Shown in pieces: positions 1 through 58,623 of a stretch of DNA of 58,623 nt; the stretch's first letter is position 1, and each line of letters opens with the position of its first letter. Below the pieces are notes generated by a model, which saw nothing but the letters and a program-made list of their open reading frames with translations, was not told where the DNA came from and did not search any database. The stretch spans positions 1-58,623 of the forward strand of contig SVBJ01000010.1 in NCBI GenBank assembly GCA_015058955.1. The letters are read 5' to 3'. This stretch comes from Erysipelotrichaceae bacterium. Its GTDB lineage: Bacteria > Bacillota_I > Bacilli_A > Erysipelotrichales > Erysipelotrichaceae. The translations under genes were made by a program, and so were the position numbers.

Positions 1-36
1 TTCATAGTGCGCTTTACTCAAAGAACTATTCTTCTT

Positions 37-56
37 CAACCCCCGATCGGGGGTTG
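37..56. repeat. Perfect 20-bp palindrome (G/C-rich hairpin)
   Basis: The 20 bases form a perfect palindrome, caaccccc-gatc-gggggttg, able to fold as an 8-bp stem with a 4-base loop. It lies just beyond the stop codon of the minus-strand gene at 62-730. No T-run follows the stem on either strand, so it is a weak candidate for an intrinsic terminator. It could instead be a protein-binding site for a gene outside the window. Confidence 0.5.
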
Positions 57-61
57 ACTAT

Positions 62-730
62 TTACCTAAAGACTTTCCCGATGTCCGCCTTCGGACAGTG
101 TCTGACAATGTATCTGTAGACAAAATCAAAATCGTCATCATCAACATAGACCTGATTCTCCATTAACAGTCCGCTCAGTGTTATTAAATGCTTTTCCGGA
201 TAGGCTCTGATTCTTCTGACATTGGCGAAACGGGTATACAGTGAACCACCGGAAGCCGATAAGGTTCCCGCAGCCGTGGTAGTCCTGTTTTTGGCTGACA
301 GGCCCATGAAGACAGTCAGCAGATCCAGGGCCTTGGCCTTATCAGTTTTGATCTGAATATGATCTATTCCTGAATCATCCATTTCAAACAGGACCGTATA
401 CTTACCGTTATTGGCCTTGGTAACAATGTAATATGCCGGAAGGGAAAGAACCAGCAGAATGCCGAATACTACCAGACCCATCTGCCGGGTAAATAACATT
501 CCCTGCAGTCCTCCGCCTTCAAACAGATTAAAGATACCCATCAGACACATGACTGCCAGAGCAGACACAATCAGCACCTTCCATACTTCAAATAACAGGA
601 AAAAGCTCTTCAGCATTGGCATTTCATATATCCAGCGATACTTTCCGGTCGTATCAGTAAAAAGACTTCTGAACATCAGATCTTCCAGTTCCTGAGACTT
701 CTCCATGACTGTTACCTTCTTCTTATCCAT
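62..730 (-). CDS. Unknown membrane protein with two TM helices
   Basis: This 222-residue protein is not recognised. Two hydrophobic segments are visible, near residues 43-68 and 84-103, separated by a short loop. The rest (about 105-222) is a mixed alpha/beta soluble domain ending in an acidic stretch (VDDDDFDF). That arrangement, a helical hairpin followed by a beta-rich domain, resembles the YcxB/bacterial-PH-like membrane proteins of Firmicutes, but this is a guess from layout only. The ATG at 730 is preceded by gaggtaagcc, a fair ribosome binding site. It is transcribed alone, diverging from the esterase operon at 886. The soluble part is probably cytoplasmic. Confidence 0.7.
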   Translation of the reverse strand: MDKKKVTVMEKSQELEDLMFRSLFTDTTGKYRWIYEMPMLKSFFLLFEVWKVLIVSALAVMCLMGIFNLFEGGGLQGMLFTRQMGLVVFGILLVLSLPAYYIVTKANNGKYTVLFEMDDSGIDHIQIKTDKAKALDLLTVFMGLSAKNRTTTAAGTLSASGGSLYTRFANVRRIRAYPEKHLITLSGLLMENQVYVDDDDFDFVYRYIVRHCPKADIGKVFR

Positions 731-885
731 GGCTTACCTCCATTTCACTTGTACAGACGTTATTATATTTCACAACTGATAATTATATTATACAGAACTG
801 ATGTTCCAGATAGAATACATTTGTTCAGAAGTAAAGAATGCCTCAGCCATAACAAGGTATGCTAGAATATAGACAGGTATTGAGC

Positions 886-1707
886 ATGAAACTTAAGTCA
901 GAGAGAAGATACATTAATACACCGGGCACCAGCATGGAGATCATCATTCTGCATCCGCTGAATCATAAAGGAAAACTGCCGGGGATCCTGTGGATCCATG
1001 GAGGGGGCTATGTGACCGGCTTTGCGGAAATGGTCTATGCTTCCTGCGGCAGAATGCTGGCCAAAAAGTATGGTGCGGTAGTAATTTCACCGCAATACCG
1101 TCTTTCCGGCAAGGCTCCCTACCCTGCTGCTCTGGAAGACTGTTTTTCCGCCCTGCAGTACATGGATCAGCATAAGGAAGAACTGGGAATTGACAGAATA
1201 ATCGTCGGCGGAGAAAGTGCCGGGGGCGGTCTGGCTGTGGCAACCTGCCTGTATGCCAGAGATAACAGTGACATCGAAATAGCCATGCAGATACCGCTTT
1301 ATCCGATGATCGACTGTCAGGATACTGAATCTTCAGCCAATAACCACCGGCCAATCTGGAATACCCGCCGCAATCACATGGGATGGAAAAAGTATCTGGG
1401 AAAGCTTTACGATAATGACAATATCTCACCATATGCCTCCCCGGCCCGTGAAACCGATTACCGTAATCTGCCACCATGTTATACCTTTGTCTGCGAAGGT
1501 GAACCGTTTTACCGGGAAACCCTGAGGTATGTTGAAAACCTGCAGAAAGCCGGTATCATGGCATCAGTGGATGTTTACAAAGGCAACATCCATTCCTTTG
1601 ACTTACTGACCCCCTGGACTTCCCAGGCCAGAACAGCAAGAAGAATACTCTGTGATAAGTACAGGGAAATAATATACAGCGACCAACAGGAGGAACCAAA
1701 TGACTGA
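886..1707 (+). CDS. Alpha/beta hydrolase, HSL-type esterase/lipase
   Basis: A probable carboxylic-ester hydrolase of the hormone-sensitive-lipase class. The oxyanion-hole motif HGGG lies at about residues 38-41, the nucleophile elbow GESAGG places Ser near 111, and the late IHSFD supplies a plausible His. Length (273 residues) suits the family. The frame is open back to an ATG at 859, but that start has its purine-rich stretch too close; the ATG at 886, with agacagg about nine bases upstream, is preferred. It begins a compact plus-strand run: its last 8 bases overlap the nitroreductase gene. The product lacks a signal peptide and is likely cytoplasmic. Substrate cannot be told. Confidence 0.8.
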   Translation: MKLKSERRYINTPGTSMEIIILHPLNHKGKLPGILWIHGGGYVTGFAEMVYASCGRMLAKKYGAVVISPQYRLSGKAPYPAALEDCFSALQYMDQHKEELGIDRIIVGGESAGGGLAVATCLYARDNSDIEIAMQIPLYPMIDCQDTESSANNHRPIWNTRRNHMGWKKYLGKLYDNDNISPYASPARETDYRNLPPCYTFVCEGEPFYRETLRYVENLQKAGIMASVDVYKGNIHSFDLLTPWTSQARTARRILCDKYREIIYSDQQEEPND

Positions 1708-2365
1708 AATAATGGAGATCATGAAAGCCCGTCACAGCGTCAGATCCTATCTGGATAAACCGATCCCGCAGGATATCAGGAAACAGCTTGACGATTACGC
1801 TGCTGAACTGAATCGCCAGGGCAATCTTAACATGCAGATAATCTATGACGAACCGCAGTGCTTTAACAGCCGTCTGGCTCATTACGGCAGGTTTGAAAAC
1901 TGTTCAAACTACATTGCGGTCATAGGAAAGAAAGCCGCAGACCTGGATTACAGAGGCGGCTATTACGGTGAATTACTGGTATTGAAGGCTCAGCAGCTGG
2001 GCCTGAATACCTGCTGGGTTGCCCTTACCCATGGCAAAAGCCAGGCTGTCATAAATTCCGGTGAAACCGAAGTGATCATCATTTCACTTGGTTACGGCAA
2101 AACTGCCGGTAACCCGCATAAGAGCAAATCAGCCGAGAATGTTTCCGATGTAACTGATGACTCACCGCAATGGTATAAAAGAGGAATTGATGCTGCCCTG
2201 TTAGCCCCTACTGCTGTTAACCAGCAGAAATTCCGCTTTACCCTCAACGGCAACAAGGTTTCCCTGAAGCATCCGCTGATAGGTACCTGTCTTGACATTG
2301 ATACCGGAATAGTAAGCTGCCATTTTGAACTGGCAGCCGGAAATGAGAATTTTGAATGGGCATGA
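1700..2365 (+). CDS. Nitroreductase-family flavoprotein
   Basis: A 221-residue member of the nitroreductase family. The N-terminal pattern MKARHSVRSYLDKPI is the family's FMN-phosphate binding signature, and the later ALLAPTAVNQQ matches the second conserved helix. Such enzymes use FMN and NAD(P)H to reduce nitro compounds, quinones or other small electrophiles; the physiological substrate is unknown. The ATG at 1700 follows a strong caggagg. The start overlaps the end of the esterase gene, and the stop overlaps the next gene's ATG in an ATGA junction, so translation of these genes is probably coupled. Confidence 0.85.
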   Translation: MTEIMEIMKARHSVRSYLDKPIPQDIRKQLDDYAAELNRQGNLNMQIIYDEPQCFNSRLAHYGRFENCSNYIAVIGKKAADLDYRGGYYGELLVLKAQQLGLNTCWVALTHGKSQAVINSGETEVIIISLGYGKTAGNPHKSKSAENVSDVTDDSPQWYKRGIDAALLAPTAVNQQKFRFTLNGNKVSLKHPLIGTCLDIDTGIVSCHFELAAGNENFEWA

Positions 2366-3147
2366 AACAGTACATCGTAGATGCATTTACCGATACATTA
2401 TTCAAAGGCAATCAGGCAGCAGTCTGCGTCATGAAAAGCTGGCCTGCTGACCGGCTGATGCAGAGCATTGCCAGGGAGAACAACTTTTCCGAAACCGCTT
2501 TTACGGTAAAAGAAGGAAACATCTATCACTTAAGATGGTTCACCCCGGGCGGTGAAGTTGACTTCTGCGGGCATGCCACCCTGGGGACTTCCTACGTTCT
2601 GTTTAATTTTTATGAAACAGAAGCAGAAAGGATCACCTATTCAACCAAGGTCGGTGAGCTAAGCGTGGAAAGACAGGATTCACTTTATGTCATGAACTTC
2701 CCGGCTTATCATTTAAACAGAGTTGAAGTTACGGATCAGATGACCCGGGCCATTGGCATCAAGCCTCTGGAAGCCTATCTTGACAGAGACCTTCTGCTGG
2801 TGCTTCCGAAAGCTGATGATGTCAGAAATCTCAGGTTTGATCTTAACAGGATCCGGAAACTAGACGGTCTGACTCTGGCGGTGACAGCACCGTCAGACAA
2901 TGCCGAATATGACAGTGTCAGCCGTGTCTTTGTACCCAAGCTTAATGTCAATGAAGATCCGGTAACCGGCAGTTCACACTGCATGATTGCTCCTTACTGG
3001 AGCAGACGACTGGGAAAGAGCAGACTGACCTGTTTCCAGGCGTCAGAAAGATCAGGCATTCTGTATGTCGAATGTCTGGGTGAAAGAGTCAGCATTGCCG
3101 GCAAAGCCGTGCTGTACAGTGAAGCTGAGATCCTTAAAGATTTCTAG
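2362..3147 (+). CDS. PhzF-family isomerase/epimerase
   Basis: PhzF-family protein of the diaminopimelate-epimerase-like fold. The opening KQYIVDAFT, the GNQAAVC strand, the catalytic Glu in NNFSETAF (about residue 44), GGEVDFCGHATLG and the late NEDPVTGSSHC are all signature positions. Family members isomerise small acids (PhzF itself acts on a chorismate-derived acid), but most homologues have no known substrate. I chose ATG 2362 because it overlaps the preceding stop as ATGA and gives the usual family N-terminus; an in-frame ATG at 2356 adds two residues. It is likely cytoplasmic and cotranscribed with the nitroreductase. Confidence 0.85.
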   Translation: MKQYIVDAFTDTLFKGNQAAVCVMKSWPADRLMQSIARENNFSETAFTVKEGNIYHLRWFTPGGEVDFCGHATLGTSYVLFNFYETEAERITYSTKVGELSVERQDSLYVMNFPAYHLNRVEVTDQMTRAIGIKPLEAYLDRDLLLVLPKADDVRNLRFDLNRIRKLDGLTLAVTAPSDNAEYDSVSRVFVPKLNVNEDPVTGSSHCMIAPYWSRRLGKSRLTCFQASERSGILYVECLGERVSIAGKAVLYSEAEILKDF

Positions 3148-3165
3148 AACATATGGGGGTATTAA

Positions 3166-3651
3166 ATGATTCTGGTTATTGAAAGCGTTATTCTGTGTCT
3201 GCTGTTTACGGTGATGGTATATCTGATATCCCGTGAACCGATTAAGACGATATACAACTATCCGCCTGCCATTCAGGAAAGAGTAAAGTCCCTGGAACAG
3301 TATAAAGATCAGATCCCGACCCGGAAAAACAAAGTGGCTGTCAAAACCACAGCTGCCCTGCTGTTTGTCGTAATTCTCAGTCTGATAATGAAACATGTCA
3401 ACGGCTGTACGACCTTTAAGAATGCTTTTCTGACCAGTTTCCTGCTGTGGAGCGTTGTCAATCTTTATGATGCCGTTGTTATGGACATCATCTGGTTCTG
3501 TCACGACCCGCATTTTGTCATTGAAGGTACCGAAGACATGGTATCTGACTATCACGATTACCGGTTCCATATGAAAGGCTTCCTCATTGGTGAAGTTCTG
3601 GCTCTGGCAGTTTGCCGGCTTGTCGGCCTTGTTGTTCAGTTTTTACTGTAG
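3166..3651 (+). CDS. Unknown four-helix membrane protein
   Basis: This 161-residue protein is unrecognised. Hydrophobic segments appear at about residues 1-20, 60-80, 88-112 and 137-160, with a charged cytoplasmic-looking loop between the first two. No catalytic motif stands out, although a conserved-looking FCHDPHF follows helix 3. An ATG at 3166 is preceded by gggggt with acceptable spacing, 18 bases after the PhzF-like stop. It belongs to the same plus-strand run as the esterase, nitroreductase and PhzF genes and the unknown gene at 3664. Confidence 0.7.
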   Translation: MILVIESVILCLLFTVMVYLISREPIKTIYNYPPAIQERVKSLEQYKDQIPTRKNKVAVKTTAALLFVVILSLIMKHVNGCTTFKNAFLTSFLLWSVVNLYDAVVMDIIWFCHDPHFVIEGTEDMVSDYHDYRFHMKGFLIGEVLALAVCRLVGLVVQFLL

Positions 3652-3663
3652 AAAAAGAAAACC

Positions 3664-4068
3664 ATGGATTACAGTGCAGAAACACTATTTGTTGAATCAT
3701 ACATAAAAAAAGGCCGCCAGAAAAGGATGATCTATGAGCTGACAACCCCGAAAAAGCGTTATGAGGGGCTGGACCGCTTCTGTCATAACAGCAGCAAGCT
3801 CATTGATCACAATAAGGTCCTTCTGGAAGGCGACGATCTGGAAAGACAGCCGGAATTCTTCAAATTCATTAAGGAGCACCGTGAAAACTGTCTCATCCTT
3901 TCTCCTGACTCTTTCATTGACGGTTTATCAATGGCCCTGCCGCTGGCCCTGAAAGCCGCTGAAGAATCCTTTGATGCGGTAATCGTACTGGGAGATGGCT
4001 ACTGTCTGGTATATGGGGAATCTGAAAAAGGCGGACGCGAAAAATACCTGATGGTACGGAACAAATAA
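3664..4068 (+). CDS. Unknown small cytoplasmic protein
   Basis: A 134-residue protein with no recognised family. It has no membrane segment. The second half alternates strands and helices (CLILSPDSF, SFDAVIVLGDGYCLVYG), suggesting an alpha/beta domain. It starts 12 bases after the preceding membrane-protein gene and ends at a strong hairpin at 4068-4101, so it closes the operon that begins at 886. Upstream of its ATG lies a purine-rich gaaaaagaaaacc rather than a clear Shine-Dalgarno site. Nothing in the sequence reveals a function. Confidence 0.65.
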   Translation: MDYSAETLFVESYIKKGRQKRMIYELTTPKKRYEGLDRFCHNSSKLIDHNKVLLEGDDLERQPEFFKFIKEHRENCLILSPDSFIDGLSMALPLALKAAEESFDAVIVLGDGYCLVYGESEKGGREKYLMVRNK

Positions 4069-4101
4069 AGACAAACTCTGAGTTACCTCAGAGTTTGTCT
4101 T
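4068..4101. terminator. Bidirectional intrinsic terminator
   Basis: A perfect 15-bp stem (aagacaaactctgag paired with ctcagagtttgtctt) with loop ttac, followed by attttgg on the plus strand and by a T-rich stretch on the minus strand. It sits between convergent genes ending at 4068 and 4117 and can serve both. Confidence 0.85.
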
Positions 4102-4116
4102 ATTTTGGATAACAGG

Positions 4117-4755
4117 TTATATTAACAGGCTGATGCCTATTGCCAGCAACACCGCCAGTATCATTGAACCGACGGTCTTGGCCAGTGTTGTATGCAGTAC
4201 GACAAGAGCCATGACGAAGACAAAGGTATCAAGAATGCTGTTGATGTCAAAATACCAGATGCCGTAACTGAAGCAGACACGCCGCATTACCGCAATAATT
4301 ATTCCGCTTAATAACATTGAAACAAATGATCTGCCCCTGGCATACCAGCAGACAAAGGCCATTAACGGGGAAACCCGGGTTATGCCATACCAGATCAGCA
4401 TGTATTCCCATGGATTGAATCCCGCAAAGACAATTGTGTAAACATGATAGCTTATGGTCATGCCTATAAAGAATGCCAGTACATTAACTGCCGCTGTAAA
4501 GGGAGCATTACTGTAAACGGCGATCATCAGGGCAATCAGCAGCCAGATGCTGAATCCGGAAAAGAAGTTATTGAGATTCATGGCGGAAATGGCATGCTGC
4601 CACCAGATGGTATCATCAATGCTCAGGTTATCAAGCCATTTCGCAAAGACACCTAACAGAATACCAAGAATCAGAAAACAGACAGAGTGAATAATCACCT
4701 GTCTTTTTGTGATGAGCTTATCTGTGTTTCTGATTCTGTCCAACCTTATTGCCAT
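4117..4755 (-). CDS. Unknown multi-pass membrane protein
   Basis: A 212-residue, strongly hydrophobic protein with about six transmembrane stretches, for example residues 20-42, 62-84, 88-112, 120-140, 143-160 and 175-210. The N-terminus is basic (RLDRIRNTDKLITKRQ), as expected for a cytoplasmic tail. The segments FFSGFSIWLLIALMI and AAVNVLAFFIGMTISYH recall small uncharacterised Firmicute membrane proteins, but I cannot assign a family with confidence. It is a single gene between the terminator at 4068-4101 and the DUF1893 gene. The start codon at 4755 has only a weak ribosome binding site (ttaaggttgagtt). Confidence 0.65.
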   Translation of the reverse strand: MAIRLDRIRNTDKLITKRQVIIHSVCFLILGILLGVFAKWLDNLSIDDTIWWQHAISAMNLNNFFSGFSIWLLIALMIAVYSNAPFTAAVNVLAFFIGMTISYHVYTIVFAGFNPWEYMLIWYGITRVSPLMAFVCWYARGRSFVSMLLSGIIIAVMRRVCFSYGIWYFDINSILDTFVFVMALVVLHTTLAKTVGSMILAVLLAIGISLLI

Positions 4756-4825
4756 AACTCAACCTTAAGAATAATTATACCTTCAAAGTCCCGATTTTAA
4801 CATAACAGCCACAAATAAAGCCATG

Positions 4826-5266
4826 TTATTTTTTCATGGCCTGTATCTTCTTCAGAGTTTCCCTGACTGTCGCCAGTACTGCGGTAAAATCATCTTCATC
4901 GATCCCATGCAGAGCGGCTTCAAACGGTCCTTCCTTAGTTTTAACCGGGTTAAGGATCATTTCCACCAGCTGATCATAATATACCTTGATGTTCTTTCTT
5001 TCAGCGATGTTATAAGCGCTCTGACTGATGACATCAGCGTATATTTCCTTAATTCCGCAATGGTTTGAAATGATGACAGCGGCTTTTCCAATGATCCTGT
5101 CTGACTGATAAAGCGGCTTTACCTCTCCCTTTTCCCATATTTCCAAAAATTCCAGCATCGGTACGATGCCTTTCTTGTCACTTTTGAAAATGATCCGGGA
5201 TTCGTCGGCAATTACGCAGGTCAGATTCTCACTGTGCATCACTTCCCGGCATATTCTGGAATTCAT
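4826..5266 (-). CDS. DUF1893 family protein
   Basis: A 146-residue DUF1893 protein, the family of Thermotoga TM1506, whose structure is a cytidine-deaminase-like fold. Supporting features are NLTCVIADESRIIFKSDKKGIVPMLEFL near the start, the GKAAVIIS strand, and IYADVISQSAYNIAE. The family has no established biochemical role; a nucleotide- or metabolite-binding function is conceivable. An acidic GIDEDDF precedes the C-terminal helix. It appears to be transcribed alone on the minus strand, with aggtgat upstream of the ATG at 5266. Family assignment comes from recalled sequence pattern. Confidence 0.8.
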   Translation of the reverse strand: MNSRICREVMHSENLTCVIADESRIIFKSDKKGIVPMLEFLEIWEKGEVKPLYQSDRIIGKAAVIISNHCGIKEIYADVISQSAYNIAERKNIKVYYDQLVEMILNPVKTKEGPFEAALHGIDEDDFTAVLATVRETLKKIQAMKK

Positions 5267-5342
5267 AACATCACCTGTCCTTCTGTTTCCCTATAAATAT
5301 AGCAGTTTTGAGCAGAACCTGAAAACAAAATGACCTCAGATG

Positions 5343-6833
5343 TCATCTGACCAGTACTGCTGCCCCGGCAGGTAACGTGTTGCCGTAGTCACCGCTGGAG
5401 AATACAACTTTTCCTTCAAACGGGAATTCATGTTCCGACATGTTGACTATCAGTCTGTATTTCCCTCTGGTAAAGGTCACAATTCTGTCCTTTTCAATGA
5501 TTTCCATGGCCGGATCACTCAGATCTCTGTTTTTCTTTCTTAATTCGATCAGCTTGCGGATGAAACTGTACAGTGAATTATCATCAGCCATCGCTGCTTC
5601 CGCGCTTACCTTATTGTCAGGGTTAAACGGCAGGTATGTTTCATCGGCGGTCTGTGAAAAACCGTGACATGGTTCACTGTCATTCCAGATCATCGGAATG
5701 CGGGTTCCGGTTCTCTGAAATCCCCCGTCCTTTGACGGCAGATCAGCAGTCTTCATTCCGATCTCATCTCCATACAGAATAAACGGCACGCCTGGAAGTG
5801 TGAATAACATCAGATAGAAGGTTCTTAATTCCTCTTCATTGAGATAATTGGCGATTCTCCAGGTATCATGATTGCCGCTGATCAAAGCAAGCTGTCTTTT
5901 CTGTCTGAAAGCTTCTTCAAATCTCTCCCTCATGTCCTTCAGGGCAAACCGGATGTCTCCCCCGCCCTTTATCAGTGCCTTGCCTCTGGTTGAGTAATTG
6001 CTACGGAACAGGCGGTGATAGTAGTTATCCCAGTGATCCAGAACGAAGTCAGCGTCAAAGCCGGCATCAAAGGCCTGCTTTGGATTGGACCATTCACTGA
6101 CAAAGAAAGCATCCGGATATTCCTTTCTGATGCGGCGGAACATCCATCTCCAGACTTCACAGGTTGCTTTCTTGTCATCATCATTCTTGACCAGGGAATC
6201 AGCCATGTCCACACGGAATCCGTCTGCCCCCTTGCCTAACCAGAACCTCATGACTTCCAGCAGGTAATTGCGGGCCTTCAAGGTCCTTTCATCCTTATAT
6301 GACATCTGCCAGGACGGGTAATCTATTCTCTTAAAACCGTAGTTGAAGGCCGGTTGATGGGCAAAGAAGTTTACCAGATAACAGCCATTACGCTGATGCA
6401 TTCCGCTGATCAGCCTTAAGCCCGGTTCCAGATTCCAGATATTGTCATTCCAGATGAACAGATCACTCTTTTCATTTTTTTCGGGTCTGGCACTTTCCAG
6501 AAAGTCCCGGTTATCAGAGGATGCATGCCCGGCTACCAGGTCTACCAGTATCTTAATTCCCTTTTCATGGGCATTACGGCATAACTGTTGAAAATCCCGT
6601 AAGGTACCGAAACGGGGATCTACATCAAAGAAATCCTTCACATCATAGCCGCCATCCCTGAACGGTGAAACGTAAAACGGATTAAGCCAGATGGCATTGA
6701 AGCCCATGTTGTGGACATAGTCAAGTTTTTCGGTTATGCCCCTTAAATCACCGATGCCGTCAGCATTGCTGTCACGGAAAGATGTCGGATAGATCTCATA
6801 GGCAATAAGATTACGGAATGATTTTCTGCTCAT
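5343..6833 (-). CDS. GH13 alpha-amylase-family glycosidase (alpha-glucosidase type)
   Basis: A 496-residue GH13 enzyme that should cleave alpha-glucosidic bonds in oligosaccharides. The catalytic triad is visible: nucleophile Asp209 in GFRVDMADS, acid/base Glu247 in FVSEWSN, and Asp323 in SGNHDTW. Region I reads DLVAGHAS rather than the usual VNH, a mild departure. No signal peptide is seen, so it is intracellular. The frame extends to 6896 but overlaps the neighbour; ATG 6833 is preferred because gaaagagg lies seven bases upstream and the protein then begins like its family (LIAYEIYPTSF). It lies 31 bases downstream of a PfkB kinase gene, suggesting an operon that breaks down an oligosaccharide and phosphorylates the product. 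Confidence 0.9.
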   Translation of the reverse strand: MSRKSFRNLIAYEIYPTSFRDSNADGIGDLRGITEKLDYVHNMGFNAIWLNPFYVSPFRDGGYDVKDFFDVDPRFGTLRDFQQLCRNAHEKGIKILVDLVAGHASSDNRDFLESARPEKNEKSDLFIWNDNIWNLEPGLRLISGMHQRNGCYLVNFFAHQPAFNYGFKRIDYPSWQMSYKDERTLKARNYLLEVMRFWLGKGADGFRVDMADSLVKNDDDKKATCEVWRWMFRRIRKEYPDAFFVSEWSNPKQAFDAGFDADFVLDHWDNYYHRLFRSNYSTRGKALIKGGGDIRFALKDMRERFEEAFRQKRQLALISGNHDTWRIANYLNEEELRTFYLMLFTLPGVPFILYGDEIGMKTADLPSKDGGFQRTGTRIPMIWNDSEPCHGFSQTADETYLPFNPDNKVSAEAAMADDNSLYSFIRKLIELRKKNRDLSDPAMEIIEKDRIVTFTRGKYRLIVNMSEHEFPFEGKVVFSSGDYGNTLPAGAAVLVR

Positions 6834-6864
6834 GTCAAAGCCTCTTTCTTTTTTATAAGTAATG

Positions 6865-7782
6865 CTAAACCCATGGATGAGTCTTAATGAACTCATTTAC
6901 TTCTTCAGCAGTTGGAATGCCGCTTCTGCCTCCGATCTTGGTGCACTTGATGGCAGCAGTTGCTGAAGCAAACCTGATGCACTCTTCCAGAGTTAAACCC
7001 CGGTTATAGGCATACAGGAAACTGCCGTGGAAAACATCACCGGCACCGGTGGTATCGACCACATCCACCTTATAAGCCGGGAAATACCTGATTTCATCAT
7101 TGATCAGGGCTGCACACCCTTTAGATCCCAGAGTAGTTATCAATATCTTACTGCCATACTTTGCCAGTGCTTTCATGTTATCTTCCAGATTGCCCTTGCC
7201 GCAGACCTTTTCAGGATAGTCAGCGCAGGTAATGACGATGTCACACAGCGGTAAAAGGCGGCAGTTATTGGCAGCCTCCCTTTCCCCGCGGCAGGCATCA
7301 TAGGAAACCGTAACGCCCTTTTCACGGGCATATTGGGCAATGCGGACATCGCTTTCATAATGACCCCCATCCATATGAACAACGGAAGCATTTTCAATCA
7401 GTTCTTTGCGGATGTCAGTCAGTTCGATTGGCGGAGTGTTTTCCTTATTGGCCAGAAAGGTTCTGGAGCCGTTTTTACTGTTGATAAGGACATAGGAAAC
7501 CGTGTTGACATATCCCGGCAGCATTTCCACCCCGTCAACATTTACTCCTTCATCAACCAGTCCCTGCAGTATCTTCTGACCGTTTTCATCATCAGCCAGA
7601 TTGCCGAAAAAGGCACATTTCCGTCCCAGACGGGCAACGGCTACCATGGCGGTGGCAGTCATGCCGCCTCCCTGAGTCTTCTGTTCGATGACGCCTACAT
7701 GTCTTTCCTCACCCGGAAAATCAGTCAGTTTTAACAAAACGTCATAGACAGCCGTTCCGGTTCCAATTATTGGCATTCTCAT
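6865..7782 (-). CDS. PfkB-family carbohydrate kinase
   Basis: A ribokinase/PfkB-family sugar or nucleoside kinase of 305 residues. The N-terminal GTGTAVYDVLLKL and the GGGMTATAMVAVARLG substrate-side motif are typical, and DTTGAGDVFHGSF near residue 250 holds the catalytic Asp and anion hole. Substrate is not evident. A GTG at 7791 is in frame, but ATG 7782 has gggag eight bases upstream and fits better. It is the first gene of a minus-strand pair with the GH13 glucosidase, and diverges from the purine genes over only about 65 bp, so the promoters must be close together. Confidence 0.85.
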   Translation of the reverse strand: MRMPIIGTGTAVYDVLLKLTDFPGEERHVGVIEQKTQGGGMTATAMVAVARLGRKCAFFGNLADDENGQKILQGLVDEGVNVDGVEMLPGYVNTVSYVLINSKNGSRTFLANKENTPPIELTDIRKELIENASVVHMDGGHYESDVRIAQYAREKGVTVSYDACRGEREAANNCRLLPLCDIVITCADYPEKVCGKGNLEDNMKALAKYGSKILITTLGSKGCAALINDEIRYFPAYKVDVVDTTGAGDVFHGSFLYAYNRGLTLEECIRFASATAAIKCTKIGGRSGIPTAEEVNEFIKTHPWV

Positions 7783-7846
7783 AAAGATCACTCCCTGTTA
7801 CCATATTAGCACAGATGTTATATACTTGTAATGTGAGGTTAAAAAC

Positions 7847-8416
7847 ATGAAAAACTACTGTCTGAAAGTTGCCGGTCTGGAAAGACAACTGCCCTATGTC
7901 GACATCAACGACGAAATCGCCTTTGCCAGTTTCGTGGTCATTTCCGATACCGAACTGGTCAGTGCCGCCGGAAAGCAGCTGGCCGAAAAAATCGGAGAAT
8001 GTGATGTAATAGTCACCGCTGAAGCCAAGGGCATAGCCTTAAGCTATGAGATCAGCAGACAGCTGGGTCACAAAGGCTTCGTTGTCGCCCGCAAATCCGA
8101 GAAAAGCTACATGAGAGACATTCTGGAAACGTCAGTAAAATCAATTACAACAGTTTCCCAGCAACATCTCTATCTTGACGGCAGCGACATTGAAAAAATC
8201 AGAGGCCGCAATGTCTGTCTGATTGACGACGTGGTCTCCACCGGAGAATCACTGGCTGCCCTGGAGAATCTGGTAAACAAGGCCGGGGCTAATGTAATCG
8301 CCAGGGCCTGCATTCTGGCGGAAGGAAACGCAGCTGATCGAGACGACATCATTTTCCTGGAAAAACTTCCGTTATTCCGTAAGCTGTCTGACGGCAGTTA
8401 TGAGGTGATCGAATGA
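7847..8416 (+). CDS. Type I phosphoribosyltransferase (adenine/xanthine PRT-like)
   Basis: A 189-residue type I phosphoribosyltransferase. The PRPP-binding loop VCLIDDVVSTGES lies at about 123-135, and DVIVTAEAKGIALSYEIS with ARKSEKSYM matches adenine PRT-like proteins. These enzymes transfer phosphoribose from PRPP to a nucleobase; the base here is unknown. The gene overlaps the IMP cyclohydrolase gene by four bases (ATGA) and leads a three-gene purine unit. That linkage suggests either purine salvage coordinated with synthesis or a regulatory role. gtgagg precedes the ATG. Confidence 0.85.
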   Translation: MKNYCLKVAGLERQLPYVDINDEIAFASFVVISDTELVSAAGKQLAEKIGECDVIVTAEAKGIALSYEISRQLGHKGFVVARKSEKSYMRDILETSVKSITTVSQQHLYLDGSDIEKIRGRNVCLIDDVVSTGESLAALENLVNKAGANVIARACILAEGNAADRDDIIFLEKLPLFRKLSDGSYEVIE

Positions 8417-9078
8417 CAGACATCTTTGAATACCTGAGCAATAACGCTTATCCTGGCCGCGGCATCATCGTCGGCCAATATGAAGACAAACCGGTAATCG
8501 CCTATTTCATCATGGGACGCAGCGTCAACAGCCGCAACCGCATCTTCATCAAGAAAGATGACATTCTTTCCACTGAAGCCTATGATGTTTCCAAGGTAGC
8601 TGACCCTTCCCTGATCATCTACAATGCCATCAGGGAATACGGCAGTCAGATCATTGTTACCAACGGCAATCAGACAGATACCGTTTATGACCATCTTACT
8701 GAAGGAAAAAGCTTCAGGGATGCTCTGGAAACCAGAGAATATGAACCTGACGGGCCTAACTATACTCCTCGCATTTCCGCCCTCATTGAAGAAGACGGTT
8801 ATCAGATTGCCATTTTGAAAAAGCAGGACGATCACTGCCTCAGACTGTTTTACCGCTATCGGGCAGTAAACGGCATGGCCCACTTCATCTCCACTTATGA
8901 TCATGACGGCAATCCTCTGCCTTCCTTCAGCAAAGAACCGCTTGAATTGAAGGTGGAAAGGCCTTTCGAAGAATTCGCTGCATCCTTATGGGCTGCCCTG
9001 AATAATGAAAACAAAATCAGCCTCTATGTCCGCTTTGGTGACAGAGAGATAATCTTTAATAAGAACGAAGGTGACTGA
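8413..9078 (+). CDS. purO: Archaeal-type IMP cyclohydrolase (PurO-like)
   Basis: A 221-residue protein matching the archaeal-type IMP cyclohydrolase family, which closes FAICAR to IMP in the last purine step. Signature stretches are PGRGIIVG near the start, AYFIMGRSVNSRNR, TNGNQTD and PNYTPRISALI, corresponding to the archaeal VSSRSFPNR, NGSHTD and NTPRIAG regions. This replaces the N-terminal domain of bacterial PurH. The start overlaps the PRT gene (ATGA), and the stop is one base from the next ATG, next to the AICAR transformylase that would supply its substrate. Assignment rests on motif recall. Confidence 0.85.
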   Translation: MTDIFEYLSNNAYPGRGIIVGQYEDKPVIAYFIMGRSVNSRNRIFIKKDDILSTEAYDVSKVADPSLIIYNAIREYGSQIIVTNGNQTDTVYDHLTEGKSFRDALETREYEPDGPNYTPRISALIEEDGYQIAILKKQDDHCLRLFYRYRAVNGMAHFISTYDHDGNPLPSFSKEPLELKVERPFEEFAASLWAALNNENKISLYVRFGDREIIFNKNEGD

Positions 9079-9079
9079 G

Positions 9080-10264
9080 ATGAAAGAAATACAGTTGAAA
9101 TACGGCTGCAATCCCAATCAGAAACCGTCAGCCATCTACATGAATGACGGCAGTGAACTGCCGGTTGAAGTGCTTAACGGCCGTCCAGGCTACATCAATT
9201 TCCTGGATGCCCTGAATTCCTGGCAGCTGGTCAGGGAACTCAGACAGGCAACCGGTTTACCATGTGCCGCCAGTTTCAAGCATGTCTCCCCGGCCGGTGC
9301 CGCCATCGGCAAGGTCCTGACCGACAAACAGAAGAAGGCCTGCTTCGTTGACGATGTTGAAGGCCTGGATGATTCCCTTTTAGCCTGCGCCTACGCTCGT
9401 GCCAGAGGAACTGACCGCTTAAGCTCCTACGGGGACTTCATTGCCCTTTCCGACAAATGCGATCTGACCACTGCCCGACTGATCAGGCGTGAAGTATCTG
9501 ATGGGGTCATAGCTCCTGACTATGATGACGATGCCCTGGCTCTGTTAAGAAAGAAAAAGTCCGGCAATTACAATGTCATAAAGATCGATCCGGATTACAT
9601 CTGTGCTCCGATTGAAACCAAACAGGTTTACGGCATTACCTTCCAGCAGGGTCACAATGATTATCAGATCACTTCCGATCTGCTGCAGGAAATCGTAACG
9701 GACAATAAGGAACTGACTGATGAAGCCAGGCTTGATCTGATCGTAGCCCTGATCACCTTGAAATATACCCAGTCCAATTCCGTGGCATATGCTTATGATG
9801 GACAGACAACCGGTGTCGGTGCCGGACAGCAGTCCCGCATTCACTGTACCCGTCTGGCCGGCAGCAAGAGTGACACCTGGTTCTTGCGCCAGCATGAAAA
9901 GGTACTCAATCTTCCTTTCCGTAAAGATCTCTCCCGTGCTGAAAGAGATAACGTCATCGACGGCTATATCAATAAGTATGAGATGGATGTTACCGCTAAA
10001 GGCAACTGGCAGAAATTCTTTACTGAAAGGCCTCAAGAGCTGACGCAGAAAGAAATCAGGGAATATCTTGATTCCCTGGATAACGTAGCTCTGGGTTCTG
10101 ATGCCTTCTTCCCGTTTGGCGACAACATTGAAAGAGCGCACGCCTCCGGAGTAAGATATGTCGCACAGCCGGGCGGTTCGATCCGTGATGACAATGTCAT
10201 TGAAACCTGCAACCGTTATGGCATGGTGATGTGCTTCACTCACATCAGATTATTCCATCATTAA
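9080..10264 (+). CDS. Stand-alone AICAR formyltransferase (PurH C-terminal-type)
   Basis: A 394-residue AICAR transformylase without a cyclohydrolase domain. It formylates AICAR with 10-formyltetrahydrofolate to give FAICAR. The Lys-His catalytic pair is in SFKHVSPAGAA, and SNSVAYA, GAGQQSRIHCTRLAG, SDAFFPFGDN and the terminal RLFHH match the transformylase half of eukaryotic ATIC more closely than typical bacterial PurH. ATG 9080 is chosen over GTG 9071 because aaggtg lies six bases before it. Together with the preceding cyclohydrolase it makes the last two purine steps from two separate proteins. A terminator follows at 10271. Confidence 0.93.
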   Translation: MKEIQLKYGCNPNQKPSAIYMNDGSELPVEVLNGRPGYINFLDALNSWQLVRELRQATGLPCAASFKHVSPAGAAIGKVLTDKQKKACFVDDVEGLDDSLLACAYARARGTDRLSSYGDFIALSDKCDLTTARLIRREVSDGVIAPDYDDDALALLRKKKSGNYNVIKIDPDYICAPIETKQVYGITFQQGHNDYQITSDLLQEIVTDNKELTDEARLDLIVALITLKYTQSNSVAYAYDGQTTGVGAGQQSRIHCTRLAGSKSDTWFLRQHEKVLNLPFRKDLSRAERDNVIDGYINKYEMDVTAKGNWQKFFTERPQELTQKEIREYLDSLDNVALGSDAFFPFGDNIERAHASGVRYVAQPGGSIRDDNVIETCNRYGMVMCFTHIRLFHH

Positions 10265-10270
10265 AAATCA

Positions 10271-10296
10271 AGGGACCTTCACAGGTCCCTTTTTCT
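10271..10296 (+). terminator. Intrinsic terminator of the purine genes
   Basis: An 8-bp perfect stem (agggacct / aggtccct) with loop tcac, followed directly by a T-run, seven bases after the AICAR transformylase stop. It slightly overlaps the stop region of the convergent aldo/keto reductase gene. Confidence 0.9.
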
Positions 10297-11476
10297 ATTT
10301 CATGTTCAGATCGCGGCGGATGGCCTCATGTCTTCCCTGGACATCTCTGGACCAGTTAGGTCCGCTGGCATAAAGCTCAGCAAGTTCAGCCAGGGCAGCC
10401 GGCACATCTATTCCCTGAGGACAAGCATGCGCACACTGACCGCATCCGATGCAGGCAGACGGCTTCTTGTCTTCATCAAGAGCATCCAGTCTCATGCCGG
10501 CTGACATTGAGGCGGCGTACTTGTAATCGTTGTAGCATTCCAACAGATACGGAATGTTCAGTCCCATCGGACAGCCATCGCAGCAGTATCTGCATCCGGT
10601 ACAAGGAACACCTTTCTTCAGGCTTTCGGCGATCGCAAAGACTGCCTTGAGCTCCTCTTCATTCAGCGGATCATAATGTTCAAAGGTTCTGACATTATCT
10701 TCTACCTGAGAGACTTCATTCATGCCGGAAAGAACGACCTTGATGTTATCAAGTCCCTGCAGGAAACGGAAGGCATATGAAGCAGCTGACCTGTCATCAC
10801 CGAACTGTTTCAGTCTGGCTGAATTCTCTTCACTTAACACCGCCAGCTTGCCGCCGCGGCAAGGTTCCATGACCCAGACACCCAGCCCGTGCCTGGTAAT
10901 GATGTCATATTTTTCCTTAGCCTTCTGTAAGGTCCAGTCCAGATAGTTGCACTGGATCTGTACGAATTCAAAGACACCTTCATACTGAGTCAGAATTCTT
11001 TCCAGTAATTCCGGTCCGCCATGGAATGAGAAGCCCAGATGTCTGATTTTCCCCTCTTCCTTCATCTTCAGGATGTCCGGAATGATGTGATACTCTTCAC
11101 TTTCATAGATCTTGATCGACCATTCAGTGATGTTATGCAGCAGATAGAAATCAAAGTAGTCGGTCTGACATCTCTTCAGGGAAAGATTGAATAAGGCAAT
11201 GTTGTCAATTGGTCCCGGTAAGGAATGTCCCGGGAACTTGTCAGCCAGATAATAGCTGTCACGCGGATATCTCCGTAAGGCTGTTGCTGCAGCACCTTCG
11301 GACTTGCCGTTAAGATATGGATAAGCCGTATCAAAATAGTTAACGCCATTGGCAATAGCCAGATCAAACATGGCATTGACCGTATCCTGGTCAACTTCAC
11401 CATCTGTCATCTTAAAACGCATGCAGCCAAATCCGAGGCGGGAAAGCTTGAGATCGTGAAAATTACTGTAGATCAT
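10295..11476 (-). CDS. Aldo/keto reductase with C-terminal 4Fe-4S ferredoxin domain
   Basis: A 393-residue aldo/keto reductase fused to a ferredoxin-like tail. The TIM-barrel part carries the AKR tetrad: Asp49 and Tyr52 in YFDTAY, Lys80 in LADKF, His114 in LLHN. The C-terminal part holds two Cys clusters, CTGCRYCCDGCP and CIGCGQCAHACP, fit for two 4Fe-4S centres. Such fusions are common in anaerobic Firmicutes, but the substrate is usually unknown. ATG 11476 has aaggag nine bases upstream. It is a single gene, diverging from the unknown gene at 11650 across a region with a long inverted repeat. Confidence 0.9.
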   Translation of the reverse strand: MIYSNFHDLKLSRLGFGCMRFKMTDGEVDQDTVNAMFDLAIANGVNYFDTAYPYLNGKSEGAAATALRRYPRDSYYLADKFPGHSLPGPIDNIALFNLSLKRCQTDYFDFYLLHNITEWSIKIYESEEYHIIPDILKMKEEGKIRHLGFSFHGGPELLERILTQYEGVFEFVQIQCNYLDWTLQKAKEKYDIITRHGLGVWVMEPCRGGKLAVLSEENSARLKQFGDDRSAASYAFRFLQGLDNIKVVLSGMNEVSQVEDNVRTFEHYDPLNEEELKAVFAIAESLKKGVPCTGCRYCCDGCPMGLNIPYLLECYNDYKYAASMSAGMRLDALDEDKKPSACIGCGQCAHACPQGIDVPAALAELAELYASGPNWSRDVQGRHEAIRRDLNMK

Positions 11477-11532
11477 ACTTTTAACTCCTTTACTTAATTA
11501 TATCTTATGGACTGTCTCAATGAAAGGTCTGC

Positions 11533-11583
11533 CAAATATAACACATTTGTCTGTTCTCTTTTAAATTGACTGTGTTATATTTG
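11533..11583. promoter_or_regulatory. 13-bp inverted repeat in a divergent promoter region
   Basis: The arms caaatataacaca (11533-11545) and tgtgttatatttg (11571-11583) are perfect inverted copies 25 bases apart, in the 173-bp gap between divergent genes starting at 11476 and 11650. A TTGACT hexamer resembling a -35 box (11566-11571) abuts the right arm. The layout suggests paired operator half-sites for a regulator of one or both genes. A hairpin with a long loop is the alternative. Confidence 0.55.
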
Positions 11584-11649
11584 TTTCTTTGTATTGAATT
11601 ATGAGTGATTTGAACATAATATAAAATATTAAAAGAAAGAAGGACTCAT

Positions 11650-12183
11650 ATGAAAAGGGAAAGAAAAGAATATACCGATATCAGAGAAATCAGAAACTTC
11701 AATTTCAACAGACCGTCCAGATACTTCAAGGATGCCTGCCGTTTTTTCCGGCCATCCCAGAAGGGAATCGCCAGCGAAATTAATTTCTTTGATTACACTC
11801 TGGCCCTTTTCACCGAGACCTCAAAGCCTGACAGACAACCTGATTTTGTTTCAGGATCAGGCAGCTGTTACTGGTACTTTGATGAGGGTGTTGTCAGAGG
11901 AGCTGATCACTGGGGCAATGGAGTTGCCAACTGTGACTGGGCCTTGAAACTGAATACCGGCAGAACGATTTACGGAGTCAACAGCTGGGATCCGAAGTGC
12001 CTGACGGAAATGAAGTACGGCTTTGCCAGATGGAGCGATTTCATTCAGAAAACCAGAGACATCGAAATTGATGGTGAACAGGTTACGGTAACCTTTGAAA
12101 ACTTCAAGGGACGCGATACCGTGGAACATAACGGAAAACTGTATCACCGCATTGTCATTGAAACCTGGCAGCCTGAACAGTAA
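11650..12183 (+). CDS. Unknown protein, aromatic-rich
   Basis: A 177-residue protein of unknown family, without membrane segments or signal peptide. The centre is rich in aromatic and Gly residues (GSCYWYFDEGVVRGADHWGN, then CDWALKLN), and the C-terminal third looks beta-rich (VTVTFENFKGRDTV). I recall similar Trp/His-rich patterns in accessory proteins of Firmicutes, but I cannot name a family. The ATG is preceded by agaaagaagga, a good ribosome binding site. It is monocistronic, flanked by the inverted repeat upstream and a terminator at 12191. Confidence 0.6.
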   Translation: MKRERKEYTDIREIRNFNFNRPSRYFKDACRFFRPSQKGIASEINFFDYTLALFTETSKPDRQPDFVSGSGSCYWYFDEGVVRGADHWGNGVANCDWALKLNTGRTIYGVNSWDPKCLTEMKYGFARWSDFIQKTRDIEIDGEQVTVTFENFKGRDTVEHNGKLYHRIVIETWQPEQ

Positions 12184-12190
12184 ACATGAA

Positions 12191-12222
12191 AACGATGGGA
12201 ATTCATCCCATCGTTATTTTTT
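12191..12222. terminator. Bidirectional intrinsic terminator
   Basis: A perfect 10-bp stem (aacgatggga / tcccatcgtt) with loop attca, followed by atttttttatt on the plus strand. It lies between the convergent genes ending at 12183 and 12235. Confidence 0.88.
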
Positions 12223-12234
12223 TATTCAGTCAGC

Positions 12235-14325
12235 CTAATGCAGGATCGACATGGTTAAGAACAGTGTCGACAGCAGTGAAGCTACCAGGGAAACGACCGT
12301 GATCTGAGTATTGATGCTCGGACCGGCTGTATCCTTGAACGGGTCACCTACGGTATCTCCGACAACAGCTGCCTTATGTGCTTCTGAACCCTTGCCGCCT
12401 TCATTGCCTGCTTCAACATACTTCTTGGAGTTATCCCACAGACCGCCGGCATTGGACATAAACAGTGACAGTAACAGTCCGGAAAGAATGTTGCCAACCA
12501 GGAAACCGCCGATGGCATAAACACCGCCGATGAAACCGGTCAGTACCGTAGAAAGAATGGCAACCAGGCCAGCAGGGATCAGTTCCCTGATGGCTCCGGA
12601 AGTCGCAATGTCAATGCATTTGTTATATTCCGGGTCAACCTTGCCTTCCTTTAGGCCCTTGATGGTATTGAACTGACGGTGGATCTCCTCAACCATTCTC
12701 TGAGCGTTGCGGTCAACCCCAAGCATCAGCATGGCAGAGAAGACAGCCGGAATGGCGGCACCTACCAGCATTCCAAAGAATACCAGCGGATCCATGACGT
12801 CAAAGCCCTGTACCAGAGTCATGCCCAGTCTGGTGGCTGCATCGTTTACTTCTGACATGAAGGTACCCAGTAAGGCAATGACCGTCAGACCAGCTGCAGA
12901 GATTGAGAAGCCCTTGGTAATGGCCTTGACGGTATTACCGGCAGAGTCCAGTTCATCAGTGATTTCCAGGACCTCATCACCGAGGTTGCCCATTTCAGCC
13001 AGGCCTCTGGCATTGTCAACGATTGGACCGTAGGCATCGTTGGAAACGATCATGCCGACGATTGACAGCATGCCGACAGCGGCGATGGAGATGCCGAATA
13101 AGGCATACTCACCGGCAAAAGCCGGATCGATCTTTTCGCATAGCTTATAGGAGATCATGGTGGAGATACCGGTACCTATCATGGCCGGTAAAGTACTCAG
13201 GAAACCGTATGAAATACCGGAAAGAATGGTGAAAGCCGGACCGGAAGCGGAAGCATGAGCTACCAGATGGACCGGTTTCTTGGTATCATCGGTAAAATAG
13301 TCAGTGGTAAAGCCGATGATGACACCGACCAATAAGCCTAAGATGCAGGCTGCCCAGACTCTCCAGGAGAAGCCCAGAACAGCGGTGGCAATTGCCGTCA
13401 GAACGGCATAGATACCAGTTGTGACATAAGTACTGGAGTTAAGGGCACTGGTTGGGTTTCCGTTTTTGCCGATCTTGGCAGTCATGACACCCAATACGGA
13501 TGCCAGTAAACCTAAGGCTGCATATACGAATACCGTAATTACATTGTTGTGGAAGCCGGATACCCGGTCAAGTTTCCGGGCAATAACCAGAGCTGCCGCT
13601 AAGGAAGCAACGTTGGAGTCAAACAGGTCAGCACCCATGCCGGCTACGTCACCGACATTATCGCCGACGTTATCCGCAATGACGGCTGGGTTACGTGGGT
13701 CATCTTCCGGGATTCCCAGTTCAACCTTGCCGGTCAGATCCGCCGCAATGTCCGCAGTCTTGGTAAAGATACCGCCTCCGACCTTGGCAAACAGAGCCAG
13801 AGAGCTGGCTCCGAAGCTGAAGCACAGAACAGCCTGAGTGCTCTTTGTTACCAGATAAACAACGGAAACACCGAGAACACAGGCACCGACAACGGCCATG
13901 CCCATGACGGCACCGCCTCTGAAACCAACCATGAAGGCCGGCTTTAGCCCCTTCTGAGCAGCTTCAGCGCTTCTTCCGTTAGCGCTGGTGGCTACTTCAA
14001 TGCCGATCTTGCCGCTAAGGGCTGACAGAACGGTACCGCACAGATAGGAAATGGCATTTATGATATTCTTATCAGCTGATCCCTTCCAGATTGGTTCAGG
14101 CAGGAAAAGCAGAATAATCACTGCGACCCCGCCGGCAAAGGCCAGCAGGATCTGGTCCTGTCTTCTTAAGAATGTTCTGGCACCAAGCTGAATCAGATTG
14201 CTGACCTTGGTGATCATCGCATTCTCCTGAGGCTGTTTTCTGACCCAGGCAAACAGCCATGCTGCATATCCGAACGCCACAAAGCTGATCAGAATGCTGA
14301 GAAGTAAAGTTACGGTTAATGACAT
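12235..14325 (-). CDS. hppA: Membrane-bound ion-translocating pyrophosphatase
   Basis: A 696-residue membrane pyrophosphatase with about 16 hydrophobic segments. It hydrolyses PPi to pump H+ (or Na+) out of the cytoplasm. The acidic pyrophosphate/Mg motifs DDPRNPAVIADNVGDNVGD, GADLFDSN and GDTVGDPFKDTAGPS are present. The segment AGNTVKAITKGF has Lys where K+-dependent enzymes have Ala, so this is probably the K+-independent, proton-pumping type; that is inferred from the known Ala/Lys rule. ATG 14325 follows ggaggaataat. Biosynthetic reactions that release PPi, such as phosphoribosyl transfer, would supply its substrate. Confidence 0.95.
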   Translation of the reverse strand: MSLTVTLLLSILISFVAFGYAAWLFAWVRKQPQENAMITKVSNLIQLGARTFLRRQDQILLAFAGGVAVIILLFLPEPIWKGSADKNIINAISYLCGTVLSALSGKIGIEVATSANGRSAEAAQKGLKPAFMVGFRGGAVMGMAVVGACVLGVSVVYLVTKSTQAVLCFSFGASSLALFAKVGGGIFTKTADIAADLTGKVELGIPEDDPRNPAVIADNVGDNVGDVAGMGADLFDSNVASLAAALVIARKLDRVSGFHNNVITVFVYAALGLLASVLGVMTAKIGKNGNPTSALNSSTYVTTGIYAVLTAIATAVLGFSWRVWAACILGLLVGVIIGFTTDYFTDDTKKPVHLVAHASASGPAFTILSGISYGFLSTLPAMIGTGISTMISYKLCEKIDPAFAGEYALFGISIAAVGMLSIVGMIVSNDAYGPIVDNARGLAEMGNLGDEVLEITDELDSAGNTVKAITKGFSISAAGLTVIALLGTFMSEVNDAATRLGMTLVQGFDVMDPLVFFGMLVGAAIPAVFSAMLMLGVDRNAQRMVEEIHRQFNTIKGLKEGKVDPEYNKCIDIATSGAIRELIPAGLVAILSTVLTGFIGGVYAIGGFLVGNILSGLLLSLFMSNAGGLWDNSKKYVEAGNEGGKGSEAHKAAVVGDTVGDPFKDTAGPSINTQITVVSLVASLLSTLFLTMSILH

Positions 14326-14479
14326 ATTATTCCTCCAAATGCAGAATTTGTATTTGTTATAATAGTATCATTTTTGAACTGACCCGACAATTTTAACAAA
14401 CCAACAGTGTATTTTTTTGATATAATTTCTTACTTTTCAATGCTATATTTGAAATGTAAAACTAACGGAGGATAATACC

Positions 14480-15307
14480 ATGCTTGATACATCCATTTTC
14501 ACCTGTGAAAAGCTGACCGATGTCATTACCCGCGTAAGAATGCCGGGAGATGTCTTTGCCTACATCGCAACAGGAAGCGAAAGATGTGCCGTCATTGATA
14601 CCGGCTTCGGCTTAGGACCTTTCAGAGAATACTGCGAGAAGATCATAGGAGACAGACCTTATGAGCTGATTCTGACCCACGGTCATTTCGACCACAGCGG
14701 CGGAGCCAGTCAGTTTGATAAGGTCTGGATGCATCCGGATGATCTGCAGCTGGCTCAAAGACACACTGACCGTAAGATGCGTTCCGGTTTTCTGGCAAGA
14801 GACGGCTGGAAATTCGAGTGGGAAGATCTGGCGGAAGAGAAACTGAGTGGGTATCTTCCGTTAGAGTACAGGCAGAGGTTTGATCTGGGCAATGAGGTAC
14901 TGGAGATCGTCAATCTGGGCGGTCATACCCCGGGAAGCATCGGGACCCTGTTTACCAATGAACGCATTCTGCTGGCTGGGGATGCCTGCTGCTCCTTCAC
15001 CCTGTTATTCGGGGGTAAGGACTCTTTGAATGTCAAGGGCTTACGCGATAATCTGATCGATACCTGGCACAGGTATAAAGACTGCTTTGACACCGTGCTG
15101 TATTCCCATCCGCATAACTATGGCGGCCCGGAAGTCATTGAACAGATGATCGAACTGTGCAATGAGATCCTTGAAGGTAAGGATGACCGCATCGAAAGAC
15201 CGGGAATGTTCGGCCGGAAAAGCTATGTAGCGAAGGCTACGGGGGAAAACGGACGACGCCTTGATGGCAAAATCGCCAATCTGCAGTACGCTGAAGACTG
15301 CATCTGA
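14480..15307 (+). CDS. MBL-fold metallo-hydrolase
   Basis: A 275-residue metallo-beta-lactamase-fold hydrolase. The metal motif THGHFDHSGG gives His67, His69, Asp71 and His72; GGHTPGSIG and LLAGDAC supply the later His and Asp ligands. It should bind two metal ions. Members hydrolyse thioesters, phosphodiesters, lactones and similar bonds, and the substrate here is not evident. No signal peptide is visible. ATG 14480 is preceded by cggagg. It is a single gene, divergent from the pyrophosphatase gene and closed by a hairpin at 15317. Confidence 0.88.
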   Translation: MLDTSIFTCEKLTDVITRVRMPGDVFAYIATGSERCAVIDTGFGLGPFREYCEKIIGDRPYELILTHGHFDHSGGASQFDKVWMHPDDLQLAQRHTDRKMRSGFLARDGWKFEWEDLAEEKLSGYLPLEYRQRFDLGNEVLEIVNLGGHTPGSIGTLFTNERILLAGDACCSFTLLFGGKDSLNVKGLRDNLIDTWHRYKDCFDTVLYSHPHNYGGPEVIEQMIELCNEILEGKDDRIERPGMFGRKSYVAKATGENGRRLDGKIANLQYAEDCI

Positions 15308-15316
15308 AGCACATAA

Positions 15317-15339
15317 AAAACGGCTATTCAAGCCGTTTT
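15317..15339. terminator. Bidirectional intrinsic terminator
   Basis: A 9-bp perfect stem (aaaacggct / agccgtttt) with loop attca, between the convergent MBL-fold and NagA-like genes. T-rich sequence flanks it on both strands. Confidence 0.85.
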
Positions 15340-15347
15340 CATTTATT

Positions 15348-16457
15348 TTACTTAACGAAGAACCATTCACCGTTGATCATGGTTCTGGTAACATACAGAT
15401 CTTCATCCATTACTACCAGGTCAGCCTTACGGCCAACTTCGATCTTGCCTCTGTCCTTTAACAGATAGGCTTCGGCTGCGTTTTCAGTAAAGATTTTACC
15501 GATGGTTTCCAGAGAGAAGCCGTTGGCGTACATCGTTCTCATGTTTTCATCAAAGGTATGACAGCCGGTGACCAGCTTGCCGTTGACATCACGGACCGCC
15601 CCGTCACGGATATAGACCTTCTTGTCTCCCATCATGTATTCACCTTCCGGCTTGCCCATTAACGGTGAAGAGTCGGAGACGCCGATGACATGGTCATCAC
15701 CCTTCAGTTTCAGAATCATGGTGATAAACTGCGGAGATACGTGAATGCAGTCACCATTGAGCTGCATGTAGAGGTCCTTCTCCAGCAGACACTGGGTAAC
15801 AGCCGTTGACTTGTGATGGTCAAGCAATGGGAACCCGTTTGGGAAATGGTCAGTCAGTCTGGCACCGTGCTTTACAGCCTGATGAACATCCTCACCGGTT
15901 CCTTCAGTAAAGCCAATTAACGGTAACACTCCGTTTTCCCTTAACCAGCTGGTCCAGCTGCAGTCCGGATCAAGTTCCGGCGCATACAGAACTGCCAGTA
16001 TGTCCGAGAGATCACCATCCGCTATCCGCAGGGTGTCTTCCCTGGTTGGTACCACACTGATCGGATAGTAAGGAATGGAACGGTGCTTGTAGTCGGTATA
16101 CAGAAAGATTCCGGCTACTCTGGCTCCCGGCTCATTCTTAGCCCGTCTGATCGTTCTGATCCTGTTTCTGGTTTCCTCGTCGTTTTTGGCGATTGGGGTA
16201 GGTACATATGACGTTACTCCATACTGCGGAATGGTACGGGCAATTTCCCTCATTGATTCCAGGGAATCACCGCAGTAGACGTTGCAGGCTCCATGGAAAT
16301 GGGTATCAATGAACCCGGCAAACAGGTAATGACCTTTCCGGTCATAACCCTCACCTTCAAGATTTGTTCCGATTTCGGTAATCAGACCGTTTTCGGTTCT
16401 GATATCACATTCATTGAACTTTCCGTCAATGAAAACTCTGGCGTTTCTTATGATCAT
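15348..16457 (-). CDS. NagA-like amidohydrolase (N-acetylglucosamine-6-P deacetylase family)
   Basis: A 369-residue amidohydrolase resembling N-acetylglucosamine-6-phosphate deacetylase. Visible are the DTHFHG pair (His53, His55), His204 in LTDHFPNG, His239 in DCIHVSP and the catalytic Asp262 in IGVSDSS. The metal-binding Glu normally found in an L-E-G-P motif is absent: the equivalent stretch reads GIFLYTDY (about 117-123), with Tyr at the Glu position. The substrate or metal site may therefore differ from true NagA. ATG 16457 follows aggaggaacagc. It lies 12 bases downstream of a Gfo/Idh/MocA gene, so the pair probably handles a modified sugar. Confidence 0.75.
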   Translation of the reverse strand: MIIRNARVFIDGKFNECDIRTENGLITEIGTNLEGEGYDRKGHYLFAGFIDTHFHGACNVYCGDSLESMREIARTIPQYGVTSYVPTPIAKNDEETRNRIRTIRRAKNEPGARVAGIFLYTDYKHRSIPYYPISVVPTREDTLRIADGDLSDILAVLYAPELDPDCSWTSWLRENGVLPLIGFTEGTGEDVHQAVKHGARLTDHFPNGFPLLDHHKSTAVTQCLLEKDLYMQLNGDCIHVSPQFITMILKLKGDDHVIGVSDSSPLMGKPEGEYMMGDKKVYIRDGAVRDVNGKLVTGCHTFDENMRTMYANGFSLETIGKIFTENAAEAYLLKDRGKIEVGRKADLVVMDEDLYVTRTMINGEWFFVK

Positions 16458-16469
16458 GCTGTTCCTCCT

Positions 16470-17432
16470 TTATTCCCAGCTTTTCTGCAGTTCTTCGGCA
16501 ATTCTCATGTATCTTATCGACATTTCCGGTGTTACCACATCTGACGAGGTCTTTCCTGACAGGATGCAGTCGCTGAAATGCTGTATCTCATAGCACATTT
16601 CATGTTCTACTGAATGTTCAATGGTCTTAACAAGCTCACCATTGGCATATACATAGGCCTTTCTGGCTTTCCAGTATTCCGGAATGACAATCCTGGCCTT
16701 TTCCAGATATATTATCAGTCCGTTATCAAACAGTACGTCAGTAGATACGCTGCTGGTGGCGATCACATTGTCCTTCATTAACAGAGCGATGCTGATCTGA
16801 TCTTCCACCATGTTAGGTCCGTAAGCCCGCTGGCCGGAATACTTCAGTATTTCCTTGCCGAATAGCTCGGCCACGGAGAGGAAATAGGCTTCATTGCCAT
16901 AGTGCACTCCCCCGCCCAGTTCCTTATTCTTGTTCCAGCCGGTGGCATATCTTCCGGTAGTATAGGACTGTTTGAATTCCATGTAGCGGATCCTGCCGTA
17001 AACTCCCGTTTCAATCAGCGCCTTAACCTCCAGAATGGCCGGCAGGAACAGCACCTTGATGGCTTCCGCAACAAAGAGGCCTCTCTTTTGGGCTTCCTCA
17101 AACAGACTTATCCGCTGGGCAGTACTGACCGTCATCGGCTTTTCCACGATGACATGCTTGCCGGCTTTAAGTGCTTCTAAAGCACACGGATAATGCAACG
17201 AATTGACTGTTGGCACGTAAACGGCATCAATGTCGGGATCCTGATAGATTTCCCGATAGCTGCCATAGGCTTTTGCCAGTCCGTTTTCCCGGGCAAATTT
17301 CTGAGCTTTTTCCAGATTACGGGAACCGACAGCGGTAAAGATACTGTTATCGGTATCACGGGCTGCCCGGATGAAACGCTGAGCGATTCCCGCGGCCGAA
17401 ACAACACCGTATCTCACTTTCTTATTTTCCAT
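16470..17432 (-). CDS. Gfo/Idh/MocA-family NAD(P)-dependent oxidoreductase
   Basis: A 320-residue oxidoreductase with an N-terminal Rossmann domain (YGVVSAAGIAQRF) and the signature VEKPMTV (Lys98), followed by the alpha/beta substrate domain with GGVHYGNEAYF. Family members oxidise or epimerise sugars, inositols and related polyols using NAD(P). Substrate is not evident. ATG 17432 follows aagaaggttt. It is the promoter-proximal gene of a pair with the NagA-like amidohydrolase, which suggests catabolism of an N-acylated or otherwise decorated sugar. The next gene diverges from it at 17516. Confidence 0.87.
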   Translation of the reverse strand: MENKKVRYGVVSAAGIAQRFIRAARDTDNSIFTAVGSRNLEKAQKFARENGLAKAYGSYREIYQDPDIDAVYVPTVNSLHYPCALEALKAGKHVIVEKPMTVSTAQRISLFEEAQKRGLFVAEAIKVLFLPAILEVKALIETGVYGRIRYMEFKQSYTTGRYATGWNKNKELGGGVHYGNEAYFLSVAELFGKEILKYSGQRAYGPNMVEDQISIALLMKDNVIATSSVSTDVLFDNGLIIYLEKARIVIPEYWKARKAYVYANGELVKTIEHSVEHEMCYEIQHFSDCILSGKTSSDVVTPEMSIRYMRIAEELQKSWE

Positions 17433-17515
17433 TTTTCAAACCTTCTTGTAATAATTATATCACCGCAAAAACGGCGTTTCATATTATAATGACTTTAATA
17501 AGAGGAACATGTGAC

Positions 17516-18292
17516 ATGCCATATATCAACTGTAATAATGTAACGATTCACTATGACGAGATCGGCGAAGGCTACCCTTTCTTTTTCCTGCACGGCTTGG
17601 GCAATGACAACAAGCAGACCAGGGAAATGTATGCTCCGGTAGAAGGAGTCAGATGCATCATACCTGACCAGCGTGCCCATGGCTTAAGCAGCTGGGACGG
17701 AAACATCTCTTTTGAGTTAATGTGCCGGGACGTTCTGGCCCTGGCTGATCATCTGGGCATTAAAAGATTTGCGATCGGAGGCATCTCCATGGGGGCAGCC
17801 GTCAGTATCTTTACCCGGCTGCACTACCCGGAAAAGGTTACCGGACTGTTTCTGGTCCGCAATGCCTGGGCTGGGGAAGCCATGACTGATGACAACGTCC
17901 GGCTGTTTTCCGCCCTTTCCCAAGCTCTGGGCAAAAACGACATCACCATGCTGGATGACTGCCCGCAATACCGGGAACACAGGAAAACTTCTTCGGGTTT
18001 CCGGGACTTCTTCAAGGATCCTGTTGCCTTAAGAACCTACCGCAAATACGACATGGTTCCGCGACTGAAACCGTTTGATTCCCTGCGGCAGTTAAAGGAA
18101 ATTAAGGTACCGGTAATGATACTGGCCAACCACCAGGACTTCATCCATCCGTTCCATTATGGCGAACTGATTCATGAAGCGATACCTGGTTCCGTCTTCC
18201 ATGAAACCGCCTGCAAGCGGATCAACCGCGAACAGTACTACCGGGATCTGGCAGTATATCTGAAGGAATTCTTCCGCTTGCTTGGCATTTAG
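17516..18292 (+). CDS. Alpha/beta hydrolase with atypical C-terminus
   Basis: A 258-residue alpha/beta hydrolase. HGLGND (about residue 26) forms the oxyanion region, GGISMGAA places the nucleophile Ser near 91, and ILANHQDFIHP carries the likely Asp. The segment where the catalytic His is expected reads ETACKRINREQ instead of the usual aGH, so the His may be missing or replaced. The frame opens at 17489, but ATG 17516 has agagga about nine bases upstream and gives the family's usual N-terminus. It is a single cytoplasmic gene ending at a strong terminator. Confidence 0.8.
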   Translation: MPYINCNNVTIHYDEIGEGYPFFFLHGLGNDNKQTREMYAPVEGVRCIIPDQRAHGLSSWDGNISFELMCRDVLALADHLGIKRFAIGGISMGAAVSIFTRLHYPEKVTGLFLVRNAWAGEAMTDDNVRLFSALSQALGKNDITMLDDCPQYREHRKTSSGFRDFFKDPVALRTYRKYDMVPRLKPFDSLRQLKEIKVPVMILANHQDFIHPFHYGELIHEAIPGSVFHETACKRINREQYYRDLAVYLKEFFRLLGI

Positions 18293-18301
18293 CCACATAA
18301 A

Positions 18302-18331
18302 AACTTTCCGGAAACGGAAAGTTCTTTTTTT
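18302..18331 (+). terminator. Intrinsic terminator
   Basis: A 9-bp stem (aactttccg / cggaaagtt) with a gaaa tetraloop and a long T-run, ten bases after the stop of the hydrolase gene. It abuts the stop of the convergent small gene at 18330. Confidence 0.88.
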
Positions 18332-18512
18332 ATCGGATGCCCAGCTGATCAGCCAGTTCTTCCAGTTCCTCTTCATCAAGATCATCGATCTCGTTAAGTT
18401 CAATGACGGCCATTGGAAAACCATTGACGGCTGCTGTGCCATAGTAATCCTTCAGCCTGTCTTTCAGCTGTTCCTCAGGATCAGGAAACCTATTTGATAT
18501 GATATTCATCAT
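18330..18512 (-). CDS. Small acidic conserved-type protein overlapping the PTS IIB gene
   Basis: A 60-residue protein with a compact layout: a charged N-terminal helix (PEEQLKDRLKDYYG), a GFPMAVIEL strand, and a very acidic C-terminal helix (DDLDEEELEELADQLGI). I recall small Clostridia/Erysipelotrichia proteins with a similar GTAxxxGFPMAIIDL core, so it looks real rather than spurious, but no function is known. Its two tandem ATG codons lie inside the last 23 bases of the orphan PTS IIB gene, in another frame, which suggests coupled translation and a shared job. Confidence 0.65.
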   Translation of the reverse strand: MMNIISNRFPDPEEQLKDRLKDYYGTAAVNGFPMAVIELNEIDDLDEEELEELADQLGIR

Positions 18513-18795
18513 CTTCGCAGGCTAAGGCCTTATCCATCTTCTCCGTCAGTTCCTTCATGTCCATGATCTTGAACAGCTCCACAATGCGCGGATAGTCTCT
18601 GACCTGATAGACGATGTCACGGGCAACCACCAGCAGGTCAAACTGCTGAGCTGAAAGTTCGCCCAGTGATACGTGTTCAACTTCGATTCCGGTAATGCCC
18701 TTCTGTTTCAGATACTTCTGAACATTGAGTCTTACCATGAAAGAGCTGCCCATTCCGCCTCCGCAGCAGCACATGATACGCTTGATTTCCTTCAT
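18490..18795 (-). CDS. Orphan PTS IIB component (ascorbate/galactitol type)
   Basis: A 101-residue PTS enzyme IIB domain. The phosphate-accepting loop MCCCGGGMGSS holds the active Cys (residues 9-11 are all Cys), as in the IIB of ascorbate/galactitol systems. Normally IIB passes phosphate from IIA to a sugar entering through IIC, yet no IIA or IIC gene is adjacent. It sits downstream of a carboxylesterase gene and overlaps a small acidic gene. It may serve a transporter elsewhere or act as a phosphorylation-dependent regulator. ATG 18795 has aaaggaag upstream. Confidence 0.8.
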   Translation of the reverse strand: MKEIKRIMCCCGGGMGSSFMVRLNVQKYLKQKGITGIEVEHVSLGELSAQQFDLLVVARDIVYQVRDYPRIVELFKIMDMKELTEKMDKALACEDDEYHIK

Positions 18796-18835
18796 ATATG
18801 CATACTTCCTTTCAAAGTGTCATTATCTGTTATCA

Positions 18836-20254
18836 TTATACCTCTTTATCAGAAAACTGATTCAGTATTTCTTCTTCAATCTCACCCAGCATGCCTTTGG
18901 TCTCACTGTTGTAATCAACCATGGTGCATTTATCAACACACAGTCTTAAGCTAAGTTCCCTGTCATCATACGTTTCCCAGGTTTCCAGGCCTTCACCGTT
19001 AGGATCACCGCTTCGGGCAAAGTTGGCCCAGTATTTCTGCATCGTTTCCGCCAGCTGCCAGTCTTCTTCGGTATATGGACGCCAGCTGCCGTCCAGTGTT
19101 CCGAACTGGTAGCGATTGTCGCAGGAATGAGGAGTACCGATGTCATCACCTGGCTGAGGGCGGTCAAAAACATACCGGTATACCGGCTTTTTGCCCAATC
19201 TCAGCATGGCCTTGCCGAAAGCTCTGGCCTGCCGGCAGGTATTGGAACCGAACATCGGTTCCTTCTCATTGGCCCCTTCATCAACCGTACAGCCGATTAT
19301 GATGTCCCGGTCACCAATGTCACCCTTAACGATCATTTCATCAATATCATATGGAATGACATATCCGTCAGCGTACATGCCAAACCCATTGAAAAAACCC
19401 AGTTTATCATTTTCATCTCTTAAGCTCTGCCAGCTTAGCTGTCGCATTTCCTCAATGTTGCGACAGCCCAGATTCTTCATTATTTCCTGGCCCGTCTTTT
19501 CCAGTTTTTCCCTGGAATCTTCCCTCATCATCGATCCGATTCCCCCAGCTGACTGAATTGAGACATGTCTGACCAGATCACGGGATAATGGGGAAACAGC
19601 CAGTGCCAGGGCACTGCGTCCTCCCGCTGACTGCCCGAAAACGGTAATGTTATCAGGGTCACCGCCAAATCCAGCAATGTTTTCATAGATCCACTTCAGA
19701 GCCCGGATCTGATCCAGCAGTCCGTAGTTGCCTGAAGTATTATGACTGTTTTCTTTAGCCAATTCCGGATGAACAAAATAACCGAAGATATTCAGTCGGT
19801 AGGTAATTGAAACCACGATGCAGCCCTGCTTACATAAGGCATCCCCGCAGTATTCATAATCTGATCCATACCACTGCTGCAGACCGCCGCCGTGAATGTA
19901 CATCATGACCGGAAGACGGTCATTTTCACTTTTGGCTGGGGTATAGATGTTCAGATAAAGACAGTCCTCACTCATTTTCGGAGGATAAGGATAGTTCTTA
20001 ATCATTATGTATGGATGATCAGTATCATCGGTGACATCATCAGTGGCACTGCCCCAGCGGTCAAACTGCGCACAGGCATCCCCGTATTTGTCGCACAGTC
20101 TGATTCCTTCCCAGCACTGCGGTTCCACCGGAGGTTTCCATCTTAACTCACCCACCGGAGGCTTTGCATATGGTACCCCGCGGAAAAGCGCAAAACCGGC
20201 ATTGGATTTTACTGACTTCAGGCAGCCGTATTTGGTTTTCACTATATCCAGCAT
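18836..20254 (-). CDS. Type-B carboxylesterase
   Basis: A 472-residue carboxylesterase of the type-B (acetylcholinesterase-like) family. The signatures EDCLYLN (about 96-102), the oxyanion loop HGGG (121-124) and the nucleophile elbow FGQSAGG (Ser209) are all present, with FGGDPDNIT just before the Ser. The family hydrolyses carboxylic esters of varied alcohols. No signal peptide is seen. The upstream region is gaggtaaagaac, a good ribosome binding site. It is followed 40 bases later by the orphan PTS IIB gene and preceded by a small lipoprotein gene, perhaps in one minus-strand transcript. Confidence 0.9.
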   Translation of the reverse strand: MLDIVKTKYGCLKSVKSNAGFALFRGVPYAKPPVGELRWKPPVEPQCWEGIRLCDKYGDACAQFDRWGSATDDVTDDTDHPYIMIKNYPYPPKMSEDCLYLNIYTPAKSENDRLPVMMYIHGGGLQQWYGSDYEYCGDALCKQGCIVVSITYRLNIFGYFVHPELAKENSHNTSGNYGLLDQIRALKWIYENIAGFGGDPDNITVFGQSAGGRSALALAVSPLSRDLVRHVSIQSAGGIGSMMREDSREKLEKTGQEIMKNLGCRNIEEMRQLSWQSLRDENDKLGFFNGFGMYADGYVIPYDIDEMIVKGDIGDRDIIIGCTVDEGANEKEPMFGSNTCRQARAFGKAMLRLGKKPVYRYVFDRPQPGDDIGTPHSCDNRYQFGTLDGSWRPYTEEDWQLAETMQKYWANFARSGDPNGEGLETWETYDDRELSLRLCVDKCTMVDYNSETKGMLGEIEEEILNQFSDKEV

Positions 20255-20299
20255 GTTCTTTACCTCAACTAATATAACCCGCTGATACTACTCTGTCTT

Positions 20300-20704
20300 T
20301 CAGTATTCATTACGACAGAATACATGATCCGGTTCATAGACTGTTTGTGTCTGCTGATATTCATATTTAATGAAATATGGTTTATCTTCTCCGGAGATCA
20401 CTGCAACTTTAACAATCCTGCCATCCTTCAGAAGTATCACTATTAGTTCATCGTTACTGAAGGAAGGGTTTTTACCTTTAATTGCGTTTTCTTTTATTGC
20501 AGTTTTCAAATGATAACAGTTATCAATAAGAACACCATCAAAATCTTCTGCAATATCATTAAAACATACAGATCCATTATCATGTAATTCTGATGAAATT
20601 GCATTCGTCAGATTTTCATCAGCCTGAATCATGTGTGTACATCCCATAACAAGCAAAAGAATTAAAATGATTGTTTTTTTCATATTCTGATTAAGAAGTT
20701 TCAT
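20300..20704 (-). CDS. Small predicted lipoprotein, A+T-rich
   Basis: A 134-residue protein of unknown family with a lipoprotein signal: KKTIILILLLVMGC ends in a lipobox Cys (residue 22 from this start). The mature part is a small beta-rich domain (LIVILLKDGRIVKVAVISG). It should be anchored on the outer face of the membrane. An internal ATG at 20683 would give a more usual signal-peptide length, and neither start has a strong ribosome binding site. The DNA is clearly richer in A+T than its neighbours, which hints at recent arrival. Confidence 0.65.
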   Translation of the reverse strand: MKLLNQNMKKTIILILLLVMGCTHMIQADENLTNAISSELHDNGSVCFNDIAEDFDGVLIDNCYHLKTAIKENAIKGKNPSFSNDELIVILLKDGRIVKVAVISGEDKPYFIKYEYQQTQTVYEPDHVFCRNEY

Positions 20705-20716
20705 ATCTGTCTCTAG

Positions 20717-21679
20717 CTAGATTTTATCCTTCAGCCATCCGGCACACAGTTCGCCCCATTTATGAACCTGAGGGAAATCCATGGCCAGATCGTTATGTCC
20801 GTCTGCCATGGCCAGACCGTGTACTCCTTCCGGGAACAAATGCATTTCAAACGGAATGCCCATGGCAGTCAAGGCCTGTCCCAGGGTGAATGAGTTACGC
20901 GGGTCATCACTGTTGGTCTGCCAGATGAAGAATGGCGGTGTCTCTCTGGTAATGTTTACTTCCGGTGAGAAATAGATCAGTTCTTCCTTGGAAGCGAAGA
21001 ACGGATTTCTGATGTGATCAGAGAACGGGTCAACGAAGAAGCCTCCCGGTAATCCGGCAAACGCAAAAGCCCCATATCCTAATACGGCTCCATCCGGACG
21101 GCAGGATTCTCTTTCAATCGGATCATCAGCTTCCTTATTGCCGTAGTCAAACTTGGTTGCGGCATTGCCCGATAACATGCCGCCGGCGGAAAAGCCCATG
21201 CAGACGACCTTATCGGTAACACCCAGTTCATCCTTGCGACTTCTAATCACTCTGATGGCTCTCTGCATGTCATCCAGACAGTCCTTACGGCCATATGGCT
21301 GTAATCTGTAAGTCAGGATCGCGGTATTGAAACCATTGGTGGCGAAGTATTCAGCCACGTTGAAACCTTCACAGCCGGTTCTGGTGGAGAAGCCTCCCCC
21401 GCAGGCCACAATGACGGTTCCTCTTTTTTCATTTATGTTCTGTCCCGGCACAAAGATGATTGACGGTTCGATCTGTAATGGATCCCTGTCATCCCAGTTA
21501 GGAATCTGTCCTTTCGGCCACAGAGGGATGACGTCAAATCTGTTTACGGCATTATTCCAGGTTTCCAGATTGAGTTCCCTGTTCATGGTGCCGTCTTCCT
21601 TGCGGTGACGGGAAATGTTGATGACTACACCGTCTTCCTTAACAAGTTTTACTAATTCTTCATAGTTATTCTGATACAT
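20717..21679 (-). CDS. Alpha/beta hydrolase, acetylxylan-esterase-like
   Basis: A 320-residue alpha/beta hydrolase of the BD-FAE/acetylxylan-esterase-like type. VIVACGGGFSTRTGCEG gives the oxyanion loop, LTYRLQPYG is a typical family strand, MGFSAGGML places Ser164, and the terminal EGVHGLAM provides His. Intracellular; a sugar-ester substrate is plausible. The frame runs to 21721, but that part lies in the terminator of the upstream gene; ATG 21679 follows aggagataatc and is clearly the start. It follows an MsmK-type ATPase gene but is separated from it by that terminator. Confidence 0.87.
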   Translation of the reverse strand: MYQNNYEELVKLVKEDGVVINISRHRKEDGTMNRELNLETWNNAVNRFDVIPLWPKGQIPNWDDRDPLQIEPSIIFVPGQNINEKRGTVIVACGGGFSTRTGCEGFNVAEYFATNGFNTAILTYRLQPYGRKDCLDDMQRAIRVIRSRKDELGVTDKVVCMGFSAGGMLSGNAATKFDYGNKEADDPIERESCRPDGAVLGYGAFAFAGLPGGFFVDPFSDHIRNPFFASKEELIYFSPEVNITRETPPFFIWQTNSDDPRNSFTLGQALTAMGIPFEMHLFPEGVHGLAMADGHNDLAMDFPQVHKWGELCAGWLKDKI

Positions 21680-21696
21680 GATTATCTCCTTTGAAA

Positions 21697-21729
21697 AAAG
21701 TCCACACCCGCACCCGGGCATGGACTTTT
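21697..21729 (-). terminator. Intrinsic terminator of the ATPase gene
   Basis: On the minus strand a 9-bp outer stem (aaaagtcca / tggactttt) encloses an inner C/G-rich stem, then a T-run follows. It lies directly after the stop of the sugar-ABC ATPase gene and before the ribosome binding site of the esterase gene at 21679. Confidence 0.85.
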
Positions 21730-21739
21730 CCTGTTTTTA

Positions 21740-22939
21740 TTAGATTAAGTTCTTTTCCGTTGCGGCATCAAAGACATGGATCAGGTTAGGGTTAAAGTTG
21801 AATGTGAACTTCTTGCCTAATGATACGCTGTCCAGATCAAGATTGGCAGTTGGGATAACAGCAACAATGTCATCACCGTTGAGGTCAATGTGCAGGTGTA
21901 CTTCTGAACCCATCATTTCGGATACTTCGATCGTTCCGGTGAAGCCTTCCTTGCTCATTTCAACGTGAACAGGTCTGACACCGACAACTACGGTCTTTTC
22001 AGGTTCCTTGTTGGCCTTCAGAATTTCCTGATGTTTGTCATTGAGTCTGATGTCCTTGCCCTGAATGGTGATGTAGTAGTCACCGTTCTTGATGGTTAAT
22101 GGAATGTTATGGAAGAAGTTGATCTGAGGTGTACCGATGAATCCGGCAACGAAGACGTTAACAGGATGGTTGAATACTTCCTGAGGAGTACCTACCTGCT
22201 GAATGAAGCCGTCTCTCATGACGACGATTCTGTCACCTAAGGTCATGGCTTCGACCTGGTCATGGGTAACATATACGAAGGTTGTATCGATCTTCTGACG
22301 CAGTCTGATGATTTCAGAACGCATCTGGCCACGCAGCTTGGCGTCCAGGTTACTCAGAGGTTCGTCCATTAAGATGACCTGAGGCTGTCTGACGATGGCA
22401 CGGCCGATGGCGACACGCTGTCTCTGACCACCTGAAAGGGCCTTTGGCAGACGTTCGAGAATTTCGGTAATTTCCAGAGTCTTGGCTGCTTCTCTGACTT
22501 TTCTGTCAATTTCGTCCTTAGGCATCTTGGCCAGCTTCAGTGAGAAGGCCATGTTGTCATAGACGGTCATGTGTGGATACAGAGAGTAGTTCTGGAATAC
22601 CATTGCGATGTTTCTGTCTCTCGGTGAGATGACGTTGGATAAGACATCACCGATGTACAGTTCGCCTTCAGTGATCTCTTCCAGACCGGCGATCATACGT
22701 AAGGTTGTAGACTTGCCGCATCCTGAAGGTCCTACCAGTACGACGAATTCCTTGTCCTTAATGAACAGGTTGAATTCCTGAACGGCTACGACACCCTGAT
22801 CTGTGATCTGCAGATTTGGTACGAAACCTTCTTCAGGTGGAAGATCCTTTGCCTTCTTGGCAGCTCTCTTGTTGGACTTGATCTCTTCAGCTGTAATAGG
22901 ATAGATCTTCTTGATGTTCTTTAATGTAATGCTTGCCAT
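21740..22939 (-). CDS. Sugar ABC transporter ATPase, MsmK/UgpC type, with N-terminal insert
   Basis: A 399-residue ATPase of the MsmK/UgpC/MalK group. Walker A GPSGCGKST lies at about 70-78, the signature LSGGQRQR and Walker B VILMDEP follow, and a C-terminal TOBE-like domain ends the protein. It would power import by sugar permeases such as those at 38957-40852; in Firmicutes one such ATPase often serves several transporters. An unusual charged insert of about 35 residues (roughly 13-48) sits between the first strand and the core. The gene stands alone, behind a structured leader of about 150 bases. A weak agag precedes the ATG. Confidence 0.92.
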   Translation of the reverse strand: MASITLKNIKKIYPITAEEIKSNKRAAKKAKDLPPEEGFVPNLQITDQGVVAVQEFNLFIKDKEFVVLVGPSGCGKSTTLRMIAGLEEITEGELYIGDVLSNVISPRDRNIAMVFQNYSLYPHMTVYDNMAFSLKLAKMPKDEIDRKVREAAKTLEITEILERLPKALSGGQRQRVAIGRAIVRQPQVILMDEPLSNLDAKLRGQMRSEIIRLRQKIDTTFVYVTHDQVEAMTLGDRIVVMRDGFIQQVGTPQEVFNHPVNVFVAGFIGTPQINFFHNIPLTIKNGDYYITIQGKDIRLNDKHQEILKANKEPEKTVVVGVRPVHVEMSKEGFTGTIEVSEMMGSEVHLHIDLNGDDIVAVIPTANLDLDSVSLGKKFTFNFNPNLIHVFDAATEKNLI

Positions 22940-23096
22940 TATAATTTGCTCTGGCAGTTCGGCCTCCGCCTAAATGCCTCATTTCAGACCGACACAAAGG
23001 ATCTGAAACATTCTCAGCATGTCTCCACGATGCTGACCCGCGAGCCACGGATTTCCTCCTTTACTGTACCGCAAAAATGTGGAGCGCAGTATTCTA
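22940..23096 (-). promoter_or_regulatory. Structured 5' leader upstream of the ATPase gene (candidate cis-RNA)
   Basis: The 321-bp gap between the divergent genes at 22939 and 23261 has no convincing gene. Its half nearest the ATPase folds well on the minus strand. One 7-bp stem pairs 23030-23036 with 23014-23020 around a 9-base loop. A second pairs 23002-23008 with 22982-22988 and extends with one bulge. A third G/C-rich element spans 22953-22978 next to the ATG. Purine-rich stretches (ggaggaaat) lie 5' of these. The composition differs from the A/T-rich remainder of the gap. It may be a riboswitch-like or protein-binding leader; it matches no class that I recognise. Confidence 0.45.
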
Positions 23097-23124
23097 TGAT
23101 TATTATGACAAAACAAATGTCAAT
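23097..23124 (-). promoter_or_regulatory. Candidate sigma-A promoter for the ATPase leader
   Basis: On the minus strand a perfect TTGACA (23124-23119) is followed after 16 bases by TAATCA (23102-23097), a weak -10 match in A/T-rich DNA. Transcription would then begin near 23090, just before the structured leader. Confidence 0.35.
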
Positions 23125-23260
23125 GTCCTTTAAAATATGTAAACATGATTTCCAAAAAAAACGAAATGAGTAGAAAATCAAAAGTAATTCATTTATTTTT
23201 TATTCTTTTACCGCAAGCTGTTAAGTTATGCTGAAAATGGAGTAAAAGGAGCAATTTGAC

Positions 23261-24124
23261 ATGCATGAAATAAAGACCGTAAAAATCAAAAATGGCGTCA
23301 CTCTGGCCTACCGTGAATACGGTACAGGTGACAAGTATCTTTTATCTACTCAGAATTTCTTCTTCAAGGATTCTCACATGGCCTTGCTGGGACAGCCGCC
23401 TTATGACTATCACTGCTTCCTGGTCTACATGAGAGGCTATGGCGAATCTGATCACATATTCGATCAGGAATTACGCGACTACGCCACCGTCTGGGGTGAA
23501 GACCTGATTGCCTTTGCCGAAGCCATGAACATTCCAAGCTTCTACTATACCGGCATTTCCCATGGCAACTGGGCATCCTGGTACATTGCCTTCAACAGAC
23601 CTGAACTGATCAGAGCCTATGTCTGCTGCGACGGCATTACCCAATATCACGAGCAGAGAGACCTCCCGGCCCCTTTGGCCAAGATGAGAGACCATGCCGA
23701 AGATTTCGTCGGCAATGAGGAACAGTTAAGAAAGACCGCCTGGATCGAATTATGGCCGACCCAGAATCCGGAAAGACTGGCCAGAAGACAGGCCAACTTT
23801 GAGGAACATCTGGATATCCTGATGCACCGCAAGAAGGAAGAATTTGCTCTGCCTATGTTAGGAGACATGACCGGCTGTCATGCCAAGAGTCAGGCTGAAT
23901 TACTGGAAAGACTGCATGAGATCCCGTTCCCGGTAATGATCTGGGAAGGCGGACTTGATCCGCTGGCTACCCCGGAAGCAGCCCTGGAAGTTGCCAAGGC
24001 CATTCCTGGTGCCCAGTATCTGATGTATCAGCATTTGGGACATGGCGGCGCTGATGAAATGCCGGAACTGACTGCCCGCGATTGCGACCGTTTCTTCAAG
24101 GACGTCGAAGGCAGAATATTATAG
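23261..24124 (+). CDS. Alpha/beta hydrolase
   Basis: A 287-residue alpha/beta hydrolase with nucleophile elbow YTGISHGNW (Ser100), the family's early YREYGTGD strand and MRGYGESD, and the late LGHGGADE carrying the catalytic His. It is intracellular and its ester or other substrate is unknown. The ATG follows aaaaggag. It is the first gene of a tightly packed plus-strand operon (23261-30219) with a sialate O-acetylesterase-type esterase, a Nif3-like protein, a CE2-type esterase, a P-loop kinase-like protein and a GH13_18 phosphorylase, so it probably removes acyl groups from a sugar. Confidence 0.88.
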   Translation: MHEIKTVKIKNGVTLAYREYGTGDKYLLSTQNFFFKDSHMALLGQPPYDYHCFLVYMRGYGESDHIFDQELRDYATVWGEDLIAFAEAMNIPSFYYTGISHGNWASWYIAFNRPELIRAYVCCDGITQYHEQRDLPAPLAKMRDHAEDFVGNEEQLRKTAWIELWPTQNPERLARRQANFEEHLDILMHRKKEEFALPMLGDMTGCHAKSQAELLERLHEIPFPVMIWEGGLDPLATPEAALEVAKAIPGAQYLMYQHLGHGGADEMPELTARDCDRFFKDVEGRIL

Positions 24125-24136
24125 GAGTGAATTAGC

Positions 24137-25669
24137 ATGAAACTGAATCCTGCTGCCCTCTTTGGGGAACACATGATCCTGCAGAGGGACAGCGAACTGA
24201 AAATATGGGGAACCAGCCGGGAAAACGATACCGTCACCGTTGAACTGAACGGTGAAAAGGCATCTTCTCCGGTAATAAACGGTGAGTGGATGGTCACTCT
24301 TGATCCTCAGCCGGCCTGTTTTAAGACCGCAATGACCATTTCATCTTTACTGACGGAAGAAACAATAACCTTCAAGGATGTAGCCATCGGTGAAGTCTGG
24401 CTGGCAACCGGTCAGTCAAACATGGAATTTCTGATGAAATACGACTTTGACCTGCCGGAAACAAAAGAGCTTCCTGATGATGAATACCTGCGCTGCTATA
24501 CCACCCCGCAGAGTGCCTATCTGGGCTATCTGGAACTGGACAGCCGTCCGGCTCGGGGTTTCTGGCGCAAATGGAATACTTACGATAACCGCATCAATTT
24601 CTCCGCAGTCGCAGCCTACATGGGCATGATATTAAGAAAAAAGCTTAATGTTCCGGTAGGCATAATATCCTGTAACTGGGGCGGTACTCCGGTAACAGCC
24701 TGGACTGCCCTGGAAGACATCGAGGCAAACCCTGCTCTGCAGCCGGTACTGAAATGGCATCAGGATGCCTGTGATTCAACAAACTGGCCAAAATACATGG
24801 CAGCTTCCGACAGGAAACCTGCACCGATCTCCCCGCAGCAGCAGCGGTTCAATGACCGCTTCATGATGGGCGAGGACATGAGTGAGTTCTTCAAGAACTT
24901 TGACCCTTCCAAGCTGCCGCCGGTGGATTTTGCGCCATATAATCCGGGACCGCGTTCCATCGTCAGACCGGCCGGTCTGTATGAACAGATGCTGAAGAAG
25001 ACTGCCCCATATGCCATTAAGGGTGTTGTGTGGTATCAGGGTGAAGACGACGACGCCAGGGAATGGGTCGACTTCTATGATGAAAGCATGAAGACCATGG
25101 TGGCCTGCTGGCGTAAGCTGTGGGGCTGGACATTCCCGTTCTTCCAGATCGAACTGGCTCCATTCCAGGGAGTGGGAGTTACCGGTGCCAAGAAGTATGA
25201 CGTTCTCCGCCACAAACAGCACCAGGCTGCTGAAGAAACTGAAGACATGTACGATGTCTGCATACTGGATGCCGGGGAGCAGTTCAACATTCACCCGCGC
25301 CACAAGAAGATCGTCGGTGAAAGACTGGGCCGCATTGTAATGAAGCACGTCTATGGTGATAAATCACTGGTTGCTGACTGTCCGGAACTGGAAAAAGCTG
25401 AAAAGACAGGCAATACCGTTACCCTTTCATTTGAAAACCGGGCTGATGGCCTGAAAGTAAGAGGCTGTCTGCGCAGTGCCCTTAAGGTCATGACTGATAA
25501 TGAACCGGTGGAATACGATGCTGAAATTAACGCTGATAAACTGATCATTACCGGTCAGTTTGATAATAAGAAAGTCAGAATTGAATACTGCGAGGCCAAC
25601 TATGCCCCTGCCATTCTGTTCAATTCGGAAAACAACCCGGTTTACGGGTTTACATGTGAGGTGGAATAA
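24137..25669 (+). CDS. Sialate O-acetylesterase-family SGNH esterase
   Basis: A 510-residue protein of the sialate O-acetylesterase family. GEVWLATGQSNMEF provides the nucleophile Ser94, ISCNWGGTPVTAW the Gly block, VVWYQGEDD the conserved strand, and NIHPRHK the late catalytic His. The family removes O-acetyl groups from sialic acids and plant polysaccharides. There is no signal peptide, so it acts on imported material. The C-terminal 100 residues form a beta-rich domain. An aggagtg site precedes the ATG, 12 bases after the upstream stop. Sialic acid genes (nanA, nanE) are absent here, so another acetylated sugar is likely. Confidence 0.92.
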   Translation: MKLNPAALFGEHMILQRDSELKIWGTSRENDTVTVELNGEKASSPVINGEWMVTLDPQPACFKTAMTISSLLTEETITFKDVAIGEVWLATGQSNMEFLMKYDFDLPETKELPDDEYLRCYTTPQSAYLGYLELDSRPARGFWRKWNTYDNRINFSAVAAYMGMILRKKLNVPVGIISCNWGGTPVTAWTALEDIEANPALQPVLKWHQDACDSTNWPKYMAASDRKPAPISPQQQRFNDRFMMGEDMSEFFKNFDPSKLPPVDFAPYNPGPRSIVRPAGLYEQMLKKTAPYAIKGVVWYQGEDDDAREWVDFYDESMKTMVACWRKLWGWTFPFFQIELAPFQGVGVTGAKKYDVLRHKQHQAAEETEDMYDVCILDAGEQFNIHPRHKKIVGERLGRIVMKHVYGDKSLVADCPELEKAEKTGNTVTLSFENRADGLKVRGCLRSALKVMTDNEPVEYDAEINADKLIITGQFDNKKVRIEYCEANYAPAILFNSENNPVYGFTCEVE

Positions 25670-26536
25670 ATGAAGATCAGAGAAGTTGTAGAGAAAATTC
25701 TGGCCTATCATCCCTACATTCCGGGATATAAGGGCTGTGACGACTACAAGTGCGGTGATCCGGAAGCTGAATGCACCGGAGTAGTTACTGCCTTATCACC
25801 TAATATTTCAGTAATCAGAAAGGCCATAGAACTTAAGGCCAATCTGATCGTGGTACATGAACCTACCTTCTATACTTCAGCTGATGAAGCCGGGTGGTTT
25901 GAACCGTTTGAAAACTCCGTTTATGAAGAAAAGCAGAGGCTGCTGGACGACCATGGCATCGTGGTATGGCGTGACCATGACCACATGCATTTCAACAGAC
26001 CTGACAGTATCTTTACCGGCGTATTGAAATATCTGGGCTGGGAAGACAAGGCTGAAGTCGACATGGACACCGGACTGTTTGCCCACTGGATCGTTCACTT
26101 TGAACCTTGCACCTTAAGAGAGCTGTGCAACCATCTGATCGATTCCATCGGCATGAACGGAACCAGGATCATCGGTGATCCCGATGCCATTGTATCCAGT
26201 GCTGCCCTGGTCGGCCATCTCTATCCGATGGACTATCATAAAAAGGATGGCACGACCGGTGAATACGGAGTCAGCATCATCAATGTCCTGGAAAAGCAGT
26301 CTGACGTCATCATTCCTGGTGAAGTCATTGACTGGACTGTCCTGTCATATGTCAGAGATGCCATTGAACTGGGTAAAACCAAGGCCGTCATCAACCTGGG
26401 ACACTTCAATTGGGAAGAGCTGGGCATGAAGTACATGAAGGACTGGCTTTCAGAATTAGTAGACAAAGATCTCCCGGTAACCTATGTACCGAGCGGAGAC
26501 ATGTATAACTTTATTGTCAAAGGAGGAAATGACTGA
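25670..26536 (+). CDS. Nif3-like dinuclear metal-centre protein
   Basis: A 288-residue Nif3/YbgI-like protein. The metal motif VVHEPTFY (His63, Glu64) and the late NLGHFNWEELGMK match the family's conserved His/Glu ligands, and the N-terminal DDYKCGDPEAECTG resembles the usual GDPxxxVTG start. Nif3-like proteins form hexamers with a dinuclear metal site; their reaction is uncertain, with GTP cyclohydrolase-like or hydrolase roles proposed for some. It begins immediately after the previous stop and shares ATGA with the next gene. Its place inside an esterase/phosphorylase operon suggests a dedicated hydrolytic role on a sugar derivative. Confidence 0.8.
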   Translation: MKIREVVEKILAYHPYIPGYKGCDDYKCGDPEAECTGVVTALSPNISVIRKAIELKANLIVVHEPTFYTSADEAGWFEPFENSVYEEKQRLLDDHGIVVWRDHDHMHFNRPDSIFTGVLKYLGWEDKAEVDMDTGLFAHWIVHFEPCTLRELCNHLIDSIGMNGTRIIGDPDAIVSSAALVGHLYPMDYHKKDGTTGEYGVSIINVLEKQSDVIIPGEVIDWTVLSYVRDAIELGKTKAVINLGHFNWEELGMKYMKDWLSELVDKDLPVTYVPSGDMYNFIVKGGND

Positions 26537-27624
26537 TGAAGATCAAGGAACTGCTGCCGTTAGTCAAGATTCACGGCCGTACAGTCTATGACGAAGAAAA
26601 ACAGGCTCTGTATGCCAACTGGACCTGTTCAGGTTTTACGGTAGGCGTTACCGGAAAATACCTTAAGATCAAAGTGATCGCTGACAGCGATCAGATTGCC
26701 GGATTCCCGGGAGGACCTACACCACCGCCTGACTGGCCATGCGTAGGTGCCGAAGTAAACGGTGAGCTGATCAACCGCCATGAATGCCGCAATACTGACC
26801 ATGAATGGCTGACCATGTGGGAAAGCGAAAAAGAAGCTACCGTTAATGTCAGAGTTTTAAAACTTTCGGAAAATGCCAGAGGCAAGCTGGGCATATTAGA
26901 GGTTGCCACTGACGGTGAATTCCATAAATACGAAGACAATAAGAAGACCATGGAACTGGTCGGCGACTCCATTACCTGCGGTTTCGGCATCGAAGCCCCG
27001 GACAATGCCTTCATGTTCAAGACCAGCGAGGAAAACGGCTGGATCACCTATGGTGCCCTGGCTGCCAGGGAACTGGGCTATGAGTACTCCATGATCTGTG
27101 AATCGGGCATCAATGCCGCCAGGCCGGAACATCCGTTCATCCCGATGCATGCCATGGAAGACATCTATGAATACACTGATGAACTGTATGCCACCAAGTA
27201 TGGCAAACCACTGGAAAAATGGGACTTTGAGGCTCATCATAATGACATCGTTGTTCTCAACCTGGGAACCAACGATAACAACCCTATCAAGTTCTACCGC
27301 AATTTCAATGACATTGAACCAATGGAAAACTGGTTCCATGCCAGATACAAGGAATTCGTCAGACAGGTCAGAAGATGCAACGGCCCTGATACCGTGATCA
27401 TCTGCTCACTGGGTTCAATTGACACCTATCTGTATCATCACATCAAGGAAGTAGTTGCCGAACTGAAAGAGGAAACCGGTGATGAGAAACTGTTCTGCTT
27501 CGAATACATTCCTCTCAACGTCATGATGGAAGGAATCGGAGCAGCCGGACATCCAAGTGCCAAGACTCACGTCCGCATGGGTAAGGAACTGGCCAACTAC
27601 ATCCGCAAGTTTACGGGAGAATAA
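26536..27624 (+). CDS. SGNH esterase, CE2 acetylxylan-esterase type
   Basis: A 362-residue two-domain esterase. The N-terminal 130 residues form a beta-sandwich (NWTCSGFTVGVTGKYLKIKV), followed by an SGNH domain with ELVGDSITCGFG (Ser145), LNLGTNDNN (block with Asn) and GHPSAKTH near the C-terminus (catalytic His). This order matches carbohydrate esterase family 2, which deacetylates xylan, glucomannan or similar glycans. Known CE2 enzymes are often exported, but no signal peptide is present here, so it probably acts on short imported acetylated sugars. The start overlaps the upstream stop by one base. Confidence 0.88.
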   Translation: MKIKELLPLVKIHGRTVYDEEKQALYANWTCSGFTVGVTGKYLKIKVIADSDQIAGFPGGPTPPPDWPCVGAEVNGELINRHECRNTDHEWLTMWESEKEATVNVRVLKLSENARGKLGILEVATDGEFHKYEDNKKTMELVGDSITCGFGIEAPDNAFMFKTSEENGWITYGALAARELGYEYSMICESGINAARPEHPFIPMHAMEDIYEYTDELYATKYGKPLEKWDFEAHHNDIVVLNLGTNDNNPIKFYRNFNDIEPMENWFHARYKEFVRQVRRCNGPDTVIICSLGSIDTYLYHHIKEVVAELKEETGDEKLFCFEYIPLNVMMEGIGAAGHPSAKTHVRMGKELANYIRKFTGE

Positions 27625-27626
27625 AC

Positions 27627-28547
27627 ATGTTTAAGGAAAAACTTCAGAAAATCTGCGAGGAAATAGACGGCTGGAAGGCCCCTGTCCTTTCAGATGACAT
27701 GCCTCATGGAGACATGCCTGGCGACAAGATCGCCATCAACGAGACTCACATTGACAAAGCCTCCAGGATCTTCCCGAAACTGATCGAGGAAATGGTTAAG
27801 CTTGACAGTGATAAAATCGTGGTTTCCGTTTTCGGAGGCTCAGGTGTCGGCAAGAGCGAGATCGCTTCATTACTGACATATTACCTGCAGTCCTGTGGCA
27901 TCGGAGCCTATGTCATGTCAGGTGACAACTATCCAAGAAGAATACCTTTATATAATGATGCGGAAAGACTTTCCGTCTTCCGTTCTGAAGGACTTAAGGG
28001 CTTACTGAAACAGGGAGCCTATACTCCTGATAACCAGAAGGTTCTTGACCAACTCTGGGCCAATGAGACAGATGCTGATCCTAAGAAGACCGAGAGTTAT
28101 CCTTGGCTCACCTTCTATCAGCAATACGGCCGTCAGGCCTTAAGCGAATATCTGGGCACCTATAAGGAACAGGATTATGACCAGGTCAACTGGATCATCA
28201 ACGCCTTCAAATCAGGTGCTGAAGACATCTTCATGAAGAGAATGGGAAGAACCGAAGACGCCCGCTGGTATGATCTCATTGATTTCCGAAAGATCAATGT
28301 GCTGATCATCGAATGGACTCATGGCGGCAACGGCAATCTGAAAGGCATTGACATCCCGATCCTGTTGAATTCCACTCCGGAGGAAACCAGGGAACACCGC
28401 CGCTTAAGAGCCCGTGACGGCAAGACTGACTCAGCCTTCACGACCATGGTTCTGGAAATCGAACAGCGGGAGCTGGATGACAGAGCCAAATACGCCAAGA
28501 TAATCATTTCAAAAGCCGGAGAATTCCTCGATCCTGCCGACTTTTAA
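27627..28547 (+). CDS. P-loop kinase-like protein of unknown substrate
   Basis: A 306-residue P-loop NTPase. The Walker A loop GGSGVGKSE lies at 70-78, followed by a CGIGAYVMSGDNYPRR segment like the acceptor region of uridine/APS kinases, and a strand ending in IIEWTHGG that may act as Walker B. The C-terminal EETREHRRLRARDGKTDSAF is basic, as in lid regions. It is probably a small-molecule kinase. Being placed directly before the GH13_18 phosphorylase gene, it may phosphorylate a sugar or polyol released in the pathway. It starts two bases after the CE2-type esterase stop. Confidence 0.75.
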   Translation: MFKEKLQKICEEIDGWKAPVLSDDMPHGDMPGDKIAINETHIDKASRIFPKLIEEMVKLDSDKIVVSVFGGSGVGKSEIASLLTYYLQSCGIGAYVMSGDNYPRRIPLYNDAERLSVFRSEGLKGLLKQGAYTPDNQKVLDQLWANETDADPKKTESYPWLTFYQQYGRQALSEYLGTYKEQDYDQVNWIINAFKSGAEDIFMKRMGRTEDARWYDLIDFRKINVLIIEWTHGGNGNLKGIDIPILLNSTPEETREHRRLRARDGKTDSAFTTMVLEIEQRELDDRAKYAKIIISKAGEFLDPADF

Positions 28548-28557
28548 GGAGGTTTAT

Positions 28558-30219
28558 ATGGAAGCCAAGAAAATGGGCATCGGAGCTATGTTAAATGCCT
28601 ACCCTGACAGTGTCGGGGGCAGACTTTCCGACATCGTTTCCCTGCTAAAAAAGGAAGAATTCAAGGACACCTTCAAGTCATTCTATATCCTGCCAAGCGT
28701 GTTCAATACCGACCTGGACCGCGGTTTCTCCCTGATCAGCTATGATCTGAGTGAAACGCTGGCCGACAAACAGGACATTGCGGATCTCCATGATCTGAAC
28801 ATTGACCTGAAAATGGACTTCATTCTGAATCATATTTCAGTCCTGTCGGAACAGTTCCAGGACATCATCCGCAACGGTGATGCTTCAAAGTACCGTGATT
28901 TCTTCATTGACTGGAACAAGTTCTGGGATGGCTGCGGTGAAATGACGGAAGGCGGCTACATTCAGCCTGACGAAAAGTACATTAAGGACATGTTCTTCCG
29001 CAAGGCCGGACTGCCGATCCTGATGGTCAGGTTCCCGGACGGACGTGATGTTCCTTACTGGAACACCTTCTATCAGGAAGTCATCTATAACCGGATCAAT
29101 CCGCTTGATCTGGTCAGGCAGCTCGGCATGCAGTATCAGACCGCCGTTGAGATTTCTCACATTGTCAATGATGCCCTGGCTCACAAGATGGCTCCGGAAG
29201 ACATTGACTTCGGCAGATGGGAACAGCATAAACCGCAGATTCTGGAATACCTGCAGGCTAACAGAAGCTATCTGGGTCAGATGGACCTCAACATCAAGTC
29301 GCCATTAGTCTGGGATTACTACCGCAGCGTTCTGAAGAAACTCTCCGATTACGGTGTAGCCATTGTCAGACTGGATGCCTTTGCCTATGCTCCTAAGGAA
29401 CCAGGCTTAAGGAACTTCCTCAATGATCCGGGCACCTGGGATCTGCTGCAGAAAGTTGATGACATTGCCAGCGAATACGGACTGACTTTATTGCCGGAGA
29501 TCCATGCCAGCTATGCTGAAAAGATCTACGAACTGCTGGCTGACAAGGGCTACATGGTCTATGACTTCTTCCTGCCTGGTCTGCTGATTGATGCGTTCAT
29601 CAGAAAGAACGGAACCTATCTGAAGAAATGGATCGATGAGATCACTGAAAAGAACATCCTTACCGTCAACATGCTGGGATGCCATGACGGCATTCCTCTG
29701 CTGGACCTCAAGGGCTTATTACCTGAGGAGGACATCCGGAACATGATCGACATCGTAGTGGGTCGCGGCGGATATGTCAAGGACCTCCATGGGGCCAAGA
29801 ATGTTTACTATCAGGTCAATGCAACTTACTACAGCGCCCTGGGCGAATCCGACAGACGCATGTTAATGGCCAGAGCCATTCAGCTGTTTATGCCTGGCAA
29901 GCCGCAGATCTGGTATCTCGATCTGTTTGCCGGAAAGAATGATTACGAAGCCATGAGAAGAGCCGGGGTTGGCGGGCATAAGGAAATCAACAGAACCAAT
30001 CTGACTTTACGGGAAGCCGAGGAACTGCTGCAGAAAGATGTCGTGAAGAAGCAGCTGGAACTGTTAAGATTCCGTAACACCTGTCCAATCTTCACTGAAG
30101 ACGCTGACATCAACTGCTACTGCAACGAAACAGTCATGATCATAAAGTGGGAAAATGGCTGCGGATCCGTCAAGCTGACAGTCGACTTTGAAAAGGAAAC
30201 CTATACAATCGAAGCATAA
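28558..30219 (+). CDS. GH13_18 sucrose-phosphorylase-family enzyme
   Basis: A 553-residue GH13 subfamily 18 phosphorylase. Nucleophile Asp273 (VRLDAFAY), acid/base Glu314 (LLPEIHASY) and the transition-state Asp377 (LGCHDGIPLLD) are visible, with NHISVLSEQFQDI and QVNATYYSALG matching sucrose phosphorylase. These enzymes use phosphate to release alpha-glucose 1-phosphate. It is about 50 residues longer than Bifidobacterium sucrose phosphorylase, with an extra segment after residue 110 as in sucrose-6'-phosphate, glucosylglycerol and glucosylglycerate phosphorylases, so the acceptor is uncertain. aaggagg precedes the ATG. It ends the esterase operon, followed by a terminator. Confidence 0.92.
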   Translation: MEAKKMGIGAMLNAYPDSVGGRLSDIVSLLKKEEFKDTFKSFYILPSVFNTDLDRGFSLISYDLSETLADKQDIADLHDLNIDLKMDFILNHISVLSEQFQDIIRNGDASKYRDFFIDWNKFWDGCGEMTEGGYIQPDEKYIKDMFFRKAGLPILMVRFPDGRDVPYWNTFYQEVIYNRINPLDLVRQLGMQYQTAVEISHIVNDALAHKMAPEDIDFGRWEQHKPQILEYLQANRSYLGQMDLNIKSPLVWDYYRSVLKKLSDYGVAIVRLDAFAYAPKEPGLRNFLNDPGTWDLLQKVDDIASEYGLTLLPEIHASYAEKIYELLADKGYMVYDFFLPGLLIDAFIRKNGTYLKKWIDEITEKNILTVNMLGCHDGIPLLDLKGLLPEEDIRNMIDIVVGRGGYVKDLHGAKNVYYQVNATYYSALGESDRRMLMARAIQLFMPGKPQIWYLDLFAGKNDYEAMRRAGVGGHKEINRTNLTLREAEELLQKDVVKKQLELLRFRNTCPIFTEDADINCYCNETVMIIKWENGCGSVKLTVDFEKETYTIEA

Positions 30220-30240
30220 TTCAGGCATTATGAATAACAT

Positions 30241-30279
30241 AAAAAGGATATTAACCGTAATGGTCAATATCCTTTTTTT
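30241..30279. terminator. Intrinsic terminator between convergent genes
   Basis: A 12-bp stem (aaaaaggatatt / aatatccttttt) with a 13-base loop, followed by T residues on the plus strand and, by symmetry, on the minus strand. It ends the esterase/phosphorylase operon and probably the opposing DUF3237 transcript. Confidence 0.88.
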
Positions 30280-30701
30280 CAGTGTTCTATTTCGTAGAAT
30301 CTGATCCACAGGCCGTCTTTTTCTACGCTGCCTTCACCTACAAACTGATTGCGGTGAAGATACGGTGATAAGAGCTTGCTGTCAGTATAGAAAGTCGGTA
30401 CAGACTTAAAGGTCGGATGAGGAAGATCATCAGTAAAGAAGGCATTGTTCTCTACATAGATATGACATTCCTGTCCGTCCTTATCCTTCCCGGTTAACAG
30501 GTAGCGGGCTGACATGTGTCTGACCCCGGCCTGGTTGAGGATCTGGGTATCTACGCCCCAGGGTTCCACAATGCCGCTGAAAAGCTCACCGTAAACCTTA
30601 CCGTAGAACGGGATCATGACAACATCACCCTGCTCCGTCTTCATCTTAAAGCCAGGCTGATCAAACTCAACCTTGACTTCAATTATTGGTTTTCCTTCCA
30701 C
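30279..30701 (-). CDS. DUF3237 family protein
   Basis: A 140-residue DUF3237 protein. The pattern YGKVYGELFSGIVEPWGVDTQ followed by ARYLLTGKDKDGQECHIYVENN matches this beta-barrel family, whose function is unknown. It starts with GTG, overlapping the stop of the carboxylesterase gene by one base (TAGTG), with aaggaag upstream; this implies translational coupling. DUF3237 proteins are frequently found with esterases and aromatic or sugar-acid catabolic genes, so it may bind a small ester or its product. Confidence 0.82.
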   Translation of the reverse strand: MEGKPIIEVKVEFDQPGFKMKTEQGDVVMIPFYGKVYGELFSGIVEPWGVDTQILNQAGVRHMSARYLLTGKDKDGQECHIYVENNAFFTDDLPHPTFKSVPTFYTDSKLLSPYLHRNQFVGEGSVEKDGLWIRFYEIEH

Positions 30702-32293
30702 TATGCTTCTTCCTTAGGTGTGAACTTAGCAGGGCCGAACAGTCTGACAACGAAGTTATTGGTCTGCAGTTTTTTGTAGAAGTAGTAGTACTTTTCCTGC
30801 TGAGCCTTATCCATCATGCCGGAATTGTTATTAAGGTTGATGATGTCGAAGCTTTCAGCATACTTCTTCCAGGCCGGTCTGCCGCCACCGTTAGGATCGC
30901 CTGTGGCAGCGAAATCATACCAGTAACCCTGGATCAGTTCCATGAAGTCATAGTCAGCGCCTACCCAGTGATATGGGAAGAACGGATTTCTTTCACCATG
31001 GTCTACACGCCCGAAGACATATGGCATTTCAGCGCAGTGAGGAGAACCGTCTCTGTGACCTCTTTCAGTCTCATTTTCCTTGCTCATTAACCATACATAG
31101 GCATTTCTGTCATATTTGTTGACCAGTTCGCCCAGCTTGGCACTGCCTAATAACATGATGTCTGAAGCAATTGTTGATACCTGCTTGGCAGCTTCAACAC
31201 CGTTAGCAGCAGGATACCATCTCTTCATGTCTTCTACAGCATCAGGGAATGCTTCATTCAGATATTCATCCCATTTTTCCAGAGTATATTCATCAGCCTT
31301 GACTGCCGGGAATTCCTGAGCGCAGGAACCGATCATGACATCAAAGTCATTGAATTCACCGGAATCCATGATCTCTGAATATGGCTTAGGAATGAATTCA
31401 CCGTCAACGCAGAAACTGAAGCCGAAGTGACCCATGTTCTTGCTTCTGACGAATTCTTCATACTTATCGAATAATTCCCAGGCATCTTTTCTTCTTAATT
31501 CAGCTACGTCCTTGCAGCCGACATACTTGCAGAATTCAACGCCGAGATCTTCCATGGCTTTTCTTGGACCAGGCTGCATGAAGCCCCAGTAAATAGGACC
31601 GGATTCAATTGATACACGGTTGATGATGCCCTTCATTAATGGTGATGCGTGTAAGGCACCGGTGCCTGCTGCACCGCCGGACTGACCGGCTACGGTAATT
31701 CTGTCAGGGTCACCGCCGAACTTGGCAATGTTTTCCTTAACCCACTGGCAGGCCTTGCGCATGTCATATAAGGCATAGTTACCGCTGGTTCCGCCTGCTT
31801 CAGCCGTTAATTCCGGATGAGCAAAGAATCCGAAGAAACCTAAACGATAGTTGATGGTTACGACAACGATATCCTTTCTCTTGGCAAAACCGATACCGTC
31901 GCAGACAACTTCACAGCCGCTGCCGGCGACCATACCGCCACCATGGATCCAGATGAATACCGGAAGCTTGTCGTCTTCACTCTTGGCAGGTGTCCAGACG
32001 TTCAGATACAGGCAGTCTTCTTCATACTGAGAAGGAGCCATGAACTGCGGAACACCATGTACGTTGGCAGGCATGTTTTCCATTTCCATGACATGCTGAA
32101 CAGCTGCAGCACTGTACTGTACGGCCTTGCGTACTCCGCGCCACTTGCCAGGATCTTCAGGATGTCTGAAACGACGTTCACCTACCGGAGGAGCTGCATA
32201 AGGAATGCCCTTGAATACCTTTACATGACCATCAAGGTAACCCTGCAACCATCCCTGCTTGACTAACACCTTTGCATTTTCAAAATTTGACAT
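30701..32293 (-). CDS. Type-B carboxylesterase
   Basis: A 530-residue type-B carboxylesterase. Visible are EDCLYLN (91-97), HGGG (117-120), FGGDPDRIT and the nucleophile elbow AGQSGGA (Ser205), the latter with Gly after Ser where Ala is more usual. A late SPHCAEMPY matches the usual His region. No signal peptide. It is only distantly like the carboxylesterase at 18836. The ATG has aggtataatt upstream. It forms a minus-strand transcript with an EstA-type esterase upstream and DUF3237 downstream, facing the plus-strand esterase operon; all are likely parts of one acyl-sugar function. Confidence 0.9.
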   Translation of the reverse strand: MSNFENAKVLVKQGWLQGYLDGHVKVFKGIPYAAPPVGERRFRHPEDPGKWRGVRKAVQYSAAAVQHVMEMENMPANVHGVPQFMAPSQYEEDCLYLNVWTPAKSEDDKLPVFIWIHGGGMVAGSGCEVVCDGIGFAKRKDIVVVTINYRLGFFGFFAHPELTAEAGGTSGNYALYDMRKACQWVKENIAKFGGDPDRITVAGQSGGAAGTGALHASPLMKGIINRVSIESGPIYWGFMQPGPRKAMEDLGVEFCKYVGCKDVAELRRKDAWELFDKYEEFVRSKNMGHFGFSFCVDGEFIPKPYSEIMDSGEFNDFDVMIGSCAQEFPAVKADEYTLEKWDEYLNEAFPDAVEDMKRWYPAANGVEAAKQVSTIASDIMLLGSAKLGELVNKYDRNAYVWLMSKENETERGHRDGSPHCAEMPYVFGRVDHGERNPFFPYHWVGADYDFMELIQGYWYDFAATGDPNGGGRPAWKKYAESFDIINLNNNSGMMDKAQQEKYYYFYKKLQTNNFVVRLFGPAKFTPKEEA

Positions 32294-32319
32294 TAATTAT
32301 ACCTCCAACAATTTAATGT

Positions 32320-33129
32320 TTATTTCCCGTTTAATAACCATTCAATACCCTTATAGGCATGAGGTGTCCAGAAATTCCAGTCATGAATGCCCGGATTCTC
32401 GACATATGTATATTCTGCCTTCTGCTTCTTCAGGAAGTTCCGCATGCGGCGGTTAGGAGCCAGTAAGAAGTCCTCCGTACCGCAGGCCATGAATATCCTC
32501 GGGTTTTCCCTTTCCTCTCTGACATTGCGCTTGAAGAGCACTTCCGGATTATGATCGCTTCTGATGGCCTTCTTCAGATCACCGAAGGTATCGACATAGT
32601 ATTCGTAGTTGGCCATTACCGGATCTCCCATGTCCGGCTTCATGTCCTTAAGATTGTAGATGATCAGCGCTGATGAGAGAGCCATGATGCCTCCGAAGGT
32701 CTCCGGATACATCAGGCCGGTATGCAGTGCACCATATCCGCCCATGGAAAGACCTCCAATGTAAGTGTCTTCCCTTTTCACGGCCAGATTGAAGGTATCG
32801 CGCAGATACTTTATCAGATCTTCACCGATGAACCTGCAGTTCTGTCGGCCGGTGGCCTTCTTGTCAACATAGAAATCCAGCCCTCCGGTCGGCATTACCA
32901 CTGCCAGATTGTATTTCATTGAAAAATCAGCAGCTGCTGAATTATAGAGCCAGTCATCACAGTCACCGCTGTAGCCATGCAGCAGGATCAGTGTCTTGGC
33001 CGGTCTCTGATAATAAGGATTGCCCTGCAGAAAGATCGGCAGGTTTTCCGGTTTTTCCGGCAGATGAATATAGAATTCACCGTTGCGGGCAAGTGCCCGG
33101 GAACGGAACTTGACAAAGTGTGTTGACAT
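32320..33129 (-). CDS. Esterase, tributyrin esterase/S-formylglutathione hydrolase-like
   Basis: A 269-residue alpha/beta hydrolase of the putative-esterase family that includes tributyrin esterase EstA and feruloyl-esterase-like enzymes. LILLHGYSGD is the oxyanion region, IGGLSMGGYGAL holds the nucleophile Ser128, and NPGIHDWNFW the catalytic His. The family favours short-chain acyl and hydroxycinnamoyl esters. No signal peptide is present. It is the first gene of a three-gene minus-strand unit (esterase, carboxylesterase, DUF3237), divergent from the sugar-binding lipoprotein gene at 33353; the ribosome binding site aaggggtt precedes the ATG. Confidence 0.88.
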   Translation of the reverse strand: MSTHFVKFRSRALARNGEFYIHLPEKPENLPIFLQGNPYYQRPAKTLILLHGYSGDCDDWLYNSAAADFSMKYNLAVVMPTGGLDFYVDKKATGRQNCRFIGEDLIKYLRDTFNLAVKREDTYIGGLSMGGYGALHTGLMYPETFGGIMALSSALIIYNLKDMKPDMGDPVMANYEYYVDTFGDLKKAIRSDHNPEVLFKRNVREERENPRIFMACGTEDFLLAPNRRMRNFLKKQKAEYTYVENPGIHDWNFWTPHAYKGIEWLLNGK

Positions 33130-33227
33130 TATTCTTAACCCCTTTTCCGCATATTTCCGATTTTATTGTAAAGTAGCCGGGTTTATAAAAGTATTAAAAA
33201 AGTGTTATGGATTTTTGACTTTCACTT

Positions 33228-33256
33228 TTGACCATAAAATAAAGTATTATTATCTA
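33228..33256 (+). promoter_or_regulatory. Candidate promoter of the binding-protein gene
   Basis: TTGACC (33228-33233) and TATCTA (33251-33256) are separated by 17 bases in strongly A/T-rich DNA about 100 bases upstream of the solute-binding lipoprotein ATG. A second hexamer, TTGACT at 33215, overlaps the region. The choice between them is uncertain. Confidence 0.3.
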
Positions 33257-33352
33257 AAAACGAAATGACTTTTTTGAAAGAAATGTGAAATTTTCTGTGA
33301 TTAAATTAAATCAGAGAGAAAGAACTCAACAATAGGGAGGAAAAAAATCACA

Positions 33353-34840
33353 ATGAAAAAGCTATTTGTTCTTTTAATTGCCTTACTGATGTTGCTGGGA
33401 CCTGTAGCAGGTTGTTCAAAACCAGCAGACGAAGGTGAGAAGAAATCAGTTATCACTCTCGACATGTCTACTCTGTTCATCGTTCCAAACCTGGAAGCAA
33501 CACAGAAAGTAGAAGATCAGCTGAATGATTATCTGACAAACACTCTGCATGAGACATTTACAGTTCATCTGAAGATCACTGCAATCTCTGACTATTTCTC
33601 AAAGATTCCTATGGAATTAGCCAGCGGCGGTGACGATGCACCGGATGTAGTACAGGTATTCGGCATGGCAGACTGGGTAAACAACGGTTACATTCTGCCT
33701 CTGGATGACTATCTCGACAAGGAATTAAAGCCAACTGTAGATCTGATCGGCAACATCATCGGTTCCGGTAAGATGGCTGGCCACACTTACATGATCCCTC
33801 GTTACTTCGGTACAGTTCTTGACTGGAAGTTCATCTACAATAAGGAACTCGTTGACAAGGCTGGTGTTGATGTATCAAAGGCTACCAACATTGATAACTT
33901 AGGCGATGTCTTAGCTGAATTAAAGGCTGCATATCCAGATGAACACTTCTTAGTATACTGCGACCAGTTCAACAGACTTTATGCTCTGATGGACCACACT
34001 TCTGTTATCGGCACATATGCTGCAACAGTAGGCGAAAGCACTAAGTTATACAACTACTATGAAACCGAAGCATTCAAGAAGGCCATCTATAAGGCATATG
34101 AATTCCGTCAGAAAGGCTATGCAGACCCAGAAGGATCAGCTAACACCTTATCACATGACGCAGTTGTCATGGGCGGTTCAAGCAAGGGCGTTATCATGGG
34201 CCACTCTGCAGATTCTGAAGGCATCGCTCAGATGTTCACCAAGACAAACACTTACGGTGCAACATTCGGTGCTGTAAATATCGGTATCGATGACCTGTCA
34301 ACTGATACATTAGGTATCGGTATTGCTCACTACTGCAAGGACCCTGCAGCTGCAGCAAGATTCATCAACCTGTTATACGTCGATGACTTCGTATGGAACA
34401 CAATCATCTACGGTGCTGAAGGCCAGGACTATGTATGGAATGAAGACCACACAAAGGTAAGATATCCTGATGGTTTAGACTTCAACTCTGTACCATACAA
34501 CTGCATCTACTCCTGCGGTATGATCGGTAACGGCTTCAGAGGTCTGGAATATGAAACAGATGACGAATCCGGTTCAGACAGAGAATATGGCAAGTGGTTA
34601 ATGGAAAACGCTTGGTGCCCACCTCTGTATGGCTTCACACCTACAACAGTCAACGTCATGAATGAAATCACAGCTGTTTCCAACGTTGTAGAACAGTACA
34701 GCAAAGTATTAATGTATGGTGACGTAGACCCTGCAGTAGAATACCCTAAGTTCCTTGATGCTCTGAAGACAGCCGGCATCGACAAGATCGTAGCTGACTT
34801 CCAGGCACAGGCAGACGAATGGTATAAGCAGAATCACTAA
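33353..34840 (+). CDS. Sugar-binding lipoprotein of an Lpl-type ABC transporter
   Basis: A 495-residue extracellular solute-binding protein. The signal peptide ends in a lipobox (GPVAGC, Cys21), so it is anchored to the outer membrane face. The C-terminal stretch VLMYGDVDPAVEYPKFLDALKTAGIDK is typical of the DUF3502/LipO group that works with LplB/YtcP permeases, found here at 38957-40852. It should capture an oligosaccharide or glycoside. gggagg precedes the ATG at 12 bases. Codon choice differs from neighbours (more gca, aca, tta), as often in very highly expressed genes. It forms its own transcript with a strong terminator. Confidence 0.92.
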   Translation: MKKLFVLLIALLMLLGPVAGCSKPADEGEKKSVITLDMSTLFIVPNLEATQKVEDQLNDYLTNTLHETFTVHLKITAISDYFSKIPMELASGGDDAPDVVQVFGMADWVNNGYILPLDDYLDKELKPTVDLIGNIIGSGKMAGHTYMIPRYFGTVLDWKFIYNKELVDKAGVDVSKATNIDNLGDVLAELKAAYPDEHFLVYCDQFNRLYALMDHTSVIGTYAATVGESTKLYNYYETEAFKKAIYKAYEFRQKGYADPEGSANTLSHDAVVMGGSSKGVIMGHSADSEGIAQMFTKTNTYGATFGAVNIGIDDLSTDTLGIGIAHYCKDPAAAARFINLLYVDDFVWNTIIYGAEGQDYVWNEDHTKVRYPDGLDFNSVPYNCIYSCGMIGNGFRGLEYETDDESGSDREYGKWLMENAWCPPLYGFTPTTVNVMNEITAVSNVVEQYSKVLMYGDVDPAVEYPKFLDALKTAGIDKIVADFQAQADEWYKQNH

Positions 34841-34866
34841 GATTCATTACCTTATGTCATAAACAG

Positions 34867-34890
34867 GCGGGTGGATATCCACCCGCTTTT
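34867..34890 (+). terminator. Intrinsic terminator
   Basis: A perfect palindrome (gcgggtgg-atat-ccacccgc) followed by tttt, 27 bases after the stop of the binding-protein gene. It separates that abundant transcript from the sensor kinase gene. Confidence 0.88.
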
Positions 34891-34935
34891 AATGTATAAT
34901 GAAATTTAGAAATTATATTTTATATATAGAACCAG

Positions 34936-36648
34936 ATGAAGAACTCATGGGTAAAAAAAGTTACTGCTCTGCTTGCCGGAATACTGCTGACGTCAGTATT
35001 GTTTTTTGTGGTCATCAGCATTTCCTATAAGGGAGTTTATGAAGATTCCGTTCTCTCTGTCAGTAAAACCTATTCCTCCCAGTGGACGGCTTCAATTGAC
35101 AACCGTCTGAATACCATGTATGAGCATCTTTATGACCTGCTGGTCACCCTATATAACAAAACTACCATCAGACCGGGATCCGATCCGATGAATTATACGG
35201 AAACCACTGAAATGCAGGATGCCATCAACTATAAAGTCATGACCTCCTCAGACATTACCGCCGTTTTCCTGATTGACAGTGAAGGCAGTACCTATCTTTT
35301 TTCCAACAACGCCTCCCTGCCCCAGACCAAATCATTTACTCTGAAAATGTTTCTTCAGCAGTATGGAATTCAGGAAACTACCACTCTGAACAACCGAATC
35401 TGGAGCATAATAGATGTACTTGATACCGGTTACTACTATAAGTCAATCAAACTGGGCAAGTATGTCGTCGGAATTGTATCTGACTGTTCCTTATATGGCA
35501 TTCAGCAGAATTACAATCAGGACATTTCCCGCGGAACCTGCTTCATCAAGAACAGTGACGAACTGATCTGGTGTCAGGGTGACCTCAAATTAAAGGATCT
35601 GGTTTATCAGGGACGTAAGGATGACTACTTCAATCACGGGTATGCCATCTCCGTAACAGATCAGCAGATGGCTGATGCCTCAACGGTTTACATCATTCAG
35701 CCAAAGCCTTTTGAAATCCCCTGGAATCTGGCATTGCGGTTTCTGATCATTGACAGTGCCATCTGCGTCCTGCTGGTCTTCATTCTGATGGATGACCTCC
35801 ACCGCCGCATTACCGCCCCTGTCAACAAGCTCATCGAAGCCAACCGGCAGCTGGCCGCCGGCAATCTTGATTACCGCATGGATCCTTCCGAAGCCGGCAG
35901 CAGTGAATTTGAGAGGCTGTATGAGAGCTTCAATAACATGACGGAAAAGATTGAGAATCTGACCATTGAGTCATATGACCTCAAGCTTAAGAGAGAGGAA
36001 AACCGTCTGAAGATGTTAAGAGCGCAGATGCATCCTCACACCTTCCTTAATGCCATTTCCACCGTCAGCAACATGACCTACACCAGCACTCCGGAAAAGA
36101 TCAGGGAATACATCTCAGCCTTTGCCCGCTTTACCCGCTACATGCTCAACAAATCCAACGACTGGACTACCGTTGCTGAAGAGATCCAGCATATTCAGAA
36201 CTACGTGACCATGCAGAAGATCCGCTTCCCGGACAGCATTGAGATCACTTTCGACTGCCCTGCCAATGTTCAGCAGGTACGAATTCCGTATCTTATCCTG
36301 TTTTCCCTGGTTGAAAACTCCTTCAAGCATGCCATGACCCTGGTAAATACGATGTACATCAACATTTCAGGAGAAACATACGAAGAAGATGGATTCAGAG
36401 GCATTCGTCTGATTGAAGAAGATAACGGTAACGGCTTCTCAGCTGAAGCCCTGGCCAAACTGGAAGACCCGGAAAACAACGAACCTTTCACCAAGGAACA
36501 CCTTGGCCTGACCAATGTACGCTACAGTCTGAGCATCATCTACCGAAGAGATGACCTGCTGCGACTTTCCAATAAACCTGAGGGAGGAGCTCATATTGAG
36601 CTGCTGATCCCTGAAGAGGAGAACCCAGATGAAACTGTTAGTATGTGA
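34936..36648 (+). CDS. YesM-type sensor histidine kinase
   Basis: A 570-residue membrane sensor kinase of the YesM/LytS-related class. TM1 is at about 10-30, an extracellular sensing domain follows, TM2 lies at about 264-285, then a HAMP linker, the His_kinase domain with QMHPHTFLN (phospho-His near 370), and an ATPase domain with LVENSFKHA. It likely senses the substrate of the neighbouring ABC transporter and phosphorylates the regulator encoded next. No clear Shine-Dalgarno site precedes the ATG, so translation may be weak. Its end overlaps the regulator gene by 20 bases. Confidence 0.92.
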   Translation: MKNSWVKKVTALLAGILLTSVLFFVVISISYKGVYEDSVLSVSKTYSSQWTASIDNRLNTMYEHLYDLLVTLYNKTTIRPGSDPMNYTETTEMQDAINYKVMTSSDITAVFLIDSEGSTYLFSNNASLPQTKSFTLKMFLQQYGIQETTTLNNRIWSIIDVLDTGYYYKSIKLGKYVVGIVSDCSLYGIQQNYNQDISRGTCFIKNSDELIWCQGDLKLKDLVYQGRKDDYFNHGYAISVTDQQMADASTVYIIQPKPFEIPWNLALRFLIIDSAICVLLVFILMDDLHRRITAPVNKLIEANRQLAAGNLDYRMDPSEAGSSEFERLYESFNNMTEKIENLTIESYDLKLKREENRLKMLRAQMHPHTFLNAISTVSNMTYTSTPEKIREYISAFARFTRYMLNKSNDWTTVAEEIQHIQNYVTMQKIRFPDSIEITFDCPANVQQVRIPYLILFSLVENSFKHAMTLVNTMYINISGETYEEDGFRGIRLIEEDNGNGFSAEALAKLEDPENNEPFTKEHLGLTNVRYSLSIIYRRDDLLRLSNKPEGGAHIELLIPEEENPDETVSM

Positions 36649-38206
36649 TGATGACATTTCTACAATAGATGTCATACAGAGTCAGCTTGACTGCCGTGAA
36701 CTTGGAATATCCAAGATCCTGCGTGCCTATAACGGCTTAATGGCCCGTGAGGTGATTGACCGGGAAGATCCCGATCTGATCCTCTGTGACATCGGCATGC
36801 CTTTAAGCAACGGCATTGAAGTTCTGAAATACGCCTTTGAAAAGAACCCTGATGTGGAGTTCTCTTTCCTGACCTGCTATGAAGAGTTTGAATATGCCAA
36901 GATAGCCATCAAATACGGAGTTACCAGCTATCTGACCAAGCCGTTTGACCTGGAAGAGATCAAGATCTCCATTCAGAAGATGATCGCCAATGCCAGAGCC
37001 AAGAAACAGCCTCGGCCAGACCAGAATCAGCATGACCTGCTGCTTTCATCGATCTTCCGTCAGGCCTGTGACGGGGTATTGGGTTCGACCCGTGAGCTGG
37101 TCAATGCCGGCTTACGTTACAATGACATCGATTTCGATGCTGACAGCCAGTGGCGCATCGTCTTTACCTGTTCTGACATGACCGATGCCATTCAGAAGAC
37201 CTGGAGCCGCCAGCTGCTGCTGTTTACCTACGGACGCATTCACGATGAAGCCCTGCTGGACTACATCGGTTCAGCCTACACTGTCGTAAACTCTGACAGC
37301 CGCTTCATCTGGGCCATGTGCTTTGTCAGGGAAACACTTTCCGACAGTGAGATCAAGGCCAAATGCGAAAACCTCATCAGCTTTACCAATAAGTACATGT
37401 CACTTAACCCTGCCGTACTGATCAGCGGTGTTTTCCCGTTCTATCAGGCTTCAGCGGTAACCGTTGACCTGTATGACCGCATGCGCCGTATCCGTTATTA
37501 TGGCGGCAGAATATCAATGGTCGGTCAGGAAAGCGTCCCTGATGTGTCTCAGGAAGTTCAGATCAATGCCAATCAGGTCTTATGGTATTTAAAGAAACGC
37601 GATCAGGCCGGTTATGATGAATATATTAGCATGCTGATAGAAAAGCTGCCTTCCTCACCGGAAGCCTACTCCCAGTTCCGCAATGAACTGGTTAACATCT
37701 ATGTCACCTATTTCCGTGACAATGGCAACAGTACCAACCAGATATTCATGAATCCAGATATCGCCGCCCTGGATGAAAAGGCCACCACCGGCAAAAAAGC
37801 CCTGACGGCTTATGCCGCCGGCCTGTATGATCTGCAGCAGTCCATGATGCAGGAAATGATCGACTCTGAAGACATCATTGTCCGTGCGAAACGCTACATT
37901 GATGAAAACTATCATGAGAACATTGACCGCAATGACGTGGCAGCTGTAGCCTTCGTTACTCCGAATTACCTTTCCAAGCTGTTCAAGAATTCCATGAACA
38001 TGAATTTACGTGAATACATCAACCAGCTGCGTGTGGAAGAAGCCAAGAGACTGTTACTGTCAACTTCCATGAGCGTCAGTGAAATAGCTTCCTATGTCGG
38101 CTACTTCAACATTTCCTATTTCTCTACGGTATTCCACAAGATCGTCGGAGTATCACCTTTTGACTGGAGACGGGATAAGGGAGGACAGCAGGATGAAGCT
38201 CAGTGA
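36629..38206 (+). CDS. YesN-type AraC-family response regulator
   Basis: A 525-residue response regulator. The receiver domain shows the acidic DDD near residue 7, the phospho-accepting Asp54 in LILCDIGMP and Lys in YLTKPF. A long uncharacterised middle region follows, and the C-terminal 100 residues are an AraC-type double helix-turn-helix (VAAVAFVTPNYLSKLFK, SEIASYVGYFNISYFS). It probably activates the binding-protein and permease genes. Its start lies within the kinase gene and its end within the next gene, so the three are translationally coupled. Confidence 0.93.
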   Translation: MKLLVCDDDISTIDVIQSQLDCRELGISKILRAYNGLMAREVIDREDPDLILCDIGMPLSNGIEVLKYAFEKNPDVEFSFLTCYEEFEYAKIAIKYGVTSYLTKPFDLEEIKISIQKMIANARAKKQPRPDQNQHDLLLSSIFRQACDGVLGSTRELVNAGLRYNDIDFDADSQWRIVFTCSDMTDAIQKTWSRQLLLFTYGRIHDEALLDYIGSAYTVVNSDSRFIWAMCFVRETLSDSEIKAKCENLISFTNKYMSLNPAVLISGVFPFYQASAVTVDLYDRMRRIRYYGGRISMVGQESVPDVSQEVQINANQVLWYLKKRDQAGYDEYISMLIEKLPSSPEAYSQFRNELVNIYVTYFRDNGNSTNQIFMNPDIAALDEKATTGKKALTAYAAGLYDLQQSMMQEMIDSEDIIVRAKRYIDENYHENIDRNDVAAVAFVTPNYLSKLFKNSMNMNLREYINQLRVEEAKRLLLSTSMSVSEIASYVGYFNISYFSTVFHKIVGVSPFDWRRDKGGQQDEAQ

Positions 38207-38870
38207 ACAGATAAGAAAAGACCGTGCCCGGCTTAATGAAATGCAGAGTGCAGCAAGTAAGCTCAGATTCATCTGGGATTATTACAAGGCCCCGATAATA
38301 GCCGTTACGCTTGCCCTGACGATCCGGCTGCTTTCCCTGCTCAATAACATCGGTAGAACCAACGTCAATCTTTACGTTGTGCTGCTTAACAACGATACGA
38401 TCTTCAGGGAATGCGATGAAACAGTATTCAACGACACCATGAACCGCCGGGGCATTGAGATGAAAAAGAAGACCGTCAACGTCAATACCGAACTTTCCAT
38501 CGGCTTAAGCGGTGATGACGGGGCCGACATGGGAACCATGCAGGTACTGACTGCCCTTTTCTCCATCAGCGATCTGGATGTCTATGTTGCCCCCCGTGAG
38601 TACTTCGATTACTTCGCCGCCAACAACGGCTTTGCCGACCTCAATGTCCTGATTGACAAGGATGTGCTGGCAAAGTATTCTGATGACTTTTACTATTATA
38701 ATGACAATGCTGAGAACCAGCTGGTTCAGGGCATAATCCTTCACAGTGATTCCCTTCTCCACAGGGCCGGATATTACCATGGTGACGTGATCATCGGCGT
38801 TGTCGGAAACGCTGTTCACTTTGATGAAGCAGTGACTTTCGTACAGCAGCTTTTAAGAGATAGAAATTGA
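38193..38870 (+). CDS. Membrane-anchored extracytoplasmic protein linked to the two-component system
   Basis: A 225-residue unrecognised protein with one transmembrane helix near residues 35-55 (IIAVTLALTIRLLSLL) and an outside domain of about 170 residues. That domain (LDVYVAPREYFDYFAANNGFADLN) resembles part of a periplasmic-binding fold in small Firmicute membrane proteins of unknown role. The frame extends upstream to 38094, but ATG 38193 has agggagg upstream and overlaps the regulator gene by 14 bases. Tight coupling to the kinase and regulator suggests a third, accessory sensing component. Confidence 0.7.
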   Translation: MKLSEQIRKDRARLNEMQSAASKLRFIWDYYKAPIIAVTLALTIRLLSLLNNIGRTNVNLYVVLLNNDTIFRECDETVFNDTMNRRGIEMKKKTVNVNTELSIGLSGDDGADMGTMQVLTALFSISDLDVYVAPREYFDYFAANNGFADLNVLIDKDVLAKYSDDFYYYNDNAENQLVQGIILHSDSLLHRAGYYHGDVIIGVVGNAVHFDEAVTFVQQLLRDRN

Positions 38871-38876
38871 CAAATC

Positions 38877-38909
38877 CATCGTACTTTTTTTAATGTACGA
38901 TGTTTTTTT
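38877..38909 (+). terminator. Intrinsic terminator
   Basis: An 8-bp stem (catcgtac / gtacgatg) with a T-rich 10-base loop and a following T-run, seven bases after the stop of the 38193 gene. It separates the regulatory genes from the permease operon. Confidence 0.85.
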
Positions 38910-38956
38910 AATAGTTAATATAAAGATGGATACTTATACAGTAAAGGAGTGTTTTT

Positions 38957-39925
38957 ATGTCGGAAAACAAAAACAACCACAGCGCTGAGTTCGACAACCT
39001 CTTACGGGAGCAGAAAAAACTGGCGCGAAAGGAAAAATTCAAAAATGACTTCCCACTGTATCTGATGATGCTTCCTGGAATCATCTATCTGATTGCCAAC
39101 AACTACCTACCGATGTTCGGTATTCTGCTGGCTTTCAAGAGAGTTAACTATTCCATCGGTATCATCAAGAGCCCATGGGTAGGTCTGGACAACTTTGAAT
39201 ACCTGTTCAAGACCAAGGATGCCTTCATCATGATCAGAAACACCATTGCCTACAATGCCGTCTGGATCATCATGGACCTTATCATTGCGGTATTCATTGC
39301 CCTGTGCATGAACGAAATTGCCAAGAGAAAGATTGCCAAGGTAATTCAGCCGATAATCTGCTTCCCTTCAATGGTTTCAGCAGTTATCCTGTCATTCCTG
39401 GTCTATGCATTCCTGAGCCAGAGCTATGGCTATCTCAATGCCACATTCTTCAAGGATAATCCGATAATGTGGTATCAGACACCAAAGTACTGGCCGTTCA
39501 TCCTGACCATCGTACACATCTGGCAGGGTGCAGGACAGTCATCAATCATTTACATGGCAAGCATTGGCGGTATCGATAAGGGTCTGTATGAATCAGCCCG
39601 TATCGACGGTGCAACCAAGTGGGAGCAGATCCGCTACATTACCCTGCCGTTGTTAAAGCCAATGATCACGATGATGCTGCTGCTGTCAATCGGCCGTATC
39701 TTCAACTCTGACTTCGGTCTGTTCTATCAGGTACCGCTGGGAAACGGTCTGCTGTATGAAACAACACAGACCATTGATACCTTCGTATACCGTGCTCTGA
39801 TGGTCTCCAATAACGTAGGTCAGTCATCAGCTGCCTCCGTATTCCAGGCCGTCATCGGTTTCTTCCTCGTACTGTTCTCCAACCTGCTGGTACGTAAGAT
39901 CAATCCGGAGAACTCATTATTCTAG
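38957..39925 (+). CDS. Sugar ABC transporter permease, LplB type
   Basis: A 322-residue permease with six transmembrane segments and a charged N-terminal tail. The ATPase-contact EAA loop is clear (ESARIDGATKWEQIRYITLPLLKP region, near residue 215), and MLPGIIYLIANNYLPMFG is typical of LplB-type permeases. It forms a heterodimer channel with the product of 39938 and takes substrate from the lipoprotein encoded at 33353. aaaggag precedes the ATG. First gene of the operon running to 45137. Confidence 0.93.
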   Translation: MSENKNNHSAEFDNLLREQKKLARKEKFKNDFPLYLMMLPGIIYLIANNYLPMFGILLAFKRVNYSIGIIKSPWVGLDNFEYLFKTKDAFIMIRNTIAYNAVWIIMDLIIAVFIALCMNEIAKRKIAKVIQPIICFPSMVSAVILSFLVYAFLSQSYGYLNATFFKDNPIMWYQTPKYWPFILTIVHIWQGAGQSSIIYMASIGGIDKGLYESARIDGATKWEQIRYITLPLLKPMITMMLLLSIGRIFNSDFGLFYQVPLGNGLLYETTQTIDTFVYRALMVSNNVGQSSAASVFQAVIGFFLVLFSNLLVRKINPENSLF

Positions 39926-39937
39926 GAGGATAACAAC

Positions 39938-40852
39938 ATGGCAAGTAATAAGAATAAAATCGTAATGATGAAGGGTGAAAAATCCTTCCACTACATCGCA
40001 TTAGTCATCATGACTCTGTTCATGCTGTTCTGTATCGTACCTCTGGTACTGATGTGTGTCGTATCATTCTCATCTGAAAACTCACTGCTCCATGGCTACC
40101 GTTTCATTCCTGATGAATGGTCACTGGATGCCTATGCCTTCATGTGGGCCAAGAGAGCTACCATTTCCCGTGCTTACGGTCTGACAATCGTGGTAACAGT
40201 TATCGGTACTTTCCTGTCACTGGTAATGACTTCTCTGTTTGCCTATCCTTTATCAAGGAAAGACTTCAAGCCTAGAAATACCATCGCTTTCATCCTGTTC
40301 TTCACGATGCTGTTCAACGGCGGTATGACTGCCTCCTACATCGTCTGGACCAGACTGTTCCACATCAAGGATACTCTATGGGCATATCTGCTGCCTGGTT
40401 CATTAATGAACGGCATGAACGTAATGCTGGTAAGAAACTACTTCAATGCCAACATTCCGTATTCAATCGTTGAAGCAGCCCGTATCGACGGTGCCAATGA
40501 CTGGACCATTTACTCCAAGATCATGGTTCCGCTGTCAAAGCCTATCATGACCACTATCGGTCTGTTCTCAGCCTTAGGTTACTGGAACAACTGGTCAGCC
40601 GGTCTGTATTACATCAACAACCCTAAGCTCTACACCATCCAGGTCTACCTGAAGAAACTGATGGACTCCATCCAGTTCTTAAAGACTACAGACCTGCAGG
40701 ACGAAGCCGTCCTGTTAGCACAGCGTAATCTTCCTACCGAATCTGCCCGTATGGCTGTCGCCATCATAGCGCTGATTCCAATTCTGCTGGTATATCCGTT
40801 TGTTCAGGGCGAACTTATCAAGGGCATGGTCGTCGGCGGTGTCAAGGGTTAA
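39938..40852 (+). CDS. Sugar ABC transporter permease, YtcP type
   Basis: A 304-residue permease with six transmembrane segments, partner of the LplB-type protein. The EAA loop reads EAARIDGANDWTIYSKIMVPLSKP near residue 185, and the ending YPFVQGELIKGMVVGGVKG is diagnostic of the YtcP/CUT1 permeases. aggaggataac lies before the ATG, 12 bases after the preceding stop. Substrate is inferred only from the neighbourhood: a glycoside acted on by the esterases and the GH13_18 phosphorylase. Confidence 0.94.
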   Translation: MASNKNKIVMMKGEKSFHYIALVIMTLFMLFCIVPLVLMCVVSFSSENSLLHGYRFIPDEWSLDAYAFMWAKRATISRAYGLTIVVTVIGTFLSLVMTSLFAYPLSRKDFKPRNTIAFILFFTMLFNGGMTASYIVWTRLFHIKDTLWAYLLPGSLMNGMNVMLVRNYFNANIPYSIVEAARIDGANDWTIYSKIMVPLSKPIMTTIGLFSALGYWNNWSAGLYYINNPKLYTIQVYLKKLMDSIQFLKTTDLQDEAVLLAQRNLPTESARMAVAIIALIPILLVYPFVQGELIKGMVVGGVKG

Positions 40853-40865
40853 TCGGAGGTAAAAA

Positions 40866-42365
40866 ATGGATTATCGCAAACCTTTTGAAAAAGCAAGACC
40901 GGAAGAAGTCGGCGTACCAAGCAAGCTTATTCTGGAATACATCGACAATCTGGAACACAGCCAGACAGAAATGCATGGCTTAATGATCATGCGTCACAAC
41001 AAGATGATCGCTGAAGGATGGTGGACACCTTACGGTCCTAACCTCCGTCACGGTCTGCAGAGCCACACCAAGACCTATGCAGCCACAGCCGTAGGCATTG
41101 CCTATACGGAAGGACTGCTGAAGCTTGATGAAAGACTCATTGACATCTTCCCTGATGAATCACCGGAAGAACCAAGCGAAAACCTGAAGTTATTAACGGT
41201 ACGTGATGTACTGTGCATGGGCTGCGGCATGGAGACAATGCCATTCAATTCCAAGGACTGGATCAGAGAATTCATGCATACTCCGGTCGTTCACAAGCCG
41301 GGAACAAAGTACATGTACAACTCCACCGGTTCTACCCTGCTGGGTGCCATCGTCCGCAAGAAGACAGGATTGGGCTTACACGATTATCTGACTCCTAGAC
41401 TGTTTAACAAGATCGGTATCAATCCTGATAACCTGCGCTGGATGTGCATGGCAGACGGCATGGAAGTAGGCGGCGGCGGATTATTCGCTACTACCGAAGA
41501 CAACTTCCGCTTAATGAAGCTGTATGCTGACGGCGGTGTCTGGGAAGGCGAAAGAATTCTTGCTGAGGATTATGTAAAACTGGCTACCACAAATCAGAAC
41601 GATTCAGCTTCTGAATCAGTCAATAACCCTGAAGCCTATGATAACTTCTTAGGCTATGGCTTCCAGATCTGGATGTGCAAGCCTCATAAGGCCTACCGTG
41701 CTGACGGTGCCATGGGTCAGTTTACAATTGTCTTACCTGACCTTGACATGATCATCGCCATTAACGAAACGGCCATGGGTGCCCATTGGGCCCAGAGCAC
41801 TCTGGACATTACCTGGAAATTCATCGAAAAGATCACAGAAAACGGACCAATCGATGCAGATGAAGAAGGTTATGACAGACTGACCCGCAAGCTGCACACC
41901 CTGAATATCGGTAACCCGGCCTGCCAGCCATTCTCACCGATGATCAAGGAGATCAGCGGTAAGAAGTTCAAGGTTGAAAGCGGAGACTTCACTCCATTCG
42001 GCGGCAACTTCATGATCGGAGCCGGCCCTGATGGAATCGATACCTTCTCTCTCGACTTTGATGACTATGGCTTCATCTGGAACTTCGTAACCAGAAACGA
42101 CAGAGCTGAAAAGATCAGATTCACTACCAACGGAACCAGATTCTCCAACATGCTGGGCAAACCGGAAGACATACATCAGATCTATCTGGGCGATGCCTAC
42201 TGGGAAAAGGACAATGTTCTGGTAATGCACGGCAGATGGGTAGAGACCTGCATTGAAGATACCTATAAGCTGGTATTTGAAGGAAACAAGTTCAGAGTTG
42301 ATTCCGACAATACCTCAGCATTCAGATTCTTCAAGCCAAAACCGATTTACGGCGAAAGAGTATAA
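40866..42365 (+). CDS. Class C beta-lactamase-fold serine hydrolase/esterase
   Basis: A 499-residue serine hydrolase of the beta-lactamase class C/EstB fold. The SxxK motif SHTK (Ser66, Lys69) and a YNS motif (Tyr151-Ser153) after KPGTKYM are seen, with DGAMGQF as the probable third motif. Such proteins act as esterases, D-amino-acid peptidases or transferases. There is no signal peptide, so beta-lactam resistance is unlikely. The C-terminal 150 residues form an extra beta-rich domain. Located directly after the permease genes, it is likely another deacylating enzyme for the imported compound. cggaggt precedes the ATG. Confidence 0.85.
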   Translation: MDYRKPFEKARPEEVGVPSKLILEYIDNLEHSQTEMHGLMIMRHNKMIAEGWWTPYGPNLRHGLQSHTKTYAATAVGIAYTEGLLKLDERLIDIFPDESPEEPSENLKLLTVRDVLCMGCGMETMPFNSKDWIREFMHTPVVHKPGTKYMYNSTGSTLLGAIVRKKTGLGLHDYLTPRLFNKIGINPDNLRWMCMADGMEVGGGGLFATTEDNFRLMKLYADGGVWEGERILAEDYVKLATTNQNDSASESVNNPEAYDNFLGYGFQIWMCKPHKAYRADGAMGQFTIVLPDLDMIIAINETAMGAHWAQSTLDITWKFIEKITENGPIDADEEGYDRLTRKLHTLNIGNPACQPFSPMIKEISGKKFKVESGDFTPFGGNFMIGAGPDGIDTFSLDFDDYGFIWNFVTRNDRAEKIRFTTNGTRFSNMLGKPEDIHQIYLGDAYWEKDNVLVMHGRWVETCIEDTYKLVFEGNKFRVDSDNTSAFRFFKPKPIYGERV

Positions 42366-42370
42366 AGAAT

Positions 42371-42400
42371 AAAGGTCCACTGAGCAGTGGACCTTTTCTT
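42371..42400 (+). terminator. Intrinsic terminator (possibly partial)
   Basis: An 11-bp stem (aaaggtccact / agtggaccttt) with loop gagc and a short T-run, immediately after the serine hydrolase stop and just before the ribosome binding site of the deacetylase gene. It may reduce, rather than abolish, read-through. Confidence 0.8.
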
Positions 42401-42413
42401 AAAAGGAGACAAT

Positions 42414-43265
42414 ATGGGAAAGAGATTTGACATCATGCTGTTTCCGGGCGGAACCAGCAAGGTTTTCACCTTAAGCTATGATGACGGGGTCACTCAGGAC
42501 CGCCGTCTGGTGGAAATATTCAACAAGTACAATGTAAAATGCACTTTCAACCTGGGCTATGGAACCCTGGGGTGGAAGAGCGACCCTAAGTTCCCTGTCA
42601 ATATTTCCCGTGTGGAAGCAGAAGAAGTCAGGGAATTATATAAGGATCACGAAGTGGGTGGTCATGCCCTTTACCATTCCGATGTTTCTTCTCTGGGTGC
42701 ACCGTACTCAATGTATGAAATACTGGAAGATAAAGGAGGACTGGAAAAGCTGACCGGCTATCCGCTGGTGATGTTTGCCTACCCTTTCGGCCTGTTCAAT
42801 GAAGAAACCAAGAAATATCTGAAGATAGCCGGATATAAGGGAGCCAGAACCATAAAGTCAACTCATGGTTTTGAGCTGCCGAAAGACCCATTTGAACTGG
42901 ATCCGACCTGTCATCACAATGATGAAAAACTGATGGAACTGGCAGAAAAGTTCGTTACGATGCCTTCCTTCAAGCCGTCAATGTTCTATGTCTGGGGACA
43001 TGGCTATGAATTTGACCGCAATGATAACTGGAATGTCATCGAAAACCTGGTAAAATACATGTCCGAAAACCGTCAGGGCATCTGGTTTGCGACAAATGGT
43101 GAAATTCTGGATTATATTCAGGCTTATCAGATGTTAGAATATAGTGTAGATGGATCAATGATCCGCAATCCAAGCGCCATTGACGTAGAGATAATGACAG
43201 CTTTCGGCCAGAAGGAAATACTGAAAGCCGGAACCGTTACCGAGATAGGAGAAACACCTTTATAA
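42414..43265 (+). CDS. NodB-type polysaccharide deacetylase
   Basis: A 283-residue polysaccharide-deacetylase-family protein. The metal motif SYDDG (Asp23, Asp24) and the HxxxH pair in GGHALYHSD (His84, His88) are present, and the late WGHGYEF may give the third-motif His. Family members use a metal to remove N- or O-acetyl groups from glycans. No signal peptide, so it works inside the cell. The frame opens at 42387 but that lies in the terminator; ATG 42414 follows aaaaggagacaat. It is followed one base later by the YesL gene. Confidence 0.88.
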   Translation: MGKRFDIMLFPGGTSKVFTLSYDDGVTQDRRLVEIFNKYNVKCTFNLGYGTLGWKSDPKFPVNISRVEAEEVRELYKDHEVGGHALYHSDVSSLGAPYSMYEILEDKGGLEKLTGYPLVMFAYPFGLFNEETKKYLKIAGYKGARTIKSTHGFELPKDPFELDPTCHHNDEKLMELAEKFVTMPSFKPSMFYVWGHGYEFDRNDNWNVIENLVKYMSENRQGIWFATNGEILDYIQAYQMLEYSVDGSMIRNPSAIDVEIMTAFGQKEILKAGTVTEIGETPL

Positions 43266-43266
43266 A

Positions 43267-43980
43267 ATGGATTACAACAGTCCTTTCATTAAAATACTGA
43301 CAATGATCGCCAACATGATAATAGCCAGCCTGCTGTGGCTGCTGTTTTCGCTGCCGGTGATCACCATTGTGCCTTCCTGCAGTGCCCTTTACCACTGTGT
43401 CAACAAGATCATTTTCGGTCCCGGACGCGGTAATGGACTTTTCAGGGATTTCTTTGATTCCTACAAGCAGAACCTGGTACCGGGAATCAAACTGACACTG
43501 TTACTGCTGGTACTGGCTTTCTTCATCTTTGAAGGCTTATGGACCGGATATCAGTTCTACAGGACCATTTTAGGCATGCTGTACTTCGGCTTGGGCATCA
43601 TCATTGCCCTGGTCGTGGGAACCATGGTAGTTTACATCGCACCGGTACTGTCCCGCTTTGATGCCCCGATCAGTTCAATTTTAAGAATGTCAGCTTACTT
43701 TGCCATGAAGCATCCGGTAAGAAGCATTCTCTATGTACTGATAATGGCAGCACTGGCCTTTTCCATTGAAGTAATGCCTCTGGCACTGCTGATCGTGCCG
43801 GCTGTCTACTGCGACATCATCAGAGGGCCACTGGAAAAGGACATGCAGCAGATCATCGAAGACAACAACCTGGTATCCCTGGTTGCTCAGGAACCGGAAG
43901 AGGAAGAAGAAGCTGTTACCGATTCCTCATACGATCTCAATGAAAAGATGAATTCACAGAGAAAGAAAGGTAAGAAGTAA
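43267..43980 (+). CDS. yesL: YesL-like DUF624 membrane protein
   Basis: A 237-residue DUF624 (YesL) protein with five or six transmembrane segments and a charged C-terminal tail (EPEEEEEAVTD, KKGKK). The signature FSLPVITIVPSCSALYHCVNKI lies near the start. YesL-like proteins accompany Lpl-type sugar transporters and YesMN regulators in Firmicutes, but their exact function is unknown. It starts one base after the deacetylase stop, and its stop overlaps the ATPase ATG (TAATG). This neighbourhood supports the view that 38957-45137 is one transport operon. Confidence 0.88.
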   Translation: MDYNSPFIKILTMIANMIIASLLWLLFSLPVITIVPSCSALYHCVNKIIFGPGRGNGLFRDFFDSYKQNLVPGIKLTLLLLVLAFFIFEGLWTGYQFYRTILGMLYFGLGIIIALVVGTMVVYIAPVLSRFDAPISSILRMSAYFAMKHPVRSILYVLIMAALAFSIEVMPLALLIVPAVYCDIIRGPLEKDMQQIIEDNNLVSLVAQEPEEEEEAVTDSSYDLNEKMNSQRKKGKK

Positions 43981-45137
43981 TGCCTGAAATCAAGCTGGTA
44001 GACATCGCCATGATCTATCCCTTCCAGAAGGTATCCGGTATTTTCAACCGAAATCAGCAGGAGCTGATCCTGCAGCAGCAGAAAAGCATGCCGTATACTT
44101 CCAACGAAGGAGTAATAGCTCTGCAGCACTTTACCGCCACCTTCACCGACGGTGACTTTGTGGCCGTTTTAGGGCCTTCAGGATCGGGAAAAAGCACTCT
44201 GCTAAGAGTGATAGCCGGCCTGGAAAGACCCGTCGCAGGTGACATTTATTTCGACGACAGGGACTATAAGTTTGTACCTGCTGCCGAAAGAGACTGTGCC
44301 ATGGTCTTCCAGAACTTTTCCCTGTATCCAAACCAGACCGTCTATAAGAACATTGCCTTTCCGCTGGAAGTAAAGCATACACCAAGAGAACAGACTGAAC
44401 CGGAAGTCAGAAAAATTGCCGAACTGCTGAATCTGGACACAAAGCTGGATCGCCTGCCGCAGGATCTTTCCGGCGGTGAAAAACAGCGCGTGGCCCTTGC
44501 CCGAGCCCTGATAAAGAAGCCTTCGGTACTGCTGCTGGATGAACCGTTCTCCAATCTGGACCCGGTAATGCGTGCCAGATTAAGAGTTCAGCTGAAAAAG
44601 ATCCATGAGGTTTTCCAGACGACCTTCATCTATGTTACTCACGATCAGTATGATGCCCTGTATCTGGCAGACCGCATCATCGTCCTGAAAGACGGGATCA
44701 TGCAGATGGACGACAGTACCGCCAATGTCTACAATTATCCGGCTAACCGTTTCACTGCTGAATTTGTCGGTTCACCGTCCATGAATTTCTTTGATGAGGT
44801 TCCCCTCAGCAAAACCGGAACCATCAGCATTCTGGGACAGACCGTTCAGCTGGACAAGGCTCAGATGAAGAAGCTCGGCAGAAACCACACAGTCGATGTC
44901 GGCATCCGCGGCTATGACATATCCATTGCTTCCGAAGGCTATCCGGCCAAGATCGAGTATTGCGAACCGGTCGAATCCGAACTGCTGATCCATGTCAGAG
45001 CGGACGATAAGTCCCTGATCGTGGTGGAAAAGGCTGATGAATCGGGCAATATCCGATATTTCCGCGATCAGGAAGTATTCCTGAAAGCGAACAGCGACCG
45101 ACTGCACATATTTGATCAAAACGGCGAAAGAATATAA
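43980..45137 (+). CDS. Sugar ABC transporter ATPase, MsmK/UgpC type, with N-terminal insert
   Basis: A 385-residue transporter ATPase. Walker A GPSGSGKST (about 65-73), signature LSGGEKQR, Walker B VLLLDEP and the TOBE-like tail are present. As in the ATPase at 21740, an insert of about 30 residues (13-44, including FNRNQQELILQQQK) sits between the first strand and the core, but its sequence is unrelated. It is the likely dedicated energiser of the permeases at 38957-40852, with which it is cotranscribed. Start overlaps the YesL stop. Confidence 0.92.
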   Translation: MPEIKLVDIAMIYPFQKVSGIFNRNQQELILQQQKSMPYTSNEGVIALQHFTATFTDGDFVAVLGPSGSGKSTLLRVIAGLERPVAGDIYFDDRDYKFVPAAERDCAMVFQNFSLYPNQTVYKNIAFPLEVKHTPREQTEPEVRKIAELLNLDTKLDRLPQDLSGGEKQRVALARALIKKPSVLLLDEPFSNLDPVMRARLRVQLKKIHEVFQTTFIYVTHDQYDALYLADRIIVLKDGIMQMDDSTANVYNYPANRFTAEFVGSPSMNFFDEVPLSKTGTISILGQTVQLDKAQMKKLGRNHTVDVGIRGYDISIASEGYPAKIEYCEPVESELLIHVRADDKSLIVVEKADESGNIRYFRDQEVFLKANSDRLHIFDQNGERI

Positions 45138-45142
45138 AAGAA

Positions 45143-45170
45143 AAAAGAAGGATCAATGAATCCTTCTTTT
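45143..45170. terminator. Bidirectional intrinsic terminator
   Basis: An 11-bp stem (aaaagaaggat / atccttctttt) with a six-base loop, between the convergent ATPase and CBS-protein genes; T-rich flanks occur on both strands. Confidence 0.85.
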
Positions 45171-45594
45171 AATGTCTGTATCTGAGATACTTGATGACAT
45201 CCTGTCTGGTAATGATGCCCATGAATATGTCATAGTCATCCACGACCGGTACGAAGTTCTGACCCATTATCTGATCGACCAGATCTTCTATGTGAGCTGC
45301 CACCCTGACAGGCGGACTGAAATCCGGACGGATGATCTCCCTAAGGCGGTATTCCTCCTGACTGTAAATGTCATGTTCATTGTTATTCAGCATGTGCCAG
45401 AGGAAATCCCCTTCACTTACCGTGCCGGCATATCTGCCTTCCTTTGTCACTACCGGTAAGGCGCTGTAACCGTAATAGCGCATCTTCTCCAGTGCCTGCC
45501 TTAAGGTCCAGTCTTCTTCCAGATAGCAGATCGTGACCTTTGGCCTAAGCAGAAAGAGAATGCTGTCATTAACTAAATCATAATTGTCTGTCAT
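45169..45594 (-). CDS. CBS-domain-pair protein (CbpB/YkuL-like)
   Basis: A 141-residue protein made of two CBS domains. The first covers about 20-70 (YGYSALPVVTKEGRYAGTVSEGDFL), the second about 85-138 (QNFVPVVDDYDIFMGIITRQDVI). Stand-alone CBS pairs bind adenine nucleotides; the Firmicute homologue CbpB binds c-di-AMP and links it to (p)ppGpp synthesis, but whether this protein does so is not shown. It is a single gene with a 16-bp palindrome 31 bases upstream of its ATG. No ribosome binding site stands out. Confidence 0.85.
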   Translation of the reverse strand: MTDNYDLVNDSILFLLRPKVTICYLEEDWTLRQALEKMRYYGYSALPVVTKEGRYAGTVSEGDFLWHMLNNNEHDIYSQEEYRLREIIRPDFSPPVRVAAHIEDLVDQIMGQNFVPVVDDYDIFMGIITRQDVIKYLRYRH

Positions 45595-45624
45595 ACTATA
45601 ATACTAATATCATTCTATGAAAAC

Positions 45625-45640
45625 AATGTGAATTCACATT
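45625..45640. promoter_or_regulatory. 16-bp perfect palindrome upstream of the CBS gene
   Basis: The sequence aatgtgaattcacatt is a perfect palindrome, 31 bp upstream of the CBS-protein ATG (minus strand). Its position suits an operator for that gene. It directly adjoins another hairpin at 45642-45665. Confidence 0.4.
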
Positions 45641-45641
45641 T

Positions 45642-45665
45642 AAGGCCGGTTGCCCGGCCTTTTTC
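45642..45665. terminator. Hairpin between psuG and the CBS gene
   Basis: An 8-bp G/C-rich stem (aaggccgg / ccggcctt) with loop ttgc, followed by ttt on the plus strand. It lies just after the stop of the minus-strand psuG gene, where the trailing sequence (aaatgtg) is a poor T-run. It probably still ends the psu transcript. Confidence 0.55.
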
Positions 45666-45669
45666 AGTA

Positions 45670-46590
45670 TTAATCAAGCTTGCAGAATTCGACAGCGATG
45701 CGGCTGGCGAGTCTGGCATTATTGTAAGCCAGCTGCAGATTGGAGGCAAAGGAGACTCCCTTGGTCATGTCCTTGATGGTAGCCAGTAAGAATGGGGTAA
45801 TGTTCTTACCTCTGATGCCCTTCTCATCAGCCAGCTTGATGGCTTCGTTGATGACACCTTCCATTTCATTGAAATCCAGGGCGTATTCATCAGGGATCGG
45901 ATTACCGATGACTATGCCGCCCTTTAAGCCAAGATCCCACTTGGTCTTCATGATTCTGGCGATTTCTTCTTCAGACTGGGCATTGTAGTCAAGTTTGAAG
46001 CCTGATGACTTGCAGTAGAATGCCGGGAATTCATCAGTTCTGTAACCCAATACCGGAACACCATAGGTTTCCAGATATTCCAGGGTCCTGCCGATATCCA
46101 GGATCTGCTTTGCGCCGGCGGTAACAACGGCAACCGGTGTATTGGCAAATTCCTGCAGGTCTGCTGAGATATCCATGGTATACTGACCGTTTCTGTGAAC
46201 ACCGCCGATTCCGCCGGTAGCGAAGATCTTAATCCCGGCCAGGGAAGCAATCAGCATTGTGGTGGCAACAGTCGTGGCCCCGGTCTGACCGGTAACCAGG
46301 TAAGTGGCAACATCTCTTCTGGAGACCTTGCCGACGCCATCGCCCTTGCACATGATGTCCAGTTCTTCCGGAGTCAGTCCGACTTTCAGCTTGCCGCCGA
46401 TGATGGCAGTAGTAGCCGGAATGGCACCTTCGCCTCTGACGATCTCTTCGACCTTATGAGCAAATTCCACGTTTTCCGGGAAAGGCATGCCATGAGAAAG
46501 AATGGTGCTTTCCAGAGCAACGACCGGTCTGCCTTCGGCGACAGCCTGTCTGATTTCAGGTGTTACTGATAAATACTTTTCCAGATTCAT
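45670..46590 (-). CDS. psuG: Pseudouridine-5'-phosphate glycosidase
   Basis: A 306-residue pseudouridine-5'-phosphate glycosidase, which breaks the C-C bond to give uracil and ribose 5-phosphate. LESTILSHGMPFPENV near the start, TTVATTMLIA, FATGGIGGVHR and PVAVVTAGAKQILDI match PsuG throughout, and the length is normal. The ATG overlaps the stop of the adjoining kinase gene by four bases (ATGA), the standard psuK-psuG pairing for pseudouridine salvage. Cytoplasmic. Confidence 0.95.
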   Translation of the reverse strand: MNLEKYLSVTPEIRQAVAEGRPVVALESTILSHGMPFPENVEFAHKVEEIVRGEGAIPATTAIIGGKLKVGLTPEELDIMCKGDGVGKVSRRDVATYLVTGQTGATTVATTMLIASLAGIKIFATGGIGGVHRNGQYTMDISADLQEFANTPVAVVTAGAKQILDIGRTLEYLETYGVPVLGYRTDEFPAFYCKSSGFKLDYNAQSEEEIARIMKTKWDLGLKGGIVIGNPIPDEYALDFNEMEGVINEAIKLADEKGIRGKNITPFLLATIKDMTKGVSFASNLQLAYNNARLASRIAVEFCKLD

Positions 46591-47525
46591 AATCTCTCCT
46601 CCAATATCTTATTTAACAATTCAATGTTTATTTCCTTATTGATCGTGTCCGCTGACATTATGGCTGCCAGACCGGCCCGGCAGGCATGGTTCAGAATATC
46701 CTGCTTTTCCATGCCATAGACATGACCATATATCAGCATGGCCATGAAGGCATCTCCGGCCCCTGTCACATTTACCGCTTCTTCCAGCGGTCTTAAACAG
46801 GCAGTTAACCAGGTCCCGTGGCTGTCATAATACAGACATCCCTTTTTGCCGCGGGATACATATACCTCTTTTACACCGGTGGATACAATTGCCTTTACGG
46901 CTTCCCACAGGTCTTCTTCCGTTTCGATTTTCCTGCCGCTTAACAGTTCACATTCCAGTTCATTGGGCTTGATCCGGTAAAACCTGCCCTGTTTCTCCTT
47001 AATGCAGTCGGCATAGGCAACCGACACGGGATCGACAAACACCGGAATATCTCTGCCGTAATGATCAAGCAGATGATCCATTACCGCTTCAGGAATTGAA
47101 GGGTCCGTCACGATCAGCCGGGCACCCCTGATAATTCTATCATTATCACGCAGATAATCAACTGACAGATTTTCCATTATGCGCATGTCGCTTAAGGCCA
47201 CGGACATCTCTCCGTCACTGTCAAGAACGGACATGTATGTTGAACTGCCATGATCCTTTACAATTCTGACATGTGATACATCAATGCCGGCTTCCCCACT
47301 TTCCAGCAGGATCTTCTGCCCGAAGATGTCATCGCCAACCACCGACAAAAGGACCGCCCTGCCCCCTAAACGGACATAGTTTTCCAGAATGTTTCTGGTT
47401 ACTCCTCCTACGGAAGTGTGCATCCGTCCGGGATTGGAATCCCTGAGATTGATCGGGGCTCTGCTGCGGCCGGCAACGTCCATGTTTGCGGCTCCGATGC
47501 CGACAATGTACTTATCTGTTTTCAT
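46587..47525 (-). CDS. psuK: PfkB-family pseudouridine kinase
   Basis: A 312-residue PfkB-family kinase, assigned as pseudouridine kinase because it is translationally coupled to psuG. It phosphorylates pseudouridine at the 5' position. The start GIGAANMDVAG, GGVTRNILENYVRLGG and the catalytic NVTGAGDAFMAM near residue 250 are typical. ATG 47525 has aggt eight bases upstream; an in-frame ATG at 47543 has no Shine-Dalgarno site. A transporter for pseudouridine is not found nearby. Confidence 0.88.
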   Translation of the reverse strand: MKTDKYIVGIGAANMDVAGRSRAPINLRDSNPGRMHTSVGGVTRNILENYVRLGGRAVLLSVVGDDIFGQKILLESGEAGIDVSHVRIVKDHGSSTYMSVLDSDGEMSVALSDMRIMENLSVDYLRDNDRIIRGARLIVTDPSIPEAVMDHLLDHYGRDIPVFVDPVSVAYADCIKEKQGRFYRIKPNELECELLSGRKIETEEDLWEAVKAIVSTGVKEVYVSRGKKGCLYYDSHGTWLTACLRPLEEAVNVTGAGDAFMAMLIYGHVYGMEKQDILNHACRAGLAAIMSADTINKEINIELLNKILEERL

Positions 47526-47565
47526 CTGATTACCTGTATTCATTTTACCATTTTAACTCAAAGAA

Positions 47566-47586
47566 AAACATCTCTCTGAGATGTTT
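47566..47586 (-). terminator. Intrinsic terminator of the VOC gene
   Basis: On the minus strand a 9-bp stem (aaacatctc / gagatgttt) with a 3-base loop and T-rich trailing sequence overlaps the stop of the VOC-family gene. It separates that transcript from psuK-psuG. Confidence 0.75.
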
Positions 47587-48061
47587 AATCCAAATGACCT
47601 TTTACCTGATAGGAATCTTCGGTAAACTGCATTATTTCGATTTTATTGCCGTCAGGATCATGTGTCCACATCTGATAGGTTCCGGACGGTCCCCTGGATA
47701 TCGGAGTATCAAATTTCAGTCCTCTGACACTCAGCTGTTTTTCAGCCTCATATATGTCATCAACCAGCAGGGCAAAGTGGGAATACCCCAGTCTTTCATT
47801 CCAGCCAACATCATTGCACTGTCCTTCCTTTTTCGGAAACAGTTCAATGAACTGTCCTTCTGCCAGCTGCAGATAGACGTTGAAAACTCTGTCAGGATCC
47901 TCTCTGGCAATCCTTTGCTGCCGAGGTCTGTCATCACGCTGCAGATAGCTGCGATATGTTGTTCTGACTTTTATCTCAGCACCCAGAACTTCCGTATAGA
48001 AACGGATCATTTCATCCATGTTATCGGTGAAAAAGGCGATGTGCATAATTGATCTGAACAT
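47585..48061 (-). CDS. VOC-superfamily (glyoxalase-like) protein
   Basis: A 158-residue vicinal-oxygen-chelate protein. HIAFFTDNMDEMIRFYTEVLGAE and HFALLVDDIYEAEKQL form the two beta-alpha-beta repeats, and HDPDGNKIEIMQF is the typical ending with the metal-ligand Glu. Members include glyoxalase I, dioxygenases and resistance proteins; substrate unknown. ATG 48061 is preferred over 48067 because agagg then has seven-base spacing. It begins two bases after the stop of the glycosyltransferase gene. Confidence 0.85.
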   Translation of the reverse strand: MFRSIMHIAFFTDNMDEMIRFYTEVLGAEIKVRTTYRSYLQRDDRPRQQRIAREDPDRVFNVYLQLAEGQFIELFPKKEGQCNDVGWNERLGYSHFALLVDDIYEAEKQLSVRGLKFDTPISRGPSGTYQMWTHDPDGNKIEIMQFTEDSYQVKGHLD

Positions 48062-48063
48062 CT

Positions 48064-49380
48064 TCATTCCTCTTCGGACACCATGGTCCTCTTAAAATTG
48101 TCCTGGATCTTCTTCCGGGTTTCCAGATACTGTTCCCTGTCCTGATCGGAAATCCCCATAAAGCTGACAGAGGTGTAGTCATCGATGATCTTGGCCAGCT
48201 GTTCATCCATCTTTCCGTTTTTGTATTCATAACTTAACTTATGCTCACCAAACAGATCGACATCTGTAATTCTGATGTGTCCCAGAGCAATCAGCTTGGT
48301 AAGTGCTATGGTACAGGCGGTTACGGATAATCCGGTTATTGAAGCCAGTTCATTAAGATTGTATCCCCTGCCGCTTTTATAAAGCACATACAGTACCTTG
48401 ACGTCGTTAAGATCCAGCTTGTTGGCCAGGGCTACGGTGCTGAGCAGTCTGTCAAACAGGTTGGCGCCAAGATAACGCAGCATGAAGCCGGCATCATCCA
48501 GCTCAGATTCATAGTAAACCGGTACCCCATCTTCCTGACCCAGCTTATGGGTGTCAGAGAAAAACGGGATTGCAAAGGCATCAGTGCTTACCGCTACCAG
48601 ATAGCCGTAAATGATCGGCTTTCTTTCTTCATAGTCGTCACTGTCAAGAATGTTGCGGTAAAATTCATTGTAGTACTTGATTACACTGGTCTTCATCCTG
48701 ACCGTCTTTTCAATGCTGAGATTCTGCCGGACCAGAGACCCTTCAGTCTTGACATAATAGTAGACCGGAGCCTTCAGCACGGCAACGTTTCTGACATGCA
48801 GCAGATATTCCAGATTGAAAATGACATCTTCGCAGTAACTGATGTTGGTATCCATGAAGATGTGATGCTTTTCAATGATTTCTCTTTTGTAAAGCTTGTT
48901 CCAGAGAACACCGTAATAGAAATCTGCCGGTGTCAGCATCATCTTATCGGCATACTCATTGCGGGTGATGACTGCTGCCTCATGGATCGATCCCTTTTTC
49001 GATACCTTGTTGCCTACAACACGGTAAAAGTCACCGACTACCATCTCAACATCATTTTCTTCCATTTCCCTGACCAGCAGTTTGGTCGAATCAAAAGGCA
49101 GCCAGTCATCGGCATCCAGAAACTGAACATAATCACCGCTGGCTACGGAAAGCGCCTTATTGCGGGTCGAGGAAACACCGCCGTTTTCCTTGTGAATGGC
49201 GATCACTCTTTCATCGTTTTGGGCAAACTCGCTTATTATCTTAAAGGATGAGTCCCTGCTGCCGTCATCAACCAGAATGACTTCAATGTCACGGTAATCC
49301 TGGTTGAGAATGCTGTGAACACAGCGCCTGATGACTTTTTCCCGGTTATAGACCGGTACGATTATGGAAACCTTGCTCAT
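48064..49380 (-). CDS. GT2 glycosyltransferase with C-terminal MarR-like winged helix
   Basis: A 438-residue protein. Residues 1-230 are a GT-A family 2 glycosyltransferase: VSIIVPVYNRE, DDGS (38-41), FLDADDW (Asp89, Asp91, Asp92) and EDVIFNLEYL. A linker follows, then residues 322-392 look like a MarR-type winged helix: LNDVKVLYVLYKSGRGYN, LNELASITGLSVTACTIALT as the helix-turn-helix, and LIALGHIRITDVD with a wing. A DNA-binding module on a glycosyltransferase is unusual. It lies two bases after a GtrA-like gene, suggesting a lipid-linked sugar for envelope glycosylation. Confidence 0.85.
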   Translation of the reverse strand: MSKVSIIVPVYNREKVIRRCVHSILNQDYRDIEVILVDDGSRDSSFKIISEFAQNDERVIAIHKENGGVSSTRNKALSVASGDYVQFLDADDWLPFDSTKLLVREMEENDVEMVVGDFYRVVGNKVSKKGSIHEAAVITRNEYADKMMLTPADFYYGVLWNKLYKREIIEKHHIFMDTNISYCEDVIFNLEYLLHVRNVAVLKAPVYYYVKTEGSLVRQNLSIEKTVRMKTSVIKYYNEFYRNILDSDDYEERKPIIYGYLVAVSTDAFAIPFFSDTHKLGQEDGVPVYYESELDDAGFMLRYLGANLFDRLLSTVALANKLDLNDVKVLYVLYKSGRGYNLNELASITGLSVTACTIALTKLIALGHIRITDVDLFGEHKLSYEYKNGKMDEQLAKIIDDYTSVSFMGISDQDREQYLETRKKIQDNFKRTMVSEEE

Positions 49381-49382
49381 TC

Positions 49383-49904
49383 TTACTTCTCCTTGAACAG
49401 TACGTATTTTTCCAGCGGGAACAGAACAGCTACCTGAACCATGCCGGCAGCCAATGCGGCAACCGTACGGGCAATTGAACTGCCCTTCATCATGGCTGTA
49501 ATGTAGCCCTGTAGCCAGGTCGTAAACAGGATCAGGGCAATCAGTACGACGAAATAACCAATCAGTCCTGCCCTGGTTCCCCTGCCCTTGAAAGTGGCTT
49601 TCATGTTGACAAAGTAACCGTAGATGTTGGCAATGAAATTGGACAGGAAAAACGGCCGGACGTAACCGAACGTCACTACCCCGTCAACCACATACTTGCT
49701 CTCGCCTTCAAAAAGCACGTCTGGATTGAAAATCGGCTGCAGGAAGCCTGGAAGCTTAGTTGTTACCGAATCAAACACCAGAGGCAGCAGATTGGCCAGC
49801 AGAAGCTGTACAGCTGTTATTGACATGCTGACCAGGTTAAACTTGATAAACTGCCATACGGCACTGTCAGCATGCTTATTGTCAAAATCCTTTATGAATC
49901 CCAT
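49383..49904 (-). CDS. GtrA-like membrane protein
   Basis: A 173-residue membrane protein resembling GtrA, thought to flip lipid-linked sugars. FIKFNLVSMSITAVQLLLANLLP is the family opening, FIANIYGYFVNMKATFKG the middle Asn-Tyr-rich motif, and LIGYFVVLIALILF plus the last hydrophobic stretch complete four helices. An extra periplasmic loop of about 40 residues (45-85) is longer than usual. It is placed directly before the GT2 gene, which fits a GtrA/GtrB-like pair. Confidence 0.8.
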   Translation of the reverse strand: MGFIKDFDNKHADSAVWQFIKFNLVSMSITAVQLLLANLLPLVFDSVTTKLPGFLQPIFNPDVLFEGESKYVVDGVVTFGYVRPFFLSNFIANIYGYFVNMKATFKGRGTRAGLIGYFVVLIALILFTTWLQGYITAMMKGSSIARTVAALAAGMVQVAVLFPLEKYVLFKEK

Positions 49905-49933
49905 GTCATCACCCTGTTCTTTCCTTCATAGTA

Positions 49934-49957
49934 AAAGACAGATTGTCATCTGTCTTC
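49934..49957 (-). terminator. Probable terminator of the small membrane-protein gene
   Basis: A 9-bp stem (aagacagat / atctgtctt) with loop tgtc, followed on the minus strand by ttttact, just beyond the stop of the gene at 49974. Confidence 0.65.
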
Positions 49958-49973
49958 AGTTTTCAGCCTGTTA

Positions 49974-50180
49974 TTATCTTCTCCTGCTGACTCTGATCAG
50001 GATCATTACCAACAATACGATAATGATGATCGGAGCAAAAGCATACAGCATTACCAGCAGTATTGAAGTTCCGGCTACCAGTAATCCTAACAGCCATTTG
50101 ATCAACTTGATCACAACGTATCCGCCGACTACCAGAATGATACCAGCGAGAATGTAATTCAGGATATCTTCTTTTTTCAT
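49974..50180 (-). CDS. Small hydrophobic membrane protein
   Basis: A 68-residue protein of unknown function. Two long hydrophobic stretches (about 8-30 and 32-63) suggest two membrane helices, with Lys residues in the bend and a basic RVSRRR end. The ribosome binding site ggaggtga, six bases before ATG 50180, is among the strongest in the window, so it is surely translated. A hairpin follows it and a gaaggaa/ttccttc inverted repeat lies upstream. It is divergent from the FliB-like gene. Confidence 0.75.
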   Translation of the reverse strand: MKKEDILNYILAGIILVVGGYVVIKLIKWLLGLLVAGTSILLVMLYAFAPIIIIVLLVMILIRVSRRR

Positions 50181-50279
50181 CCCAACTCACCTCCAATTGC
50201 ATATTGATGCCGAAGGAATCACTTCCTTCCATACTATTTTATCACTTTTTGTCTTCCATACAAACAGATGGTATTTCAT

Positions 50280-50308
50280 TGGACAGTGAAAATCCCAGAA
50301 TATATAAT
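50280..50308 (+). promoter_or_regulatory. Promoter of the FliB-like gene (leaderless arrangement)
   Basis: TGGACA (50280-50285) and a perfect TATAAT (50303-50308) are 17 bases apart. The ATG of the next gene is at 50315, seven bases beyond the -10 box, so transcription would begin at or next to the start codon. No Shine-Dalgarno sequence fits before this ATG. Confidence 0.6.
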
Positions 50309-50314
50309 ATTTTC

Positions 50315-51349
50315 ATGAAAAAGGAAAAATGGTTTTTTCCTGAATACTACCAGCACTTTTCGTGCAAGGCTGACAAATGCCGCCATACCTGCTGCTCCAG
50401 CTGGAGAATACCGGTCTCCAGAGCGGAATACAATGCCTTAAATAACATGGAGTGTTCAGATCACCTCTACCGACGCGTTCAGATGGCTTTTGAAGAGCCT
50501 GATTTCATTACGGACGACTGTTTCAGATACATCTCCTTTAACTGGCTGGGGCAGTGCCCTCTGCAGGATAAGGGACTATGTTCCGTTCACAGAGAAAAAG
50601 GCGAGCAGTTACTGCCTAAGATCTGCCGTCTGTATCCGCGCAGTCTGAAAAGGATCAGTCATTTTAATGTCGCCTCCTGTTCCAGTTCCTGTGAAGCAGT
50701 TCTGGAACTGCTGTATGACAGTGATTCAATGAACATCGTCGAAGGTTATCTTGATCTCCAACCGGAAATACATTACGATACTGCACCGGAAGATGTACGA
50801 CAGATAAAGCTGTTTCAGGACATGCTGAAGGACCGCAGTACTACTCTGGCACAGAGCATTCATGACATCTGCCTGATCATCAATGAGAAGCAGTTCAGAG
50901 AAGACTACGATTCTGCTGATGATCCTGTTGCTCAGGCTCTGAAGCTGCTGAAGCAGTTTTCACATTCAAATGACCGGCTTGAATCAGTTACCCGGCCAAT
51001 AATTGAACGCTATGCTGTTCATCCGGAGTATTACAGAGAAGATGCCGGAAAATTCGAAAAGGACTTCCCGGGATGGATGGAGTTCTTTGAGAGAGTCATC
51101 AATAACTCCATGATCTATGAAAACTTCCCGTTTATCGACAGAAGGACTGACAGAACCGATGCCTATAAGGGATTATGCATCTGTTATGGGCTGTTAAGAA
51201 TCCTGTGCATCGGCAATCACTGCTTCAGGTCAGACAGAGACAGTCTGATCGATGCCGTGGCAGCCCTGTTCCATCTGATCGATCATACGGCGTTCTATTA
51301 TAATGTTGCTGTCATTACCGATAATGCAGCCATCATGATCAAACTGTAA
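50315..51349 (+). CDS. FliB-like (flagellin lysine-N-methylase family) Cys-rich protein
   Basis: A 344-residue protein resembling FliB-family proteins, which methylate flagellin lysines in Salmonella. PEYYQHFSCKADKCRHTCC carries Cys17, Cys22, Cys26 and Cys27; further Cys at about 81, 89, 104, 122 and 126 likely bind a metal or Fe-S cluster. The rest is helical. No flagellar genes occur in the window, and many FliB-like proteins in Firmicutes have no known target. The frame opens at 50204, but ATG 50315 matches the family start and follows a promoter directly, implying a leaderless mRNA. Confidence 0.8.
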   Translation: MKKEKWFFPEYYQHFSCKADKCRHTCCSSWRIPVSRAEYNALNNMECSDHLYRRVQMAFEEPDFITDDCFRYISFNWLGQCPLQDKGLCSVHREKGEQLLPKICRLYPRSLKRISHFNVASCSSSCEAVLELLYDSDSMNIVEGYLDLQPEIHYDTAPEDVRQIKLFQDMLKDRSTTLAQSIHDICLIINEKQFREDYDSADDPVAQALKLLKQFSHSNDRLESVTRPIIERYAVHPEYYREDAGKFEKDFPGWMEFFERVINNSMIYENFPFIDRRTDRTDAYKGLCICYGLLRILCIGNHCFRSDRDSLIDAVAALFHLIDHTAFYYNVAVITDNAAIMIKL

Positions 51350-51352
51350 GAA

Positions 51353-51374
51353 AAAAGAACCTGACGGTTCTTTT
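51353..51374. terminator. Bidirectional intrinsic terminator
   Basis: A 9-bp stem (aaaagaacc / ggttctttt) with loop tgac between the convergent FliB-like and SIS-domain genes. Confidence 0.85.
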
Positions 51375-51376
51375 CA

Positions 51377-52486
51377 TTATGCTTTATAGTGTGATGAGAA
51401 ATATCTCTTCTTTACCGGTGATACCGTGGTATCAATTCCGACATCTTCACAGATCAGGGCAGCCAGTACCTGGAAAGGAATGACATACTGCATTGGTGAA
51501 AGAATGTCAGTGGTATGATATGAGAATTTCAGATCCTGAGGATCGGTTGGGAAATCAGGTTCAGCAGTTACAACATAAACATGTTCGCTGAAGGCATCCT
51601 TATAATAAGGGATGGCTTCTCTGGCTCTGTCCTTTTCCTTTTCGCCTTCTGATACTATTACAAAGAAGTAGACATCCTTGTCCGGATAAGCACGGAACGG
51701 TCCATGCATCTGTTCTTCGAATTCATAGCCTGTGCATGGATGAGCATAGGTTTCAAAGAATTTCAGTCTGGCTTCCAGAGCGGTTGCCCAGTTAAAGCCA
51801 TAGCCGGCAATGCTGCTCTTGTCCATCTTCAGGAATTCGTCTCTGTTTCTGTAATACCAGTCAACTGATTCATTTACGATTGAGTCAAAGTTAATGGCCA
51901 GGTCCTGAGCATCCTTATCAAGTTTGGCAAATTCTTCAGGGGTAATGATTCCCTTTCTCTTGGCGATTTCAATGGCCATGATGTAGAACTGATACAGCGT
52001 CTGAGTAAAGCCTCTGGTTTCAGGTCCGATCTCTTCTTCTTCACAGACCAGATGGCAGTAGCATTCCGTCAGGGACTCAAGAATGCTGTTGAGCTGTTCG
52101 GTAACGCCGATGGTAAAGTAACCTTCTTCTCTGGCTTTCTTGGCAGATTCACAGGTTGAAATGGAATCACCGTGCTGTGAGAAGCAGATTACACAGATTT
52201 CTTCATTCTTGAAGACACCGGCCGGATTTGGATCAACATGATTGGTGAAATATGTTGGCGGAACGGCTACACCTTCAATGTGCAGCAGGTTAACGAAGAT
52301 GTTCTTGATGATGATGGCGGCATGGTTGGACGTACCGGAACCTAAGAAGAAGACCTTCTTGAAGTCATGTTCAACAAAAGCGTTCACAAAATCAGTCATG
52401 TACTGATCTCTGATTTCATAGGTTTTCTTCAGAACACGCGGAGTATCCTTAACGTGACCTATCATGGATAATACTTCTTTTTTCAT
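51377..52486 (-). CDS. SIS-domain sugar-phosphate protein (GlmS/FrlB-like)
   Basis: A 369-residue protein with two SIS domains. The phosphosugar loops FFLGSGTSNHA and CFSQHGDSIST, and the GlmS-type YEFEEQMHGPF, are present, but the amidotransferase domain and the C-terminal Lys-containing AKSVTVE tail of GlmS are lacking. Such stand-alone proteins act as deglycases or deaminase/isomerases of amino-sugar or Amadori phosphates. It diverges from another SIS gene at 52618, and is one of four paralogues near the PTS genes. A gaaagaga site precedes the ATG. Confidence 0.85.
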   Translation of the reverse strand: MKKEVLSMIGHVKDTPRVLKKTYEIRDQYMTDFVNAFVEHDFKKVFFLGSGTSNHAAIIIKNIFVNLLHIEGVAVPPTYFTNHVDPNPAGVFKNEEICVICFSQHGDSISTCESAKKAREEGYFTIGVTEQLNSILESLTECYCHLVCEEEEIGPETRGFTQTLYQFYIMAIEIAKRKGIITPEEFAKLDKDAQDLAINFDSIVNESVDWYYRNRDEFLKMDKSSIAGYGFNWATALEARLKFFETYAHPCTGYEFEEQMHGPFRAYPDKDVYFFVIVSEGEKEKDRAREAIPYYKDAFSEHVYVVTAEPDFPTDPQDLKFSYHTTDILSPMQYVIPFQVLAALICEDVGIDTTVSPVKKRYFSSHYKA

Positions 52487-52617
52487 CTCTTTCTCTCTCC
52501 TTTTGTTTGCTTACAACACTAATTTATATACTTTTCTGTTCATTGTCCATATAACTGACAAAAAAACACTCTGATATGTTATAAAATAAAAATGTAAGTA
52601 ATTAAGGAGGATCGACC

Positions 52618-53685
52618 ATGGAATTATTTGAAAGCATAATGTGGAAATACATTTCCGAAGAGAAGGATGTTCTCACAGCCAACATTGAAAGAAAAGACAT
52701 TCAGCCGGTGGCTGAACAGCTGACAGGATACAGCACGGTTTATTTCGTATCTCATGGCAGCTCATATAATTCTTCAATGACTGTTGCCCCGTTCTTCATG
52801 AAGAATGCCAGGATCAATGTTCACTGCATTACCGCCGGCAACTTCATTGCCTCAGAAAACCAGGTTTCACTGTTTGATAAGGAAAACACTCTGGTTGTTC
52901 TGATCTCTCAGACCGGTAACAGCCGCGGTACCCTGGAAGGTGCAAAGCTGGCGGAAAAATACGGTATAGCCACTTTGGGATTATCAGCTGACAACAGTGC
53001 AACTCTGAAAAAGTATACTGATTACTTCCTGACCCTTAACTGCGGTGAAGAAGACAGCAATGCCAAGACCAAAGGCATGAGTTCCACCATTCTGGTATTA
53101 CTGCTGCTGTCCACTTACATTGGCTTGAAAAAAGGCATCATCACTGAATCACGGAAAGATGAGATCATTGCTGAACTCAAACGGCAGTGTGAAGAACTCG
53201 AATCAGTTCATCAGAAAACCGTTCAGTTCTGCAAAGCCAACGATTTTGGCAAGGGCATGACAAACCTTTACACTATTGGTTCCGACATGAACTATGGACT
53301 GGCACTTGAAGGCCAGATCAAGGTCATGGAAACCATGTGCATCCCAACCTGTGCCGTAGACAGTGAGGAATTCTCTCATGGCACTCACAGATCAATCAAC
53401 CGGGATACCAGCGTTCTGATCATCCGTACACCGAATAACGCCGAGATGGCTCAGAAGACCTTTGAATACTTTGATCCGATTGCCAGGATGTACATGATTG
53501 AAACTTTCCGGGATAATAAAAAGGACAATGTGGTAAGCGTCCCACTTCATCCGTATACCCAGTCAGTTCTGACCATTGTGGAATTCATCCAGATCATCTC
53601 AGCCTATGCCCCGGAAAACAATCATCTCGATCCTAACAGAGATGCCAATAACGCCTATACCGAGGTTGTAGAGACCAGAATCTAA
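52618..53685 (+). CDS. SIS-domain protein, FrlB/GfrF deglycase-like
   Basis: A 355-residue protein with two SIS domains: FVSHGSSYNSS and LISQTGNSRGT are the sugar-phosphate loops, and DSEEFSHGTHRS holds the conserved Glu-x-x-His-Gly. The ending HLDPNRDANNAYTEVVETR recalls the C-terminus of fructoselysine-6-phosphate deglycase. The probable reaction is cleavage or isomerisation of a phosphorylated Amadori or amino sugar; the substrate is not proved. It is the only plus-strand member of the cluster, with aaggagg before the ATG. Confidence 0.83.
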   Translation: MELFESIMWKYISEEKDVLTANIERKDIQPVAEQLTGYSTVYFVSHGSSYNSSMTVAPFFMKNARINVHCITAGNFIASENQVSLFDKENTLVVLISQTGNSRGTLEGAKLAEKYGIATLGLSADNSATLKKYTDYFLTLNCGEEDSNAKTKGMSSTILVLLLLSTYIGLKKGIITESRKDEIIAELKRQCEELESVHQKTVQFCKANDFGKGMTNLYTIGSDMNYGLALEGQIKVMETMCIPTCAVDSEEFSHGTHRSINRDTSVLIIRTPNNAEMAQKTFEYFDPIARMYMIETFRDNKKDNVVSVPLHPYTQSVLTIVEFIQIISAYAPENNHLDPNRDANNAYTEVVETRI

Positions 53686-53705
53686 AACAATAAATACCCA
53701 GAAGA

Positions 53706-53731
53706 AAAACAGGAGCAATTGCTCCTGTTTT
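53706..53731. terminator. Perfectly palindromic bidirectional terminator
   Basis: A 26-base perfect palindrome with arms aaaacaggagcaa and ttgctcctgtttt between convergent SIS genes. T-rich ends on both strands suit intrinsic termination in both directions. Confidence 0.88.
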
Positions 53732-53752
53732 CATTCGTTTCGTCTTCTCAGA

Positions 53753-54859
53753 TTACCACTGACCGAATTCCTTCGGATACTTACGGCTCTTGGTTGCCAG
53801 CTTGTCGCCAAACTCCTTGAGCAGAGGATGTTCGTCAGTTGTAAGTCTGCTGCTGGCGAAGTCCGCCAGTAAAGGTGCTACTGCCAGATATGCCAGAGGC
53901 ATTACTTCATCCATCAGTTCAACCTTGGTGCTGATAACTTCCGGATCATCGCTGACGCCGCACTTTACCAGAACAGACTGAGTGCAGATATCCTTGGAAG
54001 CTTCATAGATGGCTTCAATTCTGGCATTGGCCTTTGGATTGGCTGTATCATAGGCAATGACTGAATATCTCGGAGTCATTGGATATAACGGTCCGTGCAG
54101 GAATTCTTCACATTCATAGGCTGTAGCATGAATTTTAACGGTTTCAGAGATCTTCAGAGCTGCTTCAACAACAGTACCCAGGTTGGCACCGGCAGAAATG
54201 ACATATAATTCCTGCATGTTGTACAGTTCCTTGACATGGCTGTCAATGTATTTCTGAGCAGATGCCTGCAGTTCTTCATGAGCATCCATGGCTTTCAGAA
54301 TTTCATTCTTATAGGCCTTGGCACATTCTGCAGTGATCTCACCCTTGGCCAGCTGAGCTTCAATGCCGAATAACATGAAATATTCAGCCAGAGTTACGAC
54401 ACCCTTAGTTACATAACCAACGGTTTCAACACCTACACCCCAGTCAACTGTCAGATCGCAGATATCCTTGAAGTCACTGTTGACATCGGAAGTAATGCCG
54501 ATGGTTCTGTGGCCCTTGGACTTGATCAGTTCCAGTGCCTCAATGGCATTGGTGCTTCTGCCGCTCTGTGATACGACAACAATAAAGTCATCATCGTCAA
54601 AACCTTCATTGAAATAAGTGAATGTAAATGGCGGAATCAGTTTTACTTCCTTGCCTGTTACCTTCTTCAAGAATGGCAGACCGCACAGTGAGCCGTTGTG
54701 TGATGAACCGCATGCTACGATCAGTATTCTCTTATAGTCTCTCTTGAGATATTCATCTACCAGAGACTGTGTTAATTCCTTGCTTCTTTCAACATTGTAT
54801 CTGACCTGTGCCGGAGTTTCCTGCACAAAATCGATCATGCTGACCTTCTTTTCAGTCAT
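53753..54859 (-). CDS. SIS-domain sugar-phosphate protein
   Basis: A 368-residue two-SIS-domain protein: VACGSSHNGSL and VVSQSGRSTNA are the phosphosugar loops and YECEEFLHGPL the conserved Glu/His-Gly motif. There is no glutamine amidotransferase domain. The frame runs to 54925; ATG 54859 is preferred, with agga seven bases and ggagg thirteen bases upstream. A terminator lies between it and the PTS IIA gene upstream, so it may be transcribed partly on its own from a TATAAT near 54915. Probably acts on the product imported by the adjacent PTS. Confidence 0.83.
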   Translation of the reverse strand: MTEKKVSMIDFVQETPAQVRYNVERSKELTQSLVDEYLKRDYKRILIVACGSSHNGSLCGLPFLKKVTGKEVKLIPPFTFTYFNEGFDDDDFIVVVSQSGRSTNAIEALELIKSKGHRTIGITSDVNSDFKDICDLTVDWGVGVETVGYVTKGVVTLAEYFMLFGIEAQLAKGEITAECAKAYKNEILKAMDAHEELQASAQKYIDSHVKELYNMQELYVISAGANLGTVVEAALKISETVKIHATAYECEEFLHGPLYPMTPRYSVIAYDTANPKANARIEAIYEASKDICTQSVLVKCGVSDDPEVISTKVELMDEVMPLAYLAVAPLLADFASSRLTTDEHPLLKEFGDKLATKSRKYPKEFGQW

Positions 54860-54940
54860 ATAATTTCCTGCCTCCTGTTTTGTGTTTCTGTTAGAAATTG
54901 TCTGTTTTTGTCTGATTATATCCACTTTCAGGGCTCATAA

Positions 54941-54962
54941 AAAGGGATGTCTCCCTTTTTTA
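54941..54962 (-). terminator. Intrinsic terminator after the PTS IIA gene
   Basis: A 9-bp stem (aaaaaggga / tcccttttt) with loop tgtc, followed on the minus strand by T-rich sequence, directly after the IIA stop. Confidence 0.8.
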
Positions 54963-54966
54963 ATTT

Positions 54967-55395
54967 CTAAAAGTCGTCTTCGTCTTCATCAGCAGCCTTG
55001 TTTTCAACCATGCCAATGCTGAACTGCTTGGCCAGGTCTACCTTGCCGAGAATGTCTTCGAGGGTTCCCTCGTTGCTGGCTGCAAGTGCTGCTTCAATCA
55101 GTAATGGAAGATTTACTCCATAAACGATATTGATTTTCTCATTACCGCTGCTGACCTTCATGTCCAATGCCTGATTAAACGGTGTGCCGCTGAACAGGTC
55201 ACAGAAGATTACGATTGCATCATAATCCTTCAGTGTTTCAACAGCGTTTTCCAGCTTAACTCTGATGGAATTGAAAGCAGATGCGTCATCAAAGTCACAT
55301 GCGATGATACCATCCTGAATACCCGTTACCAGGGTAACTGCAGATGTCAGACCTGTGGCAAAATGCCCGTGTCCGGTTACGATTAATCCTATCAT
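54967..55395 (-). CDS. PTS IIA component, mannose class
   Basis: A 142-residue mannose-class (EIIA-Man) domain. IGLIVTGHGHFATGL includes the phospho-accepting His9, DYDAIVIFCDLFSGTPFNQALD is the second family signature, and INIVYGVNLPLLIEAALA the third. It carries phosphate from HPr to IIB. The acidic tail ADEDEDDF is short. The ATG overlaps the stop of the SIS gene upstream by four bases, so IIA and this SIS protein are coupled. Cytoplasmic. Confidence 0.92.
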   Translation of the reverse strand: MIGLIVTGHGHFATGLTSAVTLVTGIQDGIIACDFDDASAFNSIRVKLENAVETLKDYDAIVIFCDLFSGTPFNQALDMKVSSGNEKINIVYGVNLPLLIEAALAASNEGTLEDILGKVDLAKQFSIGMVENKAADEDEDDF

Positions 55396-56495
55396 TTTTC
55401 CTCCTGTAGATGGCCGCTGACTTCATTAAACGGCCAGATGTTTGTGTCAATACCGATTTCCTTTGCTCCCTTGGCAGCCACAAACTGCATTGGGACGGTA
55501 TAAGCCAGTGGAGCAATATACTTGTTGTAGTGCCCTTTGAAAATGATGTCTCTGTCCGTTACATCCCTGACCAGATCACCGCATGAGATTACATGTACTC
55601 TCTTGGTGTAGTTCAGGAAGGCTTTACGGATTTCATGCATCCTTTCAAGTTCTCGGTCATCGCTTCCAATCATGATGATCGTTACGTTACCTTTCAGGGT
55701 TGTTGTGGCACCGTGCATGAATTCCTCGAGTTCATAACCTACCGTTGGATAACGCAGCATTTCGGAAATCTTCAGCCAGCCTTCCAGCATAGAGCCGTAG
55801 TCAATGCCGTAGCCCAGCACATAGATGCGGTCACTGTTAAGGATGGTAGTCTTTACTCTGTCATACCATGCTTCACTTTCCTTAACCACATCGTCAAAGT
55901 CACCGATCAGCGTTTCCAGTTCGCCGCAGTACTTCTGATATTCTTCTTCAGAAATGGTCTTGAGAACTCTGGATAATTCCAGTGCCCAAAGATAGACACT
56001 CATCAGGGATGTTGTATAGCCCTTGGTTTCCGGCGGGGTCAGTTCAGGCCCAACCAGCAGTTCGCATACCACATCCACATGCTTTGTCAGTTCACTGTTC
56101 AAATCAGATGTCAGAGCCAAAGTAGAGAAACCCTGGCTTCTGGCATATTCCAGCATATTTACGGTTGAAATTGATGTCCCTGACTGCGATACGCCTACGC
56201 ACAGGATCTGGCTGTTTTCAACAAGATGATATCTGTTGGCACAGTCATAATACTGATAGACCGTAGGATAATGAGCCTCGGCATCAATTCCAACCATTTG
56301 CTTGAAATAATATGCAGCGATGTTGGATACGTTATAAGAAGTGCCCGAGCCAAAGAAGATGATCTTCTTGATGTCATTTTTCAGGAAATACTCGACAAAC
56401 GGTTTAACAAATACATCTTTGTTACGATATGTTCTGTCCAGCACTTCAGGCTGTGACTTCATGTAACCTAATACAGTTGGCTGTTCACTTCTCAT
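55392..56495 (-). CDS. SIS-domain protein within the PTS operon
   Basis: A 367-residue protein with two SIS domains (FFGSGTSYNVS; VGVSQSGTSIST) and the YELEEFMHGATTT motif. It lies between the IIB and IIA genes and overlaps IIA by four bases, which makes it the best candidate for acting on the sugar phosphate the PTS delivers. In the Salmonella glucoselysine/fructoselysine (gfr) operon, two SIS deglycases similarly accompany a mannose-class PTS. GlmS-type C-terminal Lys motif is lacking, so glucosamine-6-phosphate synthesis is unlikely. ggaggtataac precedes the ATG. Confidence 0.85.
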   Translation of the reverse strand: MRSEQPTVLGYMKSQPEVLDRTYRNKDVFVKPFVEYFLKNDIKKIIFFGSGTSYNVSNIAAYYFKQMVGIDAEAHYPTVYQYYDCANRYHLVENSQILCVGVSQSGTSISTVNMLEYARSQGFSTLALTSDLNSELTKHVDVVCELLVGPELTPPETKGYTTSLMSVYLWALELSRVLKTISEEEYQKYCGELETLIGDFDDVVKESEAWYDRVKTTILNSDRIYVLGYGIDYGSMLEGWLKISEMLRYPTVGYELEEFMHGATTTLKGNVTIIMIGSDDRELERMHEIRKAFLNYTKRVHVISCGDLVRDVTDRDIIFKGHYNKYIAPLAYTVPMQFVAAKGAKEIGIDTNIWPFNEVSGHLQEEK

Positions 56496-56514
56496 AACGT
56501 TATACCTCCAATGC

Positions 56515-56997
56515 TTATAACTTCAACAGTTTTTCGTTTAATTCTTCAGGAACGACTTCTGGGGTTGTCTGCCAATAGAATCTGACTCCGCGGTTGATCA
56601 TTTCCTTATAGGCAGCCAAGTCTTCCTTGCTGGCATACAGTGTTCCTGAAACCTGAACAGAATCAGCACCACTGCTTGAATTATTGCCGCAGCAAACTTC
56701 CTTGATTTCAACTCCCTTGTTCATTAATCCAAGTAACCAAACTGGAGAATTGACGATCACGATAACATTGTTGCCCTGGTCAACGCCGGCATTAAGCTTT
56801 TCAGCTGCCTTATCTACTGGCCAGATAACAAGCTTTGCAGACTGAGGCATGCCAAGACGTAAAGCCATCTTTCTTGTCTCATTTACTGCAATGTTATCAT
56901 CAACGATGATAGCTCTGTTGATTTTGAATTTTGGGAACCATGTCATATAAACCATGCCATGGATCAGACGGTCGTCAATTTTATACTGATGAATCAT
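56515..56997 (-). CDS. PTS IIB component, mannose/sorbose class
   Basis: A 160-residue mannose-class IIB protein. YKIDDRLIHGMVYMTW contains the phosphorylated His13 (normal family form DDRLIHGQV), and INRAIIVDDNIA with the later VDQGNNVIVIVNSPV match the fold. It transfers phosphate from IIA to the sugar as it leaves the IIC/IID channel. aaggtaaatagt precedes the ATG. A 40-base gap separates it from the IID gene upstream. Confidence 0.93.
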   Translation of the reverse strand: MIHQYKIDDRLIHGMVYMTWFPKFKINRAIIVDDNIAVNETRKMALRLGMPQSAKLVIWPVDKAAEKLNAGVDQGNNVIVIVNSPVWLLGLMNKGVEIKEVCCGNNSSSGADSVQVSGTLYASKEDLAAYKEMINRGVRFYWQTTPEVVPEELNEKLLKL

Positions 56998-57037
56998 ACT
57001 ATTTACCTTTCTAGAATAATCTTTGTGTTATTAACGA

Positions 57038-57862
57038 TTAGCCAACGATTCTTAAAACGCCAAGAACGAAACCGATCCGAGCCAGAACCAGAGTGATCTT
57101 ACCAGAGCTCCAGCCCTTCTTGATCAGGCTGTATCCGCACAGAACACATACTAATGGTAATAACTTAGGGAAGATTGAATCCAGTGTTTCCTGAATTACG
57201 AATGGTTCACCGTTGATTTCGAATGATAACGGGCAAGAAACACCGCACCACATAGCGATCATACAACCTGCAGATACCATACCTAAGATACCGGCACAGT
57301 ATGTGATAAGCTGTAATTTTCCGCTTGTTTCCAGTTCACCCAGGAATTCCTGTCCTCTTGCATAACCGATCTTTAATGAATACCATCTGGTTAAGAAGTT
57401 AGGAATGTTGAAGACTGCGAGCAGTACTAATGGAGCAATTGGATTACCCCGCTGAGCAAAGCCTAATGCTAAGCCAGAAGCTAATAATTTGAAGATGCCC
57501 CAGAAGAATGCGTCACCAACACCGCTTAATGGGCCCATCAGAGCGACCTTTACGGCGTTGATTGCTTCAAAGTCATAGTTTTCTTCTTCCTTAGCCTGTT
57601 CTTCCATAGCAATTGCGATGCCCATGATTAATGGTGCAGGTGCAACTGTCATGTTGAACGGAGCCAGGTGTCTCTGTAATGATTTCTGATAATCTGCATC
57701 ATCAGGCCAGATCTTTCTTAATACATGCTGAATGGCAATACAGAAACCTACGCCCTGCATCTTCATATAAGTGAAGTTTGCCTGCATTAAGAATGATCTC
57801 CAGAAGATCTTGGTAAAGTCCTTCTTGGTGATGTTGTTCTTCTTGCTTACATATTCAGTCAT
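57038..57862 (-). CDS. PTS IID component, mannose class
   Basis: A 274-residue membrane IID subunit. KKDFTKIFWRSFLMQANFTYMKMQGVGFC and the MGPLSGVGDAFFWG segment are signatures of the family, followed by several hydrophobic helices and the C-terminal segment. With IIC it forms the sugar channel. The frame opens at 57877, but ATG 57862 has ggaggac seven bases upstream and is the likely start, just after the IIC stop. Confidence 0.94.
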   Translation of the reverse strand: MTEYVSKKNNITKKDFTKIFWRSFLMQANFTYMKMQGVGFCIAIQHVLRKIWPDDADYQKSLQRHLAPFNMTVAPAPLIMGIAIAMEEQAKEEENYDFEAINAVKVALMGPLSGVGDAFFWGIFKLLASGLALGFAQRGNPIAPLVLLAVFNIPNFLTRWYSLKIGYARGQEFLGELETSGKLQLITYCAGILGMVSAGCMIAMWCGVSCPLSFEINGEPFVIQETLDSIFPKLLPLVCVLCGYSLIKKGWSSGKITLVLARIGFVLGVLRIVG

Positions 57863-57864
57863 GA

Positions 57865-58623
57865 TTAGTCCTCCCATTCGTCGGCGGCTGCAGCGGCTAC
57901 TGCCTTCTTACCACCGAACTTATTAGCAATAATGTAGTAGATCCATGCCAGAGCCAGACCAATTGCACCAATACCGATCATGTTGTATCCAGTACCAGCG
58001 AATGCTGCTAATGTATAACCAATCATGAAGAATGGGATCAGCTCTGTATCCATCATGATAGATAACAGCATAGCGAAACCGTAAGAGTTCAGTAACTGTC
58101 CGGCACCACCTAAGCCGTTTTCCAGCCATGCTGGGAATGCAACGCTCATAGCTTCTGAGAATGCACCAGCTGCAAGTAACCAAGCTAAGACAACTGCGAA
58201 TTCGACTAATACTCTTAATACTGCAGCAAGCATAAATGTTGGGAATACCTTGTTGTAAACGCCATTAGCTACATCATTGTCAATCTTTACATCAAAGTAA
58301 CCGAAAGCCGTGTTCCAGAGACTTTCTGCAAACTGCATGATCATTGATGCAGGTAATGCGAACAGCATAGCTGCTTCGAAACCCTTGCCGGATACTAAAG
58401 CAACAACTGTACCAAGGAAACCACCTGTGGTGACGTCGAGGTGAGCAACTGGGCCGATACCTGCGGTACCCATCCAGATCATTTCGAACTGAGCACCAAT
58501 CTTCAGAGCTTCAGGAATGTTTCCTAAGATTAAGCCGACAAAGAAACTTGTGCAGATTGGCTGACGGAACTTACATTCACCAAACCAACCGCCTTCCATA
58601 CGACAGAAAGCACAAGCAGCTGC
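57865..58623 (-). CDS. PTS IIC component, mannose class (partial, runs off the window)
   Basis: The visible 252 codons encode the IIC channel subunit of a mannose-class PTS: RQPICTSFFVGLILGNIPEALKIGAQFEMIWMG is the N-terminal family signature, followed by several transmembrane helices and an alanine-rich tail ending DEWED. The frame remains open to the last base of the window. An internal ATG at 58599 lies too close to the RQPICTSFF motif to be the true start, since the normal N-terminus has about 20-25 more residues, so the gene begins beyond 58623. It is followed two bases later by IID. Confidence 0.92.
   Translation of the reverse strand, partial: AAACAFCRMEGGWFGECKFRQPICTSFFVGLILGNIPEALKIGAQFEMIWMGTAGIGPVAHLDVTTGGFLGTVVALVSGKGFEAAMLFALPASMIMQFAESLWNTAFGYFDVKIDNDVANGVYNKVFPTFMLAAVLRVLVEFAVVLAWLLAAGAFSEAMSVAFPAWLENGLGGAGQLLNSYGFAMLLSIMMDTELIPFFMIGYTLAAFAGTGYNMIGIGAIGLALAWIYYIIANKFGGKKAVAAAAADEWED

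Follow-up and report, generated by a model that had tools for sequence, protein, structure and literature searches.

A mannose-family PTS and four GfrE-type SIS proteins in a ruminant-gut Erysipelotrichaceae bacterium: a candidate locus for the use of glycated amines

When considering how bacteria might feed on glycated amines, two described systems are the natural points of reference. In Escherichia coli, frlABCDR encodes a permease, a deglycase, a kinase and a regulator, with FrlB acting as the fructoselysine deglycase and FrlD as the fructoselysine kinase. In Salmonella, gfrABCDEF provides a PTS for fructoselysine and glucoselysine along with GfrE and GfrF, of which GfrE is the glucoselysine-6-phosphate deglycase (PMC12675984, PMC12136445). 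Here we compare with these systems a locus in which a mannose-class PTS stands next to four SIS genes. The DNA analysed (the window) is the whole of contig C34, 58,623 bp long, from a 1.78 Mb, 95 % complete genome of a ruminant-gut bacterium. The locus comprises the following features:

57865..58623, minus strand: PTS IIC (Pfam EII-Sor, 7.6e-44), 5' end truncated at the contig edge
57038..57877, minus strand: PTS IID (Pfam EIID-AGA, 8.9e-84)
56515..56997, minus strand: PTS IIB (Pfam PTSIIB_sorb, 1.6e-35), with the presumed phospho-His in DDRLIHG
55392..56495, minus strand: SIS-A, 367 aa (Pfam SIS, 4.1e-20), core enzyme of the operon
54967..55395, minus strand: PTS IIA (Pfam EIIA-man, 7.5e-21), with the presumed phospho-His in a GHG motif
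54939..54960, no strand: terminator-like stem-loop in the gap between IIA and SIS-B
53753..54859, minus strand: SIS-B, 368 aa, ATG start, of a family that frequently adjoins FrlB/GfrF genes
53706..53731, no strand: terminator-like stem-loop of 11 pairs between the convergent SIS-C and SIS-B
52618..53685, plus strand: SIS-C, 355 aa, found 3' of the IIA gene in SIS-A operons of Holdemanella and elsewhere
52487..52617, no strand: divergent promoter region of SIS-C and SIS-D, with putative GntR operators in congeners and none in the window's genome
51377..52486, minus strand: SIS-D, 369 aa, sister of SIS-A, with close relatives beside a PTS of their own (L098, L069)
51353..51374, no strand: terminator-like stem-loop on the 3' side of SIS-D

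The first-pass annotation had read IIC-IID-IIB-SIS-IIA on one strand, then a terminator, a further SIS gene and two diverging ones, and its coordinates, order and strands are all correct. It was equally right that the four SIS proteins have no amidotransferase part, since Pfam gives SIS-type domains only in all four, and that they carry an E-E-x-x-H-G motif (EEFMHG, EEFLHG, EEFSHG, EEQMHG) as well as sugar-phosphate loops (S-Q-x-G). The genes are tightly packed, IIC and IID overlapping by 13 nt and SIS-A and IIA by 4 nt; as the start of SIS-B, the ATG at 54859 is preferred over the GTG at 54925. Four more double-SIS proteins are encoded elsewhere in the same genome, outside the locus.

The start of the operon could be recovered from a leader hairpin common to the sister species, which was made into a covariance model and searched for in whole genomes across the genus. 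The search turned up a single additional copy, which lies at the end of C15, another contig of the window's genome, and this contig shares an exact overlap of 77 bp with the window, giving a completed IIC of 260 aa. The hairpin has 8 pairs, 5 of them with changes on both sides, and is paired in 40 of 40 cells; against Rfam it shows one sub-threshold match only. Upstream of IIC, C15 carries the hairpin, a 222-aa protein that matches no Pfam family, an MFS transporter and a GAPDH-like gene. In this sequence beyond position 58623, where a regulator had been anticipated, none was found 5' of IIC on the recovered C15; neither does C15 contain an upstream gene tying the PTS to GalNAc, which the first-pass annotation had named as an argument against its reading. 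The GntR protein of the sister species has no match at E 1e-25 or better in the whole of the window's genome.

The sequence TGTMTAKACA occurs exactly 8 times in 69 kb of four GntR-bearing loci, with 0.25 occurrences expected under a first-order model, and all 8 sites fall in promoter regions of either the PTS operon or SIS-C/SIS-D. From these shared operator-like sites we infer that GntR/UTRA controls both the PTS operon and SIS-C/SIS-D in the sister species. No such site is present in G000 and G003, both devoid of the GntR gene, and none is found near the window's locus even with one mismatch allowed, which loss of the GntR regulator would explain. In the window's genome, regulator and operators have been lost together, and this joint loss supports the assignment of TGTMTAKACA. 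As an operator in Holdemanella the motif was dropped: there it has one exact match only, in L107, and a different palindrome, GGTATA-N-TATACC, stands in IIC promoters across the wider family, so that the sister species and the wider family were treated separately.

The relationships of the SIS proteins were judged from a tree of 59 sequences, in which the GfrE/GfrF labels of Klebsiella and Enterococcus faecium were assigned by gene order and, for Klebsiella, additionally because the neighbouring protein is 82-83 % identical to Salmonella GfrF. SIS-A to SIS-D fall within a 37-row clade (99/94) together with the GfrE-type proteins of Klebsiella, E. faecium and Cetobacterium and with the proteins of known structure 2aml, 3g68 and 3knz, the entries for the last two of which name no substrate. 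GlmS (99/97) and FrlB/GfrF/FraB (100/99) form clades of their own, and none of the four proteins is of the FrlB/GfrF type. Within the GfrE clade, SIS-A and SIS-D are sisters (100/99), and in the best tree this pair is not joined directly to GfrE; SIS-B is part of a family of 10 rows (100/100), and SIS-C is the earliest branch. None of the four clusters with AgaS or NagB-II in the best trees. A clustering of all four with GlmS or AgaS, which had been listed as telling against a deglycase role, is likewise unseen in the best trees, SIS-C being the weaker case, as its grouping with GlmS is formally unrejected by the AU test (p 0.095). By sequence, then, SIS-A to SIS-D belong to the GfrE-type clade, apart from GlmS and FrlB/GfrF, with the split of SIS-C from GlmS statistically insecure; the divergence of the paralogues may point to several related substrates.

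Residues and profile scores can be read alongside the tree. In all four proteins, as in GfrE, the GlmS-numbered residues E481, K485, E488 and H504 are retained along with the S347 loop, and the four have no counterpart of the GlmS K603 tail; in SIS-A, the corresponding E238, K242, E245 and H261 are unchanged across 18 orthologs. The scores are far below the family cut-offs: 84-130 bits against 418 for GlmS (TIGR01135), with the glutaminase domain absent, and 36-73 bits against 430 for NagB-II, while for AgaS, with a cut-off of 529 bits, SIS-A reaches 21.6 and SIS-C 32.9 and no match is listed for SIS-B and SIS-D. A GlmS or AgaS identity was dropped on account of these scores, and all four proteins also score far under the FrlB cut-off. 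An AlphaFold2 model of SIS-A (pLDDT 89.6) finds its top PDB match in Lmo0035 (2aml; Z 47.1, rmsd 1.7).

The transporter belongs to the mannose/fructose/sorbose family, with IIA, IIB, IIC and IID matching PF03610, PF03830, PF03609 and PF03613, respectively. In the IID tree, the proteins from SIS-A operons, that of the window included, make up their own 12-row clade (100/100), separate from that of Gfr (98/94) and from that of AgaD (98/97). Assignment as a GalNAc/GalN PTS was dropped in view of this position, and orthology to GfrABCD fails because IID lies outside the Gfr clade, which implies that the substrate may differ from fructoselysine and glucoselysine. The nearest neighbour is the IID that accompanies SIS-D relatives (81/89), in step with the sisterhood of SIS-A and SIS-D. 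Since PTS orthology fails and the window's operon has no FrlB/GfrF gene, the locus is not a member of the Gfr group. The comparison with gfr made in the first-pass annotation therefore survives as to likely manner of working, given four SIS proteins in the GfrE clade and a SIS-B family found near FrlB/GfrF, and fails as to descent of the PTS and presence of an FrlB/GfrF-type SIS protein.

A scan of genome contigs yielded 38 loci. SIS-A is present in 35, at 51-94 % identity, and most of these belong to Erysipelotrichales; the hosts include Holdemanella, Holdemania, Breznakia, Floccifex, Clostridium porci, [Clostridium] asparagiforme, Collinsella, Atopobium and ruminant-gut MAGs. The common layout is UTRA protein, GntR, IIC, IID, IIB, SIS-A, (HAD), IIA, (SIS-C): IIB lies directly 5' of SIS-A in 31 of the 35 loci, IIA follows within two genes 3' in 28, and a GntR/UTRA regulator is present in 31. 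Other partners are HAD proteins of the sugar-phosphatase/beta-phosphoglucomutase kind (16 loci), SIS-C (10), SIS-B (6) and FrlB-like proteins (4). Some SIS-A operons also encode an EamA carrier of the amino acid/amine type, fitting a possible export of the released amine.

Several gene neighborhoods point to glycated amines. In G005, G006 and L098, the SIS-A operon continues into FrlB/GfrF-like and FrlD-like genes. No FrlB/GfrF-type deglycase gene is present within the window; the FrlB-like/FrlD-like pair of this genome lies on another contig, C19, where it follows the gene of a 6-phospho-beta-glucosidase scoring over its NCBIfam cut-off. Of this pair, the FrlB-like protein has matches at 1e-62 to two Salmonella FrlB/GfrF structures, 8glr and 2a3n, and the FrlD-like one matches the fructoselysine 6-kinase model at 6.8e-38, under the curated cut-off. 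Relatives of SIS-B adjoin FrlB/GfrF genes on an E. faecium plasmid, in H. biformis and Collinsella, and in G032, G039 and G227; those in L149, L150, G037 and Lacticaseibacillus paracasei have no such neighbour.

Taken together, these data incline us to view the locus as one that takes up and deglycates sugar-amines of the Amadori/Heyns type, similar to Gfr in its way of working without being its ortholog, with both the reaction and the substrate class deduced from sequence. A PTS built together with four deglycase-related SIS enzymes would probably mean feeding on sugar-amines of the browned-food type. The mannose-family PTS (IIC, IID, IIB, IIA) would import the conjugate and phosphorylate its sugar at carbon 6; SIS-A, whose gene overlaps that of IIA, would cleave the carbon-nitrogen bond of the 6-phosphate by ring-opening and enolisation, in the manner established for GlmS, NagB-II and the deglycases. 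The products would be a hexose 6-phosphate and the amine or amino acid in free form. SIS-B, SIS-C and SIS-D could be related enzymes acting on further conjugates, whether these are taken up by that route or by a different one. The GntR/UTRA regulator would govern the PTS operon and SIS-C/SIS-D in the sister species; it has been lost in the window's species.

One might instead envisage a PTS for free amino sugars (galactosamine, mannosamine, glucosamine or rarer ones), with the SIS proteins as aminosugar-6-phosphate deaminase/isomerases like AgaS and NagB-II. The SIS proteins share the fold and catalytic residues of such enzymes, Aga-type mannose-family PTS do import such sugars, and the L. paracasei relative of SIS-B is close to genes annotated agaBCD. 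We nevertheless consider this unlikely, given the positions of the SIS proteins and of IID in the trees, the lack of a recognised deacetylase inside SIS-A operons, and the two NagB genes that the window's genome already has. Somewhat less probable still is that SIS-A alone serves the PTS, with SIS-B, SIS-C and SIS-D as neighbours with separate roles, each once part of another PTS module. SIS-D relatives are indeed accompanied by their own IIB-IIC-IID, and SIS-B sits behind a terminator and has relatives in other PTS operons; on the other side, the four-SIS cluster is retained in G003, G005, G008 and L098, with all four genes also in G006, split over two contig ends, the PTS promoter and that of SIS-C/SIS-D carry the same operator, and SIS-C follows IIA in several SIS-A operons. 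That one of the SIS proteins replaces GlmS, which is absent from the genus, in making glucosamine 6-phosphate for the cell wall is very improbable even with the AU result for SIS-C, as the proteins have neither amidotransferase domain nor K603 tail, all 9 genomes of the genus have NagB and the window's genome has a NagA-like gene as well, G001, G002, G004 and G007 have neither GlmS nor a SIS-A ortholog, and a PTS operon is an unlikely site for a housekeeping step.

As a separate observation, GlmS over cut-off is found in 0 of 9 genomes of the genus; of 57 genomes sampled from the family, 31 lack it, and 27 of these 31 have NagB. A known GlmS-less case is Akkermansia, which requires GlcNAc or GalNAc (PMC5902328).

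If the SIS proteins of the locus are deglycases, as we favour, a second PTS-based route for early glycation products exists in a common group of gut Firmicutes and Coriobacteriia. Heated food and feed are rich in such products, and only a small number of gut bacteria are known to feed on them. Tentatively, SIS-A and its PTS might represent an undescribed PTS-deglycase class of Erysipelotrichales, Lachnospiraceae and Coriobacteriia for glycated amines beyond fructoselysine and glucoselysine, and the ruminant genus might possess up to eight deglycase-like enzymes for various Maillard products. Cultured carriers suited for tests are Holdemanella biformis, Holdemania filiformis, Breznakia pachnodae and Floccifex porci.

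Among known systems, the isomerase domain of GlmS and NagB-II share with the SIS proteins of the locus the fold and the catalytic Glu/Lys/Glu/His, whereas the latter have no glutaminase domain or K603 tail and form a separate clade. The nearest solved structures to SIS-A, Listeria Lmo0035 (2aml) and Clostridioides difficile CD3275 (3g68), with Z of 47.1 and 43.1, are only 23-27 % identical to it, and their entries give no substrate. The E. coli aga/gam cluster likewise places a mannose-family PTS beside an isomerase-only SIS protein; however, AgaS is a very distant SIS protein and AgaD belongs to another IID clade. With E. coli frlABCDR, the likeness lies in the FrlB-like and FrlD-like genes of the sister-species operon and of C19, and the difference in the PTS uptake at the locus and in the placement of FrlB in another SIS clade. 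Compared to Salmonella gfr, the locus has the order IIC-IID-IIB-SIS-IIA, four SIS genes, an IID of another clade, GntR (in the sister species) in place of a sigma-54 regulator, and, in the window's genome, no adjacent FrlB/GfrF gene. Yet it is gfr that the locus resembles in uniting mannose-family IIA, IIB, IIC and IID with SIS proteins in one operon (PMC12675984) and in having SIS-A to SIS-D within the GfrE clade, with the catalytic residues of GfrE.

Upstream of IIC in the SIS-A PTS operon (IIC-IID-IIB-SIS-A-IIA), a leader hairpin with the loop GCCGT and a covarying stem is conserved at six loci:

L147, 135-178 (-), leader hairpin
L095, 1058-1102, leader hairpin
L096, 6781-6825, leader hairpin
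L097, 4296-4336, leader hairpin
L098, 6808-6851, leader hairpin
L099, 6807-6847, leader hairpin

This hairpin is confined to the SIS-A PTS operon among the genomes searched, and an Rfam search with it gave no matches over the threshold. In the SIS-A operons of other taxa, the palindrome GGTATA-N-TATACC precedes IIC where the UTRA-GntR pair occurs (IIC promoters, L100-L129); it differs from TGTMTAKACA, the GntR operator-like site of the sister species, and is the likely operator of this wider family.

The window's own genome encodes eight double-SIS proteins in 1.78 Mb, four of them outside the window, and also a row of consecutive genes:

L015, 7308-8387, double-SIS protein
L015, 15860-16936, double-SIS protein
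L016, 8044-9165, double-SIS protein
L017, 7736-8734, double-SIS protein
L017, 6180-9599, 6-phospho-beta-glucosidase, FrlB-like deglycase and FrlD-like kinase

Acting on an imported disaccharide conjugate, the products of this row could set a fructosamine free, which would then be phosphorylated and deglycated.

GlmS was not found above the cut-off in any of the nine genomes of the genus, the window's own included, nor in 31 of the 57 family genomes sampled; NagB was found in 27 of these 31. Such bacteria may rely on GlcNAc salvage or on NagB running in reverse.

Elsewhere in the window lie two further features:

48064-49380 (-), family 2 glycosyltransferase whose C-terminal region may hold a winged-helix HTH (HTH_24 scores 21.5 bits, slightly below the cut-off of 21.9)
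45670-47543 (-), gene pair resembling, by eye, pseudouridine-5'-phosphate glycosidase and a PfkB-type kinase

Finally, Holdemanella biformis and a conjugative Enterococcus faecium plasmid share FrlB-like and SIS-B genes (L107, 2519-4665, and L077, 8945-11077). The encoded proteins, predicted deglycases, are 97% (FrlB-like) and 90% (SIS-B) identical, pointing to a putative deglycase operon that was transferred recently.
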